Assembly (NCBI RefSeq): GCF_029338515.1
Contig: NZ_CP119988.1
Span: forward strand, 1,674,001-1,738,000
DNA length: 64,000 nucleotides
Direction: 5' to 3'
Origin: Haloglomus litoreum
GTDB lineage: Archaea; Halobacteriota; Halobacteria; Halobacteriales; Haloarculaceae
Shown: positions 1 to 64,000 of the stretch, piece by piece
Numbering within the stretch: the stretch's first letter is position 1
Layout of the letters: every line of letters starts with the position of its first letter
The notes under the pieces: model-generated
What the model saw: the letters and a program-made list of their open reading frames with translations, nothing else
Told to the model about the DNA's origin: nothing
Databases searched by the model: none
Translations under genes and position numbers: made by a program

Positions 1-2
1 TC

Positions 3-515
3 GCCACCCGCACACGCCGCGCCGTCGACGCCGCCCGCGAGGTCGACGACGACGTGCGGGTCGCGGGCACCCGGAAGACCACACCCGGCCTCCGGGGCGT
101 CGAGAAGCGCGCCATCGCCGCCGGCGGCGGTGACACCCACCGGCTCGACCTCTCGCACATGGTGATGGTGAAGGACAACCACGTCGCCGAGATGGGGCTG
201 GAGGGCGCCGTCGAGCACTTCCGCGAGCGGGTCTCGTTCGCAACCAAGATCGAGGTGGAGGTCGGGGAGCCGGAACAGGGCCCCCGTGCCGCCGAGGCCG
301 GGGCCGACATCGTCCTGCTGGACAACATGGACCCCGCGACGACCGAGCGGGCGGTCGACCTGCTGCCCGAGGGGGTGCTGGCGGAGGCGTCGGGCGGCAT
401 CACCGTCTCCGACGTGCCGGCCTACGCTGCGACGGGTGTGGACGTCATCTCCATGGGGTCGCTGACCCACTCGGCGCACAGCCTGGACCTGTCGTTCCGG
501 ACCGGGAGCAAGTGA
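3..515 (+). CDS. nadC: Nicotinate-nucleotide pyrophosphorylase (quinolinate phosphoribosyltransferase), 3' part
   Basis: This is the C-terminal part of NadC, which condenses quinolinate with PRPP to give nicotinate mononucleotide, CO2 and pyrophosphate in de novo NAD synthesis in the cytoplasm. The frame is open from the first bases of the window, so the N-terminal domain lies upstream. Visible family signatures are GTRKTTPGLR (substrate and phosphate binding), the HMVMVKDNH segment with the conserved lysine, KIEVEV, DIVLLDNM and the SGGI phosphate-binding loop. The nadA and nadB genes often lie upstream in haloarchaea, but that side is outside the window. Identity is secure; only the missing 5' end limits the call. 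Confidence 0.95.
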   Translation, partial: ATRTRRAVDAAREVDDDVRVAGTRKTTPGLRGVEKRAIAAGGGDTHRLDLSHMVMVKDNHVAEMGLEGAVEHFRERVSFATKIEVEVGEPEQGPRAAEAGADIVLLDNMDPATTERAVDLLPEGVLAEASGGITVSDVPAYAATGVDVISMGSLTHSAHSLDLSFRTGSK

Positions 516-625
516 CGTTCGGCGCGGATTCTCCTCGACCGCCCGTGTTCGAGGCTCGCACCGCTCCGACCCGAGAGCCGTGTCCACCCGAACCTGGCAC
601 GAACTAACCTATCAATTGGCGAACT

Positions 626-633
626 ACTATATC
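626..633 (+). promoter_or_regulatory. TATA-like box of the BBE-type oxidase gene
   Basis: ACTATATC lies about 28-35 bases before the ATG at 661, in a locally AT-rich stretch between nadC and the oxidase. This spacing fits a haloarchaeal promoter driving a leaderless or nearly leaderless mRNA. Assigned by eye only. Confidence 0.5.
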
Positions 634-660
634 TCCTTGCGAGTTCTATCGTGATCTATC

Positions 661-2052
661 ATGGCAGTTACAACCCGCGTAGACGATAGTGCGCTAGCCG
701 ACCTCCGTGCGGCGTCGGGAGGGTCGGTGCTCCAGTCGGGCGACGATGGATACGACGAGGCCCGGACTGTCTGGAACGCGATGATCGACCGGAGGCCGGC
801 GGTCATCGTCCGGCCGACGGGTGCTGCCGATGTCATCACGGCGGTGAACTTCGCCCGCGAGCACGACCTCCCGGTCTCCGTGAAGGGCGGCGGCCACAAC
901 ATCGCCGGCAGGGCGGTCTGCGACGACGGGCTCGTGATCGATCTCTCGACGATGCGGTCGGTCCGCGTCGACCCGGAGGCGAGAACCGCCCGGGTCGGGC
1001 CCGGGGCGACACTGGCCGACGTCGACCGCGAGACCCAGGCCTTCGGACTGGTCGTTCCGACGGGTATCAACTCGACGACGGGAATCGCCGGCCTGACCCT
1101 CGGTGGCGGGTTCGGCTGGGTCTCGAGACGGTGGGGACTGACCGTCGACAACCTCCGGTCGGTCGACATCGTGACCGCGGACGGTCGGCTCCGTCACGCG
1201 AGCGAGACGGAGAACGAGGACCTGTTCTGGGGCGTCCGTGGCGGCGGTACCTTCGGTGTGGTCACCGACTTCGAGTTCGAACTCCACGAGTACGGCCCCG
1301 AGGTACTCTCGGGATTGATCATCCACCCGCTGTCGGATGCCCGCGCAGTGCTGGAGGAGTATCGGTCGTTCGCCGCCGCCGCGCCCGACGAGGTGACCCC
1401 GTGGGTCGTCCTCCGGAACGCCCCACCGCTCCCGTTCATCCCCGAGGAGTGGCACGGGGAGATGGTGCTCATCTTCGCCGTCTGCTACGCCGGTTCGGTG
1501 GAGGCGGGCGAGGCGGCGCTCGCCCCGCTCCGGGCGATCGGTGACCCCATCGTCGACGTCGTCTCACCCCACCAGTTCACCGACTGGCAGCAGGCGTTCG
1601 ACCCGCTGCTCACCCCCGGCGCGCGCAACTACTGGAAGTCGCACAACTTCGTCGAGCTCACCGACGCGATGCTGGAGATCCTCCTCGAATTCACGGAGCG
1701 GATGCCCTCGCCGATGACCGAGGTGTTCGTCGGACAGCTGGGCGGCGCCATCAACCGCGTCCCGGCCGACGCGACCGCGTACCCCCACCGCGATGCCGAG
1801 TTCGTGATGAACCTCCACACCCGCTGGGAGGACCCGGCACAGGACGAGGCCTGCAAGGCGTGGGCCCGCGAACTGTACGACGCGATGCGCCCGCACGCCA
1901 CGGGTGGCACCTACGTCAACTTCATCCCCGAGGAGGCGGGCGAGGAGCAGGCGGCCTACGGCGAGAACTACGATCGGCTGGTCGAACTCAAGGACCGCTA
2001 CGACCCCGAGAACCTGTTCCGTCTGAACACGAACGTCCAACCGACGGCGTGA
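661..2052 (+). CDS. FAD-binding oxidoreductase, berberine-bridge (BBE) type
   Basis: A 463-residue flavoprotein of the FAD_binding_4 plus BBE family. The N-terminal PCMH-type FAD domain (about residues 45-215) contains GGGHNIAG, whose His is the usual site of covalent FAD attachment, then the GATLADVD and LGGGFGWVSR loops and GGGTFGVVT. The C-terminal BBE motif is seen near residues 438-460 (ENYDRL...RYDPENLFR). Such enzymes oxidise sugars, alcohols or secondary metabolites with O2; the substrate cannot be read from sequence. The gene stands alone, with its own TATA-like box, and is separated by about 200 bases from the convergent dgcA-like gene. Confidence 0.85.
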   Translation: MAVTTRVDDSALADLRAASGGSVLQSGDDGYDEARTVWNAMIDRRPAVIVRPTGAADVITAVNFAREHDLPVSVKGGGHNIAGRAVCDDGLVIDLSTMRSVRVDPEARTARVGPGATLADVDRETQAFGLVVPTGINSTTGIAGLTLGGGFGWVSRRWGLTVDNLRSVDIVTADGRLRHASETENEDLFWGVRGGGTFGVVTDFEFELHEYGPEVLSGLIIHPLSDARAVLEEYRSFAAAAPDEVTPWVVLRNAPPLPFIPEEWHGEMVLIFAVCYAGSVEAGEAALAPLRAIGDPIVDVVSPHQFTDWQQAFDPLLTPGARNYWKSHNFVELTDAMLEILLEFTERMPSPMTEVFVGQLGGAINRVPADATAYPHRDAEFVMNLHTRWEDPAQDEACKAWARELYDAMRPHATGGTYVNFIPEEAGEEQAAYGENYDRLVELKDRYDPENLFRLNTNVQPTA

Positions 2053-2253
2053 GGTGATCGAGACCCGACTGGGAACCCGGCTTCCGACCGGTCCACCGAC
2101 GGACGGCCCCTGCCGCCGAGCGCGACCGGTTCGCCGGTGAGCCGGCTGCCCGGATTGTCTGTTTCAATCTCCTATATCTGGTCAGAAAGCATATCTAAGG
2201 GAATGGACCGGATTTCGAGTCCGAAAAATGTCTCCTATGGAGTTATCTGTGAA

Positions 2254-3342
2254 TTATTCGGTCGAATCTCCCACGTCTCGAACACCAGTTCCAGCATTGC
2301 CTGTCTCCAGCACGATGCCCCCGTCGCTCTGTATCCCGTCGAACGCGAACGGGTCCGCGTCGTCGGCCAGCAGGAGCGAGCCGTCGAGGTCGGCGTAGTC
2401 ACACAGTGGCGCGAGCGCCGCGCCCGCCGCGAGGGAGGCGTTCGTCTCGACCATGCAGCCGACCATCACCTCCAGGTCGTGCGCTCGCGCGGCGTGAACC
2501 TGCCGGAGGGCCGGCCACACACCGCCGGCCTTGTCGAGTTTCACGACGGCCACGTCCGCGCGGTCGGCCACATCCGGCACGTCGCTGGCCGTCACGCAAC
2601 TCTCGTCCGCGGCCACGGGCAGCGAGGAGTGCTCGTAGACGAACCGCAGGCCCTCGCGGTCGCTGGCAGGGACGGGCTGTTCGACGAACTCGACGTCGGC
2701 GTCGGCCAGCCAGTGGCTCTTCCGGACGGCCTCGGCGGGCGTCCACGCCTCGTTGGCGTCCACGCGGAGGCCCGCATCGGGCGCGCCCTCGCGGACGGCC
2801 GCCACGCGCTCGCGGTCTCGTTCGGTCCCGAGTTTCACCTTCAGGTGCTCGAAGCCGGCCTCGACGGCGGCCGCCGCACGGTCGCGCATCTCGTCGGGCT
2901 CGGCGATGCCGACGCTGTAGCAGGAACGCGGCGCGCGTTCGGGGTCCGTGCCGAGGAGTGCGTGGAGCGGCTCGCCGACCTGGCGGCCGTAGAGGTCGTA
3001 GCACGCGATATCGACGGCCGCCTTCGCCGCTGGATTGTCGCGGACGACGCGCTCGAACGCGTCGTGCCGGCGCTGGTGCGCGCTCGGCGGTTCGCCCTCG
3101 ACGGTCGCGAGCAGGTCGGGGAGGACGGACTCGGCCGTCCCGGCCGTCTCGCCGTAGTACGCGTCGGGGCAGCCGGCGCCGACGCCCTCGGTCCCGCGTT
3201 CGTCGGTGAGCCGGACCACGACGGACTCGGCGGTTGTCGTGGTCCCCCGGGAGATGCCGAACGGGGTGTCCAGTTCCATCGCCACCGTCTCGACCGACCA
3301 GTCCGCGATGGGTGCGGTCCCGGCCCGCTCGTCGGCCGTCAT
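2254..3342 (-). CDS. dgcA: Enolase-superfamily racemase/epimerase, likely N-acetyl-D-glutamate racemase (DgcA-like)
   Basis: A 362-residue member of the muconate-lactonizing/dipeptide-epimerase branch of the enolase superfamily. Active-site features are visible: the KVK motif in HLKVKLG (about residue 155), the three metal ligands in VDANEAW, FVEQPV and AADES, and the second catalytic lysine in VVKLDKAGG. The family is usually annotated as L-Ala-D/L-Glu epimerase. Here its ATG overlaps by 4 bases the stop of a DUF1611 protein. That pairing matches DgcN-DgcA, in which DgcN N-acetylates D-glutamate and DgcA converts N-acetyl-D-glutamate to N-acetyl-L-glutamate. Superfamily is sure; the specific function is inferred from the partner. 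A dipeptide epimerase remains the alternative. Confidence 0.8.
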   Translation of the reverse strand: MTADERAGTAPIADWSVETVAMELDTPFGISRGTTTTAESVVVRLTDERGTEGVGAGCPDAYYGETAGTAESVLPDLLATVEGEPPSAHQRRHDAFERVVRDNPAAKAAVDIACYDLYGRQVGEPLHALLGTDPERAPRSCYSVGIAEPDEMRDRAAAAVEAGFEHLKVKLGTERDRERVAAVREGAPDAGLRVDANEAWTPAEAVRKSHWLADADVEFVEQPVPASDREGLRFVYEHSSLPVAADESCVTASDVPDVADRADVAVVKLDKAGGVWPALRQVHAARAHDLEVMVGCMVETNASLAAGAALAPLCDYADLDGSLLLADDADPFAFDGIQSDGGIVLETGNAGTGVRDVGDSTE

Positions 3343-4442
3343 GCGTCGAGGTCCGTCGCATCGACGATGGCGTCGACGATGGCGTCCGCCCCGTCGCGGA
3401 CGGGGTCGGCCGCCGGTACGCCCAGTTCGTCGCTGTACTCGGCGACGGCCCCGTCGCGGGCGTCGGCGTCGAGTTCGTGCGTGGCGACCGCGCCCGCGAC
3501 GACCTCGGTGGGTGCGACCGCGCCGGCCAGCGTCTCGTACAGGTCCGCCACCTCGCGGGCGGGCGGAATCGGGAACGACTCGTACCCGTGGACGGCGTCG
3601 CGACCGGCGACGTGGCACATGACGAGCGCGTCCGGCATCGCGCCGTGGAGGAGGCTCGTCGTGACACCCGAGTACGCGGGGTGGACGAGCGAGCCCTGTC
3701 CCTCGACCACGAGGAGGTCGTGGTCCTCGGCGGCGGCGAGGACCATCCGCTCCGTGGCGCCGGCGGCGAAGTCGCTGATGGCCCGGTCGACCGCGATCCC
3801 CCAGCCCGCGACGAGGATGCCGGTCTGACCCGTCGGCACCATCGCCGCGTCGATGCCACGCTCGCGGGCGGCGTTCACCAGCTCGCACGTGGCGGTCATC
3901 TTCCCCGTCGAACAGTCCGTCCCCACGGTCTCCACGACGGTCGCGTCCACATCGCGAGCGCGTCCCTCGCTGACGCTCAGGTCGGCCGGCGGCTCGCGGA
4001 TGTCGAACAGACGCGCGCCGTGTTCCTCGGCGAGCGCGACGAACTCCTCGTCGTCGTTCAGCCGGTAGTGGAGCCCCGCGACCACGTCCGCGCCGGCCTT
4101 CAGCGCCCGTTCGACGTCCTCGCGCCAGGAGCGGTCGAACCCGCCGCCGATGGGTGCGACGCCGATGACGAGCGTGTCGAAGGAGGGTGCCTCGTCGGCG
4201 CGCCCGACGATGGGCGCGTCCTGGGCGCGGTCGTCGTCGACGAAGTCCGAGACGGTGTAGTCGGTCTGCCAGCCGTGGCCCTCGCCGGCGATCTCGCGGT
4301 CGAGGACGGCCACGACCTCGTAGTCGGCGTAGCGGAGCACGCCGAGTGCGGTCTTCGCGCGGCCGGGGAACCCCTCGTGGGCGAGCAGGGCGACGCGCCC
4401 CGGGTCGAACCCGAGGGCGGTCGTCTCGCGTGCGTCGGTCAT
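3339..4442 (-). CDS. dgcN: DUF1611 family protein, likely D-glutamate N-acetyltransferase (DgcN-like)
   Basis: A 367-residue DUF1611 protein with an N-terminal Rossmann-like domain (about 1-140) and a C-terminal P-loop domain whose Walker-A-like motif GTDCSTGKMT lies near residue 175. Further conserved blocks are VPTGQTGI, VVEGQGSLVHPAYSG and CHVAGRD. DUF1611 proteins paired with an enolase-superfamily racemase were shown to be D-glutamate N-acetyltransferases (DgcN) in marine bacteria, with homologues in haloarchaea. The gene is first in a two-gene operon, ATGA-coupled to dgcA. The ATG at 4442 was chosen because upstream frame content is Ser/Thr/Arg-rich shadow sequence with no family resemblance. 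Function is by homology and context. Confidence 0.78.
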   Translation of the reverse strand: MTDARETTALGFDPGRVALLAHEGFPGRAKTALGVLRYADYEVVAVLDREIAGEGHGWQTDYTVSDFVDDDRAQDAPIVGRADEAPSFDTLVIGVAPIGGGFDRSWREDVERALKAGADVVAGLHYRLNDDEEFVALAEEHGARLFDIREPPADLSVSEGRARDVDATVVETVGTDCSTGKMTATCELVNAARERGIDAAMVPTGQTGILVAGWGIAVDRAISDFAAGATERMVLAAAEDHDLLVVEGQGSLVHPAYSGVTTSLLHGAMPDALVMCHVAGRDAVHGYESFPIPPAREVADLYETLAGAVAPTEVVAGAVATHELDADARDGAVAEYSDELGVPAADPVRDGADAIVDAIVDATDLDA

Positions 4443-4518
4443 ACGCCCAGTTGCGACCCGGCAGAGCATAAGAGCGCGGGCGGATGATTGATGGACGTCC
4501 GCGCCGGTGTCCCGGACG

Positions 4519-5769
4519 ATGACACGGTGCCCTCCCCTCCGGGTCGCCCTGCTCGCCACGATACTGGTGCTCGCACCGGTCGCCGCGGTCGGTGCCACAC
4601 CGACCGCCGCGCCCCCCGAGGACGGACCGACCGACCGGTCGGACCCGCCCCGGTCGATCCGGGACGTGCAGTCGGACGAGACCGTCCTGAACGTGACCGT
4701 GGTCGGCCGGACCGCGACGAACGCGGGGGTACCGACGATGGTGAACGTCACCAGCGTCGTCGCGACCGACCTCGACCTCGACCCCGCCCGGGTCCGCGTC
4801 GACCGGACCGGTGATACGGTCGAGGTGCTGGCGAACCGGTCCGACGCGGCCATCCTCGCGGCGCTCCGCGAGGCCGACGTGGACACCGACGACGTGGTGC
4901 TCCGCCGCGGCGTCTCGAACGAGACCCGCGACGCCGTCGTGACGGCGCTCCGTGAGCGCGTTGCGGCTGCGGGCCTCGATGGAACGTCGGTGACGGCGAG
5001 CGGTGATTCGCGCATCCGCATCCGGACGACCGCGGTCGACGGCGTCCGCTCGCTCGTGACCGTCCGTGGGGACGTGGCCCTCGTCGCTGGCTTCCCCGGT
5101 GCCGACGGCCCGCGCCGGGCCGAACTGGTCGACGCGAGCGGCATCGCTACCGTCGGGGCCGTCCAGGAACGACCCGGCGGGGCGCCGTACGTCCCGGTGA
5201 CGCTGACCGAGGCCGCGGCCCGGAACTTCAGCGGGACGCTCGTCGAGAGGGGCCTCACCGACTCTGCGAACACGTCGGGGTGTCGCTACAGCGAGTCGCC
5301 CGACGCGCCGGGCTACTGCATCTTCACCGTCGTGGACGGGGAGATCGTCTACGCCGCGTCGCTCTCGGCGGGACTCGCGGACATCGTCCGCAGTGGCGAG
5401 TTCGTCGAGGATCCGAGATTCATCGTGACGGCGGCCAACGAGTCGACGGCGCGCCGCCTCGCCACGGCGCTCCGCACCGGGCCGCTCCCCGCACCGGTCC
5501 GCGTCGTGAACAGGACGGTTCCCGACGGGGCGGCCGTCGCCACGCCGGCGAACGGATCGGCGGCTCCCGGGACCTCGCCGACGCCGAGCCCCACACCGGT
5601 CGTCGACGGGACCCCGACGGCGAGCCCGACAGACCCGACGGCTGCCGCCGGTGACGACGGGAGTACCGGCGGGACCAGCACCGGCGGGCAGTCCGGCTTC
5701 GGGCCGGTGCTGGCGGTCTCGGCGCTGCTGGCGGCCGCTGGCCTCCTCCGTCGGCGTCAGAGGCCGTAG
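4519..5769 (+). CDS. Secreted PGF-CTERM-like surface protein of unknown function
   Basis: A 416-residue exported protein. It begins with a Sec-type signal peptide (MTRC, then a hydrophobic stretch LLATILVLAPVAAV, cleavage likely near residue 30) and ends with a Ser/Thr/Pro/Gly-rich linker followed by GFGPVLAV, a hydrophobic segment and an Arg cluster, the tripartite layout of PGF-CTERM anchors processed by archaeosortase ArtA. The ectodomain has several N-glycosylation sequons (NVT, NVTS, NRSD, NFSG, NRT), and one short segment near residue 250 has two Cys. An in-frame GTG at 4507 is an alternative start. It resembles other haloarchaeal proteins with SecD-like repeats, but I cannot assign a function. 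Its end overlaps the next gene tail-to-tail by 13 bases. Confidence 0.75.
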   Translation: MTRCPPLRVALLATILVLAPVAAVGATPTAAPPEDGPTDRSDPPRSIRDVQSDETVLNVTVVGRTATNAGVPTMVNVTSVVATDLDLDPARVRVDRTGDTVEVLANRSDAAILAALREADVDTDDVVLRRGVSNETRDAVVTALRERVAAAGLDGTSVTASGDSRIRIRTTAVDGVRSLVTVRGDVALVAGFPGADGPRRAELVDASGIATVGAVQERPGGAPYVPVTLTEAAARNFSGTLVERGLTDSANTSGCRYSESPDAPGYCIFTVVDGEIVYAASLSAGLADIVRSGEFVEDPRFIVTAANESTARRLATALRTGPLPAPVRVVNRTVPDGAAVATPANGSAAPGTSPTPSPTPVVDGTPTASPTDPTAAAGDDGSTGGTSTGGQSGFGPVLAVSALLAAAGLLRRRQRP

Positions 5770-6653
5770 ACCCGCGTCGTCCAGAAGTCGTGGTAGGCGT
5801 CGCCGAGTGCTTCCTCGGGCTTGCCGGTCGCGTCGACGGCGGCGGTGGCATCGGCTGCCTCGTCCAGTTCCTCGATGGCCTTCGAGTCCCCGACGAGGAA
5901 CAGCCGGTCCACGTCGCTCCGGAGCGTCCGGATGACCATCGCACAGTCGTCGAGGTGGTCCTGGACCTGTTCGTCGCGGAGGCGGTCGAAGCGTGCCTGC
6001 GAGTAGCCACCCTTCGAGTGCTTGGACTTCACGTCGCTCTCGAAGCCCGAGAAGTCGACCCTGTCGACCCCCTCGTAGACACCCACCGCGAACAGGTCGG
6101 CCCGGACGAGTGCGAGCGCGTACCGACCCTGCGGGACGAACCACGCCGGCTCGACGGCGATGGAGTCGTCCCACTCGCAGAACGGCCCCGGCGGCACCGG
6201 GGGGTCGAGCGCAGTCGCCAGCAGCCCGGCATCGTCCGCGGCGACGAGACACGGCGCGGCGCGACGGACCAGCGGCGTCCGCTCGCCGAGCGTCTCCACG
6301 ACGGGCGCGGGCAGGTCGTCGGCGTCCTCGACGTACGCGGTCAGGACGCCCTCGGGGTCGGTCCCGAACGAGCGCAGCCGGTCGAGCACGGCGTCCCGCC
6401 GGTCGCCGGCCACGTCCTCCCGGTACCGGAAGGTCAGGTCCTCGTCGCTCTCGGCCTGCTCCAGCTGCCCCTCGAGGTCGGCGATGCGGTCCTCGAGTCG
6501 GTTGATGCGCTCCTCGGCCTCCTGCTTCGCAGTGGATGCCTCCGCCCGACGCTCCTGTTCGGCCTCGAGCTGGCTCTCCAGGTGCTCCTTCTCGTCCTCG
6601 AGCTTCGCGATCCGCTCCTTGAGCTCCGTCTTCCCCAGGAGATTATCGAGCAT
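5757..6653 (-). CDS. Vms1/Ankzf1 (VLRF1)-like peptidyl-tRNA hydrolase / release factor homologue
   Basis: A 298-residue protein with an N-terminal coiled coil (about 1-70, rich in Glu/Lys/Arg heptads) followed by an eRF1-like domain. The key motif is KHSKGGYSQARFDRLRDEQV (about residues 200-220): its GG-x-S-Q core and the following RF-x-R match the Vms1/VLRF1 catalytic loop, and it parallels KGGQSAQRFARLR in the aRF1 gene of this window. Vms1 cleaves peptidyl-tRNA on stalled 60S subunits in eukaryotic ribosome quality control. Archaeal members are inferred, not proven, to do the same. The catalytic Gln is present. The gene is followed upstream by a hairpin-rich gap and appears monocistronic. 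Confidence 0.8.
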   Translation of the reverse strand: MLDNLLGKTELKERIAKLEDEKEHLESQLEAEQERRAEASTAKQEAEERINRLEDRIADLEGQLEQAESDEDLTFRYREDVAGDRRDAVLDRLRSFGTDPEGVLTAYVEDADDLPAPVVETLGERTPLVRRAAPCLVAADDAGLLATALDPPVPPGPFCEWDDSIAVEPAWFVPQGRYALALVRADLFAVGVYEGVDRVDFSGFESDVKSKHSKGGYSQARFDRLRDEQVQDHLDDCAMVIRTLRSDVDRLFLVGDSKAIEELDEAADATAAVDATGKPEEALGDAYHDFWTTRVYGL

Positions 6654-7051
6654 GGCGGGGAGAACGGTCGCCGTGACGTAAATCCCGCGCCGTCGCGTGG
6701 GTGCCCCGGGTCACACCTGTCCTCCGCTGGACTGGTGTGTCTGTAGCGATTGGTGTGGTGGCGATAGGGAGGGCAGCAGCGACGATGGGGGGCTGTTGAA
6801 AGCCCCCGCGCGCTTGACCCGGCCCCGGCGACGAAAGGACCGCAGGCCGACCGGAGGGAGGCCGAGGACCGTGGTTCGAGAGAGCGGAGCTCTCTCGTCA
6901 TCCTGAAAATCTCTGATTTTCAGAGACAGCGAGCCGCAACCGGTCGAGCGTCCAGGGGCTTCCAACCCGCTCGTTCCAGTCACAGAAAACATCGAACCAA
7001 TCGATACAGCCAGCCCCTGCCTACCACGAATCAGCGACCGACCACAACAAC
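6654..7051. other. 398-base intergenic region with two perfect short-loop hairpins
   Basis: No credible gene is present; the long minus-strand frame crossing it is low-complexity Arg/Gly shadow. The stretch holds two perfect palindromes (6877-6897 and 6903-6923), listed separately, next to AGCCCCCGCGCGCTTGAC-like GC-rich sequence. It separates two minus-strand genes, so it contains the promoter of the Vms1-like gene and the 3' end of the DUF5802-like gene. Confidence 0.6.
6877..6923. repeat. Two tandem perfect hairpins, 9-bp arms with 3-base loops
   Basis: The first palindrome (6877-6897) has arms CGAGAGAGC and GCTCTCTCG around GGA; the second (6903-6923) has arms CTGAAAATC and GATTTTCAG around TCT. 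Both have the same 9+3+9 architecture but unrelated sequences. The same architecture recurs at 54486-54627. They could act as bidirectional transcript ends or as RNA stabilisers; the sequence does not decide. Confidence 0.75.
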
Positions 7052-7528
7052 TCAGGTCCGCGCCGAGCGCGATTCCTCGGCCACCTTCAGCAGCTGGTCG
7101 ACGCGGTCGCGCTTCGCCAGCAGCACCTCCGTCAGCGTCGGCGGGTTCTTGACCCGTGTCGCTGCGAGCCAGTCGCCCGGGAGCGCGACCGTCTGCTCGG
7201 GGATGCCCGCCTCGCCGTGGACCGGGACGTGGGCGCCGCCGATCTTCATGACCAGCGGGCGTTCGCTCTCGTCGGGTGCCTCCCTCTCGTCCCGGTTCTC
7301 GGCCCCTGGAAGCCGCCCCGATGGCTCCATGGGGTCCGCCTCGGCCGGCCGGTCGATGGCCACGCTCCCGTCGTCCGAGCCCTCGAGCCACGTCTCGACG
7401 GGCTCGTCACCGTAGAGCTGCCCGGTGACGTGGTCGTGCTGCTCACGGTGCATCACCGGGCGGTCGCCGTCGTGGGGCTGGACGTACAGCCGACCCAGGT
7501 AGTAGCCGCTCGAGAAGCGTGCGAACAT
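7052..7528 (-). CDS. DUF5802-like small haloarchaeal protein
   Basis: A 158-residue acidic protein starting MFARFSSGYYLGRLYV, with HDGDRP, a central disordered Asp/Glu/Pro/Ser-rich stretch (about 65-100) and a conserved-looking end (MKIGGAHVPVHGEAGIPE ... VKNPPTLTEVLLAKR). I recognise the layout from a haloarchaeal family, DUF5802 as far as I recall, with no known function. The ATG at 7528 is preferred over the upstream start because similarity to the family begins there. No signal peptide or membrane segment is seen. Confidence 0.7.
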   Translation of the reverse strand: MFARFSSGYYLGRLYVQPHDGDRPVMHREQHDHVTGQLYGDEPVETWLEGSDDGSVAIDRPAEADPMEPSGRLPGAENRDEREAPDESERPLVMKIGGAHVPVHGEAGIPEQTVALPGDWLAATRVKNPPTLTEVLLAKRDRVDQLLKVAEESRSART

Positions 7529-7677
7529 ACTGTGTCGTGTGTCAACACGTACCTCGGCATAAGGCTTCCGGGCAACACATATGTCGAACCGCAACACGGC
7601 GATGGATTCGGCGGACGGGTGGCGGTCAGACGTCGGACGAACCGGCCCGGCCACGCCGCTCGCACTCCTCGCGCGGA

Positions 7678-8823
7678 TCAGTCGTCACCCACGTCCGGGT
7701 GGGGGCGGGCCTCGCCATCGGCGGTCGTCCCCCGGAGACGTCGGACCCGTTCGCCGGTCGAGGGGTGGAGCGAGAGGACCCCACCGCCGTCGCGGAGGGC
7801 ACCGGCGGCGCCGAGTCGTTCCAGCGCGCGAGCCATCGGCTCGGCGCCGACCGCCCCTGCGGCCTGGCGGTCGGCATCGAACTCCGTCCACCGGATGAGC
7901 CACAGCAGGGCCAGTACGGCCGGTATCAGGAGTGCGAGCCCCGCGAGGAACGCCCCCGGTATCTCGGCGGCGGTCGCGCCGAGCCACGGGAGCAGGAACG
8001 CTGCGGCGGCCCCGAGCCGGAGCGGAACGTGCCGGCGGCGATGGTGCCCGAGTTCGTGGGCCACCACCGCGGCGGCCTCGTCCGACGGGAGCCGTGAGAG
8101 CACACGCTCGGTCACGAAGACGACACGGCCGCCCGCCACGGGGAGTACGCCCGCGGCCACGGCCGTCGCGGGGCCATCGGCGCCGAGCGCGAGCACACGG
8201 ACCCGGATGCCGTCTGGGGTCACCGGATGACCGCGCTGGCCCGGGTCGTCCCCGGCGAGGACCGGCGCCAGCGCGGCCCGCTCCTCGGGGTACAACGAGC
8301 GCGTGGGCACGAACCGCGGCACCACGACCGGCGGGAGCGCGGTCATCGCGAGTCCCAGCAGCCCCACCCCAGCGACCAGCCACCAGCCCGTCGGGAGCAG
8401 CGGCGCGGCGAGCGTCAGCAGGAGGGCGGGCCCGACGAGTGCCCCGTAGCCCAGCGCGAAGCGGCGAGGACGGCCGCCCCCGGCGAGGTGGGTCGCGAGC
8501 GCCGTGAGCGCGACAGGACCGACGAACGTGGCGGCCGTCGCCAGCGTCTCCGGCCAGTCCGGCCCCAGCCCGAACGTGCCCAGCCACGCCGCGAGGGTGC
8601 CGGTGAATCCGGCCACGATGGCCCACAGCGCCGCGGTCAGGCCGGCGATGGCGGCCACCGCGGGCCGCCGCAGCGGCGTGTGCGTGAACGCACCACGGCT
8701 CGCGACCGACCGGGCCATCGCGGCCCAGCCGACCAGCAAGAGCGTGTGCCCGGCGGCGACGGCGGCGAGCGAGCGCACGGGGTCCCATAGCCCCGGTTCG
8801 ATTGTCAACCTTCGGTGGTCCAC
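7678..8823 (-). CDS. M48-family membrane zinc metalloprotease (HtpX/Ste24-like)
   Basis: About 381 residues with several hydrophobic segments in the N-terminal half, a zinc-binding HELGHH motif (HExxH, about residue 260) followed by HVPLRL, two more hydrophobic segments, and the third zinc ligand plausibly in TEFDADR. This is the M48 arrangement, used for membrane-protein quality control. No ATG fits: GTG at 8823 or TTG at 8808 are the best starts, since the frame further upstream runs into the divergent hydrolase gene. The C-terminus ends in an acidic, His-containing tail. Family call is firm; the start is uncertain by a few codons. Confidence 0.85.
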   Translation of the reverse strand: MDHRRLTIEPGLWDPVRSLAAVAAGHTLLLVGWAAMARSVASRGAFTHTPLRRPAVAAIAGLTAALWAIVAGFTGTLAAWLGTFGLGPDWPETLATAATFVGPVALTALATHLAGGGRPRRFALGYGALVGPALLLTLAAPLLPTGWWLVAGVGLLGLAMTALPPVVVPRFVPTRSLYPEERAALAPVLAGDDPGQRGHPVTPDGIRVRVLALGADGPATAVAAGVLPVAGGRVVFVTERVLSRLPSDEAAAVVAHELGHHRRRHVPLRLGAAAAFLLPWLGATAAEIPGAFLAGLALLIPAVLALLWLIRWTEFDADRQAAGAVGAEPMARALERLGAAGALRDGGGVLSLHPSTGERVRRLRGTTADGEARPHPDVGDD

Positions 8824-8913
8824 ACCTGGAGCCCAGCCTGTGATGCTCACCGAGTCGATATCGATGGGTTCCTGTCCCCGCCTGCCGAACGACGACGTGT
8901 CGTGCCCTCCACC

Positions 8914-9717
8914 ATGCACGCGCCGGTCGAGACGCAGCGCTGCGACCGTCCCGACGGACGGACGCTGACCTACGCCGTCGCCGGCGACCCCGACGGGGCG
9001 CCGGTCGTCGCCCACCACGGGACGCCCGGCTCCCGGCTGTTCGCCGCCCTGCTGGACGACGCGGCCCGCGAGCGTGGGGTCCGGGTGCTGGTCCCGGACC
9101 GCCCCGGCTTCGGCGGCTCGGACCCGCCGTCACCGGACTACCGGCCCGGAGCGATGCTCGGGCCGCTGCTCGCCGCCGAATCGCTCGACGCGGCGCCCGT
9201 CCTCGCGTTCTCCGGCGGCGGCCCGGCCGCGCTCGCCGCTGCCGGGGATGGGGATCGGGTGACTCGGGTCGCGCTCGTCGCCGGCGCGGTCCCCGGTGCC
9301 GGGAGCCCCCTCGACGCGCTGGCACGAATCCCGTTCGCGCTGCGGGCGCTGTTCCGCGTCTCGGGGGCCATCGCCCGAGTGCGCGGGCCGGAGGCGGTCG
9401 TCGGGCAGTACACCGACCGCGACGTGTCGGGGGTCGTGGCCGAGCAGGTCGCCGCCGACTTCCACGAGGGGCTCGCGCAGGGGGCCCGTGCGACGGCCCG
9501 CGAGTTCCGCCGGGACGACGCTGCCGTCGTGGCTCCCGGGGCGGTCGACGTGCCGCTTTCCGCGTGGCACGGACGCGGCGACGAGAACGTCCCGCTGGAG
9601 GCAGTCGAGGCGTTCGTGACGGCGGCGGACGGGTCGCTGCGGATACTCGACGCGGACCACCTCGGGACGCTGCTGGACGCGCGGGGGGAGGCGCTGGACT
9701 GGCTCGCTTCCGGGTGA
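8914..9717 (+). CDS. Alpha/beta hydrolase
   Basis: A 267-residue alpha/beta-hydrolase fold protein. The oxyanion region is HHGTPGSR (about residue 35), followed by VPDRPGFGGSD, the nucleophile elbow FSGGGPAA with Ser as nucleophile (near residue 105), an acid candidate in WHGRGDENVPL and the catalytic His in DADHLGTL close to the C-terminus. The substrate is unknown; such proteins include esterases and haloperoxidase-like enzymes. The ATG at 8914 leaves a 90-base divergent gap to the M48 protease gene, which would hold both promoters. Confidence 0.85.
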   Translation: MHAPVETQRCDRPDGRTLTYAVAGDPDGAPVVAHHGTPGSRLFAALLDDAARERGVRVLVPDRPGFGGSDPPSPDYRPGAMLGPLLAAESLDAAPVLAFSGGGPAALAAAGDGDRVTRVALVAGAVPGAGSPLDALARIPFALRALFRVSGAIARVRGPEAVVGQYTDRDVSGVVAEQVAADFHEGLAQGARATAREFRRDDAAVVAPGAVDVPLSAWHGRGDENVPLEAVEAFVTAADGSLRILDADHLGTLLDARGEALDWLASG

Positions 9718-9757
9718 GCACCGGCCGTGGTCCCGGCAGCGTCGAGCCCCCGCCCGC

Positions 9758-11563
9758 TCAGACGTGCTCGTCGAGGAACTCGACGACGCGGGTGTACGCC
9801 TCGATGCGGTTCTCCAGCTTCGAGATGCCGTGCCCCTCGTCCTCGAAGACGAGCTTCTCGACGGGGACGTGCTCGCTCGCCTGCTCGGCGATCTGCTCTG
9901 CCTCGCCCACCGGGACGCGCGGGTCGTTCGCGCCGTGGAGGACGAACAGCGGCGCCCGGATGGCGTCGACGTTGTTGATGGGGCTGATGGTCTCCAGGAA
10001 CGCCCGGTCCTCGGCGAGCGAGCCGTACTCGGCCTCCCGGAGTTCGCGCCGCCAGGCACCCGTGTTCTCGAGGAACGTCACGAAGTTGGCGATGCCGACG
10101 ATGTCGACGCCGGCCGCCCACAGCTCCGGGTACTCAGTGAGCGCCGCGAGCACCATGAAGCCGCCGTAGGAGCCGCCGAGCGCGACGATGCGCTCCGGAT
10201 CGACGGCCGGGTGGTCGTGGAGCCAGTCGACCCCGGCGCGGAGGTCCTCCACCGAATCCATCCGGTTGCGCACGTCGTCCGCGCGGGTGTACGCCTTCCC
10301 GTAGCCGGTCGAGCCGCGGACGTTCGGCTCGAAGACAGCGTAGCCCCGCGAGACGAAGTACTGGCCGAGGGCGTAGAACGAGGGCCGGCGCTGGCTCTCC
10401 GGGCCGCCGTGTATGTCGACGATGACGGGCACCTCGCCGGGCCGCTCGTCGGCGTCCGCCGGGAGCGTGAGGAAGCCCGGAACCTCCAGCCCGTCGAAGC
10501 TCTCGAACCGGACCAGCTCGCGGTCGCGGAAGCTCTCGCGTGGGATGCCCGCGGTGCTCGCGCTGGTCCACCGCTCGGCCGTGCCCGAGTCGACGTCGAC
10601 GACGTGGACGTTCGTGTTGGTGGTCGTCCCCGTCACGGTGATGGCGAACCGGTCGGCCGTCCCCGAGAAGCTCACACCGCCCGCGACGGCCTGTGGGAGG
10701 TCGGGCGTCGCCAGCTCCTCGAGTTCGGCCGGGCCGACGAGGTCGGCGACCGTGAGGTTCGTGTAGCCGTCGACGTTCCGCGAGTAGACCAGCCGCCCCG
10801 TCTCGTCGTCCAGCGCCACGCCGTCGACGTTCCACTCCTCGTCGACGACCAGTCGCTCGACCTCGAGGGTCTCGAGGTCCAGGCGCGCCAGGTACAGCGT
10901 GTCGTGGCCGTCGTCGGTGACGAGGTACAGCGCGTCCCCGTCGGGGCCGAAGCTCGCGCTCCCGTAGCGCACGTCCCCCTCGTGTGGCGTGAGGTGGCGG
11001 AGTTCGTCGGTCGCCAGGTCCAGCGTGTAGAGGTCCTGATCGAAGTTGGAGTGGCTCTCGTAGACGAGCAGCCGGTCGTCGCTCGGCGACCACCCGCCGA
11101 CCGAGAGCCAGCCGTCGCCCTCGTGGTGCAGGGTCGCGTCGGTCCCGGTCTCGTCGCGTCCCTGCGTGTAGACGTCGAAGACGGCCTCGTCGCGCCGGTT
11201 CGACGTGAACGCGAACCGGTCGCCGTCGTGGCTCCAGCCGCCCCACTGGTGCTTGGCCTCGGGGTGCTGCGTGAGGTCGGTCACGACGTTCGTCTCCTCG
11301 TCGAGCAGATGGAACTGGAGCCGCTCGTTGCCCCCCTCGTCCATCCCGAAGACGAGTTCCGGGCGCTCGGGCGACCACGTGGCGAACGACACCGGCTCCT
11401 CGTAGAAGGTCCGCTGCTCGGGCCACGCCTGCGGGTCGTCGAGCGTCCACACCTGCGCGGTGCCCGTCGTGTCCATCAGGAAGGCGAGCCGCCCCTCGGG
11501 CGAGAGCGAAGCACCGTATGCACTCCTGACGTTGAGATACCGCTCCAGGTCGTACTCGTGCAT
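9758..11563 (-). CDS. S9 family prolyl oligopeptidase / acylaminoacyl peptidase
   Basis: A 601-residue serine peptidase with an N-terminal beta-propeller (about 1-340, repeated blocks such as WSPERPELVF, WSHDGDRFAF and GWSPSDDRLLVY) and a C-terminal alpha/beta-hydrolase domain. The nucleophile is in GGSYGGFM (about residue 450), the acid in HGANDPRVPVGEAEQ and the His in DEGHGISK. There is no signal peptide, so it is probably cytoplasmic and cleaves short peptides or N-acylated peptides. Length and motif order are typical of archaeal S9C enzymes. The gene is monocistronic and convergent with the alpha/beta hydrolase gene. Confidence 0.93.
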   Translation of the reverse strand: MHEYDLERYLNVRSAYGASLSPEGRLAFLMDTTGTAQVWTLDDPQAWPEQRTFYEEPVSFATWSPERPELVFGMDEGGNERLQFHLLDEETNVVTDLTQHPEAKHQWGGWSHDGDRFAFTSNRRDEAVFDVYTQGRDETGTDATLHHEGDGWLSVGGWSPSDDRLLVYESHSNFDQDLYTLDLATDELRHLTPHEGDVRYGSASFGPDGDALYLVTDDGHDTLYLARLDLETLEVERLVVDEEWNVDGVALDDETGRLVYSRNVDGYTNLTVADLVGPAELEELATPDLPQAVAGGVSFSGTADRFAITVTGTTTNTNVHVVDVDSGTAERWTSASTAGIPRESFRDRELVRFESFDGLEVPGFLTLPADADERPGEVPVIVDIHGGPESQRRPSFYALGQYFVSRGYAVFEPNVRGSTGYGKAYTRADDVRNRMDSVEDLRAGVDWLHDHPAVDPERIVALGGSYGGFMVLAALTEYPELWAAGVDIVGIANFVTFLENTGAWRRELREAEYGSLAEDRAFLETISPINNVDAIRAPLFVLHGANDPRVPVGEAEQIAEQASEHVPVEKLVFEDEGHGISKLENRIEAYTRVVEFLDEHV

Positions 11564-11723
11564 GGTGTCGGGTCGTCCGGGGCGCGGATAGCGTTTCGCC
11601 TCGTGGATGTGGCCGTATCCGTTGGCACTCCCTACAGCCCAGCATCACACCACGGAGCCGACCCGACGACGCGGGAGCCGCGACCCACGGGATTTTTGCC
11701 GCGACTGCTCCCGTATCCCGACC

Positions 11724-12833
11724 ATGCAGGTTGCCGTGGTCGCGCCCGAGACGACGCCGCTGGCCGACGCCGACGACCGTGCGGTCGCACGTGTCGAGCG
11801 GACGGCCCGTGGCCTCGCGGCCCGGGACCACGACGTGACCGTCTACTGCACGGGCTGGTGGAGCGACCGGCTCGACTACACGGAGACCCGCGAGCGCGAC
11901 GGCGTCACCTACCGCGCCGTCACCGTCTCGCCAGCGACCACCTCCTACCACGCGCGGGTCCCCGCCCTGCTGGCGGCCGAACGCCCGGACGCCGTCCACG
12001 TCATCGGCGACCCGCCGGCCGTGCTGGCCGCGCGGACCGGCGCCACACTCGCGCGCGCCCCGCTCGTGGTGGACTGGTTCGGGGAGGACCCGCCGGAGGA
12101 CCGGCTCGTGGGGCCCGCCCTCCGGGCCGCCGACCGGGTCGTGGCCCCCTCGGAACTGGTCCGGACCCGCGTCCGCGAGCGCGGCGTCCCGGAGGACCGG
12201 ACCCGGGTCGTCCCCGAGGCCATCGACTTCGACCACATCCGCGCGGTCGAGCCCGTCTCGGACCCGCCGGACGTGGTCGCCGCCACGCCACTGGACGGGG
12301 ACGCCAACCTCGAGAGCGTGCTGCTGGGGCTCGCGGAACTCCGCGACCGGGACTGGTCGGCCACCGTCATCGGAGACGGTCCGGAGCGCGAGGCCTACGA
12401 GGCACAGGCCGCCGACCTCTCCATCGACGACCGCGTCACGTTCGCCGGGCACCTCCCGCGCGACGAGCGGCTGGCCCACTATCGCGGCGCCCACGTCTTC
12501 TGCCAGACCGCCCGCGACGAGGTGTTCGCCGTGGAACTGCTGTGGGCGCTGGCCTGTGGCTGCGTCGGCGTCGTGGAGTACCAGGCGGACTCTGCTGCCC
12601 ACGAACTCGTCGAGCGCCGCACCCGTGGGTTCCGGGTGTCGACACCCGAGGAGATCGAGGGCGCCATCGTCGAGGCCGGCGAGTTCGAGGCGTGGACGGT
12701 CGACGAGTCGCTCGCCGAGTTCGACGAGGAAGCCATCGCCGGGCAGTGGCTGGATGTCTACCGCGCGGCCGGAGCGCCCGCGGCGGAGGAACCGATTCCG
12801 GAACCGGCCGAGCATCCCGAGATGGTGGAGTGA
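11724..12833 (+). CDS. Glycosyltransferase family 4 protein
   Basis: A 369-residue GT-B glycosyltransferase. The N-terminal domain starts MQVAVVAPETTP and contains the usual acceptor-domain strand and helix pattern (VARVERTARGLAARDHDVTVYC). The C-terminal donor domain has VVPEAIDFDHI, ATVIGDGPE, VTFAGHLPRDE, HVFCQTA.DEVF and the LLWALACGCVGVVEY region, where GT4 enzymes bind the nucleotide-sugar. The usual E-x7-E motif is modified. The sugar and the acceptor cannot be told. It lies alone, divergent from the S9 peptidase. Confidence 0.85.
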   Translation: MQVAVVAPETTPLADADDRAVARVERTARGLAARDHDVTVYCTGWWSDRLDYTETRERDGVTYRAVTVSPATTSYHARVPALLAAERPDAVHVIGDPPAVLAARTGATLARAPLVVDWFGEDPPEDRLVGPALRAADRVVAPSELVRTRVRERGVPEDRTRVVPEAIDFDHIRAVEPVSDPPDVVAATPLDGDANLESVLLGLAELRDRDWSATVIGDGPEREAYEAQAADLSIDDRVTFAGHLPRDERLAHYRGAHVFCQTARDEVFAVELLWALACGCVGVVEYQADSAAHELVERRTRGFRVSTPEEIEGAIVEAGEFEAWTVDESLAEFDEEAIAGQWLDVYRAAGAPAAEEPIPEPAEHPEMVE

Positions 12834-12975
12834 CCGCCCGGCGCGGTCGCCCGCCGTCGTCCGGGGCCCGGCCCGAACCTGCTGCGATCCGGGAGCCATG
12901 CGGTACGGATCCGTCGACGAGATGTCGATAGCTGTTCATCCTATCTCTCAGCGTACATATACGCGGTGCTAAAGT

Positions 12976-13407
12976 ATGGCAACCACACAGCAGCGACAGC
13001 ACGAGATCGCGGCGGCAATCAGCACGGCCTTCGTCGAGGCGTACAACCGGAACGAGCCGGACCGCATCGACGATGCGGTGACCGAGGACTTCGTCTGCCA
13101 CCACATGGCCTCCGGGTCGGAGCTCCACGGTGCCGACGAGTACAAGACCCGCATCGAGGACCTCAACGCGGCCTTCTCCGGGTTCTCCATGTCGGAGGAG
13201 GTCCTCATCGTCGACGGCGATATGGCCGCCGGGCGGTACCGCTGGAGCGGCACGCACGAGGGGCTGTTCGAGGGGATTCCCGCCACCGGCCGGACGGTCG
13301 ACACGACCAGTCTGACAATGATGCGGATGGAGGGCGACCGGATGGCGGAGATGTGGGTCTACGGCGACGGTCGTGGCCTGATGGAGCAGCTCGGTATCGA
13401 GCGCTGA
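12976..13407 (+). CDS. SnoaL-like (ester cyclase) protein
   Basis: A 143-residue NTF2-fold protein of the SnoaL-like/ester cyclase group. The pattern fits: an N-terminal helix (IAAAISTAFVEAYNRNEPDRI), FVCHHM, the ADEYKTRIEDLNAAFSGF helix, RYRWSGTHEGLFEGIPATGR, and a terminal MAEMWVYGDGRGLMEQLG. Such proteins may be cyclases, hydrolases or just binding folds; no partner gene nearby suggests a pathway. AT-rich sequence with CATATA lies shortly upstream. Confidence 0.8.
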   Translation: MATTQQRQHEIAAAISTAFVEAYNRNEPDRIDDAVTEDFVCHHMASGSELHGADEYKTRIEDLNAAFSGFSMSEEVLIVDGDMAAGRYRWSGTHEGLFEGIPATGRTVDTTSLTMMRMEGDRMAEMWVYGDGRGLMEQLGIER

Positions 13408-13453
13408 CCGGTCCCGGTCGCCGCTCACCGGATTCCGTTTTCCACGTCGCCGG

Positions 13454-13780
13454 TCAGCTGTAGTCCCGCCAGCGGTGGCCACACTCCTTGCACTTGAAGA
13501 ACCTGGTGGGCGGCTCGTCGGCGCTCCCGGTCTGTTTGATGGTGTACCAGGCGACGCCGTGGCCGCACTCGTCGCAGTTGACGCTGTCGTCGGTCGGTTT
13601 GCCCTCGAACTCCGCGCCCTCCTCGGTCTCGATGACGTCGTCGGTCGACTGTGCCTCCGTCGAGACGAACTCGGCCTCGCGCTCGGCGTCCCGGCCCTGC
13701 CGCGCGCCACAGGACGAACAGACCATCTCGTCGCCGTCGGCGTGCATCAGGGAGCCGCAGTCGTCGCAGAACTCGACCAT
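13454..13780 (-). CDS. tfs: Transcription factor S (TFS), TFIIS/RPB9-like
   Basis: A 108-residue archaeal TFS, which stimulates cleavage of backtracked transcripts by RNA polymerase. The N-terminal zinc ribbon (FCDDCGSL ... VCSSCGARQ, residues 4-28) resembles RPB9, and the C-terminal TFIIS-type ribbon (NCDECGHGVAWYTIKQTGSADEP, RFFKCKECGHRWRDY) carries the polymerase-reaching loop. That loop here reads SADEPPT: it contains the conserved Asp-Glu acidic pair. The ATG at 13780 precedes the first Cys pair. It heads away from the SnoaL gene and is followed upstream by two Cys-rich or coiled-coil genes on the same strand. Confidence 0.92.
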   Translation of the reverse strand: MVEFCDDCGSLMHADGDEMVCSSCGARQGRDAEREAEFVSTEAQSTDDVIETEEGAEFEGKPTDDSVNCDECGHGVAWYTIKQTGSADEPPTRFFKCKECGHRWRDYS

Positions 13781-13824
13781 GGCCGGATTCGTGGCTCGAT
13801 GGAGAAGTCGGTCCCGGTTGCGTC

Positions 13825-14430
13825 TCAGTCGTCGGCGCCGGAGTCGGTGGCCTCGGGCTCGGGGTCGGTCGCGGCACCGCCCTCCAGTTCGGGGTCGGCC
13901 GTGCCACCGCCCTCCGTGATCGCGGCGAGGTCGTTGCTCCGTCGCCGGGTGACGATCGGGCAGTTCCGGACCCGGAACCGGGCGGTGTCGACGAGCTCCA
14001 CGATCTCCGCGTCGGGGTACGTGCAGGCGACGGCCGGTGGCTCCGAGAAGTACTCGCACTGCTCGCAGTAGCTCCGCTTCTTGACGACCGTCTCGCGCCC
14101 CTCGTCCTCCTCGTCGGACCGGGGCGGCCGGTCCGGTCCGGCCCCGGCGTCCAGTTCGGGGGCCGTCTCCGGCTCGGTGCCGTCCTCGCCGTCGCCCTCG
14201 ATGCGCTCCCAGACAGCCTCCTCGTCCAGGTCCGTGGTTCCCTCGTCGGTGAACAGGGTGTTGTCGGATGGACCGAAGTCCGTCGAGGGGTCCTCGTCAC
14301 CGGCGCTCAGGTCGGTGAATGGGTCGTCCTCCAGCTCGACCCCCTCGATGTCGTCGAATGGGTCGTCGTCTGTGTCGTCGAACGGGTCGTCGTCGTCGTC
14401 CGCCGTGCCCTCGGGGTCGTCCTCGGTCAT
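13825..14430 (-). CDS. Acidic protein with a small Cys cluster, haloarchaeal, unknown function
   Basis: A 201-residue protein whose first 110 residues are almost entirely Asp/Glu-rich low complexity with DDPF repeats. A compact domain follows (about 118-165): KKRSYCEQCEYFSEPPAVACTY ... VRNCPIV, giving CxxC plus two further Cys that could bind zinc or an Fe-S cluster. The C-terminus is acidic again. It overlaps the downstream end of the coiled-coil gene by 4 bases (ATGA), so the two are translated together, and lies 44 bases before tfs. The CEQCEYFS pattern is seen in haloarchaeal uncharacterised proteins; no function can be given. Confidence 0.7.
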   Translation of the reverse strand: MTEDDPEGTADDDDDPFDDTDDDPFDDIEGVELEDDPFTDLSAGDEDPSTDFGPSDNTLFTDEGTTDLDEEAVWERIEGDGEDGTEPETAPELDAGAGPDRPPRSDEEDEGRETVVKKRSYCEQCEYFSEPPAVACTYPDAEIVELVDTARFRVRNCPIVTRRRSNDLAAITEGGGTADPELEGGAATDPEPEATDSGADD

Positions 14431-15416
14431 CGTTCCCCCCCGTCGGCGATTCCGGTGTTGCTGTCGTCGCCCGGCTCCGGGTCAGCCGAGTCCGCTGCGA
14501 CGTCGTCCGCCGGTGCCAGCCGGTCGACATCGGCCGTCTCGGTATCGAGGTCGGGTGCCCTGTCGGTCCCGGCCCCATCGCCCGACGGTGCGTCGGGGTC
14601 GCGGTCGTCGTGGACTCCCACCAGTCGCGGGGTCGACCCGAACAGGCTGCCCGAGCCGTCGACGATATCGCCGAACGGGCTCTCGCAGTGTGGACACGCC
14701 GGGTCGGGCAGCAGTCCGACCCGGAGCGTCTCGCCACAGGCGCCGCACGCGGCCTCCTCGAACCCCTCGCGGGCGGCCGTCCGCCTGATGTGGGCCAGGC
14801 GCTCGCGCTCCGTGTCCGCCCCGCCATCCGCATCGCGGAGTTCGACGACGACGCGGGCCAGCTGGGTCAGCTTCCCCTGTACGTCCTCCAGCTCCGACGC
14901 GAGCGCCTCCTGCCGGTCGACTGCGTCGAGGTCGGCCACCTGCTCGCGGAGGCGATCGACCTCGTCGACGACCTCGTCGAGCCGCTCGAGTTCCGGGTGC
15001 GTGTGGTCGACGCTCGCCTTCGACCCGGTGGCCTCCTTGAGCTGGACGACGCGCCGACGGATGTCGTCGAGTTGCTCCTCACGCTCCGATTCGAGTGTCG
15101 CCAGGCGGTCCTCCAGCCGGTCGAGGACCCGACCGACGATGGCCTCCTCGTCGACGGTCCCACCAGTGTCGGCCTCCTCGATGGCCGCCTCCACCACCGC
15201 GTCGATGTCGACGCTGTGCTCCTCGATGGCGGTCTCCAGCGCCGCGACCGACTCGTCGTCCGCTGTCTCGGCAGCCACCTGGTACCCCCCGATCAGCTGT
15301 CTCACGAGTTCCGAGCGCTCGACGTCGAGAGCAGCGGCGCGCTCGGTGAGCCACTCGTCGAGGGCCGCCGGGACCTCGAGTGTCAGCGTCCGGCCCTCGG
15401 TTGACTCGTTCTCCAT
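14427..15416 (-). CDS. Ribbon-helix-helix-like coiled-coil protein with a zinc ribbon
   Basis: A 329-residue protein. Residues about 10-50 (LTLEVPAALDEWLTERAAAL then SELVRQLIGG) resemble a CopG/ribbon-helix-helix domain. A long coiled coil follows (about 60-220). A zinc ribbon is formed by CGACGE and CPHCESPF (near residues 225-250), and the tail is acidic. TATA-like TTTTAAT lies about 25-30 bases before the ATG at 15416. It is coupled to the next gene by a 4-base overlap. It could be a DNA-binding structural or regulatory protein. The function is unknown; the architecture is described from sequence only. Confidence 0.7.
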   Translation of the reverse strand: MENESTEGRTLTLEVPAALDEWLTERAAALDVERSELVRQLIGGYQVAAETADDESVAALETAIEEHSVDIDAVVEAAIEEADTGGTVDEEAIVGRVLDRLEDRLATLESEREEQLDDIRRRVVQLKEATGSKASVDHTHPELERLDEVVDEVDRLREQVADLDAVDRQEALASELEDVQGKLTQLARVVVELRDADGGADTERERLAHIRRTAAREGFEEAACGACGETLRVGLLPDPACPHCESPFGDIVDGSGSLFGSTPRLVGVHDDRDPDAPSGDGAGTDRAPDLDTETADVDRLAPADDVAADSADPEPGDDSNTGIADGGER

Positions 15417-15510
15417 GCCCTCCCTTTGCAAGTGGCGTCATTAAAACGTTCCTCCGGCGATACCGTCCCCTACCTCGTCGAACGGCCCCGGAACGGTGCC
15501 GTCCGCGACG

Positions 15511-16347
15511 TTACCGGATCTTCCGCACGTCGCTGATGTCGAAGCCGGCGTCGCCGATCTCCGTCTCGAACCGGACGATGTTCTCCTGCTCGATCCGCGA
15601 CAGGACGCCGCGGAACTGCTTGACGACCATGGTCCGCGCCCGGGTGGAGCCGCCGGACTCCCACTCGAACAGGAGCGTCCCGTCGGCGGCATCCATCAGC
15701 TGGCCGTGCTGAAGGGCCGAGAGGGTCTCCTTGTTGACGTGGGCCAGGATGATCCCCTTCCACTCGAACGCCGCCCGCGAGATGCCCTTCAGGAGGACGG
15801 GGATGTCGTCCCAGGCCAGGTCGTCGCCGGCCCCGGCGACGAGGTCGGTCAGCGAGTCGATGACGACGAGGTTGTTGGCGGCGCTGTCCGAGAGTCGCTC
15901 GCCGAGTGCCGCCGGGACCGACTGGCGCTCGCGGGTGCTGTTCAGGTCCGACAGCGTCGCCGTCCGGTCGGAGTACCACTCGCGGGGGACCGGCGATAGC
16001 TGGAAGAACTCGGACGAGAGGTCGTGGAACGTCACCGCGGGGCTGCTCGAGGAGACCAGGTCGTCGTCCATCGCCAGCCCCATCTCCTGGCGGAGCTTCC
16101 GCTCGTCGGAGGTGAACGAGAGGTAGTGGACCTCCTCGGGGGGGACCGCGCCCGACGCCAGGTCGCCGTAGTAGAGATCGAACAGGTCTGGATCGGCCTG
16201 CAGGAGCCCGTTCATGGCTGCGCAGGTGTACATGAACTCCCGCGCGCCGGCCCCCGCCTCTCCCGAGAGCAGCACGACACTCCCGGCGGGGACCCCCCCA
16301 TCGATGGTCGTGTCCAGCCGCCGGATGCCGAACGGGATTCGGTCCAT
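15511..16347 (-). CDS. RAD55/KaiC-like (HTR-like) protein with degenerate Walker A
   Basis: A 278-residue single RecA/KaiC-type domain protein (FGIRRLDTTIDGGVPAGSVVLLSG). The expected Walker A GxxGxGK[TS] is replaced by GEAGAGAREF, lacking the catalytic Lys and Thr/Ser, while the Walker-B-like NNLVVIDSLTDL and the following KaiC-like strands (IILAHVNKETLSALQHGQLMD) are kept. Haloarchaeal HTR-like proteins share this feature, so it may be a nucleotide-independent scaffold. An ATTTAATA box lies 24-33 bases before the start, suggesting a leaderless transcript. Its neighbours downstream are the RHH/zinc-ribbon protein, the Cys-cluster protein and TFS. Confidence 0.8.
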   Translation of the reverse strand: MDRIPFGIRRLDTTIDGGVPAGSVVLLSGEAGAGAREFMYTCAAMNGLLQADPDLFDLYYGDLASGAVPPEEVHYLSFTSDERKLRQEMGLAMDDDLVSSSSPAVTFHDLSSEFFQLSPVPREWYSDRTATLSDLNSTRERQSVPAALGERLSDSAANNLVVIDSLTDLVAGAGDDLAWDDIPVLLKGISRAAFEWKGIILAHVNKETLSALQHGQLMDAADGTLLFEWESGGSTRARTMVVKQFRGVLSRIEQENIVRFETEIGDAGFDISDVRKIR

Positions 16348-16368
16348 GCGAGTGCCTGTGCAGCCGCA

Positions 16369-16380
16369 GTATTAAATATC
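16369..16380 (-). promoter_or_regulatory. TATA-like box of the HTR-like gene
   Basis: On the minus strand GATATTTAATAC lies about 22-33 bases upstream of the ATG at 16347, in an otherwise GC-rich background. The spacing suits a leaderless haloarchaeal mRNA. Confidence 0.55.
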
Positions 16381-16474
16381 CGTCTCCGCCCGCCGGGTCG
16401 ACGTGCGGCGATGCCGCTCCACCCCGATGGCTGTTCGAGGACCGGGCGGTCCGGAGAGGGCCGCCGATGACAGC

Positions 16475-16864
16475 TCACCGCAGTCCTGCCCGCGAGACGA
16501 GGACCCCGTCACGGCTGATGGCCACGCGGACGTACCCCATGATACCGGCCCCGTCGGACGGGAACGTCAGCGTCCGGGAGGAGCGGTCACCGTCGCTCGC
16601 CGCGGACACCTCGTAGTCGCCAGCTTCGGGCATGACATCCGCCGAGGTCGCCCGCCCCCCGGCGGGGACGGAGAAGGTCTGGTCGAGGAGCGACTCGCCG
16701 CCCGCCCTGGCGACCCGGACCCGGACCGACCGCTCGAAGTTCGTCTGGTTGTAGCAGTGGACGGCCCCATCCGGCGGCCCCTCGGCCTCCGTACTGCAGC
16801 CGGCGGTCAGCGTGGTCACGGTTGCGAGCCAGCCCAGCACCCCCCGGCGTGTGAGTCCCTGCAC
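16475..16864 (-). CDS. Small lipoprotein with Tat-like signal, unknown function
   Basis: A 129-residue protein read from a GTG at 16864, ten bases after the stop of the preceding gene. The N-terminus has LTRRGVLGWLATVTTLTAGCS: a twin-arginine pair, a hydrophobic stretch and a lipobox ending in Cys, typical of haloarchaeal Tat lipoproteins. The mature part looks like a small beta-sandwich (FERSVRVRVARAGGESLLDQTF, GDYEVSAA, GYVRVAISRDGVLV). No enzymatic motif is seen. It probably forms an operon with the TIM-barrel-like gene upstream. Confidence 0.7.
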   Translation of the reverse strand: MQGLTRRGVLGWLATVTTLTAGCSTEAEGPPDGAVHCYNQTNFERSVRVRVARAGGESLLDQTFSVPAGGRATSADVMPEAGDYEVSAASDGDRSSRTLTFPSDGAGIMGYVRVAISRDGVLVSRAGLR

Positions 16865-16874
16865 GGCCTCCGCC

Positions 16875-17714
16875 TCAGTCGCTCCCGTGGTCGACACCTG
16901 GCCGTGACTCGGCGTCCATCCGTCTGAGCGTCGCCCGCGCCTGCGAGGCGTCGTAGCCGAACAGCACGCGGTCGCCGTACTCGGCGGCCACGCGGACGGC
17001 CTTCGTGAGGTTGTCGAGATCGACGTTGACGGCGTACAGCTCGATCGAGAACGGGGTGTCCAGCTCCCCGGAGCGGTCGGCCCACGCGGACGCGAGGATC
17101 TCCAGCCAGTACGTCGTCGAGTACGCCATGTCGTAGATGGGGACGACGAACTCGTCGACGTACTCGGCGAGCGCCTCGAGGTCGAGCCCGGCACGCTCGT
17201 ACAGGTGGCCGGGGTAGGGGTCGGGGTAGACGGTGAGGTAGAGGTCTCCGGGGACGTGCTCGCGGGCGGTCGCGACGAAGTCCGTGATGACCTCGGCACG
17301 CCAGACCTCGCGGTCGTCGAAGCCGCTGTCTGCGAACGCCGCGTCACAGCGGTCGCAGTGGCAGTACTCCCCGCGCGGCCAGCCCACATCGTCCAGCCGG
17401 ACATCGCCGTTCACCTCGGCACAGTCCTCGATGATGTCGAGCAGGCCGCGCTTGTAGTCCACGACCGAGGGGTCGATGTAGTCCCAGTCGAAGTACTCGC
17501 GCTCCCGGGTCGCCCTGTGTCCGTCGGGGTCCTCGGGAACGAGGTCCGGGTTCCCGGTGGCGGCGGCGTTGTCGGCGAAACAGGACACCATGTTGACCGC
17601 CTCGGGTTCCGGCTCGGAGGGTTTCCCGGCGACGGACTTCACCTCGTAGAACCCGACGTCGAACTCGGGCCACTCCAGTTCCTCGGCGTTCCGCGTGACG
17701 ACCCCGTACTCCAT
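16875..17714 (-). CDS. Putative TIM-barrel (glycoside-hydrolase-like) protein
   Basis: A 279-residue protein with features of an alpha-amylase-like or DUF-type TIM barrel: a strand with aromatic and acidic residues (YFDWDYIDPSVVDYKRGLLD, about 98-117), then DVRLDDVGWPRGEYCHCDRCDAAF, DLYLTVYPDPY, FVVPIYDMAY, FSIELYAVN and RVLFGYDA. The LDDVGWP segment is where a catalytic Asp would fall. The CHCDRC cluster is the type of Cys cluster found in bacterial putative glycosyl hydrolases that follow a 'fields and towns' TIM layout. I cannot name a substrate. No signal peptide. Start at the ATG 17714. Confidence 0.6.
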   Translation of the reverse strand: MEYGVVTRNAEELEWPEFDVGFYEVKSVAGKPSEPEPEAVNMVSCFADNAAATGNPDLVPEDPDGHRATREREYFDWDYIDPSVVDYKRGLLDIIEDCAEVNGDVRLDDVGWPRGEYCHCDRCDAAFADSGFDDREVWRAEVITDFVATAREHVPGDLYLTVYPDPYPGHLYERAGLDLEALAEYVDEFVVPIYDMAYSTTYWLEILASAWADRSGELDTPFSIELYAVNVDLDNLTKAVRVAAEYGDRVLFGYDASQARATLRRMDAESRPGVDHGSD

Positions 17715-17818
17715 ACCCGGTGGTGGTGGGGCGGAACGGTAAGTAGTGTCGTTCGCCGGCGCGGGCGGCGATGTCCTCGCGGCCGCGCCGGGGACGGTTC
17801 GTGGAGGGCCGTGTCGAT

Positions 17819-17887
17819 CTACCGGCGGACGAGGTAGATGGCGACGATGGCGAGCAGGGCGACGACCGCGAGTGCCTTCTTGGACAT
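17819..17887 (-). CDS. 22-residue single-span membrane peptide
   Basis: A tiny frame begins ATG, reads MSKKALAVVALL and then AIVAIYLVRR, and ends in TAG. It has the complete logic of a micro-membrane protein: two Lys after the start, about 16 hydrophobic residues and a terminal Arg-Arg. It sits in the gap between the TIM-barrel-like gene and the histidine kinase gene, on their strand, with AATCC-rich but no clear TATA sequence before it. It may be a real small protein of the kind often missed in annotation, or chance; there is no homology evidence. Confidence 0.5.
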   Translation of the reverse strand: MSKKALAVVALLAIVAIYLVRR

Positions 17888-17929
17888 ATCCGATACGTGG
17901 TCGGGTCACGGCATAATCCTTGCGGGGGG

Positions 17930-19057
17930 TCAGCCGTCGGAGAGATGGAACTCGAAGCGTGCCCCCCCGGCATCGCTCTCGGTCAGGTGCACCTCCCAGC
18001 CGTGGGCCTCGGCGATGGTCCGGACGATGCTCAGCCCGATTCCCGTGCCCTCGTCGGTGGTCGTGTGGCCGCGCTCGAACACCGCCTCACGCTCGGCCTC
18101 GGGGATCCCGCGGCCGTCGTCGGCGACGTAGAACCCTGTCGGGTCGGGGGGAGACCCGCCATCGTCCGTTGCGGCCTCCTCGTCCGCCTCCCCGAGGAGC
18201 CCGACCGTCACCTCGACGCTCGGGGGGCGCTGTCCCGCCCCCGCCTGTTCCGCGCTGTCGGCGGACTCCGTCCGGCCCTCCGTGGAGCCGTGTTCCACAC
18301 TGTTGCGGAACAGGTTCTCGAGCAGCGCCCGTAGCCGCTCGGGGTCGGCCTCCAGTGTCGCCCCCTCCGCCCGGAGTTCCAGGCTCGCGTCCTTCCCGCC
18401 CGCGGTCTCCCAGGCGCGCTCCGCGACGGTCCCGAGGTCGACGGACTGGGGCTCGCCGACCGCTCGACCACTCCGGGTCAGCATCAGGACGCCCTCGATG
18501 AGGGCGTCCATCCGGTCGAGGGCGGACTCCAGGTCCTGGACGTACTCGGCCGCGTTCTCCCGTCCCTCCGTCACCGCCTCCAGCAGCGTCAGCGTGGCCC
18601 GCGCCGTGTTCAGCGGGTCCCGCAGGTCGTGCGTGACGACGGCCGCGAACCGCTCCAGTTGGTCGTTCTTGCGCTCGAGCGCGTCCTCGCGCTCGATGCG
18701 GTCCGAGATGTCGCGCATGATGCCCGAGAACACCCGCTCGCCGTCGTACTCGTGTTCCTCGAAGGCGATCGAGAGCGGTACCTCGTGGCCATCGGCGTGG
18801 AGCGCCGGGAGCTCGATGCCGCTCCAGTCGAGTTCCCGGCCGCCGTCCGAGACGTACCGCTCGAGGGCGTCGAGGTGGGGCTCCCGGTATCGCTCGGGCA
18901 TCACGTCGGTCAGGCGCTCCCCCTCCAGCGCCGTCGGGTCGTAGCCGAGGGTCCGCTCGACCCCCTCGTTGGCGAAGACGATGGTGCTGTCGCTGTCGAT
19001 GGTGATGATCGCGTCCCGGCTCCGCGCCACCAGATCGCGGAAGAACGAACCCTCCAT
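17930..19057 (-). CDS. PAS-domain sensor histidine kinase
   Basis: A 375-residue cytoplasmic kinase. A PAS domain (about 10-125: RDAIITIDSDSTIVFANEGVERTLGYD ... RVFSGIMRDISDR) leads into a HisKA dimerisation helix with the phospho-acceptor His in VVTHDLRDPL (about residue 142). The ATPase domain shows the N box (ENLFRNSVEHG), a D/G1 box (VADDGRGIP), the F box region (FERGHT) and G2 (GTGIGLSIV). No membrane span is visible, so it likely senses a soluble or redox cue or relays to a partner. No response regulator lies beside it. The Met at 19057 starts the PAS domain; an upstream start would add unrelated sequence. Confidence 0.92.
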   Translation of the reverse strand: MEGSFFRDLVARSRDAIITIDSDSTIVFANEGVERTLGYDPTALEGERLTDVMPERYREPHLDALERYVSDGGRELDWSGIELPALHADGHEVPLSIAFEEHEYDGERVFSGIMRDISDRIEREDALERKNDQLERFAAVVTHDLRDPLNTARATLTLLEAVTEGRENAAEYVQDLESALDRMDALIEGVLMLTRSGRAVGEPQSVDLGTVAERAWETAGGKDASLELRAEGATLEADPERLRALLENLFRNSVEHGSTEGRTESADSAEQAGAGQRPPSVEVTVGLLGEADEEAATDDGGSPPDPTGFYVADDGRGIPEAEREAVFERGHTTTDEGTGIGLSIVRTIAEAHGWEVHLTESDAGGARFEFHLSDG

Positions 19058-19276
19058 CGTCAGTGAGCGAGCCGGTCCGATCCCATGGGGACGCGACACT
19101 GGATTCCGGTGAGGGCGGTCGGTCGCCGCGCTCTCTCGCACGGCCCGGCGACCGAACGACAGTCCATGCATGCCGGAAGCCTCTCAGACCTTTAGTCGTT
19201 GGGGCTGGGGGGTGGCCGGACCGTTCGGCGATGGTGCCCCGCGTCCCTTTTCACGCCGAGCGATGTAGCGACGGTC

Positions 19277-19765
19277 ATGAGCAGTGCCAACCGGAGCGAC
19301 GTGCCGCCGGAGACGGTCGGCGTCTCCCTGGACCCCGAGGGGGTGGAGGTGACCTACACCGACGGTCGGTCGGTGTTCTACCACGGCGTCCCCGAGAAGG
19401 CCGAGGGGCGGGTCATCTCCGCGCCCGGCAAGGAGGTCCACGTCCTCGTCACGGACCCCACCGAGACCGAGGGCGTGATGGTGTACGTCAACGACCGGAA
19501 GACCGACGACGAGATCCTCGAAGCGACCGGCGTCGGCCGGGTCATCCTGGAGCGCGGCGAGACCGACTCCATCTTCCCCGGCGTCGAGGCCACGAACAAG
19601 GGGTACCGCGTGCAGGTCGAGGCCGACCCCGAGCAGGCCCGTGGCCGCGTGTTCGTCTTCGTCGAGGACGAACTCTCCGAGCAGGCCTACGAGATCGTCG
19701 CGCCCGAGGCGGGCGATGAGAGCGAGGAAGCGAGCGAGGCCGAGCCGGCCGACGGAGTCGAGTGA
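19277..19765 (+). CDS. DUF5796-like haloarchaeal protein
   Basis: A 162-residue protein with TVGVSLDPEGVEVTYTDGRSVFYHGVPEK, a central KEVHVLVTDPTETEGVMVYVNDRKT and ILERGETDSIFPGV, followed by an acidic tail. This pattern recalls the haloarchaeal DUF5796 family, whose function is unknown. The stop overlaps the ATG of the next gene by one base (TGATG), so the two are coupled. The ATG at 19277 was chosen because the preceding in-frame stretch has no family resemblance. Confidence 0.75.
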   Translation: MSSANRSDVPPETVGVSLDPEGVEVTYTDGRSVFYHGVPEKAEGRVISAPGKEVHVLVTDPTETEGVMVYVNDRKTDDEILEATGVGRVILERGETDSIFPGVEATNKGYRVQVEADPEQARGRVFVFVEDELSEQAYEIVAPEAGDESEEASEAEPADGVE

Positions 19766-20007
19766 TGCCCCTGCAGAAGCGCTGGGAGCCGCTCGAGCGT
19801 GCCACGGTCGGGAGGGTCCCCGACCGCTACGGCGTCTACGAACTCGGTGACGAGGACGGGACCGTCATCGCCGTCGAGCACGGCCCCCTCCGGGACGAAC
19901 TCAAGGAGGTGCTCGCCTACCGGGACGCCCCGAAGGTCCGGTGGGAGGCCTGCCAGAACCGTGACCACGCCGAGCGATTGGCCGAGGAGCACCGGGAACG
20001 GCTGTAG
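19765..20007 (+). CDS. Small DUF7508-like protein, possible degenerate GIY-YIG fold
   Basis: An 80-residue protein coupled to the preceding gene. The sequence VPDRYGVYELGDEDGTVIAVEHGPLRDELKEVL is spaced like a GIY-YIG domain (strand-GVY, turn, strand ending near VEHG, then an L-R-L helix), but the catalytic Tyr, Arg and Glu positions are not convincingly kept. I recall the pair as DUF5796 next to a DUF7508-like protein in haloarchaea. It may bind nucleic acid rather than cut it. Function unknown. Confidence 0.6.
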   Translation: MPLQKRWEPLERATVGRVPDRYGVYELGDEDGTVIAVEHGPLRDELKEVLAYRDAPKVRWEACQNRDHAERLAEEHRERL

Positions 20008-20132
20008 TCGGCTCCCTTCGCGGCCGTCCTCGCGCCACCGACCTCGCGGCTGATCCGGCCCGGGCCGGCGCCGAAGCGGCGAGGGTCGCACGGAAGCGTA
20101 CCGTTTAGACCGTCGGCGAGGAACGCCCGGAC

Positions 20133-20411
20133 ATGGCACCCGAGCAGGCCGACGAGGCGGACGGGGAGCGAGAGACGCGCTGGGTGGTCCAGTGGGCCGA
20201 ACCGTTCGGCGACCGCGAACCGAAACGGATCGTCGAGACGGAGGCCGAGGCCGAGGCCGTCATCGAGGCGATGAAGGCGGTCTATCCCCCCTCCGAGGAG
20301 CAGGAGGGTGCCTACCGCGTCGAACTCGGCGCCGACGTGTTCTTCACGAAGGTCGAGGTCCCGTTCGGCCCGCTCCCCGACGACGAGTGGGACGAGCAAC
20401 GGGACGCGTAG
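20133..20411 (+). CDS. Small haloarchaeal protein of unknown function
   Basis: A 92-residue acidic protein (WVVQWAEPFGDREPKRIVETEAEAEAVIEAM ... VELGADVFFTKVEVPFGPLPDDEWDEQ). The predicted layout is a strand, a helix and two strands, with no signal peptide or metal motif. A CGTTTAGACC stretch about 25-30 bases before the start could be a TATA-like element. Probably expressed on its own. I do not recognise a named family. Confidence 0.55.
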   Translation: MAPEQADEADGERETRWVVQWAEPFGDREPKRIVETEAEAEAVIEAMKAVYPPSEEQEGAYRVELGADVFFTKVEVPFGPLPDDEWDEQRDA

Positions 20412-20611
20412 GCCCCGAGACTCGCGGTGCTCACGGCCGGACGGGACGCTGATTCGGGTTCGACTCCCGAAGTAATTCGATTGTATCTGCGATATCGGAT
20501 GATCCTCAACTATTCGTTACAAATCGGGGCGAAAGGCAGATAATCGCTCGGTGCGGCGTCCGTCCCCTTGGCGAGTCTCGCGGCGGCCCTCGGCCGCCGC
20601 GTAGGACAGCG

Positions 20612-21649
20612 TTATTCGATCTCCTCTGCGATCTCGTCGGCGTCGATGTCGGCCTCCTCCAGCGCGGCCTCGATGTCGGCCTCGTCGACGTCCTCGCCGC
20701 CGGGCGCGCCGCCGCCCATGCCGCCCATCATGCCGCCCATGCCGCCCATCATGCCGCCGGAGCCGTCGAGGATGTCCTGGACGATGATGCGGTCGATGCC
20801 CGTCTTCTCGATGATCTCCTGGGCGATCTGGGTCTTCTGCATCATCCACTGCTGGTTCATCGAGAGCTGCGGGTTGGACTCGACGTACAGCGTCAGTTTC
20901 TCGACCGTCTCCGTGATGGTCTCGGGTTCGGCGTCCTCGTCGTCCTCGTCGTCGGGCTGCTCGACGCGGGTCTCCTCGACCTCGTCGGTCTCGAGGTGCA
21001 TCTCGAGGTCCATGTCGAGGAACATCCCGAACAGCCCCTGCGCTCGCTCGAGCTGGTCGGTGACCTCGTCGACGATCTCGAACTCGTACTGGATCTCCTC
21101 GCCCGCGAGCGGGTGGTTGAAGTCGACCCGGGCGCGGCCGCCGACGATGGTCTCGAGGACACCCTGCTCGCCGTCGATCTGGACGCGGGCGCCGGGATAG
21201 CGGTCGTCCTCGCCGATCTTGTCGGCCGAGACGGTGCGGACGCGCTCCTCGTCGTACTCGCCGAAGGCCTCCTCCGGCGGGATGGTGACGGAGCCGGTGT
21301 CGCCGGGCTCGCCGCCGATGATGGCGTCCTCGACGGACTCGAACAGGTGACCGGCGCCGAGCACGATGACGCGCGGCTCGAAGGTCCCCTGGTCGGCGAC
21401 ACCCTCCTCCTCGGCGACCTCCGGGTCGGTGGTGTCGACCAGCTGGTCGCCCTCGACCGTTCGGGCGGTGTAGTCGATGCGGACGAAGTCGCCGTCCTGG
21501 AGCCCCTCGGGCTCTTCCTCTTCTTCCTCGTCCTCGGTGTCGGCGGCCTCCGACTCCGGACTCTCCTCCTGTTCGGCCTCCGCCTCGGCCTCCTCGGCCT
21601 CGGCGTCGGCGGCTGTCTCCTCGACGTCCTCGTCGGATTCGTCGCTCAT
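20612..21649 (-). CDS. FKBP-type peptidyl-prolyl cis-trans isomerase (SlyD-like) with GGM-rich tail
   Basis: A 345-residue protein. Residues 1-50 are a Glu/Asp-rich low-complexity leader. The FKBP core with inserted flap domain follows (about 50-250): GDFVRIDYTARTVEGDQLVDTTD, VIVLGAGHLFESVEDAIIGGEPGD, AFGEYDEERV and FNHPLAGEEIQYEFEIVDE, a SlyD signature. A further domain (about 265-305) precedes a tail with repeated GGMMGGMGG and then an acidic end. SlyD proteins isomerise X-Pro bonds and act as chaperones. The GGM tail resembles those of thermosomes and Hsp60. Start ATG at 21649, with CTTAAC about 25 bases upstream on its strand. Confidence 0.9.
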   Translation of the reverse strand: MSDESDEDVEETAADAEAEEAEAEAEQEESPESEAADTEDEEEEEEPEGLQDGDFVRIDYTARTVEGDQLVDTTDPEVAEEEGVADQGTFEPRVIVLGAGHLFESVEDAIIGGEPGDTGSVTIPPEEAFGEYDEERVRTVSADKIGEDDRYPGARVQIDGEQGVLETIVGGRARVDFNHPLAGEEIQYEFEIVDEVTDQLERAQGLFGMFLDMDLEMHLETDEVEETRVEQPDDEDDEDAEPETITETVEKLTLYVESNPQLSMNQQWMMQKTQIAQEIIEKTGIDRIIVQDILDGSGGMMGGMGGMMGGMGGGAPGGEDVDEADIEAALEEADIDADEIAEEIE

Positions 21650-21767
21650 AGCACGACCGACTCCCGACGCATCCTTAACGGTCACGTTTCGGGGCTGCAC
21701 ACCGCGTTCCGGTGGACGGGGCGGTCGCATCCGGGTGTTTTTCGGTCCGGGCCTGCTCCCTGCGGCC

Positions 21768-22337
21768 ATGTACGAGGTCGAACTCAAGGTCCGCGCCGAC
21801 CACGACCGGGTTCGCGCGCGGCTGGCCGACGTGGGCGCGACGGACGCGGGCGGGGTCTCACAGGTCGACACCTACTACGACGCCCCCCATCGGGACTTCG
21901 CCACCACGGACGAGGCACTCCGGTTGCGCCGCGAGACGCCGGTAGACGGAGAGGACGATGCGCCGGAGACCGTCACGAAACTCACCTACAAGGGTCCGCT
22001 CGTCGAGACCGAGTCCAAGACCCGCCGGGAGCACGAGACCGTCGTGCTGGACGACGACGCGGCAGAGGGCATCCTCGCCGGTCTCGGGTTCGAGCCGGCG
22101 GCTACCGTCGAGAAGCACCGCCGCTTCTTCCGGTACGGCGGCTACACGGTGACGCTGGACCGGGTCGACGGCCTGGGCGAGTTCGTCGAGGTCGAGACAG
22201 AGGCCGAGGCCGTCGAGGCGGCGCGCGAGGGGGCCGTCGAGGTGCTGGAGGAACTGGGGCTGGACCCCGACGACCAGATACGGACCTCGTACCTCGGGCT
22301 GTTGCTCGCCGCGGACGGACCTGCTGATGCACGGTAG
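21768..22337 (+). CDS. cyaB: CYTH-domain protein (class IV adenylate cyclase/thiamine-triphosphatase type, CyaB-like)
   Basis: A 189-residue CYTH (triphosphate tunnel) protein. It starts MYEVELKVR: the ExExK signature of metal and triphosphate binding. Other conserved charged strands are VDTYYDAP, LRLRRE, KLTYKGP (Lys of the tunnel), RREHETVV, EKHRRFFRYGG and FVEVETEAE. In Archaea these are commonly annotated as class IV adenylate cyclase, but inorganic triphosphatase or thiamine-triphosphatase activity is as likely. It is divergent from the FKBP gene and lies 63 bases before the S-adenosylmethionine synthetase gene. Confidence 0.87.
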   Translation: MYEVELKVRADHDRVRARLADVGATDAGGVSQVDTYYDAPHRDFATTDEALRLRRETPVDGEDDAPETVTKLTYKGPLVETESKTRREHETVVLDDDAAEGILAGLGFEPAATVEKHRRFFRYGGYTVTLDRVDGLGEFVEVETEAEAVEAAREGAVEVLEELGLDPDDQIRTSYLGLLLAADGPADAR

Positions 22338-22367
22338 TAATCTTCTGCCGCTCTGGTGTTTCCGTAA

Positions 22368-22373
22368 GTTATA
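22368..22373 (+). promoter_or_regulatory. TATA-like box of the S-adenosylmethionine synthetase gene
   Basis: GTTATA lies 28-33 bases before the ATG at 22401, followed by ACGCCC; the spacing suits a leaderless haloarchaeal transcript. Confidence 0.5.
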
Positions 22374-22400
22374 CGCCCGCGCCAGCGGAAGGGGGCGGTA

Positions 22401-23606
22401 ATGACCGACCGCAATATCCGCGTCGAGCCCGTCGTGGGCCGCGCGGTCGAGGATCAGGAGGTGGAGATCGTCGAGCGCAAGGGCCTGGGACACCCGGACT
22501 CGATCTGCGACGGCATCGCCGAGGCCGTCTCGAAGGCGCTCGCACAGGCCTATCTCGACCGGGTGGGTGAGGTCCTCCACTACAACACCGACGAGACACA
22601 GCTCGTCGCCGGCAGCGCGGCGCCCGCCTTCGGCGGCGGCGAGGTGCTCGAACCTATCTACCTGCTCATCACCGGCCGTGCCACGAAGGAGTACCAGGGG
22701 ACGAAGATCCCCGCCGAGACCATCGCGCTGCGGGCGGCCCGTGACTACCTCGGCGAGAACTTCCCCGAACTCGACCACGGGACCGACGTGGTCGTGGACG
22801 TGAAGCTGGGCGAGGGGAGTGGCGACCTGCAGGGCGTCTTCGACGATGAGGGCCGCCAGGTCCCCATGGCCAACGACACCTCGTTCGGCGTGGGCCACGC
22901 GCCGCTCACCGAGACCGAGCAGGTGGTGCTGGAGACTGAGCGCCAGCTCAACGGGCACTACGCCGAGGAGAACCCGGCGGTCGGCCCCGACATCAAGGTG
23001 ATGGGCAAGCGCGAGGGCGACCGGATCGACGTGACGGTCGCCGTCGCCATCATCGACAGTCACGTCGACGGCCTCGACGACTACGACGCCGCCGTCGCCG
23101 ATATCCGCGAGTTCGTCCACGACCTGGCGGCCGACATCACCGACCGTGAGGTCCGGGTCCACGTCAACACCGCCGACGACTACGAGGACGGCTCCATCTA
23201 CCTCACCACGACCGGGACGAGCGCCGAGCAGGGCGACGACGGCTCCGTCGGCCGCGGCAACCGCGCGAACGGTCTCATCACCCCGAATCGCTCGATGAGT
23301 ATGGAGGCCACCTCCGGGAAGAACCCGGTCAACCACATCGGGAAGATCTACAACCTGCTCTCGACCCAGATCGCCGAGAGCGTCGTCGCCGAGGTCGATG
23401 GCATCCGCGAGATCCGCATCCGCCTCCTCAGTCAGATCGGCGAACCCATCGACGACCCGCACGTCGCCGACGCCTCGCTCGTCACCGCGGACGGTGTCTC
23501 GGTCGCCGACATCGAGGAGGAGGCCACCCGCATCATCGACCGCGAACTCGCCGACGTGACGAGCATCACCGAGCGCGTCATCGAGGGCGAACTGACGACC
23601 TTCTAA
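22401..23606 (+). CDS. mat: S-adenosylmethionine synthetase (archaeal type)
   Basis: A 401-residue archaeal-type methionine adenosyltransferase, which forms S-adenosylmethionine from ATP and methionine. The N-terminus has [23 protein letters not shown] with the His-Pro-Asp catalytic set. Further blocks are [78 protein letters not shown] and a terminal Asp/Glu-rich region. Length and motifs match the family completely. A convergent gap carries an inverted-repeat element at 23652-23722. Confidence 0.96.
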
Positions 23607-23651
23607 CGCACCGGTTTCGCGAGGGGGTCGCCAGCGGCGACCCCTCGCCAA

Positions 23652-23722
23652 CAATCTGCACCAACAAGCCGCTCCTCGCTGCGCTCGGAGCGGGGAACCG
23701 CGCTTGCTTCGCTCGCGCGGAC
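23652..23722. repeat. Convergent-gap two-hairpin element, copy A
   Basis: Lies between the convergent mat and mptA genes. It has TCTGCACCAACAA, then GCCGCTC ... GGAGCGG as a first hairpin, then GAACCGCGCTTGCTTCGCTCGCGCGGAC. The same arrangement occurs at 26786-26863 and 54654-54710, with partly identical second halves. See the finding on convergent gaps. Likely a bidirectional terminator-like or repetitive extragenic element. Confidence 0.7.
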
Positions 23723-23795
23723 GGAAGAGACAGCAGAACCGATTCCACCAGAAAACGACGGTCTCCTGGAAGATTCCGACTCCGGGAGAACCGCC

Positions 23796-24731
23796 TCAGT
23801 CGGCCAGACTCCCGTTCAGCTCCTCCTTCAGCTGGCCGAACTCGGCGACGCGCTCGGCATGGGCGTTGTGCTGGTGGATGGACTCGTCGTTTGACTGCTT
23901 CATCGTCACGACGGCCTCATCCGGGAGGTCGAAGCGCTCGACCGTCCCTTCGGCGAGCGAGCGGACGCAGTCCTCGACGAACTTCGCGTTCGCGTGGGAG
24001 TGGTAGGTCATGTGGTCCTCGTCCGGGCGCTTGGCCATGTTGTAGATGCGCGCGGACATCGAGTTCCGGGCCACGTCGATGAGGTCCTCGAGGTCCACGT
24101 CCGGGGAGCCCTTGCTTCGAATCTTGAGCGTGGCGTGGCCGCGCTGGGAGTGGCCCGGCTGGGGCACCTCGTCCAGGAACGACTCGACGACGTCCTCCTC
24201 GACGCCGAGGTCCGCGAGCGTCTCGCGGGCACGGGCCTCGCTCATCCCCTGCGAGCAGGGACAGACCGTCATCCCCGTGACCGTGGTGCCGACCTCCTCG
24301 TGGGTGCCGTCGCCGTTGGCGGTCGCGGAAGCGTGGATGTCGGCGGTGAACTGTGTCGGGCGGTCGCTCGCTGGTGTCTCCTCGCGCTGGACGTACTCGG
24401 CGTCCATCGACACCTCGGCGCGGGAGGTGTAGTCGTGCTTCTTCAGCAGGCGTTCGGCCACGTCGCCACAGAGGTCCTCGATGCGGACGTGCCGGTCCTC
24501 GAGTGCCTCCTCGATGATCTCGTCGACGACCTCCATGTTCCGGCTCATGTCGATGCCCTTGCGCCACTTCGGGAGGTCGACGTACACCTCGAACTCCGCC
24601 ATCAGGACGATGGGGCGCCGGCCGTCACGGTCGAGTTTCACCAGCTTCTCGACGCCTGTCACGCCCACCCGGTTCAGTCCGACACTCACCTCCGGACGCG
24701 AGGCCTGCACGTCCGGGAGTTGCTCACTCAT
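23796..24731 (-). CDS. mptA: GTP cyclohydrolase MptA (type IV, Fe(II)-dependent)
   Basis: A 311-residue archaeal GTP cyclohydrolase which makes 7,8-dihydro-D-neopterin 2',3'-cyclic phosphate, the first step of pterin biosynthesis (tetrahydrofolate/methanopterin-type cofactors and archaeosine-related pterins). Characteristic segments: [43 protein letters not shown], the Cys-containing [10 protein letters not shown] and [23 protein letters not shown], where His and Cys/Glu ligands bind Fe(II). Start at ATG 24731 (MSEQLPD). The family is recognised by length, fold and these motifs. Confidence 0.93.
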
Positions 24732-24827
24732 TACCGTCAACGAGGGGCGCGACGCTGTTAGCACTTACGACCGCGGAGACGGAGCGACTCGGCGCCGTCT
24801 GGCGGTTTCGGAGAACTGACCGAGAGG

Positions 24828-25652
24828 TCAGTCGAGCTTGCCGAGCGCGGCGAAGAAGTCCAGCGGCGGTCCCGCGACCCGCAGTGGCTCGTCGGCCCGG
24901 CGGACGGCGACCTGCGTGGGCGGTGTCACCGTCTCGGAGCGCCGACCGTCCGCGACCACGACCGCGCTGTCGGCCTCCTCGACCCGGATGGTCACCTCGC
25001 TGTCGGGTCCCAGGACGAGCGACGGCATCGGCGAGCGGGCGCACATCTCCGTCAGGACGAGCGCATCGGCGCCCGGATGGACGAGCGGCCCGCCCTCGCT
25101 GAGGTTGTACGCCGTGCTGCCGGCTGGCGTGGCGACGAGTGCCCCGTCGGCCCGGCTCCCGGCGTACAGGGACCCGTCGACCCGGATCTCGAGACCGATG
25201 CCGTTCGCCCGGCCCCGCTGTGGGCCCATGACGGCGATCTCGTTGAGCGCCGGCGAGAGCGCCCAGTCGTCGTTCTCGGCCACGACCCGCGGGAGCTCGT
25301 AGACGGACGGCTCCCCGCGGCCCCGTATCTCCGAGACGACGCCACGGACGGCGTCGACGGCCTCCTCCGGCGGGACGGCGTTGAGGAACCCGACCTCGCC
25401 GAGGTTGACGCCCATCATCGGCGTGGTGTCGGCCCCCCGGGCGGCGAACAGGAACGTCCCGTCGCCGCCGATACTCACCACGAGGTCGCAGGCCGACATC
25501 CGGTCGACCGGAACGCCGATGTCGGGCTGGTCGACGGCCCCGGCGGTCGATTCGTCGAGCGCGACGCTGGCCTCCGGGACGTCCCCCCGGATCCGCTCGG
25601 CGAGCTCGACGGCCCGGGGATTGCCCCGCTGGGCCACGATGCCGAGATGCAT
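24828..25652 (-). CDS. NAD(+)/NADH kinase
   Basis: A 274-residue NAD kinase that phosphorylates NAD to NADP with ATP (or polyphosphate). The catalytic GGDGTFL motif lies near residue 65, followed by GVNLGEVGFLN, the NE motif in ALNEIAVM and GALVATPAGSTAYNLSEGGPL; a terminal VVADGRR strand completes the fold. Haloarchaea often have more than one homologue, so it may not be the only NADK in the cell. The gene is separate from mptA (96-base gap). Confidence 0.9.
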   Translation of the reverse strand: MHLGIVAQRGNPRAVELAERIRGDVPEASVALDESTAGAVDQPDIGVPVDRMSACDLVVSIGGDGTFLFAARGADTTPMMGVNLGEVGFLNAVPPEEAVDAVRGVVSEIRGRGEPSVYELPRVVAENDDWALSPALNEIAVMGPQRGRANGIGLEIRVDGSLYAGSRADGALVATPAGSTAYNLSEGGPLVHPGADALVLTEMCARSPMPSLVLGPDSEVTIRVEEADSAVVVADGRRSETVTPPTQVAVRRADEPLRVAGPPLDFFAALGKLD

Positions 25653-25835
25653 CGCCCGGGCGTTCGCCCCCCGCCGTCAAGAACCCCGCGGGAGCGGCCT
25701 GCCGACGATCCGAGAGCCTGCCCCGTCAGCAGGAGCGGGCAGCGCCGGAACGACCGGCCCGGGCGGGCAAGCTTAATCAGTTACGACATCCAACCCGGAG
25801 GACATGAACGTGTGCGCTGACGGAGAGGTGGGGCC

Positions 25836-26732
25836 GTGAGCGACGAGGGAGATGACGACTGGTTCGAGGGCGGCCTCGACGAGGACGCCTCCTTCGACGA
25901 GGGCGGCGCCCCGGATGCCGGCGGGATGGGTGGGGGCCCACCCGGAGAGGAGGGCGAGGAGCTGTTCGAGGAGGACTTCGCCTCGGCCTTCGAGGGAGGT
26001 GGCTCCTCCTCGGGTTTCGACGAGGAGTTCGAATCCAACCTCCCTCGCGTGGACCTCGGCATCACCGGCCTGGACGAGATGATCCAGGGCGGCGTCCCCG
26101 AGCGGTCGCTCCTGGTCGTCATCGGGTCGGCCGGGACCGGGAAGACGACGTTCGGCCTCCAGTTCCTCCAGAAGGGACTCGAGGAGGGCGAACGCACCGT
26201 CTACATCACGCTGGAGGAGTCCCGCGAGGCCATCGTCGAGGCCGCCACGGAGAAGGGCTGGCCCTTCGACGAGTACCTCGAGGACGACCAGCTCGCCATC
26301 ATCGACCTCGACCCGGTCGAGATGGCCAACTCGCTGGCCTCCATCCGGAGCGACCTGCCCCGGCTCATCGACGACTTCGACGCCGAACGGCTGGTGCTGG
26401 ACTCCGTCTCCCTGCTGGAGATGATGTACGACAACCAGCCCGACCGCCGGACGGAGGTGTTCGACTTCACCAAGGCGCTCAAGAGCGCCGGCGTCACGAC
26501 GATGGTCACCTCCGAGGCCGACCAGGACAACCCCTACGCCTCCCGGCACGGCATCATCGAGTACCTCACCGACGGCGTGTTCGTCCTCCAGTACGTCCGC
26601 TCGGAGTTCCGCGAGACCCGCCTGGCCGTCGAGATCCAGAAGATCCGGAACGCCAACCACTCACGCGAGACCAAACCCTACGAGATCACGGGCGAGGGCA
26701 TCTCCGTCTATCAGCAGGCCAATATCTTTTAA
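25836..26732 (+). CDS. KaiC/GvpD-like single-domain ATPase
   Basis: A 298-residue protein with an acidic Gly-rich leader (about 1-65) and one RecA/KaiC domain. Walker A is intact (GSAGTGKTTF, about residue 97), and the KaiC-type LEES catalytic pair is seen in ITLEESREAI, followed by the Walker-B LVLDSVSLL. KaiC-like archaeal proteins are regulators that bind ATP and sometimes autophosphorylate. Initiation is at GTG 25836. It ends in a convergent gap holding repeat copy B. It contrasts with the degenerate HTR-like copy at 15511. Confidence 0.87.
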   Translation: MSDEGDDDWFEGGLDEDASFDEGGAPDAGGMGGGPPGEEGEELFEEDFASAFEGGGSSSGFDEEFESNLPRVDLGITGLDEMIQGGVPERSLLVVIGSAGTGKTTFGLQFLQKGLEEGERTVYITLEESREAIVEAATEKGWPFDEYLEDDQLAIIDLDPVEMANSLASIRSDLPRLIDDFDAERLVLDSVSLLEMMYDNQPDRRTEVFDFTKALKSAGVTTMVTSEADQDNPYASRHGIIEYLTDGVFVLQYVRSEFRETRLAVEIQKIRNANHSRETKPYEITGEGISVYQQANIF

Positions 26733-26785
26733 CGCGCACATTCTCCGGTTCGGATTCGGCGGCGAAGCCGAACCGCTCACCGAAA

Positions 26786-26863
26786 ACATCTGCACCAAAA
26801 AAGCCGCTCTCCGGCCCGCAGGGCCTCCGAGCGGTGAAACGCGCTCGCTGCGCTCGCGCGTAC
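26786..26863. repeat. Convergent-gap two-hairpin element, copy B
   Basis: Same layout as copy A: TCTGCACCAAAAAA, then GCCGCTC ... GAGCGG as a first stem, then GTGAAACGCGCTCGCTGCG and CTCGCGCGTAC. It lies between the convergent KaiC-like and thrB genes. The last 25 bases are nearly the same as copy C at 54686-54710. Confidence 0.7.
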
Positions 26864-26873
26864 GCAAGCTCGG

Positions 26874-26915
26874 TTATCTGTGTCACCGAGTGGCTTATCT
26901 GTGTCACCGAGTGGC
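26874..26915. repeat. Tandem direct repeat, two copies of a 21-base unit
   Basis: Two identical adjacent copies (26874-26894 and 26895-26915) each begin TTATCTGTGTCACC and end GAGTGGC. They lie between the two-hairpin element and thrB. The unit's meaning is unknown; it could be a duplicated binding site or a slippage product. Confidence 0.75.
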
Positions 26916-27043
26916 GCCCGCTGCTTGTGTCAAGGAGCGACGCCTGTTGCCCGTCCCACGGAGCGAGCCGACAATTCTGCTCAATAGTATGCTTCTTTGA
27001 TTTCAAAGAAGTACTTTGGGGGATTAATAGGGGTTTTCTAAGC

Positions 27044-27925
27044 TTATTTGTCGAATATCTCGGCTCCTCGGCCGACGAGCGTCTGGTAGGCCCGGGCCTC
27101 GGTGCCGCGGTCCTCGAAGGCGTCGAGCATCCCGTTGGCGACCGCACGGCGGTCGTCCGCGTCGCAGGCCGCGATGACGGTGGGGCCGGCACCGGAGATG
27201 GTGACGCCACAGGCACCGGCGGCCATCGCCGCGGTGCAGACCTCGTTGTAGCCGTCGATGAGTTCGGCGCGGGCCGGCGTGACGACCGAGTCGCTCATCC
27301 CGCGGCCGACGAGTTTCGGGTCGTCGCGGGCCATGCCGGCGGTGAGCGTGGCGGCGTTGGCGACCGTCTCGACCAGCTGGTCGACAGTGGCCGTCTCGGG
27401 CACGACACGGCGGGCGTCACGGGTCGAGACGACGATCTCCGGGAGGACCGCGACGAGCGGGATGTCGGCGTCGATGCCGGTGACGCCGTCCTCCCGGGCG
27501 ATGGTGAACCCGCCGATGATGGAGGGCGCGACGTTGTCGGCGTGGGCGGTGCCGGAGACGACCGCCTCCCCCTCGGCGGCGATGGGGACCAGCTCCTCGC
27601 GGGTGAGGCCCCGGTCGTAGAGCTCGTTGAGCGCGACGGCGGCAGCGGCGGCACTCGCGGCCGACGAGCCGAGCCCCGACGCCGGCCGGACGCCCTTGTC
27701 GATCTGGATGTGGGCCGGGGCGTCCAGCTCCTTCGCGACGGCGCCGACCGTGTTCTTCTCCGGGTCCTCCGGGATGTACTGCGAGCCGACGCCGGAGACG
27801 TCGATGGTGGTCCGGTCGGCCTTCTCCACACGGACGACGTCCGCCGGGCGCTCGAGGGCGACGCCGAACACGTCGAACCCGCTCCCGAGGTTCGCACTCG
27901 TGGCCGGCGCCCGGACGGTCAGCAT
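27044..27925 (-). CDS. thrB: Homoserine kinase
   Basis: A 293-residue GHMP kinase that phosphorylates homoserine in threonine synthesis. Signature segments are MLTVRAPATSANLGSGFDVF (N-terminal substrate loop), the GHMP ATP-binding motif PASGLGSSAASAAAAAVALN (about residue 90), GTAHADNVAPSIIGG and the C-terminal GACGVTISGAGPTVIA. Start ATG at 27925. It is divergent from the pilus-like operon; the 141-base gap would hold both promoters, with an AAACTTGG stretch near its own start. Confidence 0.95.
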   Translation of the reverse strand: MLTVRAPATSANLGSGFDVFGVALERPADVVRVEKADRTTIDVSGVGSQYIPEDPEKNTVGAVAKELDAPAHIQIDKGVRPASGLGSSAASAAAAAVALNELYDRGLTREELVPIAAEGEAVVSGTAHADNVAPSIIGGFTIAREDGVTGIDADIPLVAVLPEIVVSTRDARRVVPETATVDQLVETVANAATLTAGMARDDPKLVGRGMSDSVVTPARAELIDGYNEVCTAAMAAGACGVTISGAGPTVIAACDADDRRAVANGMLDAFEDRGTEARAYQTLVGRGAEIFDK

Positions 27926-28066
27926 GAGGCCGGATTGTGGACAGGTTCGCAAAAACTTGGCGACATGTCGGGTGCCCGCCGGTGTTCCGGCGGATGCGGG
28001 CACAGCGACCACCCCCTGCAGGTGGCGTGACGAAGGTTCAAGTACCGGAACGGGACCAACCACCCC

Positions 28067-28537
28067 GTGCTCGGAACACCTGCCGACGCCTGGTACGTCT
28101 GGCTCGGCCTGGCGACCGTCAGCCTCGCGCTCCTCGGGACGGCCACCAGTCTCCCGACCGCGGCGCCACCCGACCCGGCCCCCGCCGCCCGGACCGTCGA
28201 CGCGGTCGCCTCCGGCCCGTACGCGTCGACCGCAGAACACCCGCTCGACGCGGCCGCGGTCCGGATCGACCCGGCCGGTATCGCCCTCCGGACGGACGGT
28301 GGCGCCGTCCGCGAACCGTTCAGCTACGGACCCGTGACACCGGTGCCTCCGGACGCCGGTGACCTGCGCGCGGTCCTGACAGGTGGCCGACCAGCCCGCG
28401 CCTTCGAGACGCCGCAGGCGCTGGCCGACCGTGCGGCCCGTGCCCGACAGCACGCCCCCGAGTGGCGTGCTGCCCCCGATCAGTTGCTCGTCCGTCACGT
28501 CACGTGGGGGGATGTCGATGTCACGCTCGTCGGCTGA
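28067..28537 (+). CDS. Membrane-anchored protein, DUF7283-like, pilus-type operon
   Basis: A 156-residue protein from a GTG start. Residues about 8-29 form a hydrophobic span (VWLGLATVSLALLGTATS) and the rest appears extracytoplasmic, Ala/Pro-rich, with WGDVDVTLV at the end. It is first of four overlapping genes. From memory, families of this kind (numbered DUF7283-7289) lie in haloarchaeal loci that also encode a type IV pilus-like ATPase and its membrane platform, but here only this subset is visible. Function unknown. Confidence 0.65.
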   Translation: MLGTPADAWYVWLGLATVSLALLGTATSLPTAAPPDPAPAARTVDAVASGPYASTAEHPLDAAAVRIDPAGIALRTDGGAVREPFSYGPVTPVPPDAGDLRAVLTGGRPARAFETPQALADRAARARQHAPEWRAAPDQLLVRHVTWGDVDVTLVG

Positions 28538-28946
28538 CGGCCGGGCGCGCCCGTCGGCGGCCCCCGGCGAGCGTGGTCAGGTGGAGCCCCTGGCTGCGCT
28601 AGCTGCCATCCTCGCGGTGACGGCGGGCTTCGGACTCTACACCGGTGCGCTCCACGCGGCGGTGCCGACGCCGGCCGAGCCAGGCCTGGCGCCGACGGCC
28701 CTGGACGCCGTCGCCGGGGCGGCCAGCGACCCGACCGGCGTTGTCGACCCCGAACGCCTCTCCCCCGCACTCGCGGCTGGCCCGGACCGGAAGCTGGTGA
28801 ACGCGACCCTCGACGCTGGACGTCGGCGGTGGACAGTCGGCCCCCCGGTCCCGGACGACGCGAGGGACCGTGCGCGACGGCGGGTCGCGGTGGATACCGG
28901 CCCGAACCGGACTGCGGTCGGGACCCTCCGGGTGGTCGTATGGTGA
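28512..28946 (+). CDS. Pilin-like membrane protein, DUF7285-like
   Basis: A 144-residue protein. Start taken at ATG 28512 (28518 also possible); it overlaps the previous gene by 26 bases. After a short charged leader, GERGQVEPLAALAAILAVTAGFGLYTGAL (about residues 24-52) forms a hydrophobic helix entered through Arg-Gly-Gln, resembling the TadE/pilin-like anchor of haloarchaeal proteins, although the typical Glu+5 rule is not met. The rest is a soluble ectodomain with one N-glycosylation sequon (NAT). Second member of the operon. Confidence 0.65.
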   Translation: MSMSRSSADGRARPSAAPGERGQVEPLAALAAILAVTAGFGLYTGALHAAVPTPAEPGLAPTALDAVAGAASDPTGVVDPERLSPALAAGPDRKLVNATLDAGRRRWTVGPPVPDDARDRARRRVAVDTGPNRTAVGTLRVVVW

Positions 28947-29839
28947 GTCGGGCCGCCGGTCGGGGCCGCGACCGCGCGGTCAGTACGGTCGTCGACGTGA
29001 GCCTCTGCCTGCTGCTGGTATCGGCAGCCGTCGGCACGCTCGCGCTCCCGCACGACTCCCCAGCGGAGACGAGCCGCCGGCCCGCCCCGGCAGCGACGGT
29101 CGAGGCGCTCGCCACGGGGACTACCTCGGTGGCCTACGATCTCGACACCGCTGGACTGGACGGCGAGGCCGGGACGAACGCGGCGGGTGAACTCGCGCGG
29201 GTCGCTCACGGGAGCTATGCCGGCCTCCTCGCCGAGGCGGCGGTCGAGAACGCGAGCATCGACGGGCGAGCACTCTCCGGCGCAAGCGACGGGTTCGAGC
29301 GACGGATCCGTGTAGCTGTCCGGAACGTCACCCGCGCGACGGGCGGCCGGACCCGGATCAGAGCGACCTGGGTCCCGTACCCGGGGGCTCCGACCCGGGG
29401 CGTCGTCACTGCCGGGCCGCGGCCGCCACCGGAGGCGACCGTCGCGGCAGCAAGGATGACGGTCCCGAGTCGGTTCCCGACGTCCCGTGAGCGGGCTCGA
29501 CGCGCTGCACGCCGGAGCGGCTACCGGGGGGTGGCGCTCGTCCTCGCACGGGCCACCGTCGTCGGCTGGTTCCCACCGGACGACACACGGCTCGCGCTGC
29601 GGGGGGACTCCCCCGTCGACGCGCTGCTCGCGGAGCGCTACCGCCGGACGGCGAGCACCCTCGGGACGAGCGTCGCCGACCCAGTCGGCGCTGTCGAACC
29701 CCGCCGCGCGAACGCCCGACTGGTGGCGGCGCTCTCTCGACGCTTCGAGGCCGACCTCCGGTCACGATTCGACTCGCCGAACGCGGCTGCCGACGCGGTC
29801 CGGGTCGGCCAGGTCAGGGTGGTGGTGATGGCATGGTGA
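28940..29839 (+). CDS. Pilin-like membrane protein, DUF7284-like
   Basis: A 299-residue protein overlapping its neighbours by 7 bases at both ends (ATGGTGA). Near residue 10 it has RDRAVSTVVDVSLCLLLVSAAVGTLAL: the RAVSTV entry into a hydrophobic helix is typical of haloarchaeal prepilins, though with Asp rather than a Gly cleavage site. The ectodomain (about 30-299) has NAS and NVT sequons and is Ala/Arg-rich. Likely a secreted or anchored subunit. Named from memory, so the DUF number is provisional. Confidence 0.65.
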   Translation: MVSRAAGRGRDRAVSTVVDVSLCLLLVSAAVGTLALPHDSPAETSRRPAPAATVEALATGTTSVAYDLDTAGLDGEAGTNAAGELARVAHGSYAGLLAEAAVENASIDGRALSGASDGFERRIRVAVRNVTRATGGRTRIRATWVPYPGAPTRGVVTAGPRPPPEATVAAARMTVPSRFPTSRERARRAARRSGYRGVALVLARATVVGWFPPDDTRLALRGDSPVDALLAERYRRTASTLGTSVADPVGAVEPRRANARLVAALSRRFEADLRSRFDSPNAAADAVRVGQVRVVVMAW

Positions 29840-32800
29840 GGTCACTCGGCGAGAGCGACCGTGCCCGGGTCCCGTTCGCCCTGGTCGGAGTCGTCCTCCT
29901 CGTGACGAGCACGGCGTTCCACGCGTCGCTGGGCGCGGCACCGGCGGTTCGGGAGCCAGCCACGGAGGCCGCGCTCGAGCGGGCAGGTGCCGGCGTGGTC
30001 CCGGCGCTACGGGCAGCCGTCCGGCGGGCGGCCCGCACGGCCGCGGCCGACCCGGTCGTGACCCCGGCCAACACCACGGTCGGCCGGGCGCTGAACGACT
30101 CCCGTCCCTTCCGTGACGCGCTCAGGCTCCGCATCTACCTGGCAGCCAGTGACGAACTGGCCACCGTCCGGGCGCAGGAATCGTCCGTCGTGGCGAGCGC
30201 CGGCCTGCCGGCCGTGGACGACGACCGGACGGCCACCGTCCGTCGTGCCATCGAACGGATCCGTGTCCGGCGCGCGGGACCGGACGGGACACGACTCCGC
30301 GTCCACGTTCGGAACGTCTCCCTCCGTGCTGCCCGCCACGGACGGGTACTGACGCGGAAGTCGCTTCAGGTGAACCTGACCGTCGGCTCACCGGTACTCG
30401 CGCTCCACGACCGGACGGTCGCCTACGAACGGCGACTGGATGCAGCCACGCTCTCGCCCCGGAGCGCCGGCGCCCGACTCACCGTCGGCACCTACCTCGT
30501 CGCCACCGGGCGTGGGACGGCACAGTGGGCCGGCGCTCCGATCGCCAACGTCCTGGGGAACCGGCACCTGGCGCTCGCGACGGACGCCGCCGTCTACGAC
30601 GCACAGGCCCGCACCTTCGGCACGATGGACCCGGAGTGGGCCGACGGACTCGCCACCACGGCAGCGCGAGCACTGGGCAAGGATGCCGTCGCTTCGGGCT
30701 CCGAGGAGATCAAACGGGGGCGGTCGGCTACCGGGGCCCGGGCTCTGGGTGCGCTGGAACGGTTCCTGCTCCGGGGCGCGTCGCGGGGCTCCGAGTCAGC
30801 CGGTCCCTTCGAGACGGAGCAGGTGACCGTCCGTGTCGGCCGGAGCGGGGACGGAGCACTCGCCGCGATGCTCCGACGACCGGCCCGCGGTTCACCGAAC
30901 CTCACGCGTGTACTGCGGGAGTCCTACACCGTCCACGCTCGACTCGCGACCCGGACACGTCGGCTCGGGAGCAGCGAGTCCGGACGCCGCCGGCCCGCGG
31001 GAGGAGGGGACTGGCGGCTCGTGGGGCGGGAGCGGCGAGTCGAGCGGGTATCCCGGAACATCACCGTCGGAGGGAGCAGCGCCGCCCCGCCACGCGTTCC
31101 CGGCGACTGGCACCGCCTGACCGGGGGGCGGCGACGTGTCAGGGAGCGAGCGACGGTGGTCCGTCACTGGCGAGACGGGAACCGGACACGTGTCACTCGC
31201 CAGCACACCACGACACGGTACCGGGTAGCCGTCGCGGTGTTCGGTGACCACGGAACCCGCAACGACGATACCCCGGAACGCGCCGTCCACCCGGTCCACG
31301 ACCCCGGCGGGGCACTCGTCGGTCCGAACCTCGCCGACGTACCGGCGCGCGCGACGGAGCAGCTGGTGGCCGATCGGGGCGGGTACGGACGGCTCGCCGA
31401 ACGCGCGGTCGCCGGAACGGTCGACACGACCCCCGTATCGGTCGAGGGCCAGCGTCCACCGCGTCTGAGCCGATGGGTGGAGAGCGACCTGCGCGCCCTG
31501 CACCGACGCGTGCGCAACGTCTCCGTCCGCACCTCGCGCCGCGACCTGGGAACGCTCGACGCGACGGTCGCTGCGGACCTCGCGGCCACCCTGCGACACC
31601 GGCGGTGGTCCCTCCTCGACGCGCCAGCGACGTACGACGGGGCGAGTGACCGGGCGCGCGTGGCCGCGAGGGCGGCCTATCTCGACCGTGTCCTCGCCCG
31701 GCTGGAGGGGCGGGCCGACCGTCGCGAGCGTGCCCGGGACGGCCTGAACCGCTCGCTCGTGTCCCGTGGACTCCCATCGCTCGGCCGCATCGAGCGGCTC
31801 CGCGCGGTCGCGGAGAACGCGAGCACGGCGCGGCGTGGCGAGGGGCAGCGGCGCTCGCGAGGCGTCGGGTTCGTCCCGGATGCGACCCCGAGCCGGCTGT
31901 CGCTGACCGACATCTCCCGGAGCGAGGTCGGCCTCCGGGGGAGTGGAACCGTCCGGCCCCTGGCCGCACGGAACCTGAACGTCTTCACGCTCCCGGCCGG
32001 CGACATCGCGTCGTTCGTCCGCAGCGACGGCCCGGACCACGTCCCACTGCGGACGGCCGCCCGGACACTGCGCGCCGCCGGAGGTGGTGGGAACGAGACC
32101 ACCGCGCAGAACGCCTCGCTGGTCGACGCCCGGAGCCACCTCCGGCGGGCCGTCGTCGCCTCGAACCGGGCACTCCGGGCGCGGATCCGGGCACGCCTCC
32201 GTCGGGAGGGAGTAGAGGGGGTGACCGAACGACGAGAGCTGGTCTCCGCCGGTCTGGATCCATGGGACGACCCGGCCGGGCGGGCACTGGCGCTGGCCAA
32301 CGGCTCCGCGGCGGAGGCCGTCGCCCGTGCTGCTGTCGAGCGAGGGGCACTCTCCGGGCGCAGGGCCACGAGCGACCGGCTCGAACTCCTCCTCCGGGAC
32401 GAGCTCCGTCGAGCGCTGGACGGCCCAGCGGCACAGGTCCCACGCCGACCGACCCAGCGGACCGGACGGCTGGCACGCGACCTTCTCGACGCGGCGGTCA
32501 CCGAGGCGGTGAAGACCGGTGTCGATCGCGCGGGGACGGCGGCGAGGGACCGCCTCTACGACGCCGGCACCCGGACGGTCCCTGCGGGCCTCCCGGTCCT
32601 GCCGCCGGTGCAGCCGTGGTACGCGACCGTCAACGTCTGGGACGTCCACGTGCGGGGCACACATCCGTCCCTGGTGGTCAGAGCCCGTGGGCACGGTGTT
32701 CCGGGACCACCGCTCGCGTACGAGCGCGACGGTCGCCCGGTCCGGCTCCACGTGGACGACGACGGTGACGCCGAACGGCTGGGCCGAGCGACACGCGTCA

Positions 32801-32931
32801 CGTTCGACATCGAGACCGCGGTGCTCGTGGTGGTCCCGCCGGGCGGCCGGGGCGTGGGAGATACCGACGGGAACGGCGACGAGCGGACGGGCTGGCCGAC
32901 GCCGGAGCCGTGGTCCGGCCCGGCGCCGTAG
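29833..32931 (+). CDS. Giant Arg-rich envelope protein, DUF7286-like
   Basis: A 1032-residue protein with one N-terminal hydrophobic span (residues about 12-30: VPFALVGVVLLVTSTAF) and a long ectodomain. The ectodomain has many N-glycosylation sequons (NTT, NDS, NVS, NLT, NIT, NRT, NAS, NET, NGS), no evident Cys and a high Arg content. This is unusual in a haloarchaeon, whose secreted proteins are normally Asp/Glu-dominated. Coupled to the previous gene by ATGGTGA. No catalytic motif is visible. The operon context implies a structural role in a surface appendage or its assembly. Function is inference. Confidence 0.7.
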   Translation: MVRSLGESDRARVPFALVGVVLLVTSTAFHASLGAAPAVREPATEAALERAGAGVVPALRAAVRRAARTAAADPVVTPANTTVGRALNDSRPFRDALRLRIYLAASDELATVRAQESSVVASAGLPAVDDDRTATVRRAIERIRVRRAGPDGTRLRVHVRNVSLRAARHGRVLTRKSLQVNLTVGSPVLALHDRTVAYERRLDAATLSPRSAGARLTVGTYLVATGRGTAQWAGAPIANVLGNRHLALATDAAVYDAQARTFGTMDPEWADGLATTAARALGKDAVASGSEEIKRGRSATGARALGALERFLLRGASRGSESAGPFETEQVTVRVGRSGDGALAAMLRRPARGSPNLTRVLRESYTVHARLATRTRRLGSSESGRRRPAGGGDWRLVGRERRVERVSRNITVGGSSAAPPRVPGDWHRLTGGRRRVRERATVVRHWRDGNRTRVTRQHTTTRYRVAVAVFGDHGTRNDDTPERAVHPVHDPGGALVGPNLADVPARATEQLVADRGGYGRLAERAVAGTVDTTPVSVEGQRPPRLSRWVESDLRALHRRVRNVSVRTSRRDLGTLDATVAADLAATLRHRRWSLLDAPATYDGASDRARVAARAAYLDRVLARLEGRADRRERARDGLNRSLVSRGLPSLGRIERLRAVAENASTARRGEGQRRSRGVGFVPDATPSRLSLTDISRSEVGLRGSGTVRPLAARNLNVFTLPAGDIASFVRSDGPDHVPLRTAARTLRAAGGGGNETTAQNASLVDARSHLRRAVVASNRALRARIRARLRREGVEGVTERRELVSAGLDPWDDPAGRALALANGSAAEAVARAAVERGALSGRRATSDRLELLLRDELRRALDGPAAQVPRRPTQRTGRLARDLLDAAVTEAVKTGVDRAGTAARDRLYDAGTRTVPAGLPVLPPVQPWYATVNVWDVHVRGTHPSLVVRARGHGVPGPPLAYERDGRPVRLHVDDDGDAERLGRATRVTFDIETAVLVVVPPGGRGVGDTDGNGDERTGWPTPEPWSGPAP

Positions 32932-33028
32932 ATGTCCGGCGCCGCCGCGGCGCGTCGGGGGCGCCACAGGCGCCCGGGGACGGGCCGTGACCCGGCCGCA
33001 CTTATCCCCCCGTGCCGTATGCGCCGGC

Positions 33029-33460
33029 ATGTTCCACGAGATCGTCGCTGACCCGGGCGAACTGGGGCCAGACGAACTGTACGAGCGGTACGAGTCGGAA
33101 CTGATCGCGGTCGTGGATGCCCACGGTATCGAGCGGGCAGCCGCGGAGAGCGGCGTCGACGAGGCGACGATCCGCGCGCTCGTCGATGGAGAGTCACCGG
33201 ACCTCGACCACACGGAAGCCACGGCCCTGCTCGCACTCGACGGCGACGTGGATGTGGACGCGGAGACGGCCGCCGAACTCGACCGGGACGCGCTGCTCAT
33301 TGGCATGACCAACGCGGTCCTGGACGTGGAGGCGCTGGCCGCGGAGGCCGACGGGGCCATGGAGGCCCGGGAGATCCAGTCGAAGGTCGAGGGGCGTTTC
33401 CCGATGACGCTCCGCGAGTTCGCGCTGCTCCACGCGACCATCCAGGAGCGGAGCCCCTGA
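33029..33460 (+). CDS. DUF5791-like haloarchaeal protein
   Basis: A 143-residue protein starting MFHEIVADPGELGPDELYERY with a helix-rich pattern: VVDAHGIERAAAESGVDEATIRALVDGESPDLDHTEAT, which looks like a small HTH-like or degenerate regulatory fold. The C-terminal REIQSKVEGRFPMTLREFALLH is compact. I recall it as DUF5791, with no known function. A CTTATC box lies 28 bases before the ATG, suggesting a leaderless mRNA. The SDR gene starts one base after its stop. Confidence 0.7.
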   Translation: MFHEIVADPGELGPDELYERYESELIAVVDAHGIERAAAESGVDEATIRALVDGESPDLDHTEATALLALDGDVDVDAETAAELDRDALLIGMTNAVLDVEALAAEADGAMEAREIQSKVEGRFPMTLREFALLHATIQERSP

Positions 33461-33461
33461 C

Positions 33462-34346
33462 GTGCGCGTCTGCATCCTCGGCTGTGGGTACGTCGGGCTC
33501 GAACTCGCCCGCCAGCTCCAGCCGACACACGAGGTCGTCGGCGTCCGGCGCTCGGCCGACGGGGCGACGGCCGTCGAGGCCACCGGAGCGACCGCCGTCC
33601 GGGCCGACGTGACCGACACCGACGACCTCGCCGCGGTACCGGACGCCGACGCGCTGGTGTTCGCCGCGAGCTCGGGCGGTCGCGGGGCCGACGCGGCCCG
33701 CGAGGTCTACGTCGACGGACTCCGGACCGCCATCGAGGCGTTCGGCGCGCGCGACGATCCGCCGGAGCAGCTCGTCTACACCTCCAGCACGGGGGTCTAC
33801 GGCGACCATGACGGCGGCTGGGTGGACGAGACGACGCCGCTCGACCCGACCACGGAGAAGACGCGGGTGCTCGCCGAGGCCGAGCGCGTCGCACGCGAGG
33901 TCGCACCCGAGTACGGCCTCACGGGCCGCGTCGCGCGGTTCGCGGGGCTGTACGGACCGGGCCGCTACCGACTGGAGCGCTACATCCGGGGACCGGTGAC
34001 CGCCGGCTACCTGAACATGATCCACCGGGACGACGCCGCCGGCGTCGTCCGGTTCATGCTGGAGGGAGCGGACGAGGAACTGCTGCTGGCCGTCGACGAC
34101 GAGCCGGTCGAGAAGCACTCGTTCGCCGACTGGCTGGCCGACGAGTGCGGTGTCGAGCGGCCAGCGAAGCGGAGCAAGGCCGAGCGGCTGGACGACCCGG
34201 ACCTGTCGGAGGCGGGACGGCGGCGCATCCTGACGAGCAAGCGCTGCTCGAACGACCGGCTCCGGGAACTGGGCTACGAGTTCCGGTTCCCGACCTACCG
34301 CGAGGGCTACCGCGCAGCCATCGAATCGTACCGGAACGCGTCGTAA
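33462..34346 (+). CDS. NAD(P)-dependent epimerase/dehydratase (SDR family)
   Basis: A 294-residue extended SDR starting at GTG 33462. The dinucleotide motif is GCGYVGLELA (residues about 7-16), followed by VYTSSTGVYGDHDGG with the active-site Ser and Tyr region; the expected YxxxK is replaced by EKTRVLAEAE. The C-terminal LNMIHRDDAAGVV and the last third, typical of YeeZ/UDP-sugar-like SDRs, complete the fold. Close to the UDP-glucose-4-epimerase-like group; substrate unknown. It follows the DUF5791-like gene with a one-base gap, so they form an operon. Confidence 0.82.
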   Translation: MRVCILGCGYVGLELARQLQPTHEVVGVRRSADGATAVEATGATAVRADVTDTDDLAAVPDADALVFAASSGGRGADAAREVYVDGLRTAIEAFGARDDPPEQLVYTSSTGVYGDHDGGWVDETTPLDPTTEKTRVLAEAERVAREVAPEYGLTGRVARFAGLYGPGRYRLERYIRGPVTAGYLNMIHRDDAAGVVRFMLEGADEELLLAVDDEPVEKHSFADWLADECGVERPAKRSKAERLDDPDLSEAGRRRILTSKRCSNDRLRELGYEFRFPTYREGYRAAIESYRNAS

Positions 34347-34450
34347 AATTCTGGATACGGAAGTTCTGCGGAGCAGAATCGCACGGTCGAAAGGTGTGTT
34401 TCAGGTGGAGGGGAAGCTTCTTCCCCCCGGGCAATCAAGCGGCACGGGAG

Positions 34451-35755
34451 ATGGGTCTCGCGAGTGGAGGGGCCGTCACAGCGGCTGCGGTCGGCATCGG
34501 CCCAGCACTCGATGCAGGGCCCTTCACCGTCGGCGCCGTCGTGCTTGCTGTCGTCGCCACCGGTGGCTACCTGTTGCTGCGGTTCCGGAACTCCAGGACG
34601 CCCGGAAAGCGACTGCGGCGTGCGCTCGGGGCCGTCGACGAGGTGGCTGTCCTGACGCACCCGAACCCGGACCCCGACGCGCTGGCCTGTGCGCTGGCCG
34701 TGCGCGAACTGGCCGCGTCCGTCGATACGTCCACCACCATCTACTATCCCGGCGAGATCCGCCACGAGGAGAACCTCGCGCTCGTCGAGGAGCTGGATAT
34801 CGAGGCGACGCGCCTCCGTGACGCGAGCGACATCGCGAACCGGGACGTGGTGCTGGTCGACCACAACCAGCCCCGCGGCTTCGCGGGGGCCGGCGGCGTG
34901 GACGCCTACGCCGTCATCGACCACCATCCCGGGGAGGCCGAGGCGACGGCCTTCACGGATATCCGGTCGGACTACGGCGCCTGCGCGAGCCTGCTGGCGG
35001 AGTACCTCCGCGAACTCGGCTGGGGGGCCGACGACGGGGGTCGTGACACCCCGGCGATGTCGGAATCGCTCGCGACCGCGCTCGTGTACGGCATCCGGTC
35101 GGACACGGCTGGATTCACCCGCGGCTGCACCGCGGCGGAGTTCGACGCCGCAGCCTACTGCTCGGAGCGGGCCGACCCCGACACCATCCAGCGCGTGGCG
35201 AACCCCCCCGTGTCGCCGGAGCGGATGGATGTCCGGGCACGGGCCGTCCTCAACCGGGTCCAGCGCGGGGCCTTCGTCTGTACGCACGCCGGGGAGGTCC
35301 CCAGCCCGGACGCGGTGGCCCAGGCCGCGGACGACCTCCTCCGGATGAAGGGGACCCGCGCGGTCGTTGTCGCCGGGCGCTGTGACGGGACGCTCCACCT
35401 CTCGGGGCGGGCCATCGAGGGGAGCGTCGACATCGGCGAGACGCTGTCGACGGCCATCGAGGGGATTCCGATGGCGGACGCCGGCGGGCACGCCCGGATG
35501 GGCGGCGGCCAGCTCTCGGTCGAACACATGGCCGGACTTGGCCCCGGCGACGGCGTGAGCATCGAGCGATTCTTCGAGAGCGTCTTCGCCGTCATGGCCA
35601 GCCAGGACCCAGAGGGGGCGCCCGACAAGCCGGCCGAGCCGGTCGCTCCGGGCGCGGTGGCAGCGAGCGAGGCCGACCCGGTTCCCCCCGGGGAGGCAGA
35701 CCGGGGTGACGTCGGCGACCCGGTCGACCGGCCCGAGGCCAGCGGCGGGGACTGA
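34451..35755 (+). CDS. DHH-family phosphoesterase with an N-terminal membrane helix
   Basis: A 434-residue protein. Residues about 20-42 are hydrophobic (TVGAVVLAVVATGGYLLL), then the DHH domain with THPNPDPDALACALA, VVLVDHNQPRG and AVIDHHPGEAEA (metal ligands Asp, His). The DHHA1-like end has GGHARMGGGQLS. It may be a membrane-bound nanoRNase or cyclic-dinucleotide phosphodiesterase like GdpP/RecJ-like proteins, but the substrate is not known. The tail is Ala/Pro/acidic. The start at ATG 34451 is chosen because upstream in-frame sequence is out of the family's range. Confidence 0.85.
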   Translation: MGLASGGAVTAAAVGIGPALDAGPFTVGAVVLAVVATGGYLLLRFRNSRTPGKRLRRALGAVDEVAVLTHPNPDPDALACALAVRELAASVDTSTTIYYPGEIRHEENLALVEELDIEATRLRDASDIANRDVVLVDHNQPRGFAGAGGVDAYAVIDHHPGEAEATAFTDIRSDYGACASLLAEYLRELGWGADDGGRDTPAMSESLATALVYGIRSDTAGFTRGCTAAEFDAAAYCSERADPDTIQRVANPPVSPERMDVRARAVLNRVQRGAFVCTHAGEVPSPDAVAQAADDLLRMKGTRAVVVAGRCDGTLHLSGRAIEGSVDIGETLSTAIEGIPMADAGGHARMGGGQLSVEHMAGLGPGDGVSIERFFESVFAVMASQDPEGAPDKPAEPVAPGAVAASEADPVPPGEADRGDVGDPVDRPEASGGD

Positions 35756-35804
35756 GTCTGTCATCCGGCCGGTCGGCGCGATGTGCTCGGCCGGACCCGG
35801 AAAC

Positions 35805-35810
35805 GTTTAA
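35805..35810 (+). promoter_or_regulatory. TATA-like box of the L40e gene
   Basis: GTTTAA lies 24-29 bases before the ATG at 35834, consistent with a leaderless haloarchaeal promoter. Confidence 0.5.
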
Positions 35811-35833
35811 CCGCCGCGTCCGGAACCGGGGGT

Positions 35834-35983
35834 ATGGCCCAGTTCGACAAAGCGGAGGATCGGATGCTGAAGAAGATGATCTGTATGCGCTGCAATGCCC
35901 GCAACCCGGAGCGGGCCGACAGCTGCCGGAAGTGCGGCTACAAGAACCTCCGGCCGAAGGCGAAGGAACGGCGCGCAGCCTGA
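35834..35983 (+). CDS. rpl40e: 50S ribosomal protein L40e
   Basis: A 49-residue zinc-ribbon ribosomal protein: [20 protein letters not shown], then [23 protein letters not shown]. Two CxxC pairs bind zinc and the basic C-terminus contacts rRNA. Length and motif match archaeal L40e. It is a single gene with its own TATA-like box. Confidence 0.95.
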
Positions 35984-36165
35984 ATCAGGGCGGCCGGGCG
36001 GCGCCCGCGGTACAGTATCTATCTAACTCCGATATCTCGTTGGAGAGTGTCGGGGATGTTCAGAGATTCCATAATCATTCGTCTTGTCTCTGGCGCAACG
36101 CGGACATCTGCGGGTCGGGCATCCCGCCGGCGGGCTACCGGTCGTCGGTCACTCGTCGGGCGGGA

Positions 36166-36786
36166 CTACCCGTCCGGGTACTTCGGTTCGCGCTTCTCGG
36201 CCCGTTCAAGCGCCGTCTCGACCACGTCGCGCACGTCGCCGTGGAACACGGCACCGTGGCCGGCGTACATGTGTTCGACCCCCTCGGGCATCCGGTCGAG
36301 GAGGTCACGGATGGACTCGATGAGGCGCTCGCGGGACTGGCCGGCCATGTCGGTCCGGCCGAAGGAGCCGTAGTCGAACGCGCCGTCGTCGTGGACGACC
36401 ACGTCGCCCGAGTAGAGGCTGGTGGCCGAGACGAGCGAGACGTGGTCGTCGGCGTGACCGGGGGTGTAGACCACGTCGCAGTCCTCATCACCGATCTGCA
36501 CCGTGTCGCCGTCCTCGATGGCATGGGTCCGGCATGAGTGGTCGGCGTAGGCGTACACCGTCGGGTCGAAGGCCTCGCAGACGGCGTCCAGTTCCGCGAC
36601 GTGGTCGCCGTGCTGGTGGGTCATCACGACCCGGTCCACGTCGTCGACGTGCTTGCGGACGGCGTCGACGACGCCGTCCCACGCGCCGGCGTCGACCAGC
36701 GTCGTGACCGACCCCGGCACCAGATACGCGTTGCAGGTGAACGTCTCGGCCCCGTCCGTGACGCAGACGACGTCGGTATCACTCAT
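36166..36786 (-). CDS. MBL-fold metallo-hydrolase
   Basis: A 206-residue metallo-beta-lactamase-fold protein. The zinc-binding HxHxDH motif is MTHQHGDHVAEL (about residue 57), with later ligands in YTPGHADDHVSLV, SGDVVVHDDGAFDYG and AGHGAVFHGDV. The compact size and motifs suggest a glyoxalase-II-like hydrolase, but no specific substrate can be named. Start is at ATG 36786 (MSDTDVV). It is convergent with L40e. Confidence 0.88.
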   Translation of the reverse strand: MSDTDVVCVTDGAETFTCNAYLVPGSVTTLVDAGAWDGVVDAVRKHVDDVDRVVMTHQHGDHVAELDAVCEAFDPTVYAYADHSCRTHAIEDGDTVQIGDEDCDVVYTPGHADDHVSLVSATSLYSGDVVVHDDGAFDYGSFGRTDMAGQSRERLIESIRDLLDRMPEGVEHMYAGHGAVFHGDVRDVVETALERAEKREPKYPDG

Positions 36787-36887
36787 GAACGGGGCTGGGT
36801 CCGGCACCCGCAAAGGCGTTTGCCTCGCGGGGGGTCACGGATGCCCCGAACAGGCCCTTTATCCGGGCGCCGCGCCCCAGTAGGGGT

Positions 36888-38708
36888 GTGAGCAGTGCGG
36901 CCGCGGACTCGGCTGATACGTTCCCAGAGGATACCGACAGCGACGGCCTCGACCCGGAGCTCCCGGAGCCGGAACTCGTCGGCGGGGTCACGGACGAGCG
37001 GCTCCCCCTTCGTGTCCGGCTCCGGTCGCTGTACCGGTTCTTCGTCGTCATCGGCGCCTTCCTGCCGTTCGCGGTCGCGTTCCTGCGGGACCGGCGGCGC
37101 TGGCTGCTGTTCGGCGAGGGGCGCGAGCGGACCGACGCGGACGACCGTCGCCGCGCCCGGAAGCTGCGCGAGACGCTGCTGGACCTGGGCCCGGCGTTCA
37201 TCAAGTTCGGCCAGATGCTGTCGACACGGCCGGACGTCCTGCCGCCGGCGTACGTCGAGGAGCTCGCGGCGCTGCAGGACCGTGTCCCACCGGCCCCCTG
37301 GTCTGAGGCTCGCGAGGTCCTGGAGGGCGAACTCGGCCCCGTCGACGAGGTGTTCGCCGAGTTCGAGCGCGAGCCCATCAGCGGGGCGAGCATCGGGCAG
37401 GTGTACGTCGCGCGGCTCCCGTCCGACGGAGCGGCGAGCGCGGGCGGTAGCGACGTGGCGGTGAAGGTCCTTCGCCCGGGCGTCCGGCCGCGGGTCGAGG
37501 CGGACCTCCGGGTCATCCGGACGCTGCTGCCGTTCGTGACGCGGCTGGCGCCGCCGGGTCAGCGGTTCACGCTGGAGAACCTCGCCGACGAGTACGCCGC
37601 CACCATCCGCCAGGAGATGGACTACGCCCACGAGGCGCGCCGACAGGAGCTGGTGCGGGCGAACTTCGCCGACGACCCGCAGGTCCGCATCCCGCCCGTC
37701 GTCGCCGAGTTGACCACCGACCGCGTCATCGTCTCCGAGTACGTCGAGGGGACGAAGATATCGAACGTCTCGACGCTCCGGTCGATGGGTATCGACACGA
37801 CGGCGCTGGCCCGACGGTTGCTGGAGGCGTACATCGAGATGATCATCGAGGACGGCGTCTTCCACGCCGACCCCCATCCCGGGAACCTGGCGGTGCAACC
37901 CGATGGGACGCTCGTGTTCTACGACTTCGGGCTGACGGGGACGCTCAGCGAGCGCCGGCGCGACGAACTGTTCGAGTTCTACGTCGCCGTCGCCAGCGAG
38001 GACATCGAGGGCGTGCTGGACGCGTTCGAGGGGATGGGGGCGCTGGACCCGGACGCCGACCGGGAGTTCATGCGCGCGGGGATGCAGCTCGCGTTCGACA
38101 ACCTGCGGGGCGGCGAGGTGGACGTGAGCGAGGTGCGCGAGCTGGTCGAGGGGTTCCAGGGGACGCTCCGGGAGTTCCCGATGCGGCTGCCCCGGGACCT
38201 CGCGCTCATGGTGCGGACCTCGACCATCCTGGAGGGGGTGTGTTACACGCTGGACGACGACTTCGACTTCATCGCGGTCGTGACCGACTACGTCCGGGAG
38301 GAGCAGGGCCAGGAGTCGGTCCAGCGGCTCCTCGAGGCGGGACTCGACGAGGCTGCCCGGATCGGGCTCGCGGTGTTCCGCGCGCCGACGGGTGCCGAGC
38401 GTGCGCTCGACCGCGTCCGCCGCGGGAACGTCGAGGTCACGGCGAGGGTCCACGACGACGGGCGGGTCGTCCGGCGGCTCGGGCTACGGATCGTCCTTGG
38501 CGGGCTCACGACCTCCGGGGTCGTGATGACGGCACTCGCCTACGGCTTCCGGGACGTGGTCGGGACCGTGATCGTCGCGGTCACGGCCGCCGCGACGGCC
38601 GGACTGCTGGGGCTGACCGCGTGGTCGTTCCGACGGTCCCGGGGTATCAGGGCCACGCCACAGTTCACCCGGCAGAACATGCGCGAGCGCCAGGGCCGCG
38701 ACGAGTGA
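36888..38708 (+). CDS. AarF/ABC1/UbiB family kinase-like protein
   Basis: A 606-residue UbiB-family atypical kinase from GTG 36888. The family signature KxGQ is in [23 protein letters not shown] (about residue 105), followed by [12 protein letters not shown] (nucleotide loop), [11 protein letters not shown], the YAHEARRQE helix, [11 protein letters not shown] and YDFGLTGTL (the metal-binding DFG-like site). Two C-terminal hydrophobic helices (about 545-590) anchor it. UbiB-type proteins affect quinone or isoprenoid lipid homeostasis by an uncertain mechanism. The leader is Asp/Glu-rich. Confidence 0.92.
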
Positions 38709-38797
38709 GCGGGTCGTCCGGCCGGCGCGTCACCAGCCCGTGCCGCCGACGGCTCCGCGGCGAAACGGTTTTCCTCCGAACGACACAACGGGTGCCC

Positions 38798-39154
38798 ATG
38801 AGTGGCAACGAGGAAGACATCGAGGAGCTCCGAGAGCAGAAGATGAAGGAGCTGAAGGAGCGCCAGGGCCAGGGCGGCCAGGGCGGCATGGACGAGGAGG
38901 CCGCCGAGGCCCAGCGCGAGCAGGCCGAGGCACAGAAGAAGGCGATGCTCCGGAAGGCGCTGGACGACGGGGCCCGCAAGCGCCTCAACACCATCCGGAT
39001 GAGCAAGCCGGACTTCGCCGAGAAGGTCGAACAGCAGGTCATCGCGCTGCATCGCTCCGGCCGGCTCCAGGGCCGTATCGACGAGGAGCAGATGAAGGAG
39101 CTGCTGCAGGAGCTCAAGCCCGAGAAGCAGAGCTTCGACATCAAGCGCCGGTAG
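38798..39154 (+). CDS. PDCD5-like DNA-binding protein
   Basis: A 118-residue protein of the PDCD5/TFAR19 family: an N-terminal basic and acidic helix ([18 protein letters not shown]), a Gln/Gly linker, then the core three-helix bundle ([42 protein letters not shown]) and a Lys-rich end. Archaeal PDCD5 proteins bind DNA and contact prefoldin-like factors; the exact role is not fixed. It is followed by one base and a PP-loop gene. Confidence 0.9.
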
Positions 39155-39155
39155 C

Positions 39156-39851
39156 GTGGCCCCCACCGAGGTGCCGGCGACCGGCCGCCGGCCGGACGCG
39201 TGGGTCCTGTTCAGCGCCGGGAAGGACTCCGCGCTGGCCGCACTCCTCCTCGAACCGTTCTACGACGTGACGCTCGTGACCATCGGGTTCGGCGTCGAGG
39301 CGGCTCCCAGGCCCGGTCCCGGCCTCACCGACGCGACCGAACACGCGGGCGAGGCCGCCGCCGCCCTCGGATTCGACCACCGGGTCGTCTCGCTGCCGGC
39401 GTCCGTCGCCGAGGACGCGGCGGCCCGCACCGTCGAGGACGGCTACCCCAACGAGGCCATCCAGTCGGTTCACGAGCGCGCGCTGGAGGCCGTCGCGGAA
39501 GCGGTCGTCGATGCGGGTGACCGCGATGATGCTGCCGGTCCCCCGGTCGTCGCGGACGGAACCCGGCGTGACGACCGCGTGCCACGCCTCGACAGGCCGG
39601 CCGTCCAGAGCCTGGAGGACCGCCACGGCGTCGACTACGTCGTCCCGCTGCGGGGCTACGGCCGGTCGGCCATCGACCGCCTCACCGACCGGTACCTGGC
39701 CGTCACCGACGGCCCGAGCGAGACGGTGGCGAAGGCCGACTACGAGACGGCCATCAGGGCGGTGCTCCGACGCGACCACGACGGAGCGAGCATCGAGGAC
39801 CTGTTCCCGGCACACACGCAGTCGCGCGTGACCGGGCGGACGGACCGGTAG
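39156..39851 (+). CDS. PP-loop ATP-pyrophosphatase-like protein
   Basis: A 231-residue protein starting at GTG 39156, right after PDCD5. It has the PP-loop SAGKDSALAALLLEPFY (about residue 20), then VTIGFGV, and VADGTRRDDRVPRL in the region where PP-loop enzymes have the substrate-specific acidic and Arg residues. It probably activates a substrate with ATP as adenylate, as in tRNA thiolases or ATP-dependent ligases. The subfamily is haloarchaeal (DUF7411-like, from memory). The specific reaction is unknown. Confidence 0.75.
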   Translation: MAPTEVPATGRRPDAWVLFSAGKDSALAALLLEPFYDVTLVTIGFGVEAAPRPGPGLTDATEHAGEAAAALGFDHRVVSLPASVAEDAAARTVEDGYPNEAIQSVHERALEAVAEAVVDAGDRDDAAGPPVVADGTRRDDRVPRLDRPAVQSLEDRHGVDYVVPLRGYGRSAIDRLTDRYLAVTDGPSETVAKADYETAIRAVLRRDHDGASIEDLFPAHTQSRVTGRTDR

Positions 39852-39989
39852 GGGAGGACAGATATATCTCGAATTTGCGATATATGGTACTAATATTTCA
39901 ACTTACGATGATATATGCTCTACAGATCCATTATCGAAATTCCTGACAGGATATCGCGGACGCCGGTTCCAGCCGAGTCGTGGGCCGGC

Positions 39990-41051
39990 TCAGTCGTCGG
40001 CGGTGCCCGACTCGGGCTCGACCGGGGGTGCGGACGCGTTCGCGTTGTGCTCGCGGGCGCGGCGGCGCATCTCCGGGCTCATCCCGGGCACCTGGTCGGC
40101 CGTCACCTCGCCCTCGGCCTCGATGGCCTCGAGCGAGCGGGGGTACTTCCGCAGCCGGTAGTGGATGCCGATACCGGCCTTCGCGCCCTGGCCCATCGCG
40201 ACCGGGATCTGGTTGTGGCCGGGGACGATGTCGCCGACGGCCGAGACCCCCTCGACGGAGGTGCGGCCGTGGTCGTCGACGGCGATGGTGCCGTCGTCGT
40301 TCAGGTCGACGCCGAGCTGCTCGGCGAGGCCGGTGTTGTAGTCGCTCCCGTACATCGGGAAGCCGCCGCGGTACGCGCGGCGCGTGCCGTCCTCGAAGAC
40401 GAACGCCTCGAGCCAGCCGTCCTCGCCCTTCTCGATGCTCTCGATGTCCTCGTGGATGACGTCGATGGGGTGGGCAGCGAGCTGGCGGTCGGTCTCGTCG
40501 GACCACTCGGGCTCGTCGCCGCGGGTGAGCAGGTCCACCTCGTCGGTGAAGTTGAGCATGATCATCGCGACCTTCGCGGCGGCCTCGCCGGTCCCCATCA
40601 CCCAGACCGGCTGGTCGACGAACATGTAGGCGTCGCAGTGGAGACACCAGTGGAGCCCGCGGCCGGTCCGGGGGAGCGGCGGGTCCGGACGGACGTCGGA
40701 GAACCCCGTCGCGAGGACGACGTGGTCGACGACGACCTCGACCTCGTTGGCGGTGAGCCGGAAGCGACCGTCCTCGGTGCGCTCGGCGTCGCTCACGAAG
40801 TCGCGATGGTAGTCGGCGCCGTACTCCTCGACCTGCTCCTGGGCGGTCTGGAGGAACTCGTTGCCGCTCACGTCCTCGGTGACGCCGATGACGTTGTGGG
40901 TGTCCAGCATCATCGCCGCGCGCCCGCCGCCGCGGTTGATGACGACGGTGTCGTGGCCCAGCCGCGTCGTGTAGACAGCCGTGGTCAGGCCGGCGGGGCC
41001 GCCGCCGACCACCGCCACCTCGTACTCGTTCTGGCTCTCGCTGTCGGTCAT
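39990..41051 (-). CDS. NAD(P)/FAD-dependent oxidoreductase (thioredoxin-reductase-like)
   Basis: A 353-residue TrxR-like flavoprotein. The FAD motif is VVGGGPAGLTTAVY (about residue 12), followed by GFSDVRPD, the redox-type motif HWCLHCDAY (CxxC with Leu-His), VWVMGTGEAAAKVAM for NAD(P)H and the terminal AVGDIVPGHNQIPVAMGQG, where FAD and substrate meet. Start at ATG 41051. It lies next to the divergent glutaredoxin gene (144-base gap), suggesting a thiol-redox role, but the electron acceptor is not shown. Confidence 0.88.
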   Translation of the reverse strand: MTDSESQNEYEVAVVGGGPAGLTTAVYTTRLGHDTVVINRGGGRAAMMLDTHNVIGVTEDVSGNEFLQTAQEQVEEYGADYHRDFVSDAERTEDGRFRLTANEVEVVVDHVVLATGFSDVRPDPPLPRTGRGLHWCLHCDAYMFVDQPVWVMGTGEAAAKVAMIMLNFTDEVDLLTRGDEPEWSDETDRQLAAHPIDVIHEDIESIEKGEDGWLEAFVFEDGTRRAYRGGFPMYGSDYNTGLAEQLGVDLNDDGTIAVDDHGRTSVEGVSAVGDIVPGHNQIPVAMGQGAKAGIGIHYRLRKYPRSLEAIEAEGEVTADQVPGMSPEMRRRAREHNANASAPPVEPESGTADD

Positions 41052-41194
41052 CGGAGACGGATAGTGCCGGGTTACAGTTAACTGGTCGGTAAGCCCCGGG
41101 TAACCGGGCGTCAGGGGGGCACCGGCGACACTGGACAGCTGCGGCCCGTCGGCCGCCCGCAAGGGATATGAGCCGTCGAGCCGCAGTGTCGGTC

Positions 41195-41536
41195 ATGACG
41201 TTCGACCCCGAGAGCAGCCTCCCGCAGGAGGAGGTCGACGAGCAGGTCGAGAGGGCCATCGCGGAGAACGAGGTGGTGCTGTTCATGAAGGGGACGCCGC
41301 TGATGCCCCAGTGTGGCTACTCCGACCGGGCGCTGTCGCTCATCGACGAGTACCGCGACGAGTTCGAGACCGTCGACGTGCTGGAGTCCCTCGACGAGTA
41401 CCGGGCGGCGCTGGAGACGCACAGCGGCTGGGAGACCATCCCCCAGACGTTCGTCGACGGCGAGTTCGTCGGCGGGAGCGACGTGCTGGTCGAACTCCAC
41501 GAGCGGGGTGACCTGGCGGAGACGCTGCAGGCCTGA
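41195..41536 (+). CDS. Monothiol-type glutaredoxin (Grx4-like)
   Basis: A 113-residue glutaredoxin. The conserved MKGTPLMPQCGYSDRAL holds the CGYS active site, near residue 39, which is CGFS-like and typical of monothiol Grx proteins that transfer Fe-S clusters. Later blocks are WETIPQTFVDGEFVGGSDVL (GSH-binding TVP-type and GGxDD). Chosen start is ATG 41195. Divergent from the TrxR-like gene. Confidence 0.88.
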   Translation: MTFDPESSLPQEEVDEQVERAIAENEVVLFMKGTPLMPQCGYSDRALSLIDEYRDEFETVDVLESLDEYRAALETHSGWETIPQTFVDGEFVGGSDVLVELHERGDLAETLQA

Positions 41537-41613
41537 AACGGGGACCAGCGCCCCGCCAGGTCACCCCGCCACGGCCGTTCGCGCCGAGAGACACAACTAT
41601 AAGTGAGAAATCC

Positions 41614-41620
41614 CTATATA
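41614..41620 (+). promoter_or_regulatory. TATA-like box of the DUF7110-like gene
   Basis: CTATATA lies 54-60 bases before the ATG at 41674, so the transcript would have a short 5' leader of about 30 bases. AT-rich context supports it; a box only. Confidence 0.5.
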
Positions 41621-41673
41621 CAGACGACCACCCAACCGATGGGGGTCTGCCGCTCCCCAGGGACAGGGATAAT

Positions 41674-42309
41674 ATGAACAGCAGGGTATTCAGACTCCAT
41701 TCGACACTCGAACTGCCACTAGACGATGTCCACGAGTTCTTCGAGGACCCGGACCTCCCCGTAGAGATCAAGGACATCGAGATCACGCGCCGGAACAACA
41801 CGCTGATCATCTCCTCGGTCGCGGCCGAGGAGAACATCTCGAAGTACACGCCGACGGCCCAGCTGAAGGCCAGCGTCACGGAGAACCGTGTCTACGAGAA
41901 CGAGGACGGCGAGTGGCAGGAGACGCCACCGGACGACGGGCCCGGCGGCGGCGGCTCCGTCTCCTCCGGCAGCGGCGGCGGTGGGCCCTCCTGGTCCAGC
42001 CTCGGCGGCGAGCAGGAGGCCGAGCAGGAGGTCCGCTCGAAGCTCATCGAGTACGCGTGCTTCAAGGGTGACCGCGAGACCGTGCTCCAGAACACCGAAC
42101 TGCAGTACCCGATGTTCGAGGTGCTGTGCAACCTGGCACGCACCTCGGACAAGGGTTCGCTCGAGGCCATCACCGCGGTCGGCGACGACCTCGAGGCCGT
42201 CCGCATCGTCGACGGTGAGGACCGCCCCGCCCGCGTGAAGGTCGTCGAGGACCCCCGCGAGAGCGACAACGGCGGCGTGGACTGGCGCGACAACAAGTTC
42301 ATCAACTGA
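41674..42309 (+). CDS. DUF7110-like haloarchaeal protein
   Basis: A 211-residue protein with an N-terminal domain (FRLHSTLELPLDDVHEFFEDPDLPVEIKDIEI ... RRNNTLIISSV), a Gly/Ser-rich linker at about 85-110, and a C-terminal helical domain (EVRSKLIEYACFKGDRETVLQNTELQYPMFEVLCNLARTSDKG). The family is, as I recall, DUF7110 of haloarchaea. No catalytic motif. Cys residues occur only twice in the C-terminal part. Function unknown. Confidence 0.65.
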   Translation: MNSRVFRLHSTLELPLDDVHEFFEDPDLPVEIKDIEITRRNNTLIISSVAAEENISKYTPTAQLKASVTENRVYENEDGEWQETPPDDGPGGGGSVSSGSGGGGPSWSSLGGEQEAEQEVRSKLIEYACFKGDRETVLQNTELQYPMFEVLCNLARTSDKGSLEAITAVGDDLEAVRIVDGEDRPARVKVVEDPRESDNGGVDWRDNKFIN

Positions 42310-42478
42310 TCCCTCCCCTTCTTCGGCAGCTCCCTTCCCCCCGACCTGGCCGGCCGTATCCATTCCACGCTACACGGTAGCATCCAACACACTCCAGCGG
42401 CCACGCTCCGCCCCGGGGTAAAGAAGGCCCGCATATCTGATGGACAAGGCCGAGGCCGTGTCCGCCTGACGAGGGCGT

Positions 42479-43651
42479 ATGCAGCTCTCAGACGAGGACC
42501 GGATGTTCAAGGACTCGCTGCGTGACTTCCTGGAGAACGAGATCGCCCCCGACCTGCCCGAGGCCGACAAGGAGGCCCTGAGCAAGGACGAGGTCATCGC
42601 GTACCAGCAGGAACTCGGCGAGCTGGGCGTCGGCCCCGCCAGCGGCGAGGGGTTCGCCGACCCGATGACCTACACCATCACCTCCGAGGAGCTCTCGCGG
42701 GTGTGGCCGTCGCTGAACGTCGCGCTGATGATGTCGTTCCCGGCGCAGTTCGGCAAGTACGCCGGCGAGCGGACCCGCGAGGCACTCACCGACAAGGTCG
42801 AGGACGGCTCCTGTATCGCCTGTATGGCCGTCACGGAGCCGGAGGGCGGCAGCGACACGGCCAACCCGAACACCACCGCGCGCAAGGACGGCGACGAGTA
42901 CGTCATCAACGGCGAGAAGACGTGGGTCTCGAACGCCACCATCGCGGACATGGCGCTGGTCGTCGCGCAGGACCAGGAGACGGACACGCGTGACTTCTTC
43001 ATCGTCGACAAGGAGACGACCGGCTTCGAGACGCGCGAACTCGACAAGCTCGGCTGGAAGGGCTCGCCGACGGGCCAGATGTTCTTCGACGACATCCGCG
43101 TCCCCGAGGAGAACAAGCTGATGACCGCCGTCGGCAACATGGTCGCCGAGGGCGAGGGCGCCATCATGGACGCCCCGATGTTCCAGAGCGCGAAGCCGCT
43201 CAACGCCATCTTCTCGTACATGCGGACGGGGATGGCCGCGATGTCGGTCGGCATCCTGCAGGCCTGTATGGAGGAGGCGCTCGATTACGCGAAGGAGCGC
43301 GAGGTCGGCGGCGGCCCCATCGCGGGCAAGCAGCTCGTTCAGGACCTGCTCTACCAGATCAAGTGCTCGCTGGAGACCTCCCGTCTCCTGACCTACCACG
43401 CCGCCGACCTGGTCGAGCGCGGCGACGACGAGGCCCGGCTGATGTCCTCGCTCGCGAAGGGGTACGCCTGCGAGCAGTCCGTCGAAGGGGCGTCCAACGC
43501 GATGCAGGTGTTCGGTGCGAACGGGCTCTCGAAGGACTACCCGCTCGAGCGCTACTACCGCGACGCCCGCACCATGACCATCCCGGACGGCACGACCGAG
43601 ATCCAGAAGCTCATCGTCGGCTACGAGCTGACGGACATTCCCGGCTACTGA
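42479..43651 (+). CDS. Acyl-CoA dehydrogenase
   Basis: A 390-residue flavoprotein that oxidises acyl-CoA esters to enoyl-CoA (beta-oxidation or branched-chain amino-acid degradation). The FAD/substrate loop MAVTEPEGGSDTANPNTTARKDGDEY is typical, as are WVSNATIADMALVVAQ, the central beta domain and the C-terminal helix bundle (QVFGANGLSKDYPLERYYRDARTM). The catalytic-base position near the C-terminus has IPDGTTEIQK, an Asp where many members have Glu-Gly-Thr. The chain length specificity is unknown. Monocistronic. Confidence 0.92.
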   Translation: MQLSDEDRMFKDSLRDFLENEIAPDLPEADKEALSKDEVIAYQQELGELGVGPASGEGFADPMTYTITSEELSRVWPSLNVALMMSFPAQFGKYAGERTREALTDKVEDGSCIACMAVTEPEGGSDTANPNTTARKDGDEYVINGEKTWVSNATIADMALVVAQDQETDTRDFFIVDKETTGFETRELDKLGWKGSPTGQMFFDDIRVPEENKLMTAVGNMVAEGEGAIMDAPMFQSAKPLNAIFSYMRTGMAAMSVGILQACMEEALDYAKEREVGGGPIAGKQLVQDLLYQIKCSLETSRLLTYHAADLVERGDDEARLMSSLAKGYACEQSVEGASNAMQVFGANGLSKDYPLERYYRDARTMTIPDGTTEIQKLIVGYELTDIPGY

Positions 43652-43806
43652 ACGACACCTCGTCACCGGGACCGAACGTCTCCTCGGTCTGGGAGACTGG
43701 GTCGCGGACCGGCTGCCGTCGTCGGTCCCGAGCGGTCCGCTGACCTGCCGTGTTGCAGGTTAACACGTGAGATTCGTGCCGTAAAACACTTACAACTGGC
43801 TAATTA

Positions 43807-43823
43807 CATCTCATTACGAGATG
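43807..43823 (+). promoter_or_regulatory. Inverted repeat over the start codon of the PP-loop gene
   Basis: CATCTC and GAGATG, separated by ATTAC, form a perfect 6-base inverted repeat whose right arm ends with the ATG start codon (43821-43823). With the upstream AT-rich GGCTAATTACATC it could be an operator, or an RNA hairpin sequestering the start. It is a single perfect palindrome in the region, so chance is possible. Confidence 0.45.
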
Positions 43824-44789
43824 ACCGACTTCCCCGACTACCTTGACGTCGACTACACGGACGGCGAAGGTGAGAACCCCGAGGACTACCCGACCATCGA
43901 GGACAAGATCGAGAAGGCCCTCGCGGTCGTGGAGACGGGGCTGCGCGAGTACGAGAACCCGGCCATCATGTGGACCGGCGGGAAGGACTCGACCCTGACG
44001 CTGTACTTCGTGAAGGAGGTCGTCGACCAGTTCGACCTGGAGATGCCGCCGACGGTCTTCATCGACCACTACCAGCACTTCGACGAGCTGATGGACTTCG
44101 TCGAGCGCTGGGCCGACGAGTGGGACCTCGAAGTGGTGTACGCCCGCAACACGGACGTCGGCGAGTACGTCGAGGAGAACGGCCTCGAACCCGGCGACGA
44201 TATCCCCATCGACGCCCTCTCCGAGCACAACCAGCACCACGTCCGTAACATCCTCGAGTACGAGGAGGAGACGTTCCCGTTCCTGCTGGACACGTACGTC
44301 GGCAACCACCTCCTCAAGACGGTGGCGCTGAACGACGCGCTCGAGGAGTACGACATCGACGGCATCATCTCCGGCATCCGCTGGGACGAGCAGGAGGCCC
44401 GCGCCGACGAGACGTTCTTCTCGCCCCGGCACGACCCGGACATCTACCCGCCCCACGACCGCATCCAGCCCATCCTCCAGTTCGCCGAGGCCGACGTCTG
44501 GGACGCCTTCTGGTACTTCGTCGTGCCGGAGACGGTCGAGGGCTACCCCGAGGAGGGCTACGTCCCGCAGTCGCTCGACGACCTGCCCAACGACCTGACT
44601 CCCGAGGACATCCCGGTCTCACCGAAGTACTTCGAGGGCTTCCGGTCGCTCGGCTCGGAGGTCTCGACCGGCAAGTCCGCCGACGAACCCGCCTGGCTCC
44701 AGGACATGGAGAACACCTCCGAGCGCGGCAACCGCGCCCAGGACAAGGAGGATCTGATGGAGCGGCTCCGCGACCTCGGCTACATGTGA
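43821..44789 (+). CDS. PAPS-reductase-family PP-loop protein, Cys-free and CysD-like
   Basis: A 322-residue PP-loop protein with the ATP-binding MWTGGKDSTLTLYF near residue 50, GGG-less SGGKDS equivalent, and a C-terminal ISGIRWDEQEARADETFFSPRHDP and FAEADVWDAFWYFV, close to sulfate adenylyltransferase subunit CysD or PAPS reductase. It has no Cys at all, so the catalytic Cys of PAPS reductase is missing. I suggest an ATP-sulfurylase-like or another adenylation role. A likely leaderless start, overlapped by an inverted repeat. Confidence 0.82.
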   Translation: MTDFPDYLDVDYTDGEGENPEDYPTIEDKIEKALAVVETGLREYENPAIMWTGGKDSTLTLYFVKEVVDQFDLEMPPTVFIDHYQHFDELMDFVERWADEWDLEVVYARNTDVGEYVEENGLEPGDDIPIDALSEHNQHHVRNILEYEEETFPFLLDTYVGNHLLKTVALNDALEEYDIDGIISGIRWDEQEARADETFFSPRHDPDIYPPHDRIQPILQFAEADVWDAFWYFVVPETVEGYPEEGYVPQSLDDLPNDLTPEDIPVSPKYFEGFRSLGSEVSTGKSADEPAWLQDMENTSERGNRAQDKEDLMERLRDLGYM

Positions 44790-44981
44790 GGTGGGGCTCC
44801 CGCGAGGGAGCGCGGGTCACGACCCGTTCGCGAGGCCGGCCGACCGCCGCCCGGTTCGGACCGGTCGAACCGCACGCCTGACGGCGGACGTCCGCACATC
44901 TTCCGATTCCTGGGCCCGTCGCCCCGATTCCGTCCCTTCACCTGCAGAACGTTTTTTCCGGCTCACACCGAATCCCCGGGC

Positions 44982-45416
44982 ATGGACATCGACCTCCGGG
45001 CGGCCCTCGTCGGGAGCGACCGCGAGCGGTCGCTGGCGGGCGTCGCGGTCGCTGCGGGGCTGTACCTCCTCGTCCTGACGCTCTCGATGCTCCCGGTGTC
45101 GGTCGGGGCCGTCCTCGAACCCGGACTGGTGGTCGTCGGGGTCGGCCTGGCGGGCTGGTGGGCCTACGAGAACAGCGGCTTCGCCGTGGCCGTCGCGCTC
45201 GTCCTGTTCCCGGTGCTGGCGCGCCTGACGTACTACTCCTGGCTGTACGCCGGGCGGGCACTCCCCGTCGCGCTCCCGCTCTCGTTCGGTGGCGGTGGCG
45301 CGTGGGAGATGTGGGTGCCGCTGGCGGTCGGCCTCGGCACCGTCGCGTTCGGACTCGGGGTCCTCGCACGCTGGGGCCGCCGGGTCGCGAGCGGCCGGAC
45401 GCGGTCGGTCGCGTGA
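44982..45416 (+). CDS. Small integral membrane protein, four predicted spans
   Basis: A 144-residue protein with four hydrophobic segments (about 20-40, 45-62, 63-85 and 105-128), a basic C-terminus (RRVASGRTRS) and an Asp/Arg-rich start. No known motif. AT-rich GTTTTTTCC lies about 25-30 bases upstream and may be the promoter. Function unknown. Confidence 0.6.
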   Translation: MDIDLRAALVGSDRERSLAGVAVAAGLYLLVLTLSMLPVSVGAVLEPGLVVVGVGLAGWWAYENSGFAVAVALVLFPVLARLTYYSWLYAGRALPVALPLSFGGGGAWEMWVPLAVGLGTVAFGLGVLARWGRRVASGRTRSVA

Positions 45417-45582
45417 GCGACCCTCGGACCTCCGCCCCCCGGTGGTCGGCCGTACGCTCCTCGAGCGGGCCCGCAGGTACAGGTCGCGCCGCTATCCGGA
45501 TTCCATAGTTCCGGGTACAACGCATCAACCGGGGCCGTTATCGATATCTGCCCGCACCAGAGCGATGATTTTCTCCGCCCAC

Positions 45583-45792
45583 CTACAATCCGCCACGCGT
45601 ACTCCCGGCGCGGTACTCCCCGTGTTTGACCCCGATGGCGAGACAGACGAGCCCGAACACGACGGTCGAGGGGAGGACCATCATCAGGATGGTCCCGGTC
45701 GCCATCGGGATGGGGGCCGCGACGAGGCCACCGATGCCGACCGCGATGATCGCCGCGAAGATGCCGGCCGTGACGGTCAGGTCGAACTCCAT
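45583..45792 (-). CDS. DUF7333-like two-span membrane protein
   Basis: A 69-residue protein starting MEFDLTVTAGIFAAIIAVGIGG with two hydrophobic helices (about 7-28 and 34-56) and a short basic tail (VKHGEYRAG). The VLPSTVVFGLVCLAIGVKHGEY ending recalls DUF7333 of haloarchaea. Function unknown. Start ATG at 45792 was chosen over the longer Arg-rich upstream extension. Confidence 0.7.
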   Translation of the reverse strand: MEFDLTVTAGIFAAIIAVGIGGLVAAPIPMATGTILMMVLPSTVVFGLVCLAIGVKHGEYRAGSTRGGL

Positions 45793-45862
45793 ACCTCCAG
45801 TAGGCGCGAACGGATTATGAGGATTGGTCAGGCGGGTGCGTCTGCCGCTTCGGCGTCGGGAA

Positions 45863-46651
45863 TCAGTCGTTGGACGCCTTCGCGCCGTCCTCGTTCTTCT
45901 GCTCCTCGTCATCCCGTGGCCGGGTGAGGTTCGCCAGGGTCACGACGAGCCCCAGCAGCCATCCCACCGGGACGGCGATGCCGAACCACATGAGCGCGAA
46001 CGCGATGCCCTGGAGTTCGAACCGGTCCCGGAGCAGCTGTTTGAGCCCGATGGGCTCGAACACCTGGTTGAGCAGGACGATGGCGATCTGCCGGCTCTGG
46101 GTGAACACGATGGCCCCGACGGCATCGGAGTAGAACGCCGCCACGACCGGCGGTAGCAGGATGGCGGTCACGCCGAACGGGTACGCCAGCAGGACCGTCG
46201 TCGCGCGGCCGCCCTTCGCCCAGAAGATGAAGGCGAGCGCCGAGGAGACGACGGCGGTGATGCTCGCGACCAGCACCGCCAGGAACCCGGGTTGGCCGAA
46301 CCCGCCGTAGAAGCGGACGAGCGCGGTCAGTGCCCCCCAGATGACCGTCATCACCAGTATCGTCCCGCCGAGGCCGATGCGGGTGGCGAGGCTGTCGAAC
46401 CGCCGGGAGTAGAACCGGACGACCACGCCGAACAGCATCAGCGGGTAGAGGACTGCCACGAGCGGGACGCCGAGCGCCCCCCAGACGCGGTACTTCACCT
46501 TGTCCCCGGTGGTGGAGGGCTTCCACTTGCCGAGCACCGAGTGCTGGGCGCCACGCTGGCGAGGGAACAGCAGTTCCATCCACGTCTCGTGCAACCGCTG
46601 CACGTCGAGACGGACGCCGTCGACGACGCCGTCACGCTGCTCGGTCGACAT
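45863..46651 (-). CDS. Multi-span membrane protein, unknown function
   Basis: A 262-residue membrane protein with hydrophobic segments at about 60-80, 95-115, 120-140, 150-170 and 215-240, a charged N-terminus (QRDGVVDGVRLDVQRLHETWMELLFPRQ) and an Asp/Glu/Lys-rich tail. It begins at ATG 46651 (MSTEQ). No transporter motif is seen; the gene is probably cotranscribed with the DUF7333-like gene downstream (70-base gap). Confidence 0.65.
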   Translation of the reverse strand: MSTEQRDGVVDGVRLDVQRLHETWMELLFPRQRGAQHSVLGKWKPSTTGDKVKYRVWGALGVPLVAVLYPLMLFGVVVRFYSRRFDSLATRIGLGGTILVMTVIWGALTALVRFYGGFGQPGFLAVLVASITAVVSSALAFIFWAKGGRATTVLLAYPFGVTAILLPPVVAAFYSDAVGAIVFTQSRQIAIVLLNQVFEPIGLKQLLRDRFELQGIAFALMWFGIAVPVGWLLGLVVTLANLTRPRDDEEQKNEDGAKASND

Positions 46652-46748
46652 GTCGGTGCGGTTGCGGGCGCCGTACGTCAACCTTCCGCCCGCCGGGAGC
46701 GCCGTGGCCACAGAGCGGTGAGTCCTGCCGGTCCGGCCGGACGGCTCC

Positions 46749-47591
46749 CTACTCGCTCCAGGCGTCGGGGCCGAAGTCGGGGTGGACCCGGCGGTCGGTC
46801 TCCTCGATGCCGTCGATGGTGGATAGCTCCTCGTCGCTGAGCTCCAGGTCCAGCGACGCCCAGTTGTCGAGGACGTGGTCCTCGCTGGTCGCCTTCGGGA
46901 TGGCGGCGATGCCCTTCTCGCGGAGCCAGGCCAGCGACACCTGCGCCTCGCTGACGCCGTGGCGCTCGGCGATCTCGGTCAGCTCGTTGACCTCGAACAC
47001 CTGCCCTCGGGCGAGCGGGGAGTAGGCCACCAGCTCGACGCCGTTGTCCTCGGCGTAGCGCCGGAGCTCGTGCTGCTGGAGGAGCGGATGCATCTCGACC
47101 TGGTTGGCGAACGGCTGCTCGCCCAGTACCTCCGTCGCGCGGTCGAGGTGCTCGGGCTCGAAGTTCGAGACGCCGATGCGCTCGATGGCGCCGTCGTTGC
47201 GGAGTTCCTCGAACGCCTCCAGCGTCTCCGTGGGCTCGTACTCGCGGGCGGGCCAGTGGACGTACAGGAGGTCGACGTGCTCGACCCCGAGCCGGTCGAG
47301 GCTGTCCTCGGTCGTCGAGATGACGTCGTCGTAGGACAGGTTGTCGATCCACACCTTCGTCGCGAGGAACACGTTCTCGCGGTCGACATCGGCGCGCTCG
47401 ATACCCTCGCCGACGGCCTCCTCGTTCCCGTAGGCCTGCGCGGTGTCGATGTGGCGATAGCCCGCATCGAGCGCTGTCGCGACCGACTCGGCACACTGGT
47501 CCGGGTCGTCGTTCTGCCAGGTCCCGAGGCCGAGCAGCGGCATCCCGCGCGTCTCCGGCCCGCCGACCTGCTGCTGTTGCTGGTTGCTCAT
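46749..47591 (-). CDS. Aldo/keto reductase
   Basis: A 280-residue AKR. The tetrad is visible: Asp and Tyr in DTAQAYGNE, Lys in ATKVWI and His in YVHWP. The NADPH site is in SNF...NQVEMHP and IPKATSEDHV. It reduces aldehydes and ketones; the substrate is unknown. The N-terminus MSNQQQQQVG is a short disordered leader. It is divergent from the GH15-like gene (179-base gap). Confidence 0.92.
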   Translation of the reverse strand: MSNQQQQQVGGPETRGMPLLGLGTWQNDDPDQCAESVATALDAGYRHIDTAQAYGNEEAVGEGIERADVDRENVFLATKVWIDNLSYDDVISTTEDSLDRLGVEHVDLLYVHWPAREYEPTETLEAFEELRNDGAIERIGVSNFEPEHLDRATEVLGEQPFANQVEMHPLLQQHELRRYAEDNGVELVAYSPLARGQVFEVNELTEIAERHGVSEAQVSLAWLREKGIAAIPKATSEDHVLDNWASLDLELSDEELSTIDGIEETDRRVHPDFGPDAWSE

Positions 47592-47770
47592 GCTGACTGG
47601 CCGTTCGACGGGGAGCCGAATATCCGTTGGGGAACCGGCCGACGTCGCTTCGAGACCGGTGTTCACGTCCTTCGGGGGGACGCCCCGTCCGGAGCGTGCG
47701 ACTACGTCACACAGGTACATAAACGTCGGTACATGGCAGGCAGAACGGGTAGGCGACTGTACTCGAAGGG

Positions 47771-50443
47771 ATGGACATGGACAGGGACAGGCAGCACGGA
47801 CTGGAACGGCGCTCGGTACTGCGGGCGATGGGCGCGGGGGCGACGCTCTCGGGCCTGGATGCAGTGACGGGTGACGGCGGTGGTGGACTGGCGGCGCTCC
47901 GCTCGCAGGCGGATCCGACGACCCCCGGCGCGGAGCTGGGCGCGGCGATGAACGACTGGTTCGCGGGGCGCTCGTTCGTGAGCGACGAGCAGTGTGCCTA
48001 CCCCGGTCGCGGCGGCATCATCGGGGAAGCCGCGGACTTCGAGCTGTACGGCCCGACGGACATCAACGCCCAGACCAGCAACGGCTCGCTGGCGGTGGGC
48101 ATCAGCGACGAGGGGACGCTGACGGTGTTCCGGTGGCCCCGGCCCTCCTTCTTCGACCAGCTGAAGTACAAGACCAACAGCCGCGCCGAGCCCCCCTCCG
48201 GCACGGAACACGGCAAGTTCGGCGCCTACCCGAACGCGGGGGCGTTCCTGGGGCTGCTCGTCGACCGCGAGGACGGGACGGGGACCGACCTCACCTGGCT
48301 CCGCGAGGATGCGTGGGCGAAGGCCCAGGCGTACACCGACGACGACGCCGATCCGACGGACCTCGCGGACTCGGTCCGAACGGAGTTCCGCAACGACGGG
48401 CTCGGCCTGACGGTCGTGGTCCGGGACGTGGTGGCCCGGGGCGACACCGACCGCGGCGGCGACGCGACTGGCGACGGCGACGACGTGCTCTACCGGGACG
48501 TGATGGTCGCGCGCGACGCCGACTCCCCGGTCGAGACGGCGAAGCTCGCGGCGTTCGAGAACCTCAATCTCGTCGTCTCGAAGAAGCCCAAATCGCCGAC
48601 CCGGGACTGGTGTGAGGAGGAGGAGAACCGGGACATCGCCCGGTACCTCCCCGGGGCCGACGCCATCGTCCACGAGGCAGCCGGCACCGACACCTCGACC
48701 GGCGAGCCCCGCCGCGTCGCGGTCGCGATGGGGTTCGCGGGCGAGAGCGACGGCCACCAGGTCGGCGGCGACGCCTACGAGCCGACGGCCACGCCGGCCG
48801 GTCAGGGTGGCCCCACACAGGACGCCTACGACGACCTCCGGGACGGCGAGCTGCAGGGTAACGACCGGTTCGCGGGCCAGACGACCGGCGCGATGGTCAC
48901 CGAACTGGCCTTCGAGGGTGACGACGGCGGTACCGCCAGCGAGGCCGTGCTGTTCACGGCCGGCGAGACGGCCGCCGCGGCGACGAGCCTCCTCGGCGAG
49001 TACCGCACGCGGTCGTTCGCCAGCATCGACCGGGCGAAGCGTGACTGGATCGAGCACCTGCTCGAGGACCCGCCGCTGCCGGACACGGACGATACGGCGG
49101 TGCTGGCGCTGTGCAAGCGCGCGCTCGTGACGCTCGTGACGAGCTACGACCCGCGGTCGGGGGCCATCGTCGCCTCCATCGCCACCCAGGCGCCGTACGG
49201 GGAGGACTGGGTCCGCGACGGCGCCTTCTTCAACTACGGGCTCGGGATGATCGGCCGCGGCGAGTGGATCGACAGGCGCAACCGCTGGTACGCCGAGATA
49301 CAGCAGTCCGAGGCGAACCCGCACCCGACGTACCCGGACACCCCCCGGGGCAACTGGCCGATGAACCACTACGCCGACGGCGTCGCCGGCGGGCCCATCG
49401 ACTGGGAGATCGACGAGACGGGCTACGGCATCTGGACCATCGTCGACCACTACGAACTCACGGGTGACGAGGACTACCTCGAAGCCGTCTGGCCGGCCAT
49501 CGAGCGCGCGGCGGACTTCCTGGTCGAGTGGAAGGATCCCCGCAACAACCTGCAGGCCCACGCCAGCGAGGACGACCACCCGGAGCCGACCCAGAGCATC
49601 ATCGGCGCGGCGACGGTGTGGCTGGGACTGGGCTCGGCGGTCACCGCCGCCGAAGCACTCGGGGAGGACGAGAAGGCCGCGACGTACCGCGCCCGCCGGA
49701 GCGAACTGCGGGATGCGGCCGAGCGGCTGCTGTACGCCCAGCCCACCGACGGCCGCGCGGGCTTCTACGGCAAGAAGAAGGGCTTCCCGATGGCGCCGCT
49801 GGCCTGGCCGATCTGCTGGGACGATTACGACTCCCACCGGATGCGGAACCACCTGCACGCCGTCTGGCAGCAGCTCGGCGGCTCCTTCGCCGAGCCCGCG
49901 GCCGGGGAGAAGGACTCGGGTCTGTACGAGTCGAAGGGCCTCGTCCCGCTGGCCCAGGCCACCCGCGACGGCCCCGTCTCGGCGCCCGGCATCGACGGCG
50001 AGGTCACCGCCGGCGACGTGAAGGACGGTATCGACTGGATCGCCAACCGCCACGCCACGCCCGATACCCACATCATGGGCGAGATCTGGATCCGCCGCGA
50101 GGGGGAGGTGAAGACGACCGTCTCGCAGCCACACGTCTGGGAGCAGATCCTGTTCTACCTCGCGGCGCTGGAGGCCTACCCGCCGACCGACGAGTACGAC
50201 CTCTCCCTGGAGGCGTCCTGCGGCGGCGTCATCGACCAGCTCAGGCACATCGAGACGAACGGGTCGGCACCCGGCCGGTCGGGCAAGACCCCCGACGACT
50301 TCGGGGCCGGCCCCGGGAACGCCGAGCGGTCGTCCGGCCAGCAGGAGTCACCGGACGGGGACGAAGACGAGGGAGACGCCGGACCTCCGGGTGGCGACGG
50401 CGGCGCCTCGCCGTTCCCGTGGCCGATGCCGAACGTGTTCTGA
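47771..50443 (+). CDS. Tat-exported GH15-like glucan 1,4-alpha-glucosidase
   Basis: An 890-residue protein. The N-terminus has ERRSVLRAMGAGATLSGL, a twin-arginine signal. An N-terminal beta-sandwich (about 60-310) like that of bacterial and archaeal glucoamylases precedes an (alpha/alpha)6 barrel (about 340-790), where EDWVRDGAFFNYGLGM and the ETGYGIWTIVDHYELTGDE region match GH15 active-site strands. The C-terminal 60 residues are acidic and disordered. It would hydrolyse alpha-glucan ends outside the cell. A second Met at 47777 is an alternative start. Confidence 0.83.
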   Translation: MDMDRDRQHGLERRSVLRAMGAGATLSGLDAVTGDGGGGLAALRSQADPTTPGAELGAAMNDWFAGRSFVSDEQCAYPGRGGIIGEAADFELYGPTDINAQTSNGSLAVGISDEGTLTVFRWPRPSFFDQLKYKTNSRAEPPSGTEHGKFGAYPNAGAFLGLLVDREDGTGTDLTWLREDAWAKAQAYTDDDADPTDLADSVRTEFRNDGLGLTVVVRDVVARGDTDRGGDATGDGDDVLYRDVMVARDADSPVETAKLAAFENLNLVVSKKPKSPTRDWCEEEENRDIARYLPGADAIVHEAAGTDTSTGEPRRVAVAMGFAGESDGHQVGGDAYEPTATPAGQGGPTQDAYDDLRDGELQGNDRFAGQTTGAMVTELAFEGDDGGTASEAVLFTAGETAAAATSLLGEYRTRSFASIDRAKRDWIEHLLEDPPLPDTDDTAVLALCKRALVTLVTSYDPRSGAIVASIATQAPYGEDWVRDGAFFNYGLGMIGRGEWIDRRNRWYAEIQQSEANPHPTYPDTPRGNWPMNHYADGVAGGPIDWEIDETGYGIWTIVDHYELTGDEDYLEAVWPAIERAADFLVEWKDPRNNLQAHASEDDHPEPTQSIIGAATVWLGLGSAVTAAEALGEDEKAATYRARRSELRDAAERLLYAQPTDGRAGFYGKKKGFPMAPLAWPICWDDYDSHRMRNHLHAVWQQLGGSFAEPAAGEKDSGLYESKGLVPLAQATRDGPVSAPGIDGEVTAGDVKDGIDWIANRHATPDTHIMGEIWIRREGEVKTTVSQPHVWEQILFYLAALEAYPPTDEYDLSLEASCGGVIDQLRHIETNGSAPGRSGKTPDDFGAGPGNAERSSGQQESPDGDEDEGDAGPPGGDGGASPFPWPMPNVF

Positions 50444-50549
50444 TAGCTCTGGTCGAGGCGGGGGTATAATCGGATAATTCTGCACCTTCACCTCTTACGT
50501 CGAGGCTCCTCGCCTAATTCAGCCTGTTAGTCAGTAATTGGGGGTGTCC

Positions 50550-51791
50550 TTACACGCCGGTCGAGTACCGCAGGATGCCCGCGACGCCGCCGAAGGCGGT
50601 CATCAGCTGCTCGCCCTTCTCGAAGTCCGTGGAGATGAACTTCGTCTCGGTGCCGCGCTGCTCGGCGATCTCGATGAGGTGGTCGATGGCGTCCTCGCGC
50701 TCCTTGACCTCGGCCTCGGCGCCGTTCTCGCACTCGTGGTCGGGGGTCTCGGCGCGGCGGCCGACCGTCTCGAACTCCTCCTTCCCGTTGCAGTCGTAGA
50801 CGACGACGTCCTGCCGGAGGTCCTCGGAGATGAGGAGACGGTCGACCGACCCCATCATCAGGTTCTGGCGGGTCTGTGAGAAGCCGTAGGTGGCCCGCTC
50901 GCCGTCGTGGAGCTCCTCGAAGAACTCCTCCATCTCCCGCTTGTCCTTCATCACCTCGTGGTCGGCCAGCACGTCGCTGGCGGCGTCAACGAGGTCCTTC
51001 AGCCCGGACTCGTCCGTGTAGGAGACGTCGAACTTCCCGAGGACGAGGTCCTGTAGCTCGTGGTGGAGGTAGTCGCCGTCGAGGAACTCGTCCTTCGTCG
51101 GCGAGGGGCCGCCGACGAGGATGCCGTCCATCTCGTGGCGTTTCGGGACGAACAGGTCGTCGGCCATCCCCGCGACCTCCTGGTAGAAGTTGTCGATGGC
51201 CTCGAGCCGGAGCCGGGCGAACCGCTGGGCGGACTGGCCACCCTTCCGCTGCTTGCCCGGGACGAGCGACGAGGCGGACTTGACGGCCTCGACGCGCTTG
51301 CCCCGGAGCCAGCCGACGTTGGCCTCGCGCCGGTCGAGGACGACGAGGCCGAACAGGCCCTGGTCCTCGAGCATGTGCTCCAGCGGCTCCGTGAGGAAGT
51401 CCGAGTCGCAGTGGTACCGGAACGACTCGATGGGCTGGGGCGGCGACTCCAGGGTCCGGGTGATCATCTCCGTGCGGCCGCCGCCGCTGTCGATGGCGCC
51501 CGAGAAGATGACCATCCCGTTGTCCGGGGGGTAGGTGTCGTAGTACTTCAGGCGGTCCTTGATGCTCGTGAGAGCGTCCTGCACCGCGGTCCGGGTCTGC
51601 TTGGACTTGATGTTCGAGGCCTCGGAGTGCTCCTGGGTGACGTGCTGGGCGACGTCGCTGATCTGGCGGTCCTCCGGGATGTAGATGCTCACCAGCTGCG
51701 TGCCCGACCCCTCGAACTCCTTCAGCTCCTCGATGACCTTCTTGAACTCGTACTTCTGTTTGTCCGACTGTTCGGCCTCCTGCTGACTCAT
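50550..51791 (-). CDS. prf1: Peptide chain release factor aRF1
   Basis: A 413-residue archaeal class-I release factor. N-domain stop-codon recognition motifs are visible: NIKS in SNIKSKQTR (about residue 63) and YxCxxxF in YHCDSDF. The M domain carries the catalytic GGQ in RKGGQSAQRFARLR. The C domain, which binds aRF3/ABCE1, has typical Cys- and Glu-rich blocks ending FGGVAGILRYSTGV. Start at ATG 51791, with a CTTACGG-like box about 25-30 bases upstream on its strand. A secure call. Confidence 0.96.
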   Translation of the reverse strand: MSQQEAEQSDKQKYEFKKVIEELKEFEGSGTQLVSIYIPEDRQISDVAQHVTQEHSEASNIKSKQTRTAVQDALTSIKDRLKYYDTYPPDNGMVIFSGAIDSGGGRTEMITRTLESPPQPIESFRYHCDSDFLTEPLEHMLEDQGLFGLVVLDRREANVGWLRGKRVEAVKSASSLVPGKQRKGGQSAQRFARLRLEAIDNFYQEVAGMADDLFVPKRHEMDGILVGGPSPTKDEFLDGDYLHHELQDLVLGKFDVSYTDESGLKDLVDAASDVLADHEVMKDKREMEEFFEELHDGERATYGFSQTRQNLMMGSVDRLLISEDLRQDVVVYDCNGKEEFETVGRRAETPDHECENGAEAEVKEREDAIDHLIEIAEQRGTETKFISTDFEKGEQLMTAFGGVAGILRYSTGV

Positions 51792-51986
51792 TGCCGGCAC
51801 TAGGCTGATGGGCCGTAAGTAACTGTTGACAGTCCGAGAGCGACCCCCACGAGCGGTACCGACTCACGACCCGCGATGACTGCAACAGCCCCCCGACCCG
51901 CGAGTGTTGACGACCCCACGACGGCGGTCGGGTCATCGTCGGCTGGGCCGGGCTCCGAGGGCCGGAACCCGGCAATGGTGGGACAG

Positions 51987-51993
51987 TTTATTA
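51987..51993 (+). promoter_or_regulatory. TATA-like box of the MinD-like gene
   Basis: TTTATTA lies 25-31 bases before the ATG at 52018, giving a leaderless spacing. Confidence 0.55.
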
Positions 51994-52017
51994 AGGCGAT
52001 AGCGACGTACTGACCCC

Positions 52018-53001
52018 ATGGACATCTACGCGGTCGCCGGCGCGGACGGGGCCGGCAAGACGGCGACGGCGCTGAACGTCGCCGTCGCGTTCCGTGCCGA
52101 CGGCCAGTACGCCGCGGTGCTGGATGCCGACGTCAGCGAGAACGTGGCGGACCTCCTCGATACCGAGCCCGAGCACACCCTGGACGACGTCTTCGACGGC
52201 GACGCGACGATCCGCGAGGCGACCATCGAGTACGAACTGGCGCCCGAGAACGTCCCGGAGGACGACCTGCTTGCCTACCGGGAGGCGCTGGCCGACGACC
52301 GGCGGCAGTTCCGGTCGGGCGAGCAGGACCTCGCGGGGACCGACGAGACGGCGTTCCCGGACGTGGACACCATCCCGGTCATCGCGGGGTGGCCGTCGGA
52401 GCGCCGGCTCGCCGCCACCGACCCCGACGAACTCGAGTCGGTGCTCCAGGAGCTGGTGATGGCCTACGACGCCATCGTCATCGACACGGGCGGGGAATCG
52501 GTGGCGGCGACGGCCCCGGTGGGCGTCGCCGACGGCGTCGCGGTGGTGACCTCGCCGGATGAGTCCCACGTCCGGACCTCGAACGGGACCGCCATCGAGT
52601 GCCAGCGCAACGGCGCCCGACTCATCGGGACGGTCGTGAACCGCGCGGACGAGCGGACGACCGTCACCGCCATCACCGACGAGGTGGGCGTCGAGGGCGT
52701 CGGCACCATCCCGGCGGACGAGCGCACGCCGGCACTCGAACCGGTCCGGTACAGCGTTCCGGACGCGCCCGCTGCGAAGGCGTACGACCGGCTCGCGGAG
52801 AGTCTGGCCGAGTGGAGCCGGGCCGTCGAGGCCGAAGCCGACAGCGCTGCCGACGGCGGCGGCCCCGGGGCATCGTCGGCCCAGGCCGCCCCGGATGGCG
52901 AGTCCACCGACGCGGGTACCGGGGGGGAAGAGGGGGGAACCGAGTCGGGCGACGACGACGACGGTGGCGGTGGGCTGCTCGGTCGGTTCGGTCTCGACTG
53001 A
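52018..53001 (+). CDS. MinD/ParA-family ATPase with atypical P-loop
   Basis: A 327-residue MinD-like protein. The P-loop is GADGAGKTATAL; the deviant-Walker-A signature Lys of KGGxGKT is replaced by Ala, while the catalytic Lys is kept. Later strands are AVLDADVSENVADLL, AIVIDTGGES and GVAVVTSPDES. The C-terminus is an acidic linker followed by GGGLLGRFGLD, possibly an amphipathic membrane-targeting end. Haloarchaea have several MinD homologues that act in positioning or regulation. The role here is unknown. Confidence 0.82.
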   Translation: MDIYAVAGADGAGKTATALNVAVAFRADGQYAAVLDADVSENVADLLDTEPEHTLDDVFDGDATIREATIEYELAPENVPEDDLLAYREALADDRRQFRSGEQDLAGTDETAFPDVDTIPVIAGWPSERRLAATDPDELESVLQELVMAYDAIVIDTGGESVAATAPVGVADGVAVVTSPDESHVRTSNGTAIECQRNGARLIGTVVNRADERTTVTAITDEVGVEGVGTIPADERTPALEPVRYSVPDAPAAKAYDRLAESLAEWSRAVEAEADSAADGGGPGASSAQAAPDGESTDAGTGGEEGGTESGDDDDGGGGLLGRFGLD

Positions 53002-53040
53002 CGAGCCGACCGTTCCGGGGCGGCCGACCCGAAAGGAGTG

Positions 53041-53048
53041 TATTTTAA
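53041..53048 (+). promoter_or_regulatory. TATA-like box of the geranylgeranyl reductase gene
   Basis: TATTTTAA lies 25-32 bases before the ATG at 53073, leaderless spacing. Confidence 0.6.
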
Positions 53049-53072
53049 GTTCGGCTCGGATAACCACGGGAT

Positions 53073-54443
53073 ATGCCAGCCGAGACGTACGACGTCCTCG
53101 TGGTCGGCGGCGGGACAGCCGGCGCGTTCGCCGCAGCCACGGCGGCCCGGGAGGGGGTGGACGTCGCCATCCTCGAACGAAAGTCCGAGGAGGAGGCGGG
53201 CCACATCGCCTGCGGCGACGCCGTCAAGGGCACGTCGACCTTCCCTGACGTGATCGACCGTGAGCGGCTCAAGCGCGAGTCGTTCACCAACGAGGAGATC
53301 TCCAGAGCACTGTTCGAGAACCCCCAGGGCGGCGAGCTCTCCATCGAGATGCAGGGCGACGGCGGCGCCGTCATCGACCGCAAGCGCTACGGCGAGATCC
53401 TCCTCGACGAAGCAGCGAAGGCCGGCGCCGACATCCACTACGACACCGTCGTCCAGGACGTCGTCCAGAACGGGCAGGTCGAGGGGGTCAAGACCGCCTC
53501 GAAGGGGTCCGTGACGACCTACGAGGCCGATGTCACCATCGACGCCGCCGGGGCGCTGTCGATCCTCCAGGACAAGACCGACCTCTCCAGTCCGACCTTC
53601 GACACGAACGTCAGCTACTCGCAGTTCTGTTCCGCGTATCGCGAGGTCATCGAGGTCGAGGAACCGGTCGACTACCACGACGCGCTCGTGTTCAAGCCGA
53701 CCGCCGAGCTGGGCTACCTCTGGTACTTCCCGCGGACGAGGACCGAGATCAACGTCGGCCTGGGCTTCCAGATGAACAAGGACCCGATGAAGCTCGTGAG
53801 CGTCCTCCGCGACGACGTGCGCTCGCGCCCCGAGTTCGAGAACGCCACGGTCAAGGACAAGCTCGGTGCGGCGCTCCCCACCCGGCGGCCGTACGACTCC
53901 GCGACGGCGCCGGGCTTCATCGCCGTCGGCGACGCCGCGGCCCACGTCAACCCCACGACGGGCGGTGGCATCCCCGGCGCCGCGAAGGCGGGCCACTGGG
54001 CCGCGCTCGAGGCCGTCGAGGCCATCTCCGAGGGCACCACGGACGACGAGGCCGCCTTCTGGGACTACAACCGCAAGGTCCAGACCGACTTCGGCAAGCG
54101 CTTCGCCGCGATGGACCTCTACAACATCTGGGGCGGCACCTACGACGTGGACGACCTCGTCTCGGTCATCTCCGCCCTGCCGGGCCAGCAGATCGCCGAC
54201 GTGATGGCCCGTGACGGCACCGCCTCGATGGGACTCGGGCTGAAGCTGAAGACGCTCGTCAAGACCTTCGGCCACTGGGGGACGCTGCTGGAGCTCCGGA
54301 AGGTGAACAGCCTCGCGAGCGACCTCCGGGACATCTACGATGACTACCCCACCTCGCCCGACGGCTTCGAGGCCTGGCGCGACCGCCGGGACGCCGTCAT
54401 GGACGAGCTGTACGAGGTCACCGGCGCCGACCCGAAGTACTAG
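53073..54443 (+). CDS. Digeranylgeranylglycerophospholipid reductase (geranylgeranyl reductase family)
   Basis: A 456-residue FAD-dependent reductase that saturates the isoprenoid chains of archaeal membrane lipids with NADPH or ferredoxin. The FAD Rossmann motif is VVGGGTAGAFAA (residues about 10-21), then AILERKSEEEAGHIACGDAVKG, ADVTIDAAGALS, YFPRTRTEINVGLGF and AVGDAAAHVNPTTGGGIPGAAKAGH. These blocks match the family well. The gene has its own TATA-like box and is followed by a CTTTTTT terminator-like tract. Confidence 0.93.
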   Translation: MPAETYDVLVVGGGTAGAFAAATAAREGVDVAILERKSEEEAGHIACGDAVKGTSTFPDVIDRERLKRESFTNEEISRALFENPQGGELSIEMQGDGGAVIDRKRYGEILLDEAAKAGADIHYDTVVQDVVQNGQVEGVKTASKGSVTTYEADVTIDAAGALSILQDKTDLSSPTFDTNVSYSQFCSAYREVIEVEEPVDYHDALVFKPTAELGYLWYFPRTRTEINVGLGFQMNKDPMKLVSVLRDDVRSRPEFENATVKDKLGAALPTRRPYDSATAPGFIAVGDAAAHVNPTTGGGIPGAAKAGHWAALEAVEAISEGTTDDEAAFWDYNRKVQTDFGKRFAAMDLYNIWGGTYDVDDLVSVISALPGQQIADVMARDGTASMGLGLKLKTLVKTFGHWGTLLELRKVNSLASDLRDIYDDYPTSPDGFEAWRDRRDAVMDELYEVTGADPKY

Positions 54444-54445
54444 CT

Positions 54446-54456
54446 CGTGCTTTTTT
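54446..54456 (+). terminator. T-tract terminator of the geranylgeranyl reductase gene
   Basis: CGTGCTTTTTT follows the stop at 54443 by only a few bases. Archaeal transcription often ends at such T-runs, so this is the likely main 3' end. Confidence 0.6.
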
Positions 54457-54485
54457 GACGGCTCGGGTACCACTTGACCGGCGTT

Positions 54486-54627
54486 CGCGAGAGCGAAGCT
54501 CTCGCGCAGCCCATCAGAACCGCTCCGCGGTTCTGAGGACGGCGAAGCCGCCGATCGACGGGTACCACTCGCCGTCGTGGAATCGCGCCGCGATTCCACG
54601 GGCAATCAGAACGCGAAGCGTTCTGAT
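54486..54627. repeat. Array of perfect hairpins with three-base loops
   Basis: Four palindromes follow each other: 54486-54506 (arms CGCGAGAGC and GCTCTCGCG, loop GAA), 54515-54535 (arms CAGAACCGC and GCGGTTCTG, loop TCC), 54576-54600 (11-base arms, CGTGGAATCGC and its complement, loop GCC) and 54605-54627 (10-base arms, ATCAGAACGC and its complement, loop GAA). A shorter CGGC-GAA-GCCG lies between the second and third. The architecture matches the pair at 6877-6923. See findings. Confidence 0.8.
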
Positions 54628-54653
54628 GACGCCAAAAAACGTTCAGAAAAAAT

Positions 54654-54710
54654 GCCGCTGGCTCCTAGCGGTCGCCAGCGGTGAAACGCGCTCGCTTCGC
54701 TCGCGCGTAC
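54654..54710. repeat. Convergent-gap two-hairpin element, copy C
   Basis: GCCGCTGG ... CCAGCGG forms the first stem, followed by GTGAAACGCGCTCGCTTCG and CTCGCGCGTAC. Its right half matches copy B except for one base. It lies between the convergent reductase and lipocalin-like genes. Confidence 0.7.
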
Positions 54711-54864
54711 AGAGTCGTATTGCTGGTGTCACGGTCGCGGACCTGTTGCCGACGAATCGCCCTTGCCCCAGACGGATGAACCATGCTCACTCCGCTCGGA
54801 GGAGGCGGTGAAGCGACGTTCAGGGAGTTCATCTCCGGCAACAGGAGGACAGTCGGTGCCGTTC

Positions 54865-55887
54865 TCACCACTCCGGCGGGTATGCGTACCCCTCCAGCGG
54901 CGGCTCCGCGCCGACCCACTCCGCGCGCCCGGCCGACGATTCGAGGGTCACCGGCTCCTCGCCATCGACGGTGTAGGTGAGCGTCACGTCGGCCAGCGAG
55001 CAGTGGGCGTTGTACCGGAGCGACTCGTCGGGCGCCATGTAGGAGACGGTCTGCCACTTCACGTCCTCGGGGGCGCGCACCGTGACCCGCAACTCGACCC
55101 CCTCGCCGCTGCCGGAGAAGCGCCAGAAACCGGGCTCGTCGTGCTCGGTGGTGTTGGCCTTCGGCCCGACGACGTGCTTGAGCCGGTTCAGCGCGTGGAC
55201 CTCTCCGTCGCGCCGCAGGCAGATCGAGAGCGTTCCCTCGATGTCCAGCGCCTCCAGCACGACCGAGCGGTCGTCGAAGTCGTTGCACTGTATCCAGGTC
55301 CACGACTCGGGCGGCGAGGAGCCGAGGGTATGTCCCTGGTGGCCGGGGGCGTCCGCGAACTCGATGGTCCGGTCCCCGACCGTCACCTCGCCGTCCATCC
55401 GGACGGCCTCGTTGGCACTCCAGTGCTTGCCCGTCCCGACCGTCTTCGCCAGCAGGTCGGTCAGGCGCTGGCTCCGGAGCGGCGTGAACGAGTACGGGTC
55501 CGGGTCGTACGAGAGGTCCCAGGCGACCCCGCCGCCATCGTCGCCCTCGTCACCGTCCGCGTCGAGGGGGATGGAACCGACCGCCGACGCGGACGTGAGT
55601 TCGGCGTCGTCGATGGTCAGGGAGAAGGAGGGGCTCCCCCGTGCCCGCACGTCCTCGAACGGGACCGAGCGCGTGACGAACACGGACCGGTCGGGGGCCT
55701 CGCGGTCGGTCAGCGCCGCCCACAGTCGGCCCTCCTGCCGGCCGCCCTCCGTCGACAGCAGCGTGTACCGGTACCAGAACGCGACCGAGCCGTCGGTCGG
55801 ACTCACCAGCGAGTACCACACCTCCCGCCCCGGCTCCCCGACCGGCAGCGGCCAGTCGAGCACCGGCTCGTTGTCCTCGGGTGCCAT
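54865..55887 (-). CDS. Lipocalin-like (AttH/tocopherol-cyclase-type) protein, unknown function
   Basis: A 340-residue protein without a signal peptide. It appears to be two beta-barrel halves, with repeated strands such as EVWYSLVSPTDGSVAFWYRYTLL, HWSANEAVRMDGEVTVGD and GHQGHTLG, then ESWTWIQCNDFDD. This resembles AttH/CrtC-type lipocalin folds, which act on or bind hydrophobic isoprenoids such as carotenoids or tocopherol, a suggestive fit beside a geranylgeranyl reductase. The relation is inferred from pattern only. Confidence 0.6.
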   Translation of the reverse strand: MAPEDNEPVLDWPLPVGEPGREVWYSLVSPTDGSVAFWYRYTLLSTEGGRQEGRLWAALTDREAPDRSVFVTRSVPFEDVRARGSPSFSLTIDDAELTSASAVGSIPLDADGDEGDDGGGVAWDLSYDPDPYSFTPLRSQRLTDLLAKTVGTGKHWSANEAVRMDGEVTVGDRTIEFADAPGHQGHTLGSSPPESWTWIQCNDFDDRSVVLEALDIEGTLSICLRRDGEVHALNRLKHVVGPKANTTEHDEPGFWRFSGSGEGVELRVTVRAPEDVKWQTVSYMAPDESLRYNAHCSLADVTLTYTVDGEEPVTLESSAGRAEWVGAEPPLEGYAYPPEW

Positions 55888-56200
55888 GCGCTACCCCACC
55901 GAGCAGGGGCGAATAAGGGTGATGGAACCCGGGACCACCTGTACCGGATTCACGCCCCGGTTCCCCGTTCCACGGTCATCCCCATCGGACCGACCACCGG
56001 GACGACGGAACGGACCCCCCGCCGCGTCGGACTCCCCGGCCGTGTCCGGTCGCTCCTCGACGCACGCCTACGTCAGACACAGCCCGTCATGCTGCTTCGT
56101 GATGCATCCGGGTACTGGCAGACGACGGGTGAGGATCCGGACCTGGATGTATTTGTACAAAGGGGCACGCAGGAAAGATGTCGGGGATACATCCGTGGTA
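55888..56200. other. 313-base intergenic region before the tRNA gene
   Basis: Between the start of the lipocalin-like gene and the 3' end of tRNA-Gln. I see no gene. It has a promoter-like GAATAAGGG near the lipocalin start on its strand and ATGTATTTGTACAAAGG near 56150, which could hold the tRNA 3' end, but nothing firm. Confidence 0.5.
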
Positions 56201-56273
56201 TAGCCCTGAGCGGATTCGAACCGCTGTCAGAAGCTCCAAAGGCTTCTATGATTGGCCACTACACCACAGGGCT
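56201..56273 (-). tRNA. tRNA-Gln (anticodon UUG)
   Basis: A 73-base tRNA. Acceptor arms AGCCCTG and CAGGGCT pair with discriminator A, the D arm has GTGTAGTGGCCAATCAT, the anticodon stem GAAGC/GCTTC closes loop CTTTGGA with anticodon TTG, and the T arm AGCGG/CCGCT carries TTCGAAT. No intron and no encoded CCA. The layout is typical of haloarchaeal tRNA-Gln. Confidence 0.95.
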
Positions 56274-56445
56274 TCGCGTCAACGGTTCGGGGTTCTGCCG
56301 GAATAGGTCTTACTCAAACGACCCACTCTCGGGGACTGGTACCGTGCCGTGTTCGACGCGCTCGTGGCACGGGTGACCCATCGACTCCGGCTGCTTCCCG
56401 ACGGGGATACCGGTCGAGCTGACGGGAGTGGATTGAGAGCGCCGC

Positions 56446-56901
56446 TCAGTCCGCCGCCTCGGATTCGACCTCGACGTCGATGTCGAGGTCGGAGACGAGG
56501 TGGCAGCAGACGTCGAGGTCGGCGTCGAAGCAGTCCGGGCACGAGGGGTCCCGGTCGATGATGGTGTCGAGGCGGTCGCCGACGGTCTCGTCGATGACTG
56601 ACTCGAGCTGGCGGGCCTCGGCGCGGAACTCCTCGACCTCCAGCACCTCGACGAGGAACCGCTCGATGATGCAGTAGGTCTGGAGCGCGTCGCGGGCCCG
56701 CTTGATCCCCTCGTCCGTGAGGTCGACCCCCTTGTACTTCTCGTGGTCGGCGAGGCCGGCAGCCTCGAGCTTGCCGATCATCTCGTTGGCCGAGGCCGGG
56801 GAGACGTCGAGCGCGTCCGCGACCTTGCCGGTCGAGGCGGGGCCGTCCTCCTGCTCCTGGACCAGGTAGATGGCCTTGAGGTACTGGTTCTGGGTGTTCA
56901 T
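56446..56901 (-). CDS. DtxR/MntR-type metal-dependent transcriptional regulator
   Basis: A 151-residue regulator. The winged HTH spans about 1-60 (QNQYLKAIYLVQEQEDGPASTGKVADALDVSPASANEMIGKLEAAGLADHE, then KYKGVDLTDEG). A dimerisation and metal-binding domain follows (about 65-135), with Cys, His and Glu residues (CIIERFLVEVLEVEEF, CPDCFDADLDVCCHL). The CPDC and CCH cluster is noteworthy in this family and may bind a metal. It is the second gene, ATGA-coupled to the ferritin-like gene, suggesting it represses metal genes, including its own operon. Confidence 0.88.
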   Translation of the reverse strand: MNTQNQYLKAIYLVQEQEDGPASTGKVADALDVSPASANEMIGKLEAAGLADHEKYKGVDLTDEGIKRARDALQTYCIIERFLVEVLEVEEFRAEARQLESVIDETVGDRLDTIIDRDPSCPDCFDADLDVCCHLVSDLDIDVEVESEAAD

Positions 56902-57383
56902 TCGCGGGCCTCCATCAGTCGGGTGACCTCCTCGACGCCCTCGGCCTCGTCCTCGCGGATCGCAACGAGCGTCTCCAGCAGGCGGTCGCGGTCGACGCTG
57001 AAGCGCACGTCCGAGCCCTCGATGGCGGTGACGAGGTCGTCGTAGAACTTGTAGGCGGTCTCCTCGCTGGCGAGCTGATCGTAGAGGACGCCGTCGGTGT
57101 CCGTATCGGCCTCGTAGCGGGCCGCGACGAGTTCCTCGATCTCCTCGTAGGCGACCGGGTCGCCCTCCAGCTCGTCGACGAGCGATTCGAGTTCGGCCCG
57201 GTGGCCGGCCGACTCTTCGGCGGCCCCCTCCAGCAGTGCCTCCAGCTCGGCGTCCCGTTCTCCCTCGTCGAGGGACTCGTAGTGCTTGTGGGCGCGGGCC
57301 TCGACGACCTCCTCGAGCACCATCCCGATCTGGAGGAGCCGGGCGAGCTGGTGGTCGGAGGCGACCGGGTACGAGAGGCTCAC
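56898..57383 (-). CDS. Ferritin-like domain protein
   Basis: A 161-residue four-helix protein from GTG 57383. The helices have an EEVVEARAHKHYESL start, EESAGHRAELESLV and a last EETAYKFYDDLV, giving a ferritin-like layout of carboxylate and His candidates, though the exact ExxH spacing is not canonical. Haloarchaea have such proteins beside metal regulators. It may store or oxidise iron, or resist peroxide. A TATA-like CTTAAGT lies about 60 bases upstream on its strand. First gene of the regulator pair. Confidence 0.72.
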   Translation of the reverse strand: MSLSYPVASDHQLARLLQIGMVLEEVVEARAHKHYESLDEGERDAELEALLEGAAEESAGHRAELESLVDELEGDPVAYEEIEELVAARYEADTDTDGVLYDQLASEETAYKFYDDLVTAIEGSDVRFSVDRDRLLETLVAIREDEAEGVEEVTRLMEARE

Positions 57384-57955
57384 GTCCTCTCACCCCGGCA
57401 GCGGACCGGTTCTGACATACCCGCCAGTCGGGAAGCCGCGGACTTAAGCGGTTCCCTCGTGGGGTCGGAACGTTCGGCCGACACGACGGAGCAGAGGCTC
57501 GGGGTGCGGAACTGGAAGAAGCCGGAGTCGGCACGGATAGGACCCGGACGGGAGACGTTTTCCACGGCCCGTACGGCCCTTCCGACTTCCGGGCGCTTTA
57601 GCCGGGCTCGCACCGGCCTGCCGTGAGGCTTTCGTCGGGCTCTCACCGACCCTTGCGCTCGTGTCGTCGGTTTCGCGAACGTCGTTCACACGACATCCGG
57701 TACTTGGCCTTCGCGTCCAGCCATCCGGATGGCCGGATGGTGGGCCGCTGTGGTTCTCCTTCGAGGCGTTCTCCTCATGGCCCTGTTACGGACCCTTTGG
57801 TGGTTGCCCCCAACTCGACCTCGCTATCGCTTCGATCGAGTCGTCCGGTGTGTCCCCGTGGACTCCGGCAGCAACCCGTCATTGGGTCCGGGTGGAGATA
57901 AATCCTTGGGTACCGGTAACACACACCAAGGGCGGGATGCCAGGGGTCGGTACGG
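57384..57955. other. 572-base gene-free region in the metal locus
   Basis: No protein gene fits: all frames are short or low-complexity. The part nearest the ferritin-like gene (57384-57500) likely holds its promoter and leader. The part from 57543 to 57892 is predicted to be a structured RNA (see ncRNA). The end next to the rubrerythrin-like gene (57893-57955) has an inverted CCTTGG ... CCAAGG. Confidence 0.6.
57543..57892 (-). ncRNA. Candidate structured RNA of about 350 bases, identity unknown
   Basis: By eye the minus strand can fold as follows. Outer stem 57886-57892 with 57543-57549 (CCCGGAC/GUCCGGG). Inner stem 57871-57876 with 57802-57807 (GGUUGC/GCAACC), containing two hairpins (57845-57868 and 57813-57841). 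Stem 57779-57783 with 57742-57746 (GGGCC/GGCCC), containing a GAGG/CCUC hairpin. A 10-base-pair stem at 57717-57736. Two hairpins, 57634-57650 and 57601-57617, with related 7-base loops UGAGAGC and UGCGAGC, each followed by AAAGC. Unpaired parts are A-rich on this strand only, as in functional RNAs. It lacks the RNase P GGAAAGUCC motif and the SRP helix-8 motif, so it is not assigned. Confidence 0.5.
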
Positions 57956-58102
57956 TCACTCGCGCGGGACGGAGATGTTGCGGACGTTGCCGCCGCAGTC
58001 GGGGCAGGCGCCCTGATGGCCGTCGACGACGACGCGGCCGCTGCAGTCGTAGCACTCGTAGGTCGTCTCGCTGGCCGTGTACGGGTCGGTGAAGTGGCTC
58101 AC
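57956..58102 (-). CDS. Rubrerythrin-like small zinc-ribbon protein
   Basis: A 48-residue protein starting GTG: VSHFTDPYTASETTYECYDC, then SGRVVVDGHQGACPDCGGNV and RNISVPRE. Two CxxC pairs form a rubredoxin/rubrerythrin-like metal site. The haloarchaeal DUF7129-like family is, as I recall, called rubrerythrin-like. A TATA-like ATATATT is about 60 bases upstream. It precedes the structured RNA and the ferritin-like/DtxR pair, all on the same strand. Confidence 0.85.
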   Translation of the reverse strand: MSHFTDPYTASETTYECYDCSGRVVVDGHQGACPDCGGNVRNISVPRE

Positions 58103-58160
58103 GTCTCCAGTTGTGCGGTTTCGACAGTAAACCGTTACCCTAAGATGCTAACTGTACCGT

Positions 58161-58169
58161 AATATATCC
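58161..58169 (-). promoter_or_regulatory. TATA-like box of the rubrerythrin-like gene
   Basis: On the minus strand GGATATATT lies about 60-67 bases before the GTG at 58102, giving a leader of roughly 30 bases. Confidence 0.5.
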
Positions 58170-58209
58170 TTAATCACGAGTTTTCTACGGCTTAGAAGTG
58201 GTAGAATGT

Positions 58210-58761
58210 TCAATCTTTCCGTGCACTGAGGACGAACGTCTCCCGCCGTTCCTGGGCGCGCTCGACGGTGAAGTCCGCGCCCTGGAACGCTTCGACGGCG
58301 TCGGCAGCGGCGAACCGTTCGCTCCGGGGCGGGCCGTTGTTCCCCTCGCCCTCGGCGGACCAGTCCGCGATGCCGACGAGTCCGTCGGGGCGGACCACCC
58401 TGGCGAGTTCGGCCAGCGCCGCGTCCGAGGCGAACTCGTGGTAGGTCATCGTCGAGAACGCGCCGTCGAGCGCGTCGTCCGCGAACGGCAGGTCGGCCAC
58501 CTCGGCGGTCACGAACCGGACGTTGTCGGGAGTCCCCTTCTCCCGGTAGAGGTCGTGCATCTCGGCCTGCACATCGACGGCGTGGACCGTCTCGGCGTAC
58601 GGCGCCACGTCGTCCGTGTAGAAGCCCGTCCCGCTGCCGAGGTCGGCGACCTCGCCGGCAGGCTCGAACAGCGCGAGCAGTTCGTCGACGGAGACGTACT
58701 CGTACCGGCCGGGGTCCTCCAGCGCCTCGGCCTTCTCCACGTCGTACGTGTGGAATCCCAT
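58210..58761 (-). CDS. Class I SAM-dependent methyltransferase
   Basis: A 183-residue methyltransferase with motif I ADLGSGTGFYTDDVA (about residue 38), then VHAVDVQAEM, AEVADLPFADDALDGAFSTMTYHEF and LARVVRPDGLVGIADWS. This is the UbiE/Methyltransf_11 type. The substrate is unknown. Start at ATG 58761. Confidence 0.88.
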   Translation of the reverse strand: MGFHTYDVEKAEALEDPGRYEYVSVDELLALFEPAGEVADLGSGTGFYTDDVAPYAETVHAVDVQAEMHDLYREKGTPDNVRFVTAEVADLPFADDALDGAFSTMTYHEFASDAALAELARVVRPDGLVGIADWSAEGEGNNGPPRSERFAAADAVEAFQGADFTVERAQERRETFVLSARKD

Positions 58762-58873
58762 ACCTGCCGTTCGAGCGCCCCGGACATAACCGCCCCGGGC
58801 GGGTCGTCTCCCCACGCCCGGGGATGTGCGCCCCGGGGTATCACTCAAGAGGCCACGACCCGAACAGTCGTTC

Positions 58874-59368
58874 ATGATCGTTCGGCGAGCAGCGACCGAC
58901 GACGCCGCGGCCATCGAGCGGGTGGCCCGCGCGACGTGGCGGGCGGACTACCCGGAGGTGCTGAACCGGGAGAACGCGGCCGAGGCGGCCGGCGACTGGT
59001 ACGACGAGCACTCACTGAAGGCGACCATCGAACGCGAGAACGCGCTGGTCCTCGTCGCCAGCCTGGGCGACGAGGTGGTGGGGTTCGCCCACGCCTACGT
59101 CGGCGCCGACCGTGGTGACCTGCTCAGGCTGTACGTCGCGCCGGGCTACCGCGACCGCGGTGTCGGAACGGCACTCGTGGACCGCATGGTCGACGATCTG
59201 TTCGACGAGGGTGTCGAGGCGGTCCAGGCGATGGTGCTGGCAGCCAACGACCAGGGCCGGGCCTTCTACGAGGCCCGCGGGTTCGAGCTGGTCTCCGAGG
59301 ACGCGGAGACGCTCATCGACGGGGAACTGTACCCCGAATGCGCGTACCGGCTCGAGCGCGAGGACTGA
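58874..59368 (+). CDS. GNAT family N-acetyltransferase
   Basis: A 164-residue GNAT protein. Acetyl-CoA motif A is LLRLYVAPGYRDRGVGTALVDRMV (R/Q-x-x-G-x-G/A, about residues 83-100), motif B is AVQAMVLAANDQGRAFYEARGFEL. The substrate is not known. The start at 58874 is the ATG before IVRRAATDDAAAI. Divergent from the methyltransferase gene. Confidence 0.88.
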   Translation: MIVRRAATDDAAAIERVARATWRADYPEVLNRENAAEAAGDWYDEHSLKATIERENALVLVASLGDEVVGFAHAYVGADRGDLLRLYVAPGYRDRGVGTALVDRMVDDLFDEGVEAVQAMVLAANDQGRAFYEARGFELVSEDAETLIDGELYPECAYRLERED

Positions 59369-59403
59369 CCTCTGGTCCGGACGGCGGACCGCAGGGTTCG
59401 CCT

Positions 59404-60000
59404 CTACCGACCGCGTGCGGTCCCGGTGGTCCCGTCCGGTCGGTCGTAGAACCCCACGTAGCGGATGCTCGAGAGGACGGCCCCCTCCAGCGCCTCCTCG
59501 AACCGCTCCTGATTCGCGCCGCCCGGGAGGTCCAGCGGTCGCCGGAGGGCGTACAGCCGGAAGCGGTACTCCTCCGCGCCGAGCGTCGGCGGCGGGCAGA
59601 CCGGGAGGTACCCCACCTCGCCGATACCGTTCAGCCCCTGCCGGGCGCCACCCAGCGCCGAGAGCGTCTCCGTGGCCGGGAGCCCGGCGGGGATCTCGCC
59701 GCGCTCGGGCGGGACGTTCCAGAGCAGCCAGTGGTCGAAGTTCTGCGCGAGGCTGTTCGGGTACCGACAGGTGAGCGCGACCGCCTCCGTCGGCTCGGGG
59801 AGATTAGCGAAGGTGAACGGCGGTGACCGCCCGACCCCGTCGCAGGTGTACGCCGTCGGGATGGTGCCGCCGTCGTCGAAGGCGGGCGACCGCACCGTCA
59901 TCCCGTCCGGGGTCGGCGGACTTCCACCGATGGTGATACAGCCAGCGACGGCGGTCGTCACCGCCGAGCCCAGCGTCGCCAGCAGCGCGCGCCGCTCCAT
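59404..60000 (-). CDS. YbhB/YbcL-type Raf-kinase-inhibitor-like lipoprotein
   Basis: A 198-residue PEBP-fold protein with an N-terminal signal ending in a lipobox (TTAVAGC, about residues 15-21). The conserved DGGTIPTAYTCDGVGRSPP, NFDHWLLWNVPPE, GARQGLNGIGEVGYLPVCPP and FRLYALRRPLDLP are typical of the YbhB branch. Role unknown; bacterial members are not well understood. Convergent with the GNAT gene. Confidence 0.88.
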   Translation of the reverse strand: MERRALLATLGSAVTTAVAGCITIGGSPPTPDGMTVRSPAFDDGGTIPTAYTCDGVGRSPPFTFANLPEPTEAVALTCRYPNSLAQNFDHWLLWNVPPERGEIPAGLPATETLSALGGARQGLNGIGEVGYLPVCPPPTLGAEEYRFRLYALRRPLDLPGGANQERFEEALEGAVLSSIRYVGFYDRPDGTTGTARGR

Positions 60001-60099
60001 GGACGGGCTACGGGCGAGCCCGGGAAGCGCCTTGCGTTCCCCTCCGGGAACGTGCCGTGCGGCGCGGGATTGAAGCCCCCCAGCGTCCTCCGGAGAGGT

Positions 60100-60291
60100 A
60101 TGGTCGAGATCGTGCCACCCACCGAGCGCTCCTGCGAGCGCTGCGACCGGGAGGACGTCTGGGACGACGAGCAGGGCAAGTGGGTCATCCGGACCGAGGA
60201 CGGCGAGCGCCTCGTCGGGGACCGCCACTGCATCCACGAGTGGAACATCAACGGCCGCTACAGTCCCGTCCGGGACGACGGCGAGGCCTGA
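60100..60291 (+). CDS. HEWD family protein
   Basis: A 63-residue haloarchaeal protein: RSCERCDREDVWDDEQGKW, then HCIHEWNINGRYSP. The HEWN is a variant of the HEWD motif. The CxxC and the HC/H residues suggest a small metal site. Function unknown. Start ATG at 60100, just upstream of cutA, with a 30-base gap. Confidence 0.8.
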   Translation: MVEIVPPTERSCERCDREDVWDDEQGKWVIRTEDGERLVGDRHCIHEWNINGRYSPVRDDGEA

Positions 60292-60321
60292 TTTTTCACG
60301 GGGCGCATCGAACCACCCCGC

Positions 60322-60633
60322 ATGCCGACCGCGTACATCACCGCGCCCGAGGACGCCGCAGCCGACCTCGCACGCACGCTCGTCGAGGAGCGCCTCGCCG
60401 CCTGCGTCAACCGCGTCGCCTGTGACTCCGTCTATCGCTGGGAGGGCGAGGTGGTCACCGACGAGGAGGTGATCCTGCTGGCGAAGACGACCGGGGAGCG
60501 GTACGACGCGCTGGTGGCCCGGGTCGAGGAGCTGCATCCGTACGACGTGCCGTGTGTCGAGCGGTTCGACGAGGCCGACGTGCTGCCGGCGTTCGGGGAG
60601 TGGCGCGCCGCGGCGGTCGGGGGCGAGGAGTAG
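60322..60633 (+). CDS. cutA: Divalent-cation tolerance protein CutA
   Basis: A 103-residue CutA1 protein, a PII-like trimer linked to divalent-metal tolerance. Typical blocks are AYITAPEDAAADLARTLVEE, LAACVNRV, SVYRWEGEV and ELHPYDVPCVERF. Length matches the family. Function at the molecular level is not settled. Confidence 0.95.
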   Translation: MPTAYITAPEDAAADLARTLVEERLAACVNRVACDSVYRWEGEVVTDEEVILLAKTTGERYDALVARVEELHPYDVPCVERFDEADVLPAFGEWRAAAVGGEE

Positions 60634-60670
60634 CGTCGGAACTGGTCACCACCGGGGCGACGGCCTGGCC

Positions 60671-61798
60671 TCAGAGCCCCAGCGTCGGGATGAAGTCCTG
60701 CGCGAACACCCCGGCGATGTCCAGCACCGCGATGAGCAGCGTCGTCAGGACGATGGAGGCGGCCGGTGGGTCGAGGTGGGTGTCGGCGTGGGCGTACAGC
60801 ACCCGCTGGCAGAGTTCCCCCGTGAGTCCCCCCACGAGCCCCATCGCGGCACCACCGACGACCACCTGCCAGAGCGGGACGGCCGCCTGTACCTCCGCCG
60901 GAGTCAGTCCCGCACCGGCGGCGCCGGGCACCAGCGCGACCACGAGCAGGCCCGCGGGAAGCGCCATGTGGTGGGTGACCGGGAACTGCTCGGCCCCGAG
61001 CACGAGGAAGAGGAGCGACGCCGCGGTGATGCCGAAGGCGAGGAACGGGCTCGCGGTCACCCAGGCGGTGTAGCCGCTGAACACGCCGACCACGGCGCCC
61101 AGGATGGCCACGTTCGGCCACCGGTACTGGTACGGGAGCCACGGCTCGACGAGGAGTCGCGGCGGCGCGGTGGCCGTCTCGACCGGATCGCCGTCGGTCG
61201 GCCGGCCGTCGTCCACCGTCCCGCCGTCGGCGACGGGCTCCCGATGCCGGCCACGCTCGTACGGCACCATGTTCAGCAGCCCCTCGCGCGCGTCCCCGAT
61301 GAGCGGGTAGCCGAACGCGATGCGGTGGCAGAACGCCGTCACGACGACACTGAACGCCACGGGGTCGAACGGGAGGCCGAACGTCGTCTTCGAGAGGTAG
61401 AACACGAGATAGCCGAGCGCGCCGAAGGCCCCACCGACGAGCAGGACGTCCGGGGCCGACCCGAGCGAGTGGGTGATGTTCTTCGCCTCGTGGTAGTCGA
61501 ACCCGGTGTCCATCTTCCCGCGCCGTGCGGCGTAGGCGGCCGCGGCCGCACCGCCCGCGAACGCCACGTGGGGGCCGAAGCCGGCGCCGAACGCGATGCT
61601 ACCCGTGATCCCGTACGCGCCGAGCGCGCCATCGGTCCCGGCGGCCGCGGCAAGGTCGCTCCCGATGTTCACCACCTCGCCGACGATGACGACGAACCCG
61701 GTGAACGCGAACGAGGGGAGTGCCCCCAGCGAGGCGCCGAAGGCCCCCCCGGCGAACGCGACCGCGGTCAACAGCAGGACGGTCGTCAGCTCGACCAT
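60671..61798 (-). CDS. Large integral membrane protein, unknown function
   Basis: A 375-residue protein with about ten hydrophobic segments, His residues in TGFDYHEAKNITH and FGYPLIGDAREG, and a charged loop (about 190-220, EPVADGGTVDDGRPTDGDP). Gly/Ala-rich helices give it the look of a transporter or sensor. I recall a haloarchaeal DUF7973-like name, but not firmly. Convergent with cutA. Confidence 0.6.
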   Translation of the reverse strand: MVELTTVLLLTAVAFAGGAFGASLGALPSFAFTGFVVIVGEVVNIGSDLAAAAGTDGALGAYGITGSIAFGAGFGPHVAFAGGAAAAAYAARRGKMDTGFDYHEAKNITHSLGSAPDVLLVGGAFGALGYLVFYLSKTTFGLPFDPVAFSVVVTAFCHRIAFGYPLIGDAREGLLNMVPYERGRHREPVADGGTVDDGRPTDGDPVETATAPPRLLVEPWLPYQYRWPNVAILGAVVGVFSGYTAWVTASPFLAFGITAASLLFLVLGAEQFPVTHHMALPAGLLVVALVPGAAGAGLTPAEVQAAVPLWQVVVGGAAMGLVGGLTGELCQRVLYAHADTHLDPPAASIVLTTLLIAVLDIAGVFAQDFIPTLGL

Positions 61799-62027
61799 CC
61801 GGTCGGCACCTCCGTATGAGCAGCCGTACAGATGTTCATCACTCGGCGCTCCCGGGACCAGTCAGTTAGCGTTGTCCATCTGCGGCGAGGCGCCACCGCC
61901 GGCCAGCTGCACCGACCCGATCCGGTGCAAGGGGACCCGGCCCGGAGCCGAGGGCGGTCACGTCCTGCGGTTTCACTTCCACTCCGGGTGGCTGGCGTTC
62001 ATACTCGTTCCACTCGAACGTTCATCC

Positions 62028-62204
62028 ATGTCGATAGACACCGTTCGCGTGCGTCCCGACACCACCAGCACGCCCAGTCCCGACCGCCGCGTCTTCGACG
62101 TGAGCGAACGCCCGCCTGCCGAGATCGTGGAGTACGCCCGCGACACCGACACGGACTGCTACCTCGAACGCAAGGGTGGCCGGACCTACCTGGTCGCGGA
62201 CTGA
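62028..62204 (+). CDS. 58-residue haloarchaeal protein, unknown function
   Basis: MSIDTVRVRPDTTSTPSPDRRVF, then VSERPPAEIVEYARDTDTDCYLERKGGRTYLVAD. A single Cys and a compact strand at the end. No named family recognised; the codon use is like that of neighbours, so a real small gene is likely. Divergent from the membrane protein, and convergent with rpl12. Confidence 0.55.
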   Translation: MSIDTVRVRPDTTSTPSPDRRVFDVSERPPAEIVEYARDTDTDCYLERKGGRTYLVAD

Positions 62205-62379
62205 CGGCGAATCGACGATCCGGTAATCGGATTCTTTGTGGATCGCTCGACGAGCCGCAGCCGTGACTATCGGGTATCCGCGCTACCGCCGTAATCGGAT
62301 CAGAATCACGCGGGGCGGTCGAGACACCCGTAGCTCCCCGGTGGCGTCGAAAGAAGTGGCGTGTCAGTCGGTGACCGAT

Positions 62380-62742
62380 TCAGCCGAACAGCTCGCCGAG
62401 GCCCTCGCCGCTGGCGTCGTCCTCGTCGTCGTCGTCGCCGCCCTCGTCGGCCTCGGCCTCCTCGGCCTCGTCGTCGTCGTCGCCGCCCTCGTCGGCCTCG
62501 GCTTCCTCGGCCTCGGCACCGCCCGCGGCACCACCAGCGGCGCCGCCGGCACCGCCGGCCGGGACCGCAGCGGCCCCCTGGACGGCCTCCTCGATGTCGA
62601 CGTCCTCCAGCGCGGCCACGAGGGCCTTGACGCGGGACTCGTCGACGTCGGCGCCGGCAGCCTCCAGCACGCCGGTCAGGTTGTCTTCGTTGATCTCTTC
62701 GCCCGTCTCGTTCAGGATGAGTGCTGCGTAAACGTATTCCAT
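62380..62742 (-). CDS. rpl12: 50S ribosomal protein L12/P1 with duplicated acidic hinge
   Basis: A 120-residue archaeal L12 stalk protein. The N-terminal dimerisation domain ([36 protein letters not shown]) is followed by an Ala/Gly hinge and a charged tail ending [14 protein letters not shown]. The hinge shows [15 protein letters not shown] twice in tandem (about residues 76-90 and 91-105). It binds elongation factors during translation. It follows rpl10 by 5 bases. Confidence 0.96.
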
Positions 62743-62747
62743 TGTTG

Positions 62748-63833
62748 TCAGAACATCGCACCGAGTGCTTCGCCACCGTCGCCACCGTCGTCGTCATCGT
62801 CGGTGTCGTCGGCGTCGGCCTCGGCGTCTTCGGTCTGGTCGTCCGCCTGTTCCTCCTCGTCCTCGGTGGCGTCCGTCTCGGTGTCGGGGGACGCGTCACC
62901 GCCCGCCGGCTCGGGGGCAGTCCCCCGGAGCTCCTCGGGCAGCGCCTCGTCGTCGTCGATGACAGCCGCGAGCGCGCGGAGCTGCGAGTCGGCCCGCGCG
63001 ACGAGGTCCTCGGCCACGTCGGGCGACTCGATGGCCGCCTCGATGGCCAGCGAGCGCGCCTCGTTGGCGCCCTTGCCCAGCATGCTGGGGACCGTCTGCG
63101 CGGTCGGGTACCCGGCGTTGATGGACAGGTTCTGCGCGCGAGCGGCCGCGGTCTCGATGTCGGCCCGGTACTCCTCGATGTCGATGTCGAGGTCCTCCGG
63201 GTCGAACATGACGCCGTCGGAGACGACGCCACGGAGGTCGAGGCCGACCTCCTTGGGCTCGATGCCGAGCTCGCTCAGAACGTTGGCCAGGTCCGAGCTG
63301 ACCTCCTCGCCCGCCTCGAGGACGGTCGAGTCGGACATGACCTGGATGGAGCCGTCCTGGATGCGCGCGTCGGCGCCGACCTGCTGCAGCTCGCCCACGA
63401 ACGGTCCGGGGTCGATGCCCGTGTCACCCTCGGGGATGACGATGTCGTTGGGCGCGACCTCGCCGGCGTTGATGGGCGCGGGCGTCTTCGACGCCTCGAG
63501 CTGCTGGTAGAGTCCGAACGGGTTGTCGTTGGTCCCGATGAGGCCCACCTGGCCGGAGACGAACTCCGTCAGGTCCTCGAGGCCATCGTCGACCTCCTCC
63601 AGCGCCCGGACGAGCAGGGTGTTACGGGAGACGCGGAGTTCCGCGGTCCCGTAGAGCTCCCGGCGCATGTCCTGGAGCTGTCGCGAGGGGATCCCCGCGA
63701 TGTCCACGACGCCGACGCTCTCGTAGGACTCGATGGTCTCGACGAGGTCGTCGACCTCCTCGCGCTTCCACTCGGGGATGTGCTCGGTCTTGCGCTCGGC
63801 GGCCGCCTGGGCCTCGGCTTCCTCGGCGCTCAT
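62748..63833 (-). CDS. rpl10: 50S ribosomal protein L10/P0
   Basis: A 361-residue archaeal L10 (P0) stalk base, which holds L12 dimers and rRNA. Segments include [101 protein letters not shown] and [11 protein letters not shown]; the C-terminus is highly acidic. It starts one base into the rpl1 stop (TGATG overlap), so it is coupled. Confidence 0.97.
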
Positions 63834-64000
63834 CAGATGGGCACCTCCTTGGCCGGACCCATGGTGGTCTTGACGAAGATGCGGTCGATGTTCTGCGGCC
63901 CCTTCTCGAGGTCCGCGGTCATCCGCCGGACGATCACGTCGATGTTGTCGGCGATCTCGTCGGCGGTCATGTCCTCGGCGCCGACGCGGGTGTGGAAGGT
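63833..64000 (-). CDS. rpl1: 50S ribosomal protein L1, 3' part
   Basis: The C-terminal 55 residues of L1, read from the window edge: [20 protein letters not shown] and [15 protein letters not shown], then [18 protein letters not shown] before TGA. L1 binds 23S rRNA and often its own mRNA in Archaea. The start is outside the window, and the gene heads the L1-L10-L12 operon. Confidence 0.95.

Follow-up and report, generated by a model that had tools for sequence, protein, structure and literature searches.

In the analysed window, a 64,000-nucleotide stretch of the Haloglomus litoreum genome, a gene-free interval lies between a small gene at 57959-58102 and a ferritin-like/DtxR pair. The small gene, called rubrerythrin-like in the initial annotation, encodes a 48-aa DUF7129 protein (PF23455); on the plus strand it is overlapped by a sub-threshold match to the Rfam family Ms_AS-1, probably a chance hit. 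Judged from sequence and conservation, the minus strand of the interval, from ~57875 to 57515, is a genuine structured RNA gene, and its own predicted promoter and end suggest that it is independently transcribed. Its features are given below in window coordinates (P4, P6b and P7 were placed via alignment columns).

57897-57902, minus strand: TATA box TTTATC, ~25 bases upstream of the likely start
57515-57875, minus strand: structured RNA, ~360 nt, with predicted ends; match to model R3 at 57532-57763 (143 bits)
57852-57863, minus strand: P0, 5' hairpin GUCC/GGAC
57842-57848, minus strand: P1 5' strand CCGGACG, partner 57550-57544, closing the RNA; covarying
57544-57550, minus strand: P1 3' strand CGUCCGG; covarying
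57812-57841, minus strand: P2 hairpin arm (57841-57834 with 57819-57812), whose sequence varies between relatives
57763-57810, minus strand: P3-P4-P5 arm of the RNAalifold consensus (P3 57810-57806/57767-57763, P4 57800-57799/57774-57773, P5 57794-57790/57783-57779)
57755-57759, minus strand: P6a 5' strand GGAGA, partner 57555-57551; double-sided changes in 5/5 pairs
57551-57555, minus strand: P6a 3' strand UCUCC; same covariation tests as its 5' strand
57742-57748, minus strand: P6b 5' strand GCGGCCC, partner 57570-57564; double-sided changes in 6/7 and 7/7 pairs
57564-57570, minus strand: P6b 3' strand GGGCCGU; same covariation tests as its 5' strand
57557-57563, minus strand: conserved unpaired GGAAAAC between P6b and P6a, near invariant among relatives
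57716-57737, minus strand: P7, variable hairpin (57737-57729 with 57724-57716); double-sided changes in 7/9 and 8/9 pairs
57706-57709, minus strand: P8a 5' strand GGCC, partner 57578-57575; in relatives GGCC/GGCC, GACC/GGUC, GUCC/GGAC
57575-57578, minus strand: P8a 3' strand GGCC; same covariation tests as its 5' strand
57676-57704, minus strand: P8 hairpin (57699-57690 with 57685-57676) with a GNRA-type cap; double-sided changes in 6/10 and 9/10 pairs
57601-57650, minus strand: two T-loop-type hairpins of the P9 region (57650-57634 and 57617-57601), with loops UGAGAGC and UGCGAGC that fit UGNRANN
57512-57542, minus strand: tail and terminator-like end, a hairpin followed by CTTCTTC; in relatives a CCGCG-UUCG-CGGG hairpin followed by UUUU

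Predicted promoter, predicted 3' end and covarying fold

The transcript likely starts near 57875, as deduced from the spacing of the TATA box, and a T-rich TATA element is kept at the same place in the homologue alignment (GATTGACTTAT, AATGATTTAT and GTTTATG). The 3' end would be closer to 57515 than to 57543. Relatives of the RNA measure ~250-460 nt. Their alignment displays conserved blocks, frame-breaking indels, the upstream TATA element, a downstream hairpin with a T tract, and surrounding genes that differ. A protein-coding gene was rejected, as no reading frame is conserved and a covarying structure is found instead.

The initial annotation had proposed that 57543-57892 encodes a functional structured RNA on its minus strand, and folding, homologues and covariation all bear this out. 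That strand folds at z -3.84 against dinucleotide shuffles (0/100 as good), the plus strand at only -1.28. A DNA search found the region conserved in relatives, namely in 4/4 genomes of the genus and 48/146 of the family. For the helices P6a to P9, a MAFFT alignment of 39 sequences shows double-sided changes in 29/38 pairs. In this alignment 91% of the cells are paired, compared with 35-46% for slid versions of the structure, the 91% being biased upward because these very sequences had served to draw the structure by eye. The count of double-sided changes is less biased, and reaches 218 cells vs 66 in shuffles. An alignment of 64 sequences gives 35/38 double-sided pairs and 92.9% of cells paired; the 39-sequence test is the cleaner one, because the larger alignment was fitted to the covariance model. 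The observed counts of double-sided pairs were attained by 0/500 shuffles.

In the resulting architecture, P1 encloses P2, the P3-P4-P5 arm and P6a-P6b; P6a-P6b leads to P7 and P8a, and P8a encloses P8 and P9. P1 occurs in relatives as CCGGACG/CGUCCGG, CUGGACG/CGUCCAG, CUGAACG/CGUUCAG, UCGGACG/CGUCCGA, UCGGACA/UGUCCGA and CCGAACA/UGUUCGG. By eye, it also covaries in a second class of the phylum (CUGGGUG/CACCCAG, CUAGGUG/CACCUAG), and P0 changes in step among relatives (GAGUC/GGACUC, CCCGC/GCGGG). Double-sided changes in the P3-P4-P5 arm of the RNAalifold consensus fall chiefly in P5. At the base of P8, AGUA (57704-57701) stands opposite GAA (57674-57672), both nearly invariant among relatives; at the sequence level this is characteristic of a sarcin-ricin (G-bulged) motif, which the RNA may adopt in three dimensions.

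Two hairpins, each followed by AAAGC and with the 7-base loops UGAGAGC (57645-57639) and UGCGAGC (57612-57606), were confirmed as first described. Both, as well as many relatives, carry the T-loop sequence signature (a UNNRANN heptaloop on a stem), and by this signature we classify them as T-loop-type. The module is present in 0-3 copies in relatives and so is not essential.

The closing stem had been proposed to pair 57543-57549 with 57886-57892. Its 3' strand stands, while the conserved, covarying 5' partner is 57848-57842. A switch between two mutually exclusive pairings had also been suggested and is not supported: 57884-57892 is situated upstream of the likely start, in the gap that follows the TATA box, and its sequence is unconserved even within the genus, and the other proposed partner, 57790-57795, belongs to the conserved hairpin P5. 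The alternative pairing through 57884-57892 thus looks like chance.

It had been left open whether the RNA was independent or a leader or 3' UTR, and the independent RNA is now clearly favoured, because its own predicted promoter and terminator-like end persist while the neighbours change by lineage. That the RNA serves the adjacent ferritin-like/DtxR or DUF7129 genes as a long leader, a switch or a 3' UTR would fit two arrangements: in Haloglomus the ferritin-like gene begins ~130 nt downstream in the same orientation, and two second-class genomes have a K+-channel gene after the RNA, likewise co-oriented. However, across 100 loci the neighbours differ and no same-strand downstream gene is conserved; downstream genes vary by lineage and are often convergent, the RNA has its own TATA element and terminator-like end, and the alternative pairing is not conserved. 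We consider such a cis-acting role barely credible; since the neighbouring genes vary, the RNA is not the leader of the ferritin/DtxR pair, and the supposed link to a metal/redox locus falls for want of conserved neighbours across relatives. In the two second-class loci (L161:3981-5156 and L162:5001-6536), the channel gene downstream of the RNA is of the TrkA type. Several genomes have tRNA genes no more than ~1.5 kb away from the RNA (56201-56273 in the window; L138:3405-3488; L094:3675-3758; L163:5686-5772), which may be chance or shared synteny.

Distribution and known RNA classes

Two covariance models were searched with fast filters: R1, of the 129-nt middle domain, matches 108/391 haloarchaeal genomes, and R2, of the overlapping 3' half, matches 109/391. 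As both models pick nearly the same genomes, the patchy distribution is probably real. The RNA occurs in 41/86 haloarchaeal genera (carriers include Haloglomus, Haloarcula, Halapricum, Halosimplex, Halorarius, Halorussus, Halorubellus, Haloprofundus and Halomicrococcus) and, with model R3, in 3/3 genomes searched of the second class. A giant version, with the P6b-P9 module repeated ~6 times in tandem, is found in two genomes of genus g89 (G400 and G422; L094:4055-4834 and L107:3289-4068).

A few copies are on haloarchaeal megaplasmids, all unannotated. Natrinema sp. SYSU A 869 has copies on two megaplasmids (NZ_CP082248, locus L216, and NZ_CP082247), one of them next to an IS630 transposase. 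Genome G283 bears a second copy (L130:4001-4211) without a recognisable 5' domain, possibly truncated. A virus origin was considered, and the exact 3' motif pattern was unmatched in IMG/VR. Genus g40 is probably Haloferax, judging from a Haloferax mediterranei plasmid that aligns to 98% of a plasmid stretch of one member (G343), with 81.6% identity.

Searches with 4227 Rfam 15 families at the gathering cut-off returned only tRNAs in the window and in nine homologous loci, and within the RNA permissive scans gave only chance-level matches. The earlier view that it is neither RNase P RNA nor SRP RNA was confirmed: RF00373 and RF01857 do not match the region, and the true genes are elsewhere in the genome (RNase P RNA at G000:C1:982054-982419, 143.7 bits; SRP RNA at G000:C1:2803754-2804069, 172.3 bits). 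With archaeal RNase P RNA it shares an archaeal origin, a length of about 350 nt, many helices and a possible tie to tRNA-type recognition, but sequence and fold differ. OLE, GOLLD, ROOL, HEARO and raiA are long, richly structured RNAs of patchy distribution whose function was not known at discovery. The present RNA resembles them in these traits of length, structure and patchiness; it differs in being archaeal and linked to HARP (see below), in having its own P1-P9 fold with optional T-loop hairpins, and in matching no Rfam family. We found no description of it in open-licence full texts, and the noncoding RNAs annotated in Haloferax gibbonsii are limited to those of the 7S, RNase P and H/ACA types.

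Association with HARP and Rnl3

When all ORFs around ~100 RNA loci were clustered, one protein turned up next to the RNA repeatedly, in 7 genera from 4 families, and no other neighbour was common to several families. This protein matches TIGR03875 ("RNA ligase partner") and PF08745 (PIN_5). It is HARP, the homologue of Aquifex RNase P, a protein-only RNase P that occurs in certain bacteria and archaea (PMC12153264, PMC10941002).

HARP was strongly matched in 161/391 haloarchaeal genomes. Both RNA and HARP are present in 103 genomes, the RNA alone in 6, HARP alone in 58 and neither in 224 (p = 4.6e-44). Collapsing to genera, the only way in which kinship was handled, leaves 40, 1, 17 and 28, respectively (p = 1.2e-9). 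The 3/3 RNA-carrying genomes of the second class also carry HARP. Among the six exceptions with RNA alone, four genomes are just 82-89% complete; the near-complete G144 and G190, with RNA and no detectable HARP, count against a partnership with HARP. So do the 58 HARP genomes without detectable RNA, because of which HARP cannot need the RNA everywhere; a search of 40 of them with R2 and lax filters gave E values of 0.16 or worse only.

Adjacent RNA and HARP genes were seen in 18 genomes, which represent 8 genera and 5 families, and their relative orientation varies: convergent in g8, g21 and g54, divergent in g30 (Haloprofundus), g33 (Halorussus), g65 and g73, and once as a HARP-Rnl3-RNA cluster (g36, G402). 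Named examples are on Halorussus plasmids. By our own estimate, chance would yield ~0.1 adjacencies per ~100 genomes of ~4 Mb. The genomic link between RNA and HARP is strong. In Haloglomus litoreum itself the genes are 1.6 Mb apart, which counts against a partnership.

The RNA could instead have a function of its own, for example as a stress RNA or a scaffold in extreme halophiles, and be co-inherited with HARP with no physical interaction. Both have a patchy distribution centred on extreme halophiles, HARP has a known link to salinity (PMC12153264) and in most genomes the two genes are far apart. Yet the genes became neighbours in two or more arrangements, in different families, the link persists at the genus level and in the second class, and neighbours other than HARP are not shared between families. 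We regard mere co-inheritance as rather unlikely.

HARP is reported to co-occur with, and to be encoded next to, the RNA ligase Rnl3 (PMC12153264). The RNA is equally patchy in halophilic archaea, and its adjacency to HARP resembles that of HARP and Rnl3 (PMC12153264). The HARP-Rnl3 system is described as protein only, with no mention of a dedicated RNA, whereas the RNA described here tracks HARP even without Rnl3. We searched Rnl3 (TIGR01209) in 80 genomes. It is present in 24/24 tested genomes with HARP and no detectable RNA and in 25/33 tested haloarchaea with both, and absent in 20/20 tested haloarchaea without HARP. Among the tested haloarchaeal genomes with HARP, none lacks both Rnl3 and the RNA. 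T-loop presence, tested against Rnl3, gave 11/24 vs 1/10 (p = 0.06), a difference on which we base no claim.

As Rnl3 circularises RNAs in Thermococcales (PMC9014305, PMC12153264), the RNA might be a circularised substrate of Rnl3, associated with HARP only as the known companion of the ligase. The 25 genomes with all three genes and the HARP-Rnl3-RNA cluster of G402 would agree with this. Nevertheless, 8 of the 33 genomes with RNA and HARP lack Rnl3, among them the tested member of g40, probably Haloferax, so that the RNA follows HARP itself; and the presence of Rnl3 in all 24 tested HARP genomes without RNA means that Rnl3 follows HARP, not the RNA. An Rnl3 substrate is very unlikely.

A proposed partnership with HARP

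The best explanation in our view, and one that we consider probable, is that the RNA represents a new class of highly structured, independently transcribed noncoding RNA that works together with HARP, as native substrate or ribonucleoprotein partner of the archaeal enzyme. Recognition by HARP would resemble that of pre-tRNA, in which the enzyme reads the elbow and the 5' end. HARP could trim the RNA, which would then be a dedicated substrate, or the RNA could hold, recruit, regulate or inhibit HARP as its ribonucleoprotein partner.

In the HARP dodecamer of six dimers, one dimer contacts the T loop while a neighbouring dimer cuts the 5' end (PMC10941002). The parallel with the optional T-loop hairpins and the ~six-fold modular RNA is suggestive, no more. 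T-loops cannot be the sole contact, because minimal versions of the RNA have no T-loop hairpin. It is tempting to propose, as a more tentative idea to which we give somewhat less than even chances, that HARP oligomers bind the modular RNA as a tRNA mimic, the RNA being the native substrate, scaffold or regulator of HARP.

Deletion of HARP in Haloferax volcanii and Methanosarcina mazei had no effect on growth, and its archaeal function has been called unclear (PMC10941002, PMC12153264). The Haloferax volcanii result (PMC10941002) counts against a partnership. Hundreds of archaea keep HARP despite having an RNA-based RNase P (PMC10941002, PMC12153264).

With a conserved structured RNA that co-occurs with HARP, often next to its gene, there is now a concrete candidate for the molecule on which the enzyme acts. 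As the genus that is probably Haloferax appears to carry the RNA, the proposal could be tested in a standard haloarchaeal model. If it is true, the supposedly RNA-free archaeal RNase P would have a dedicated RNA.
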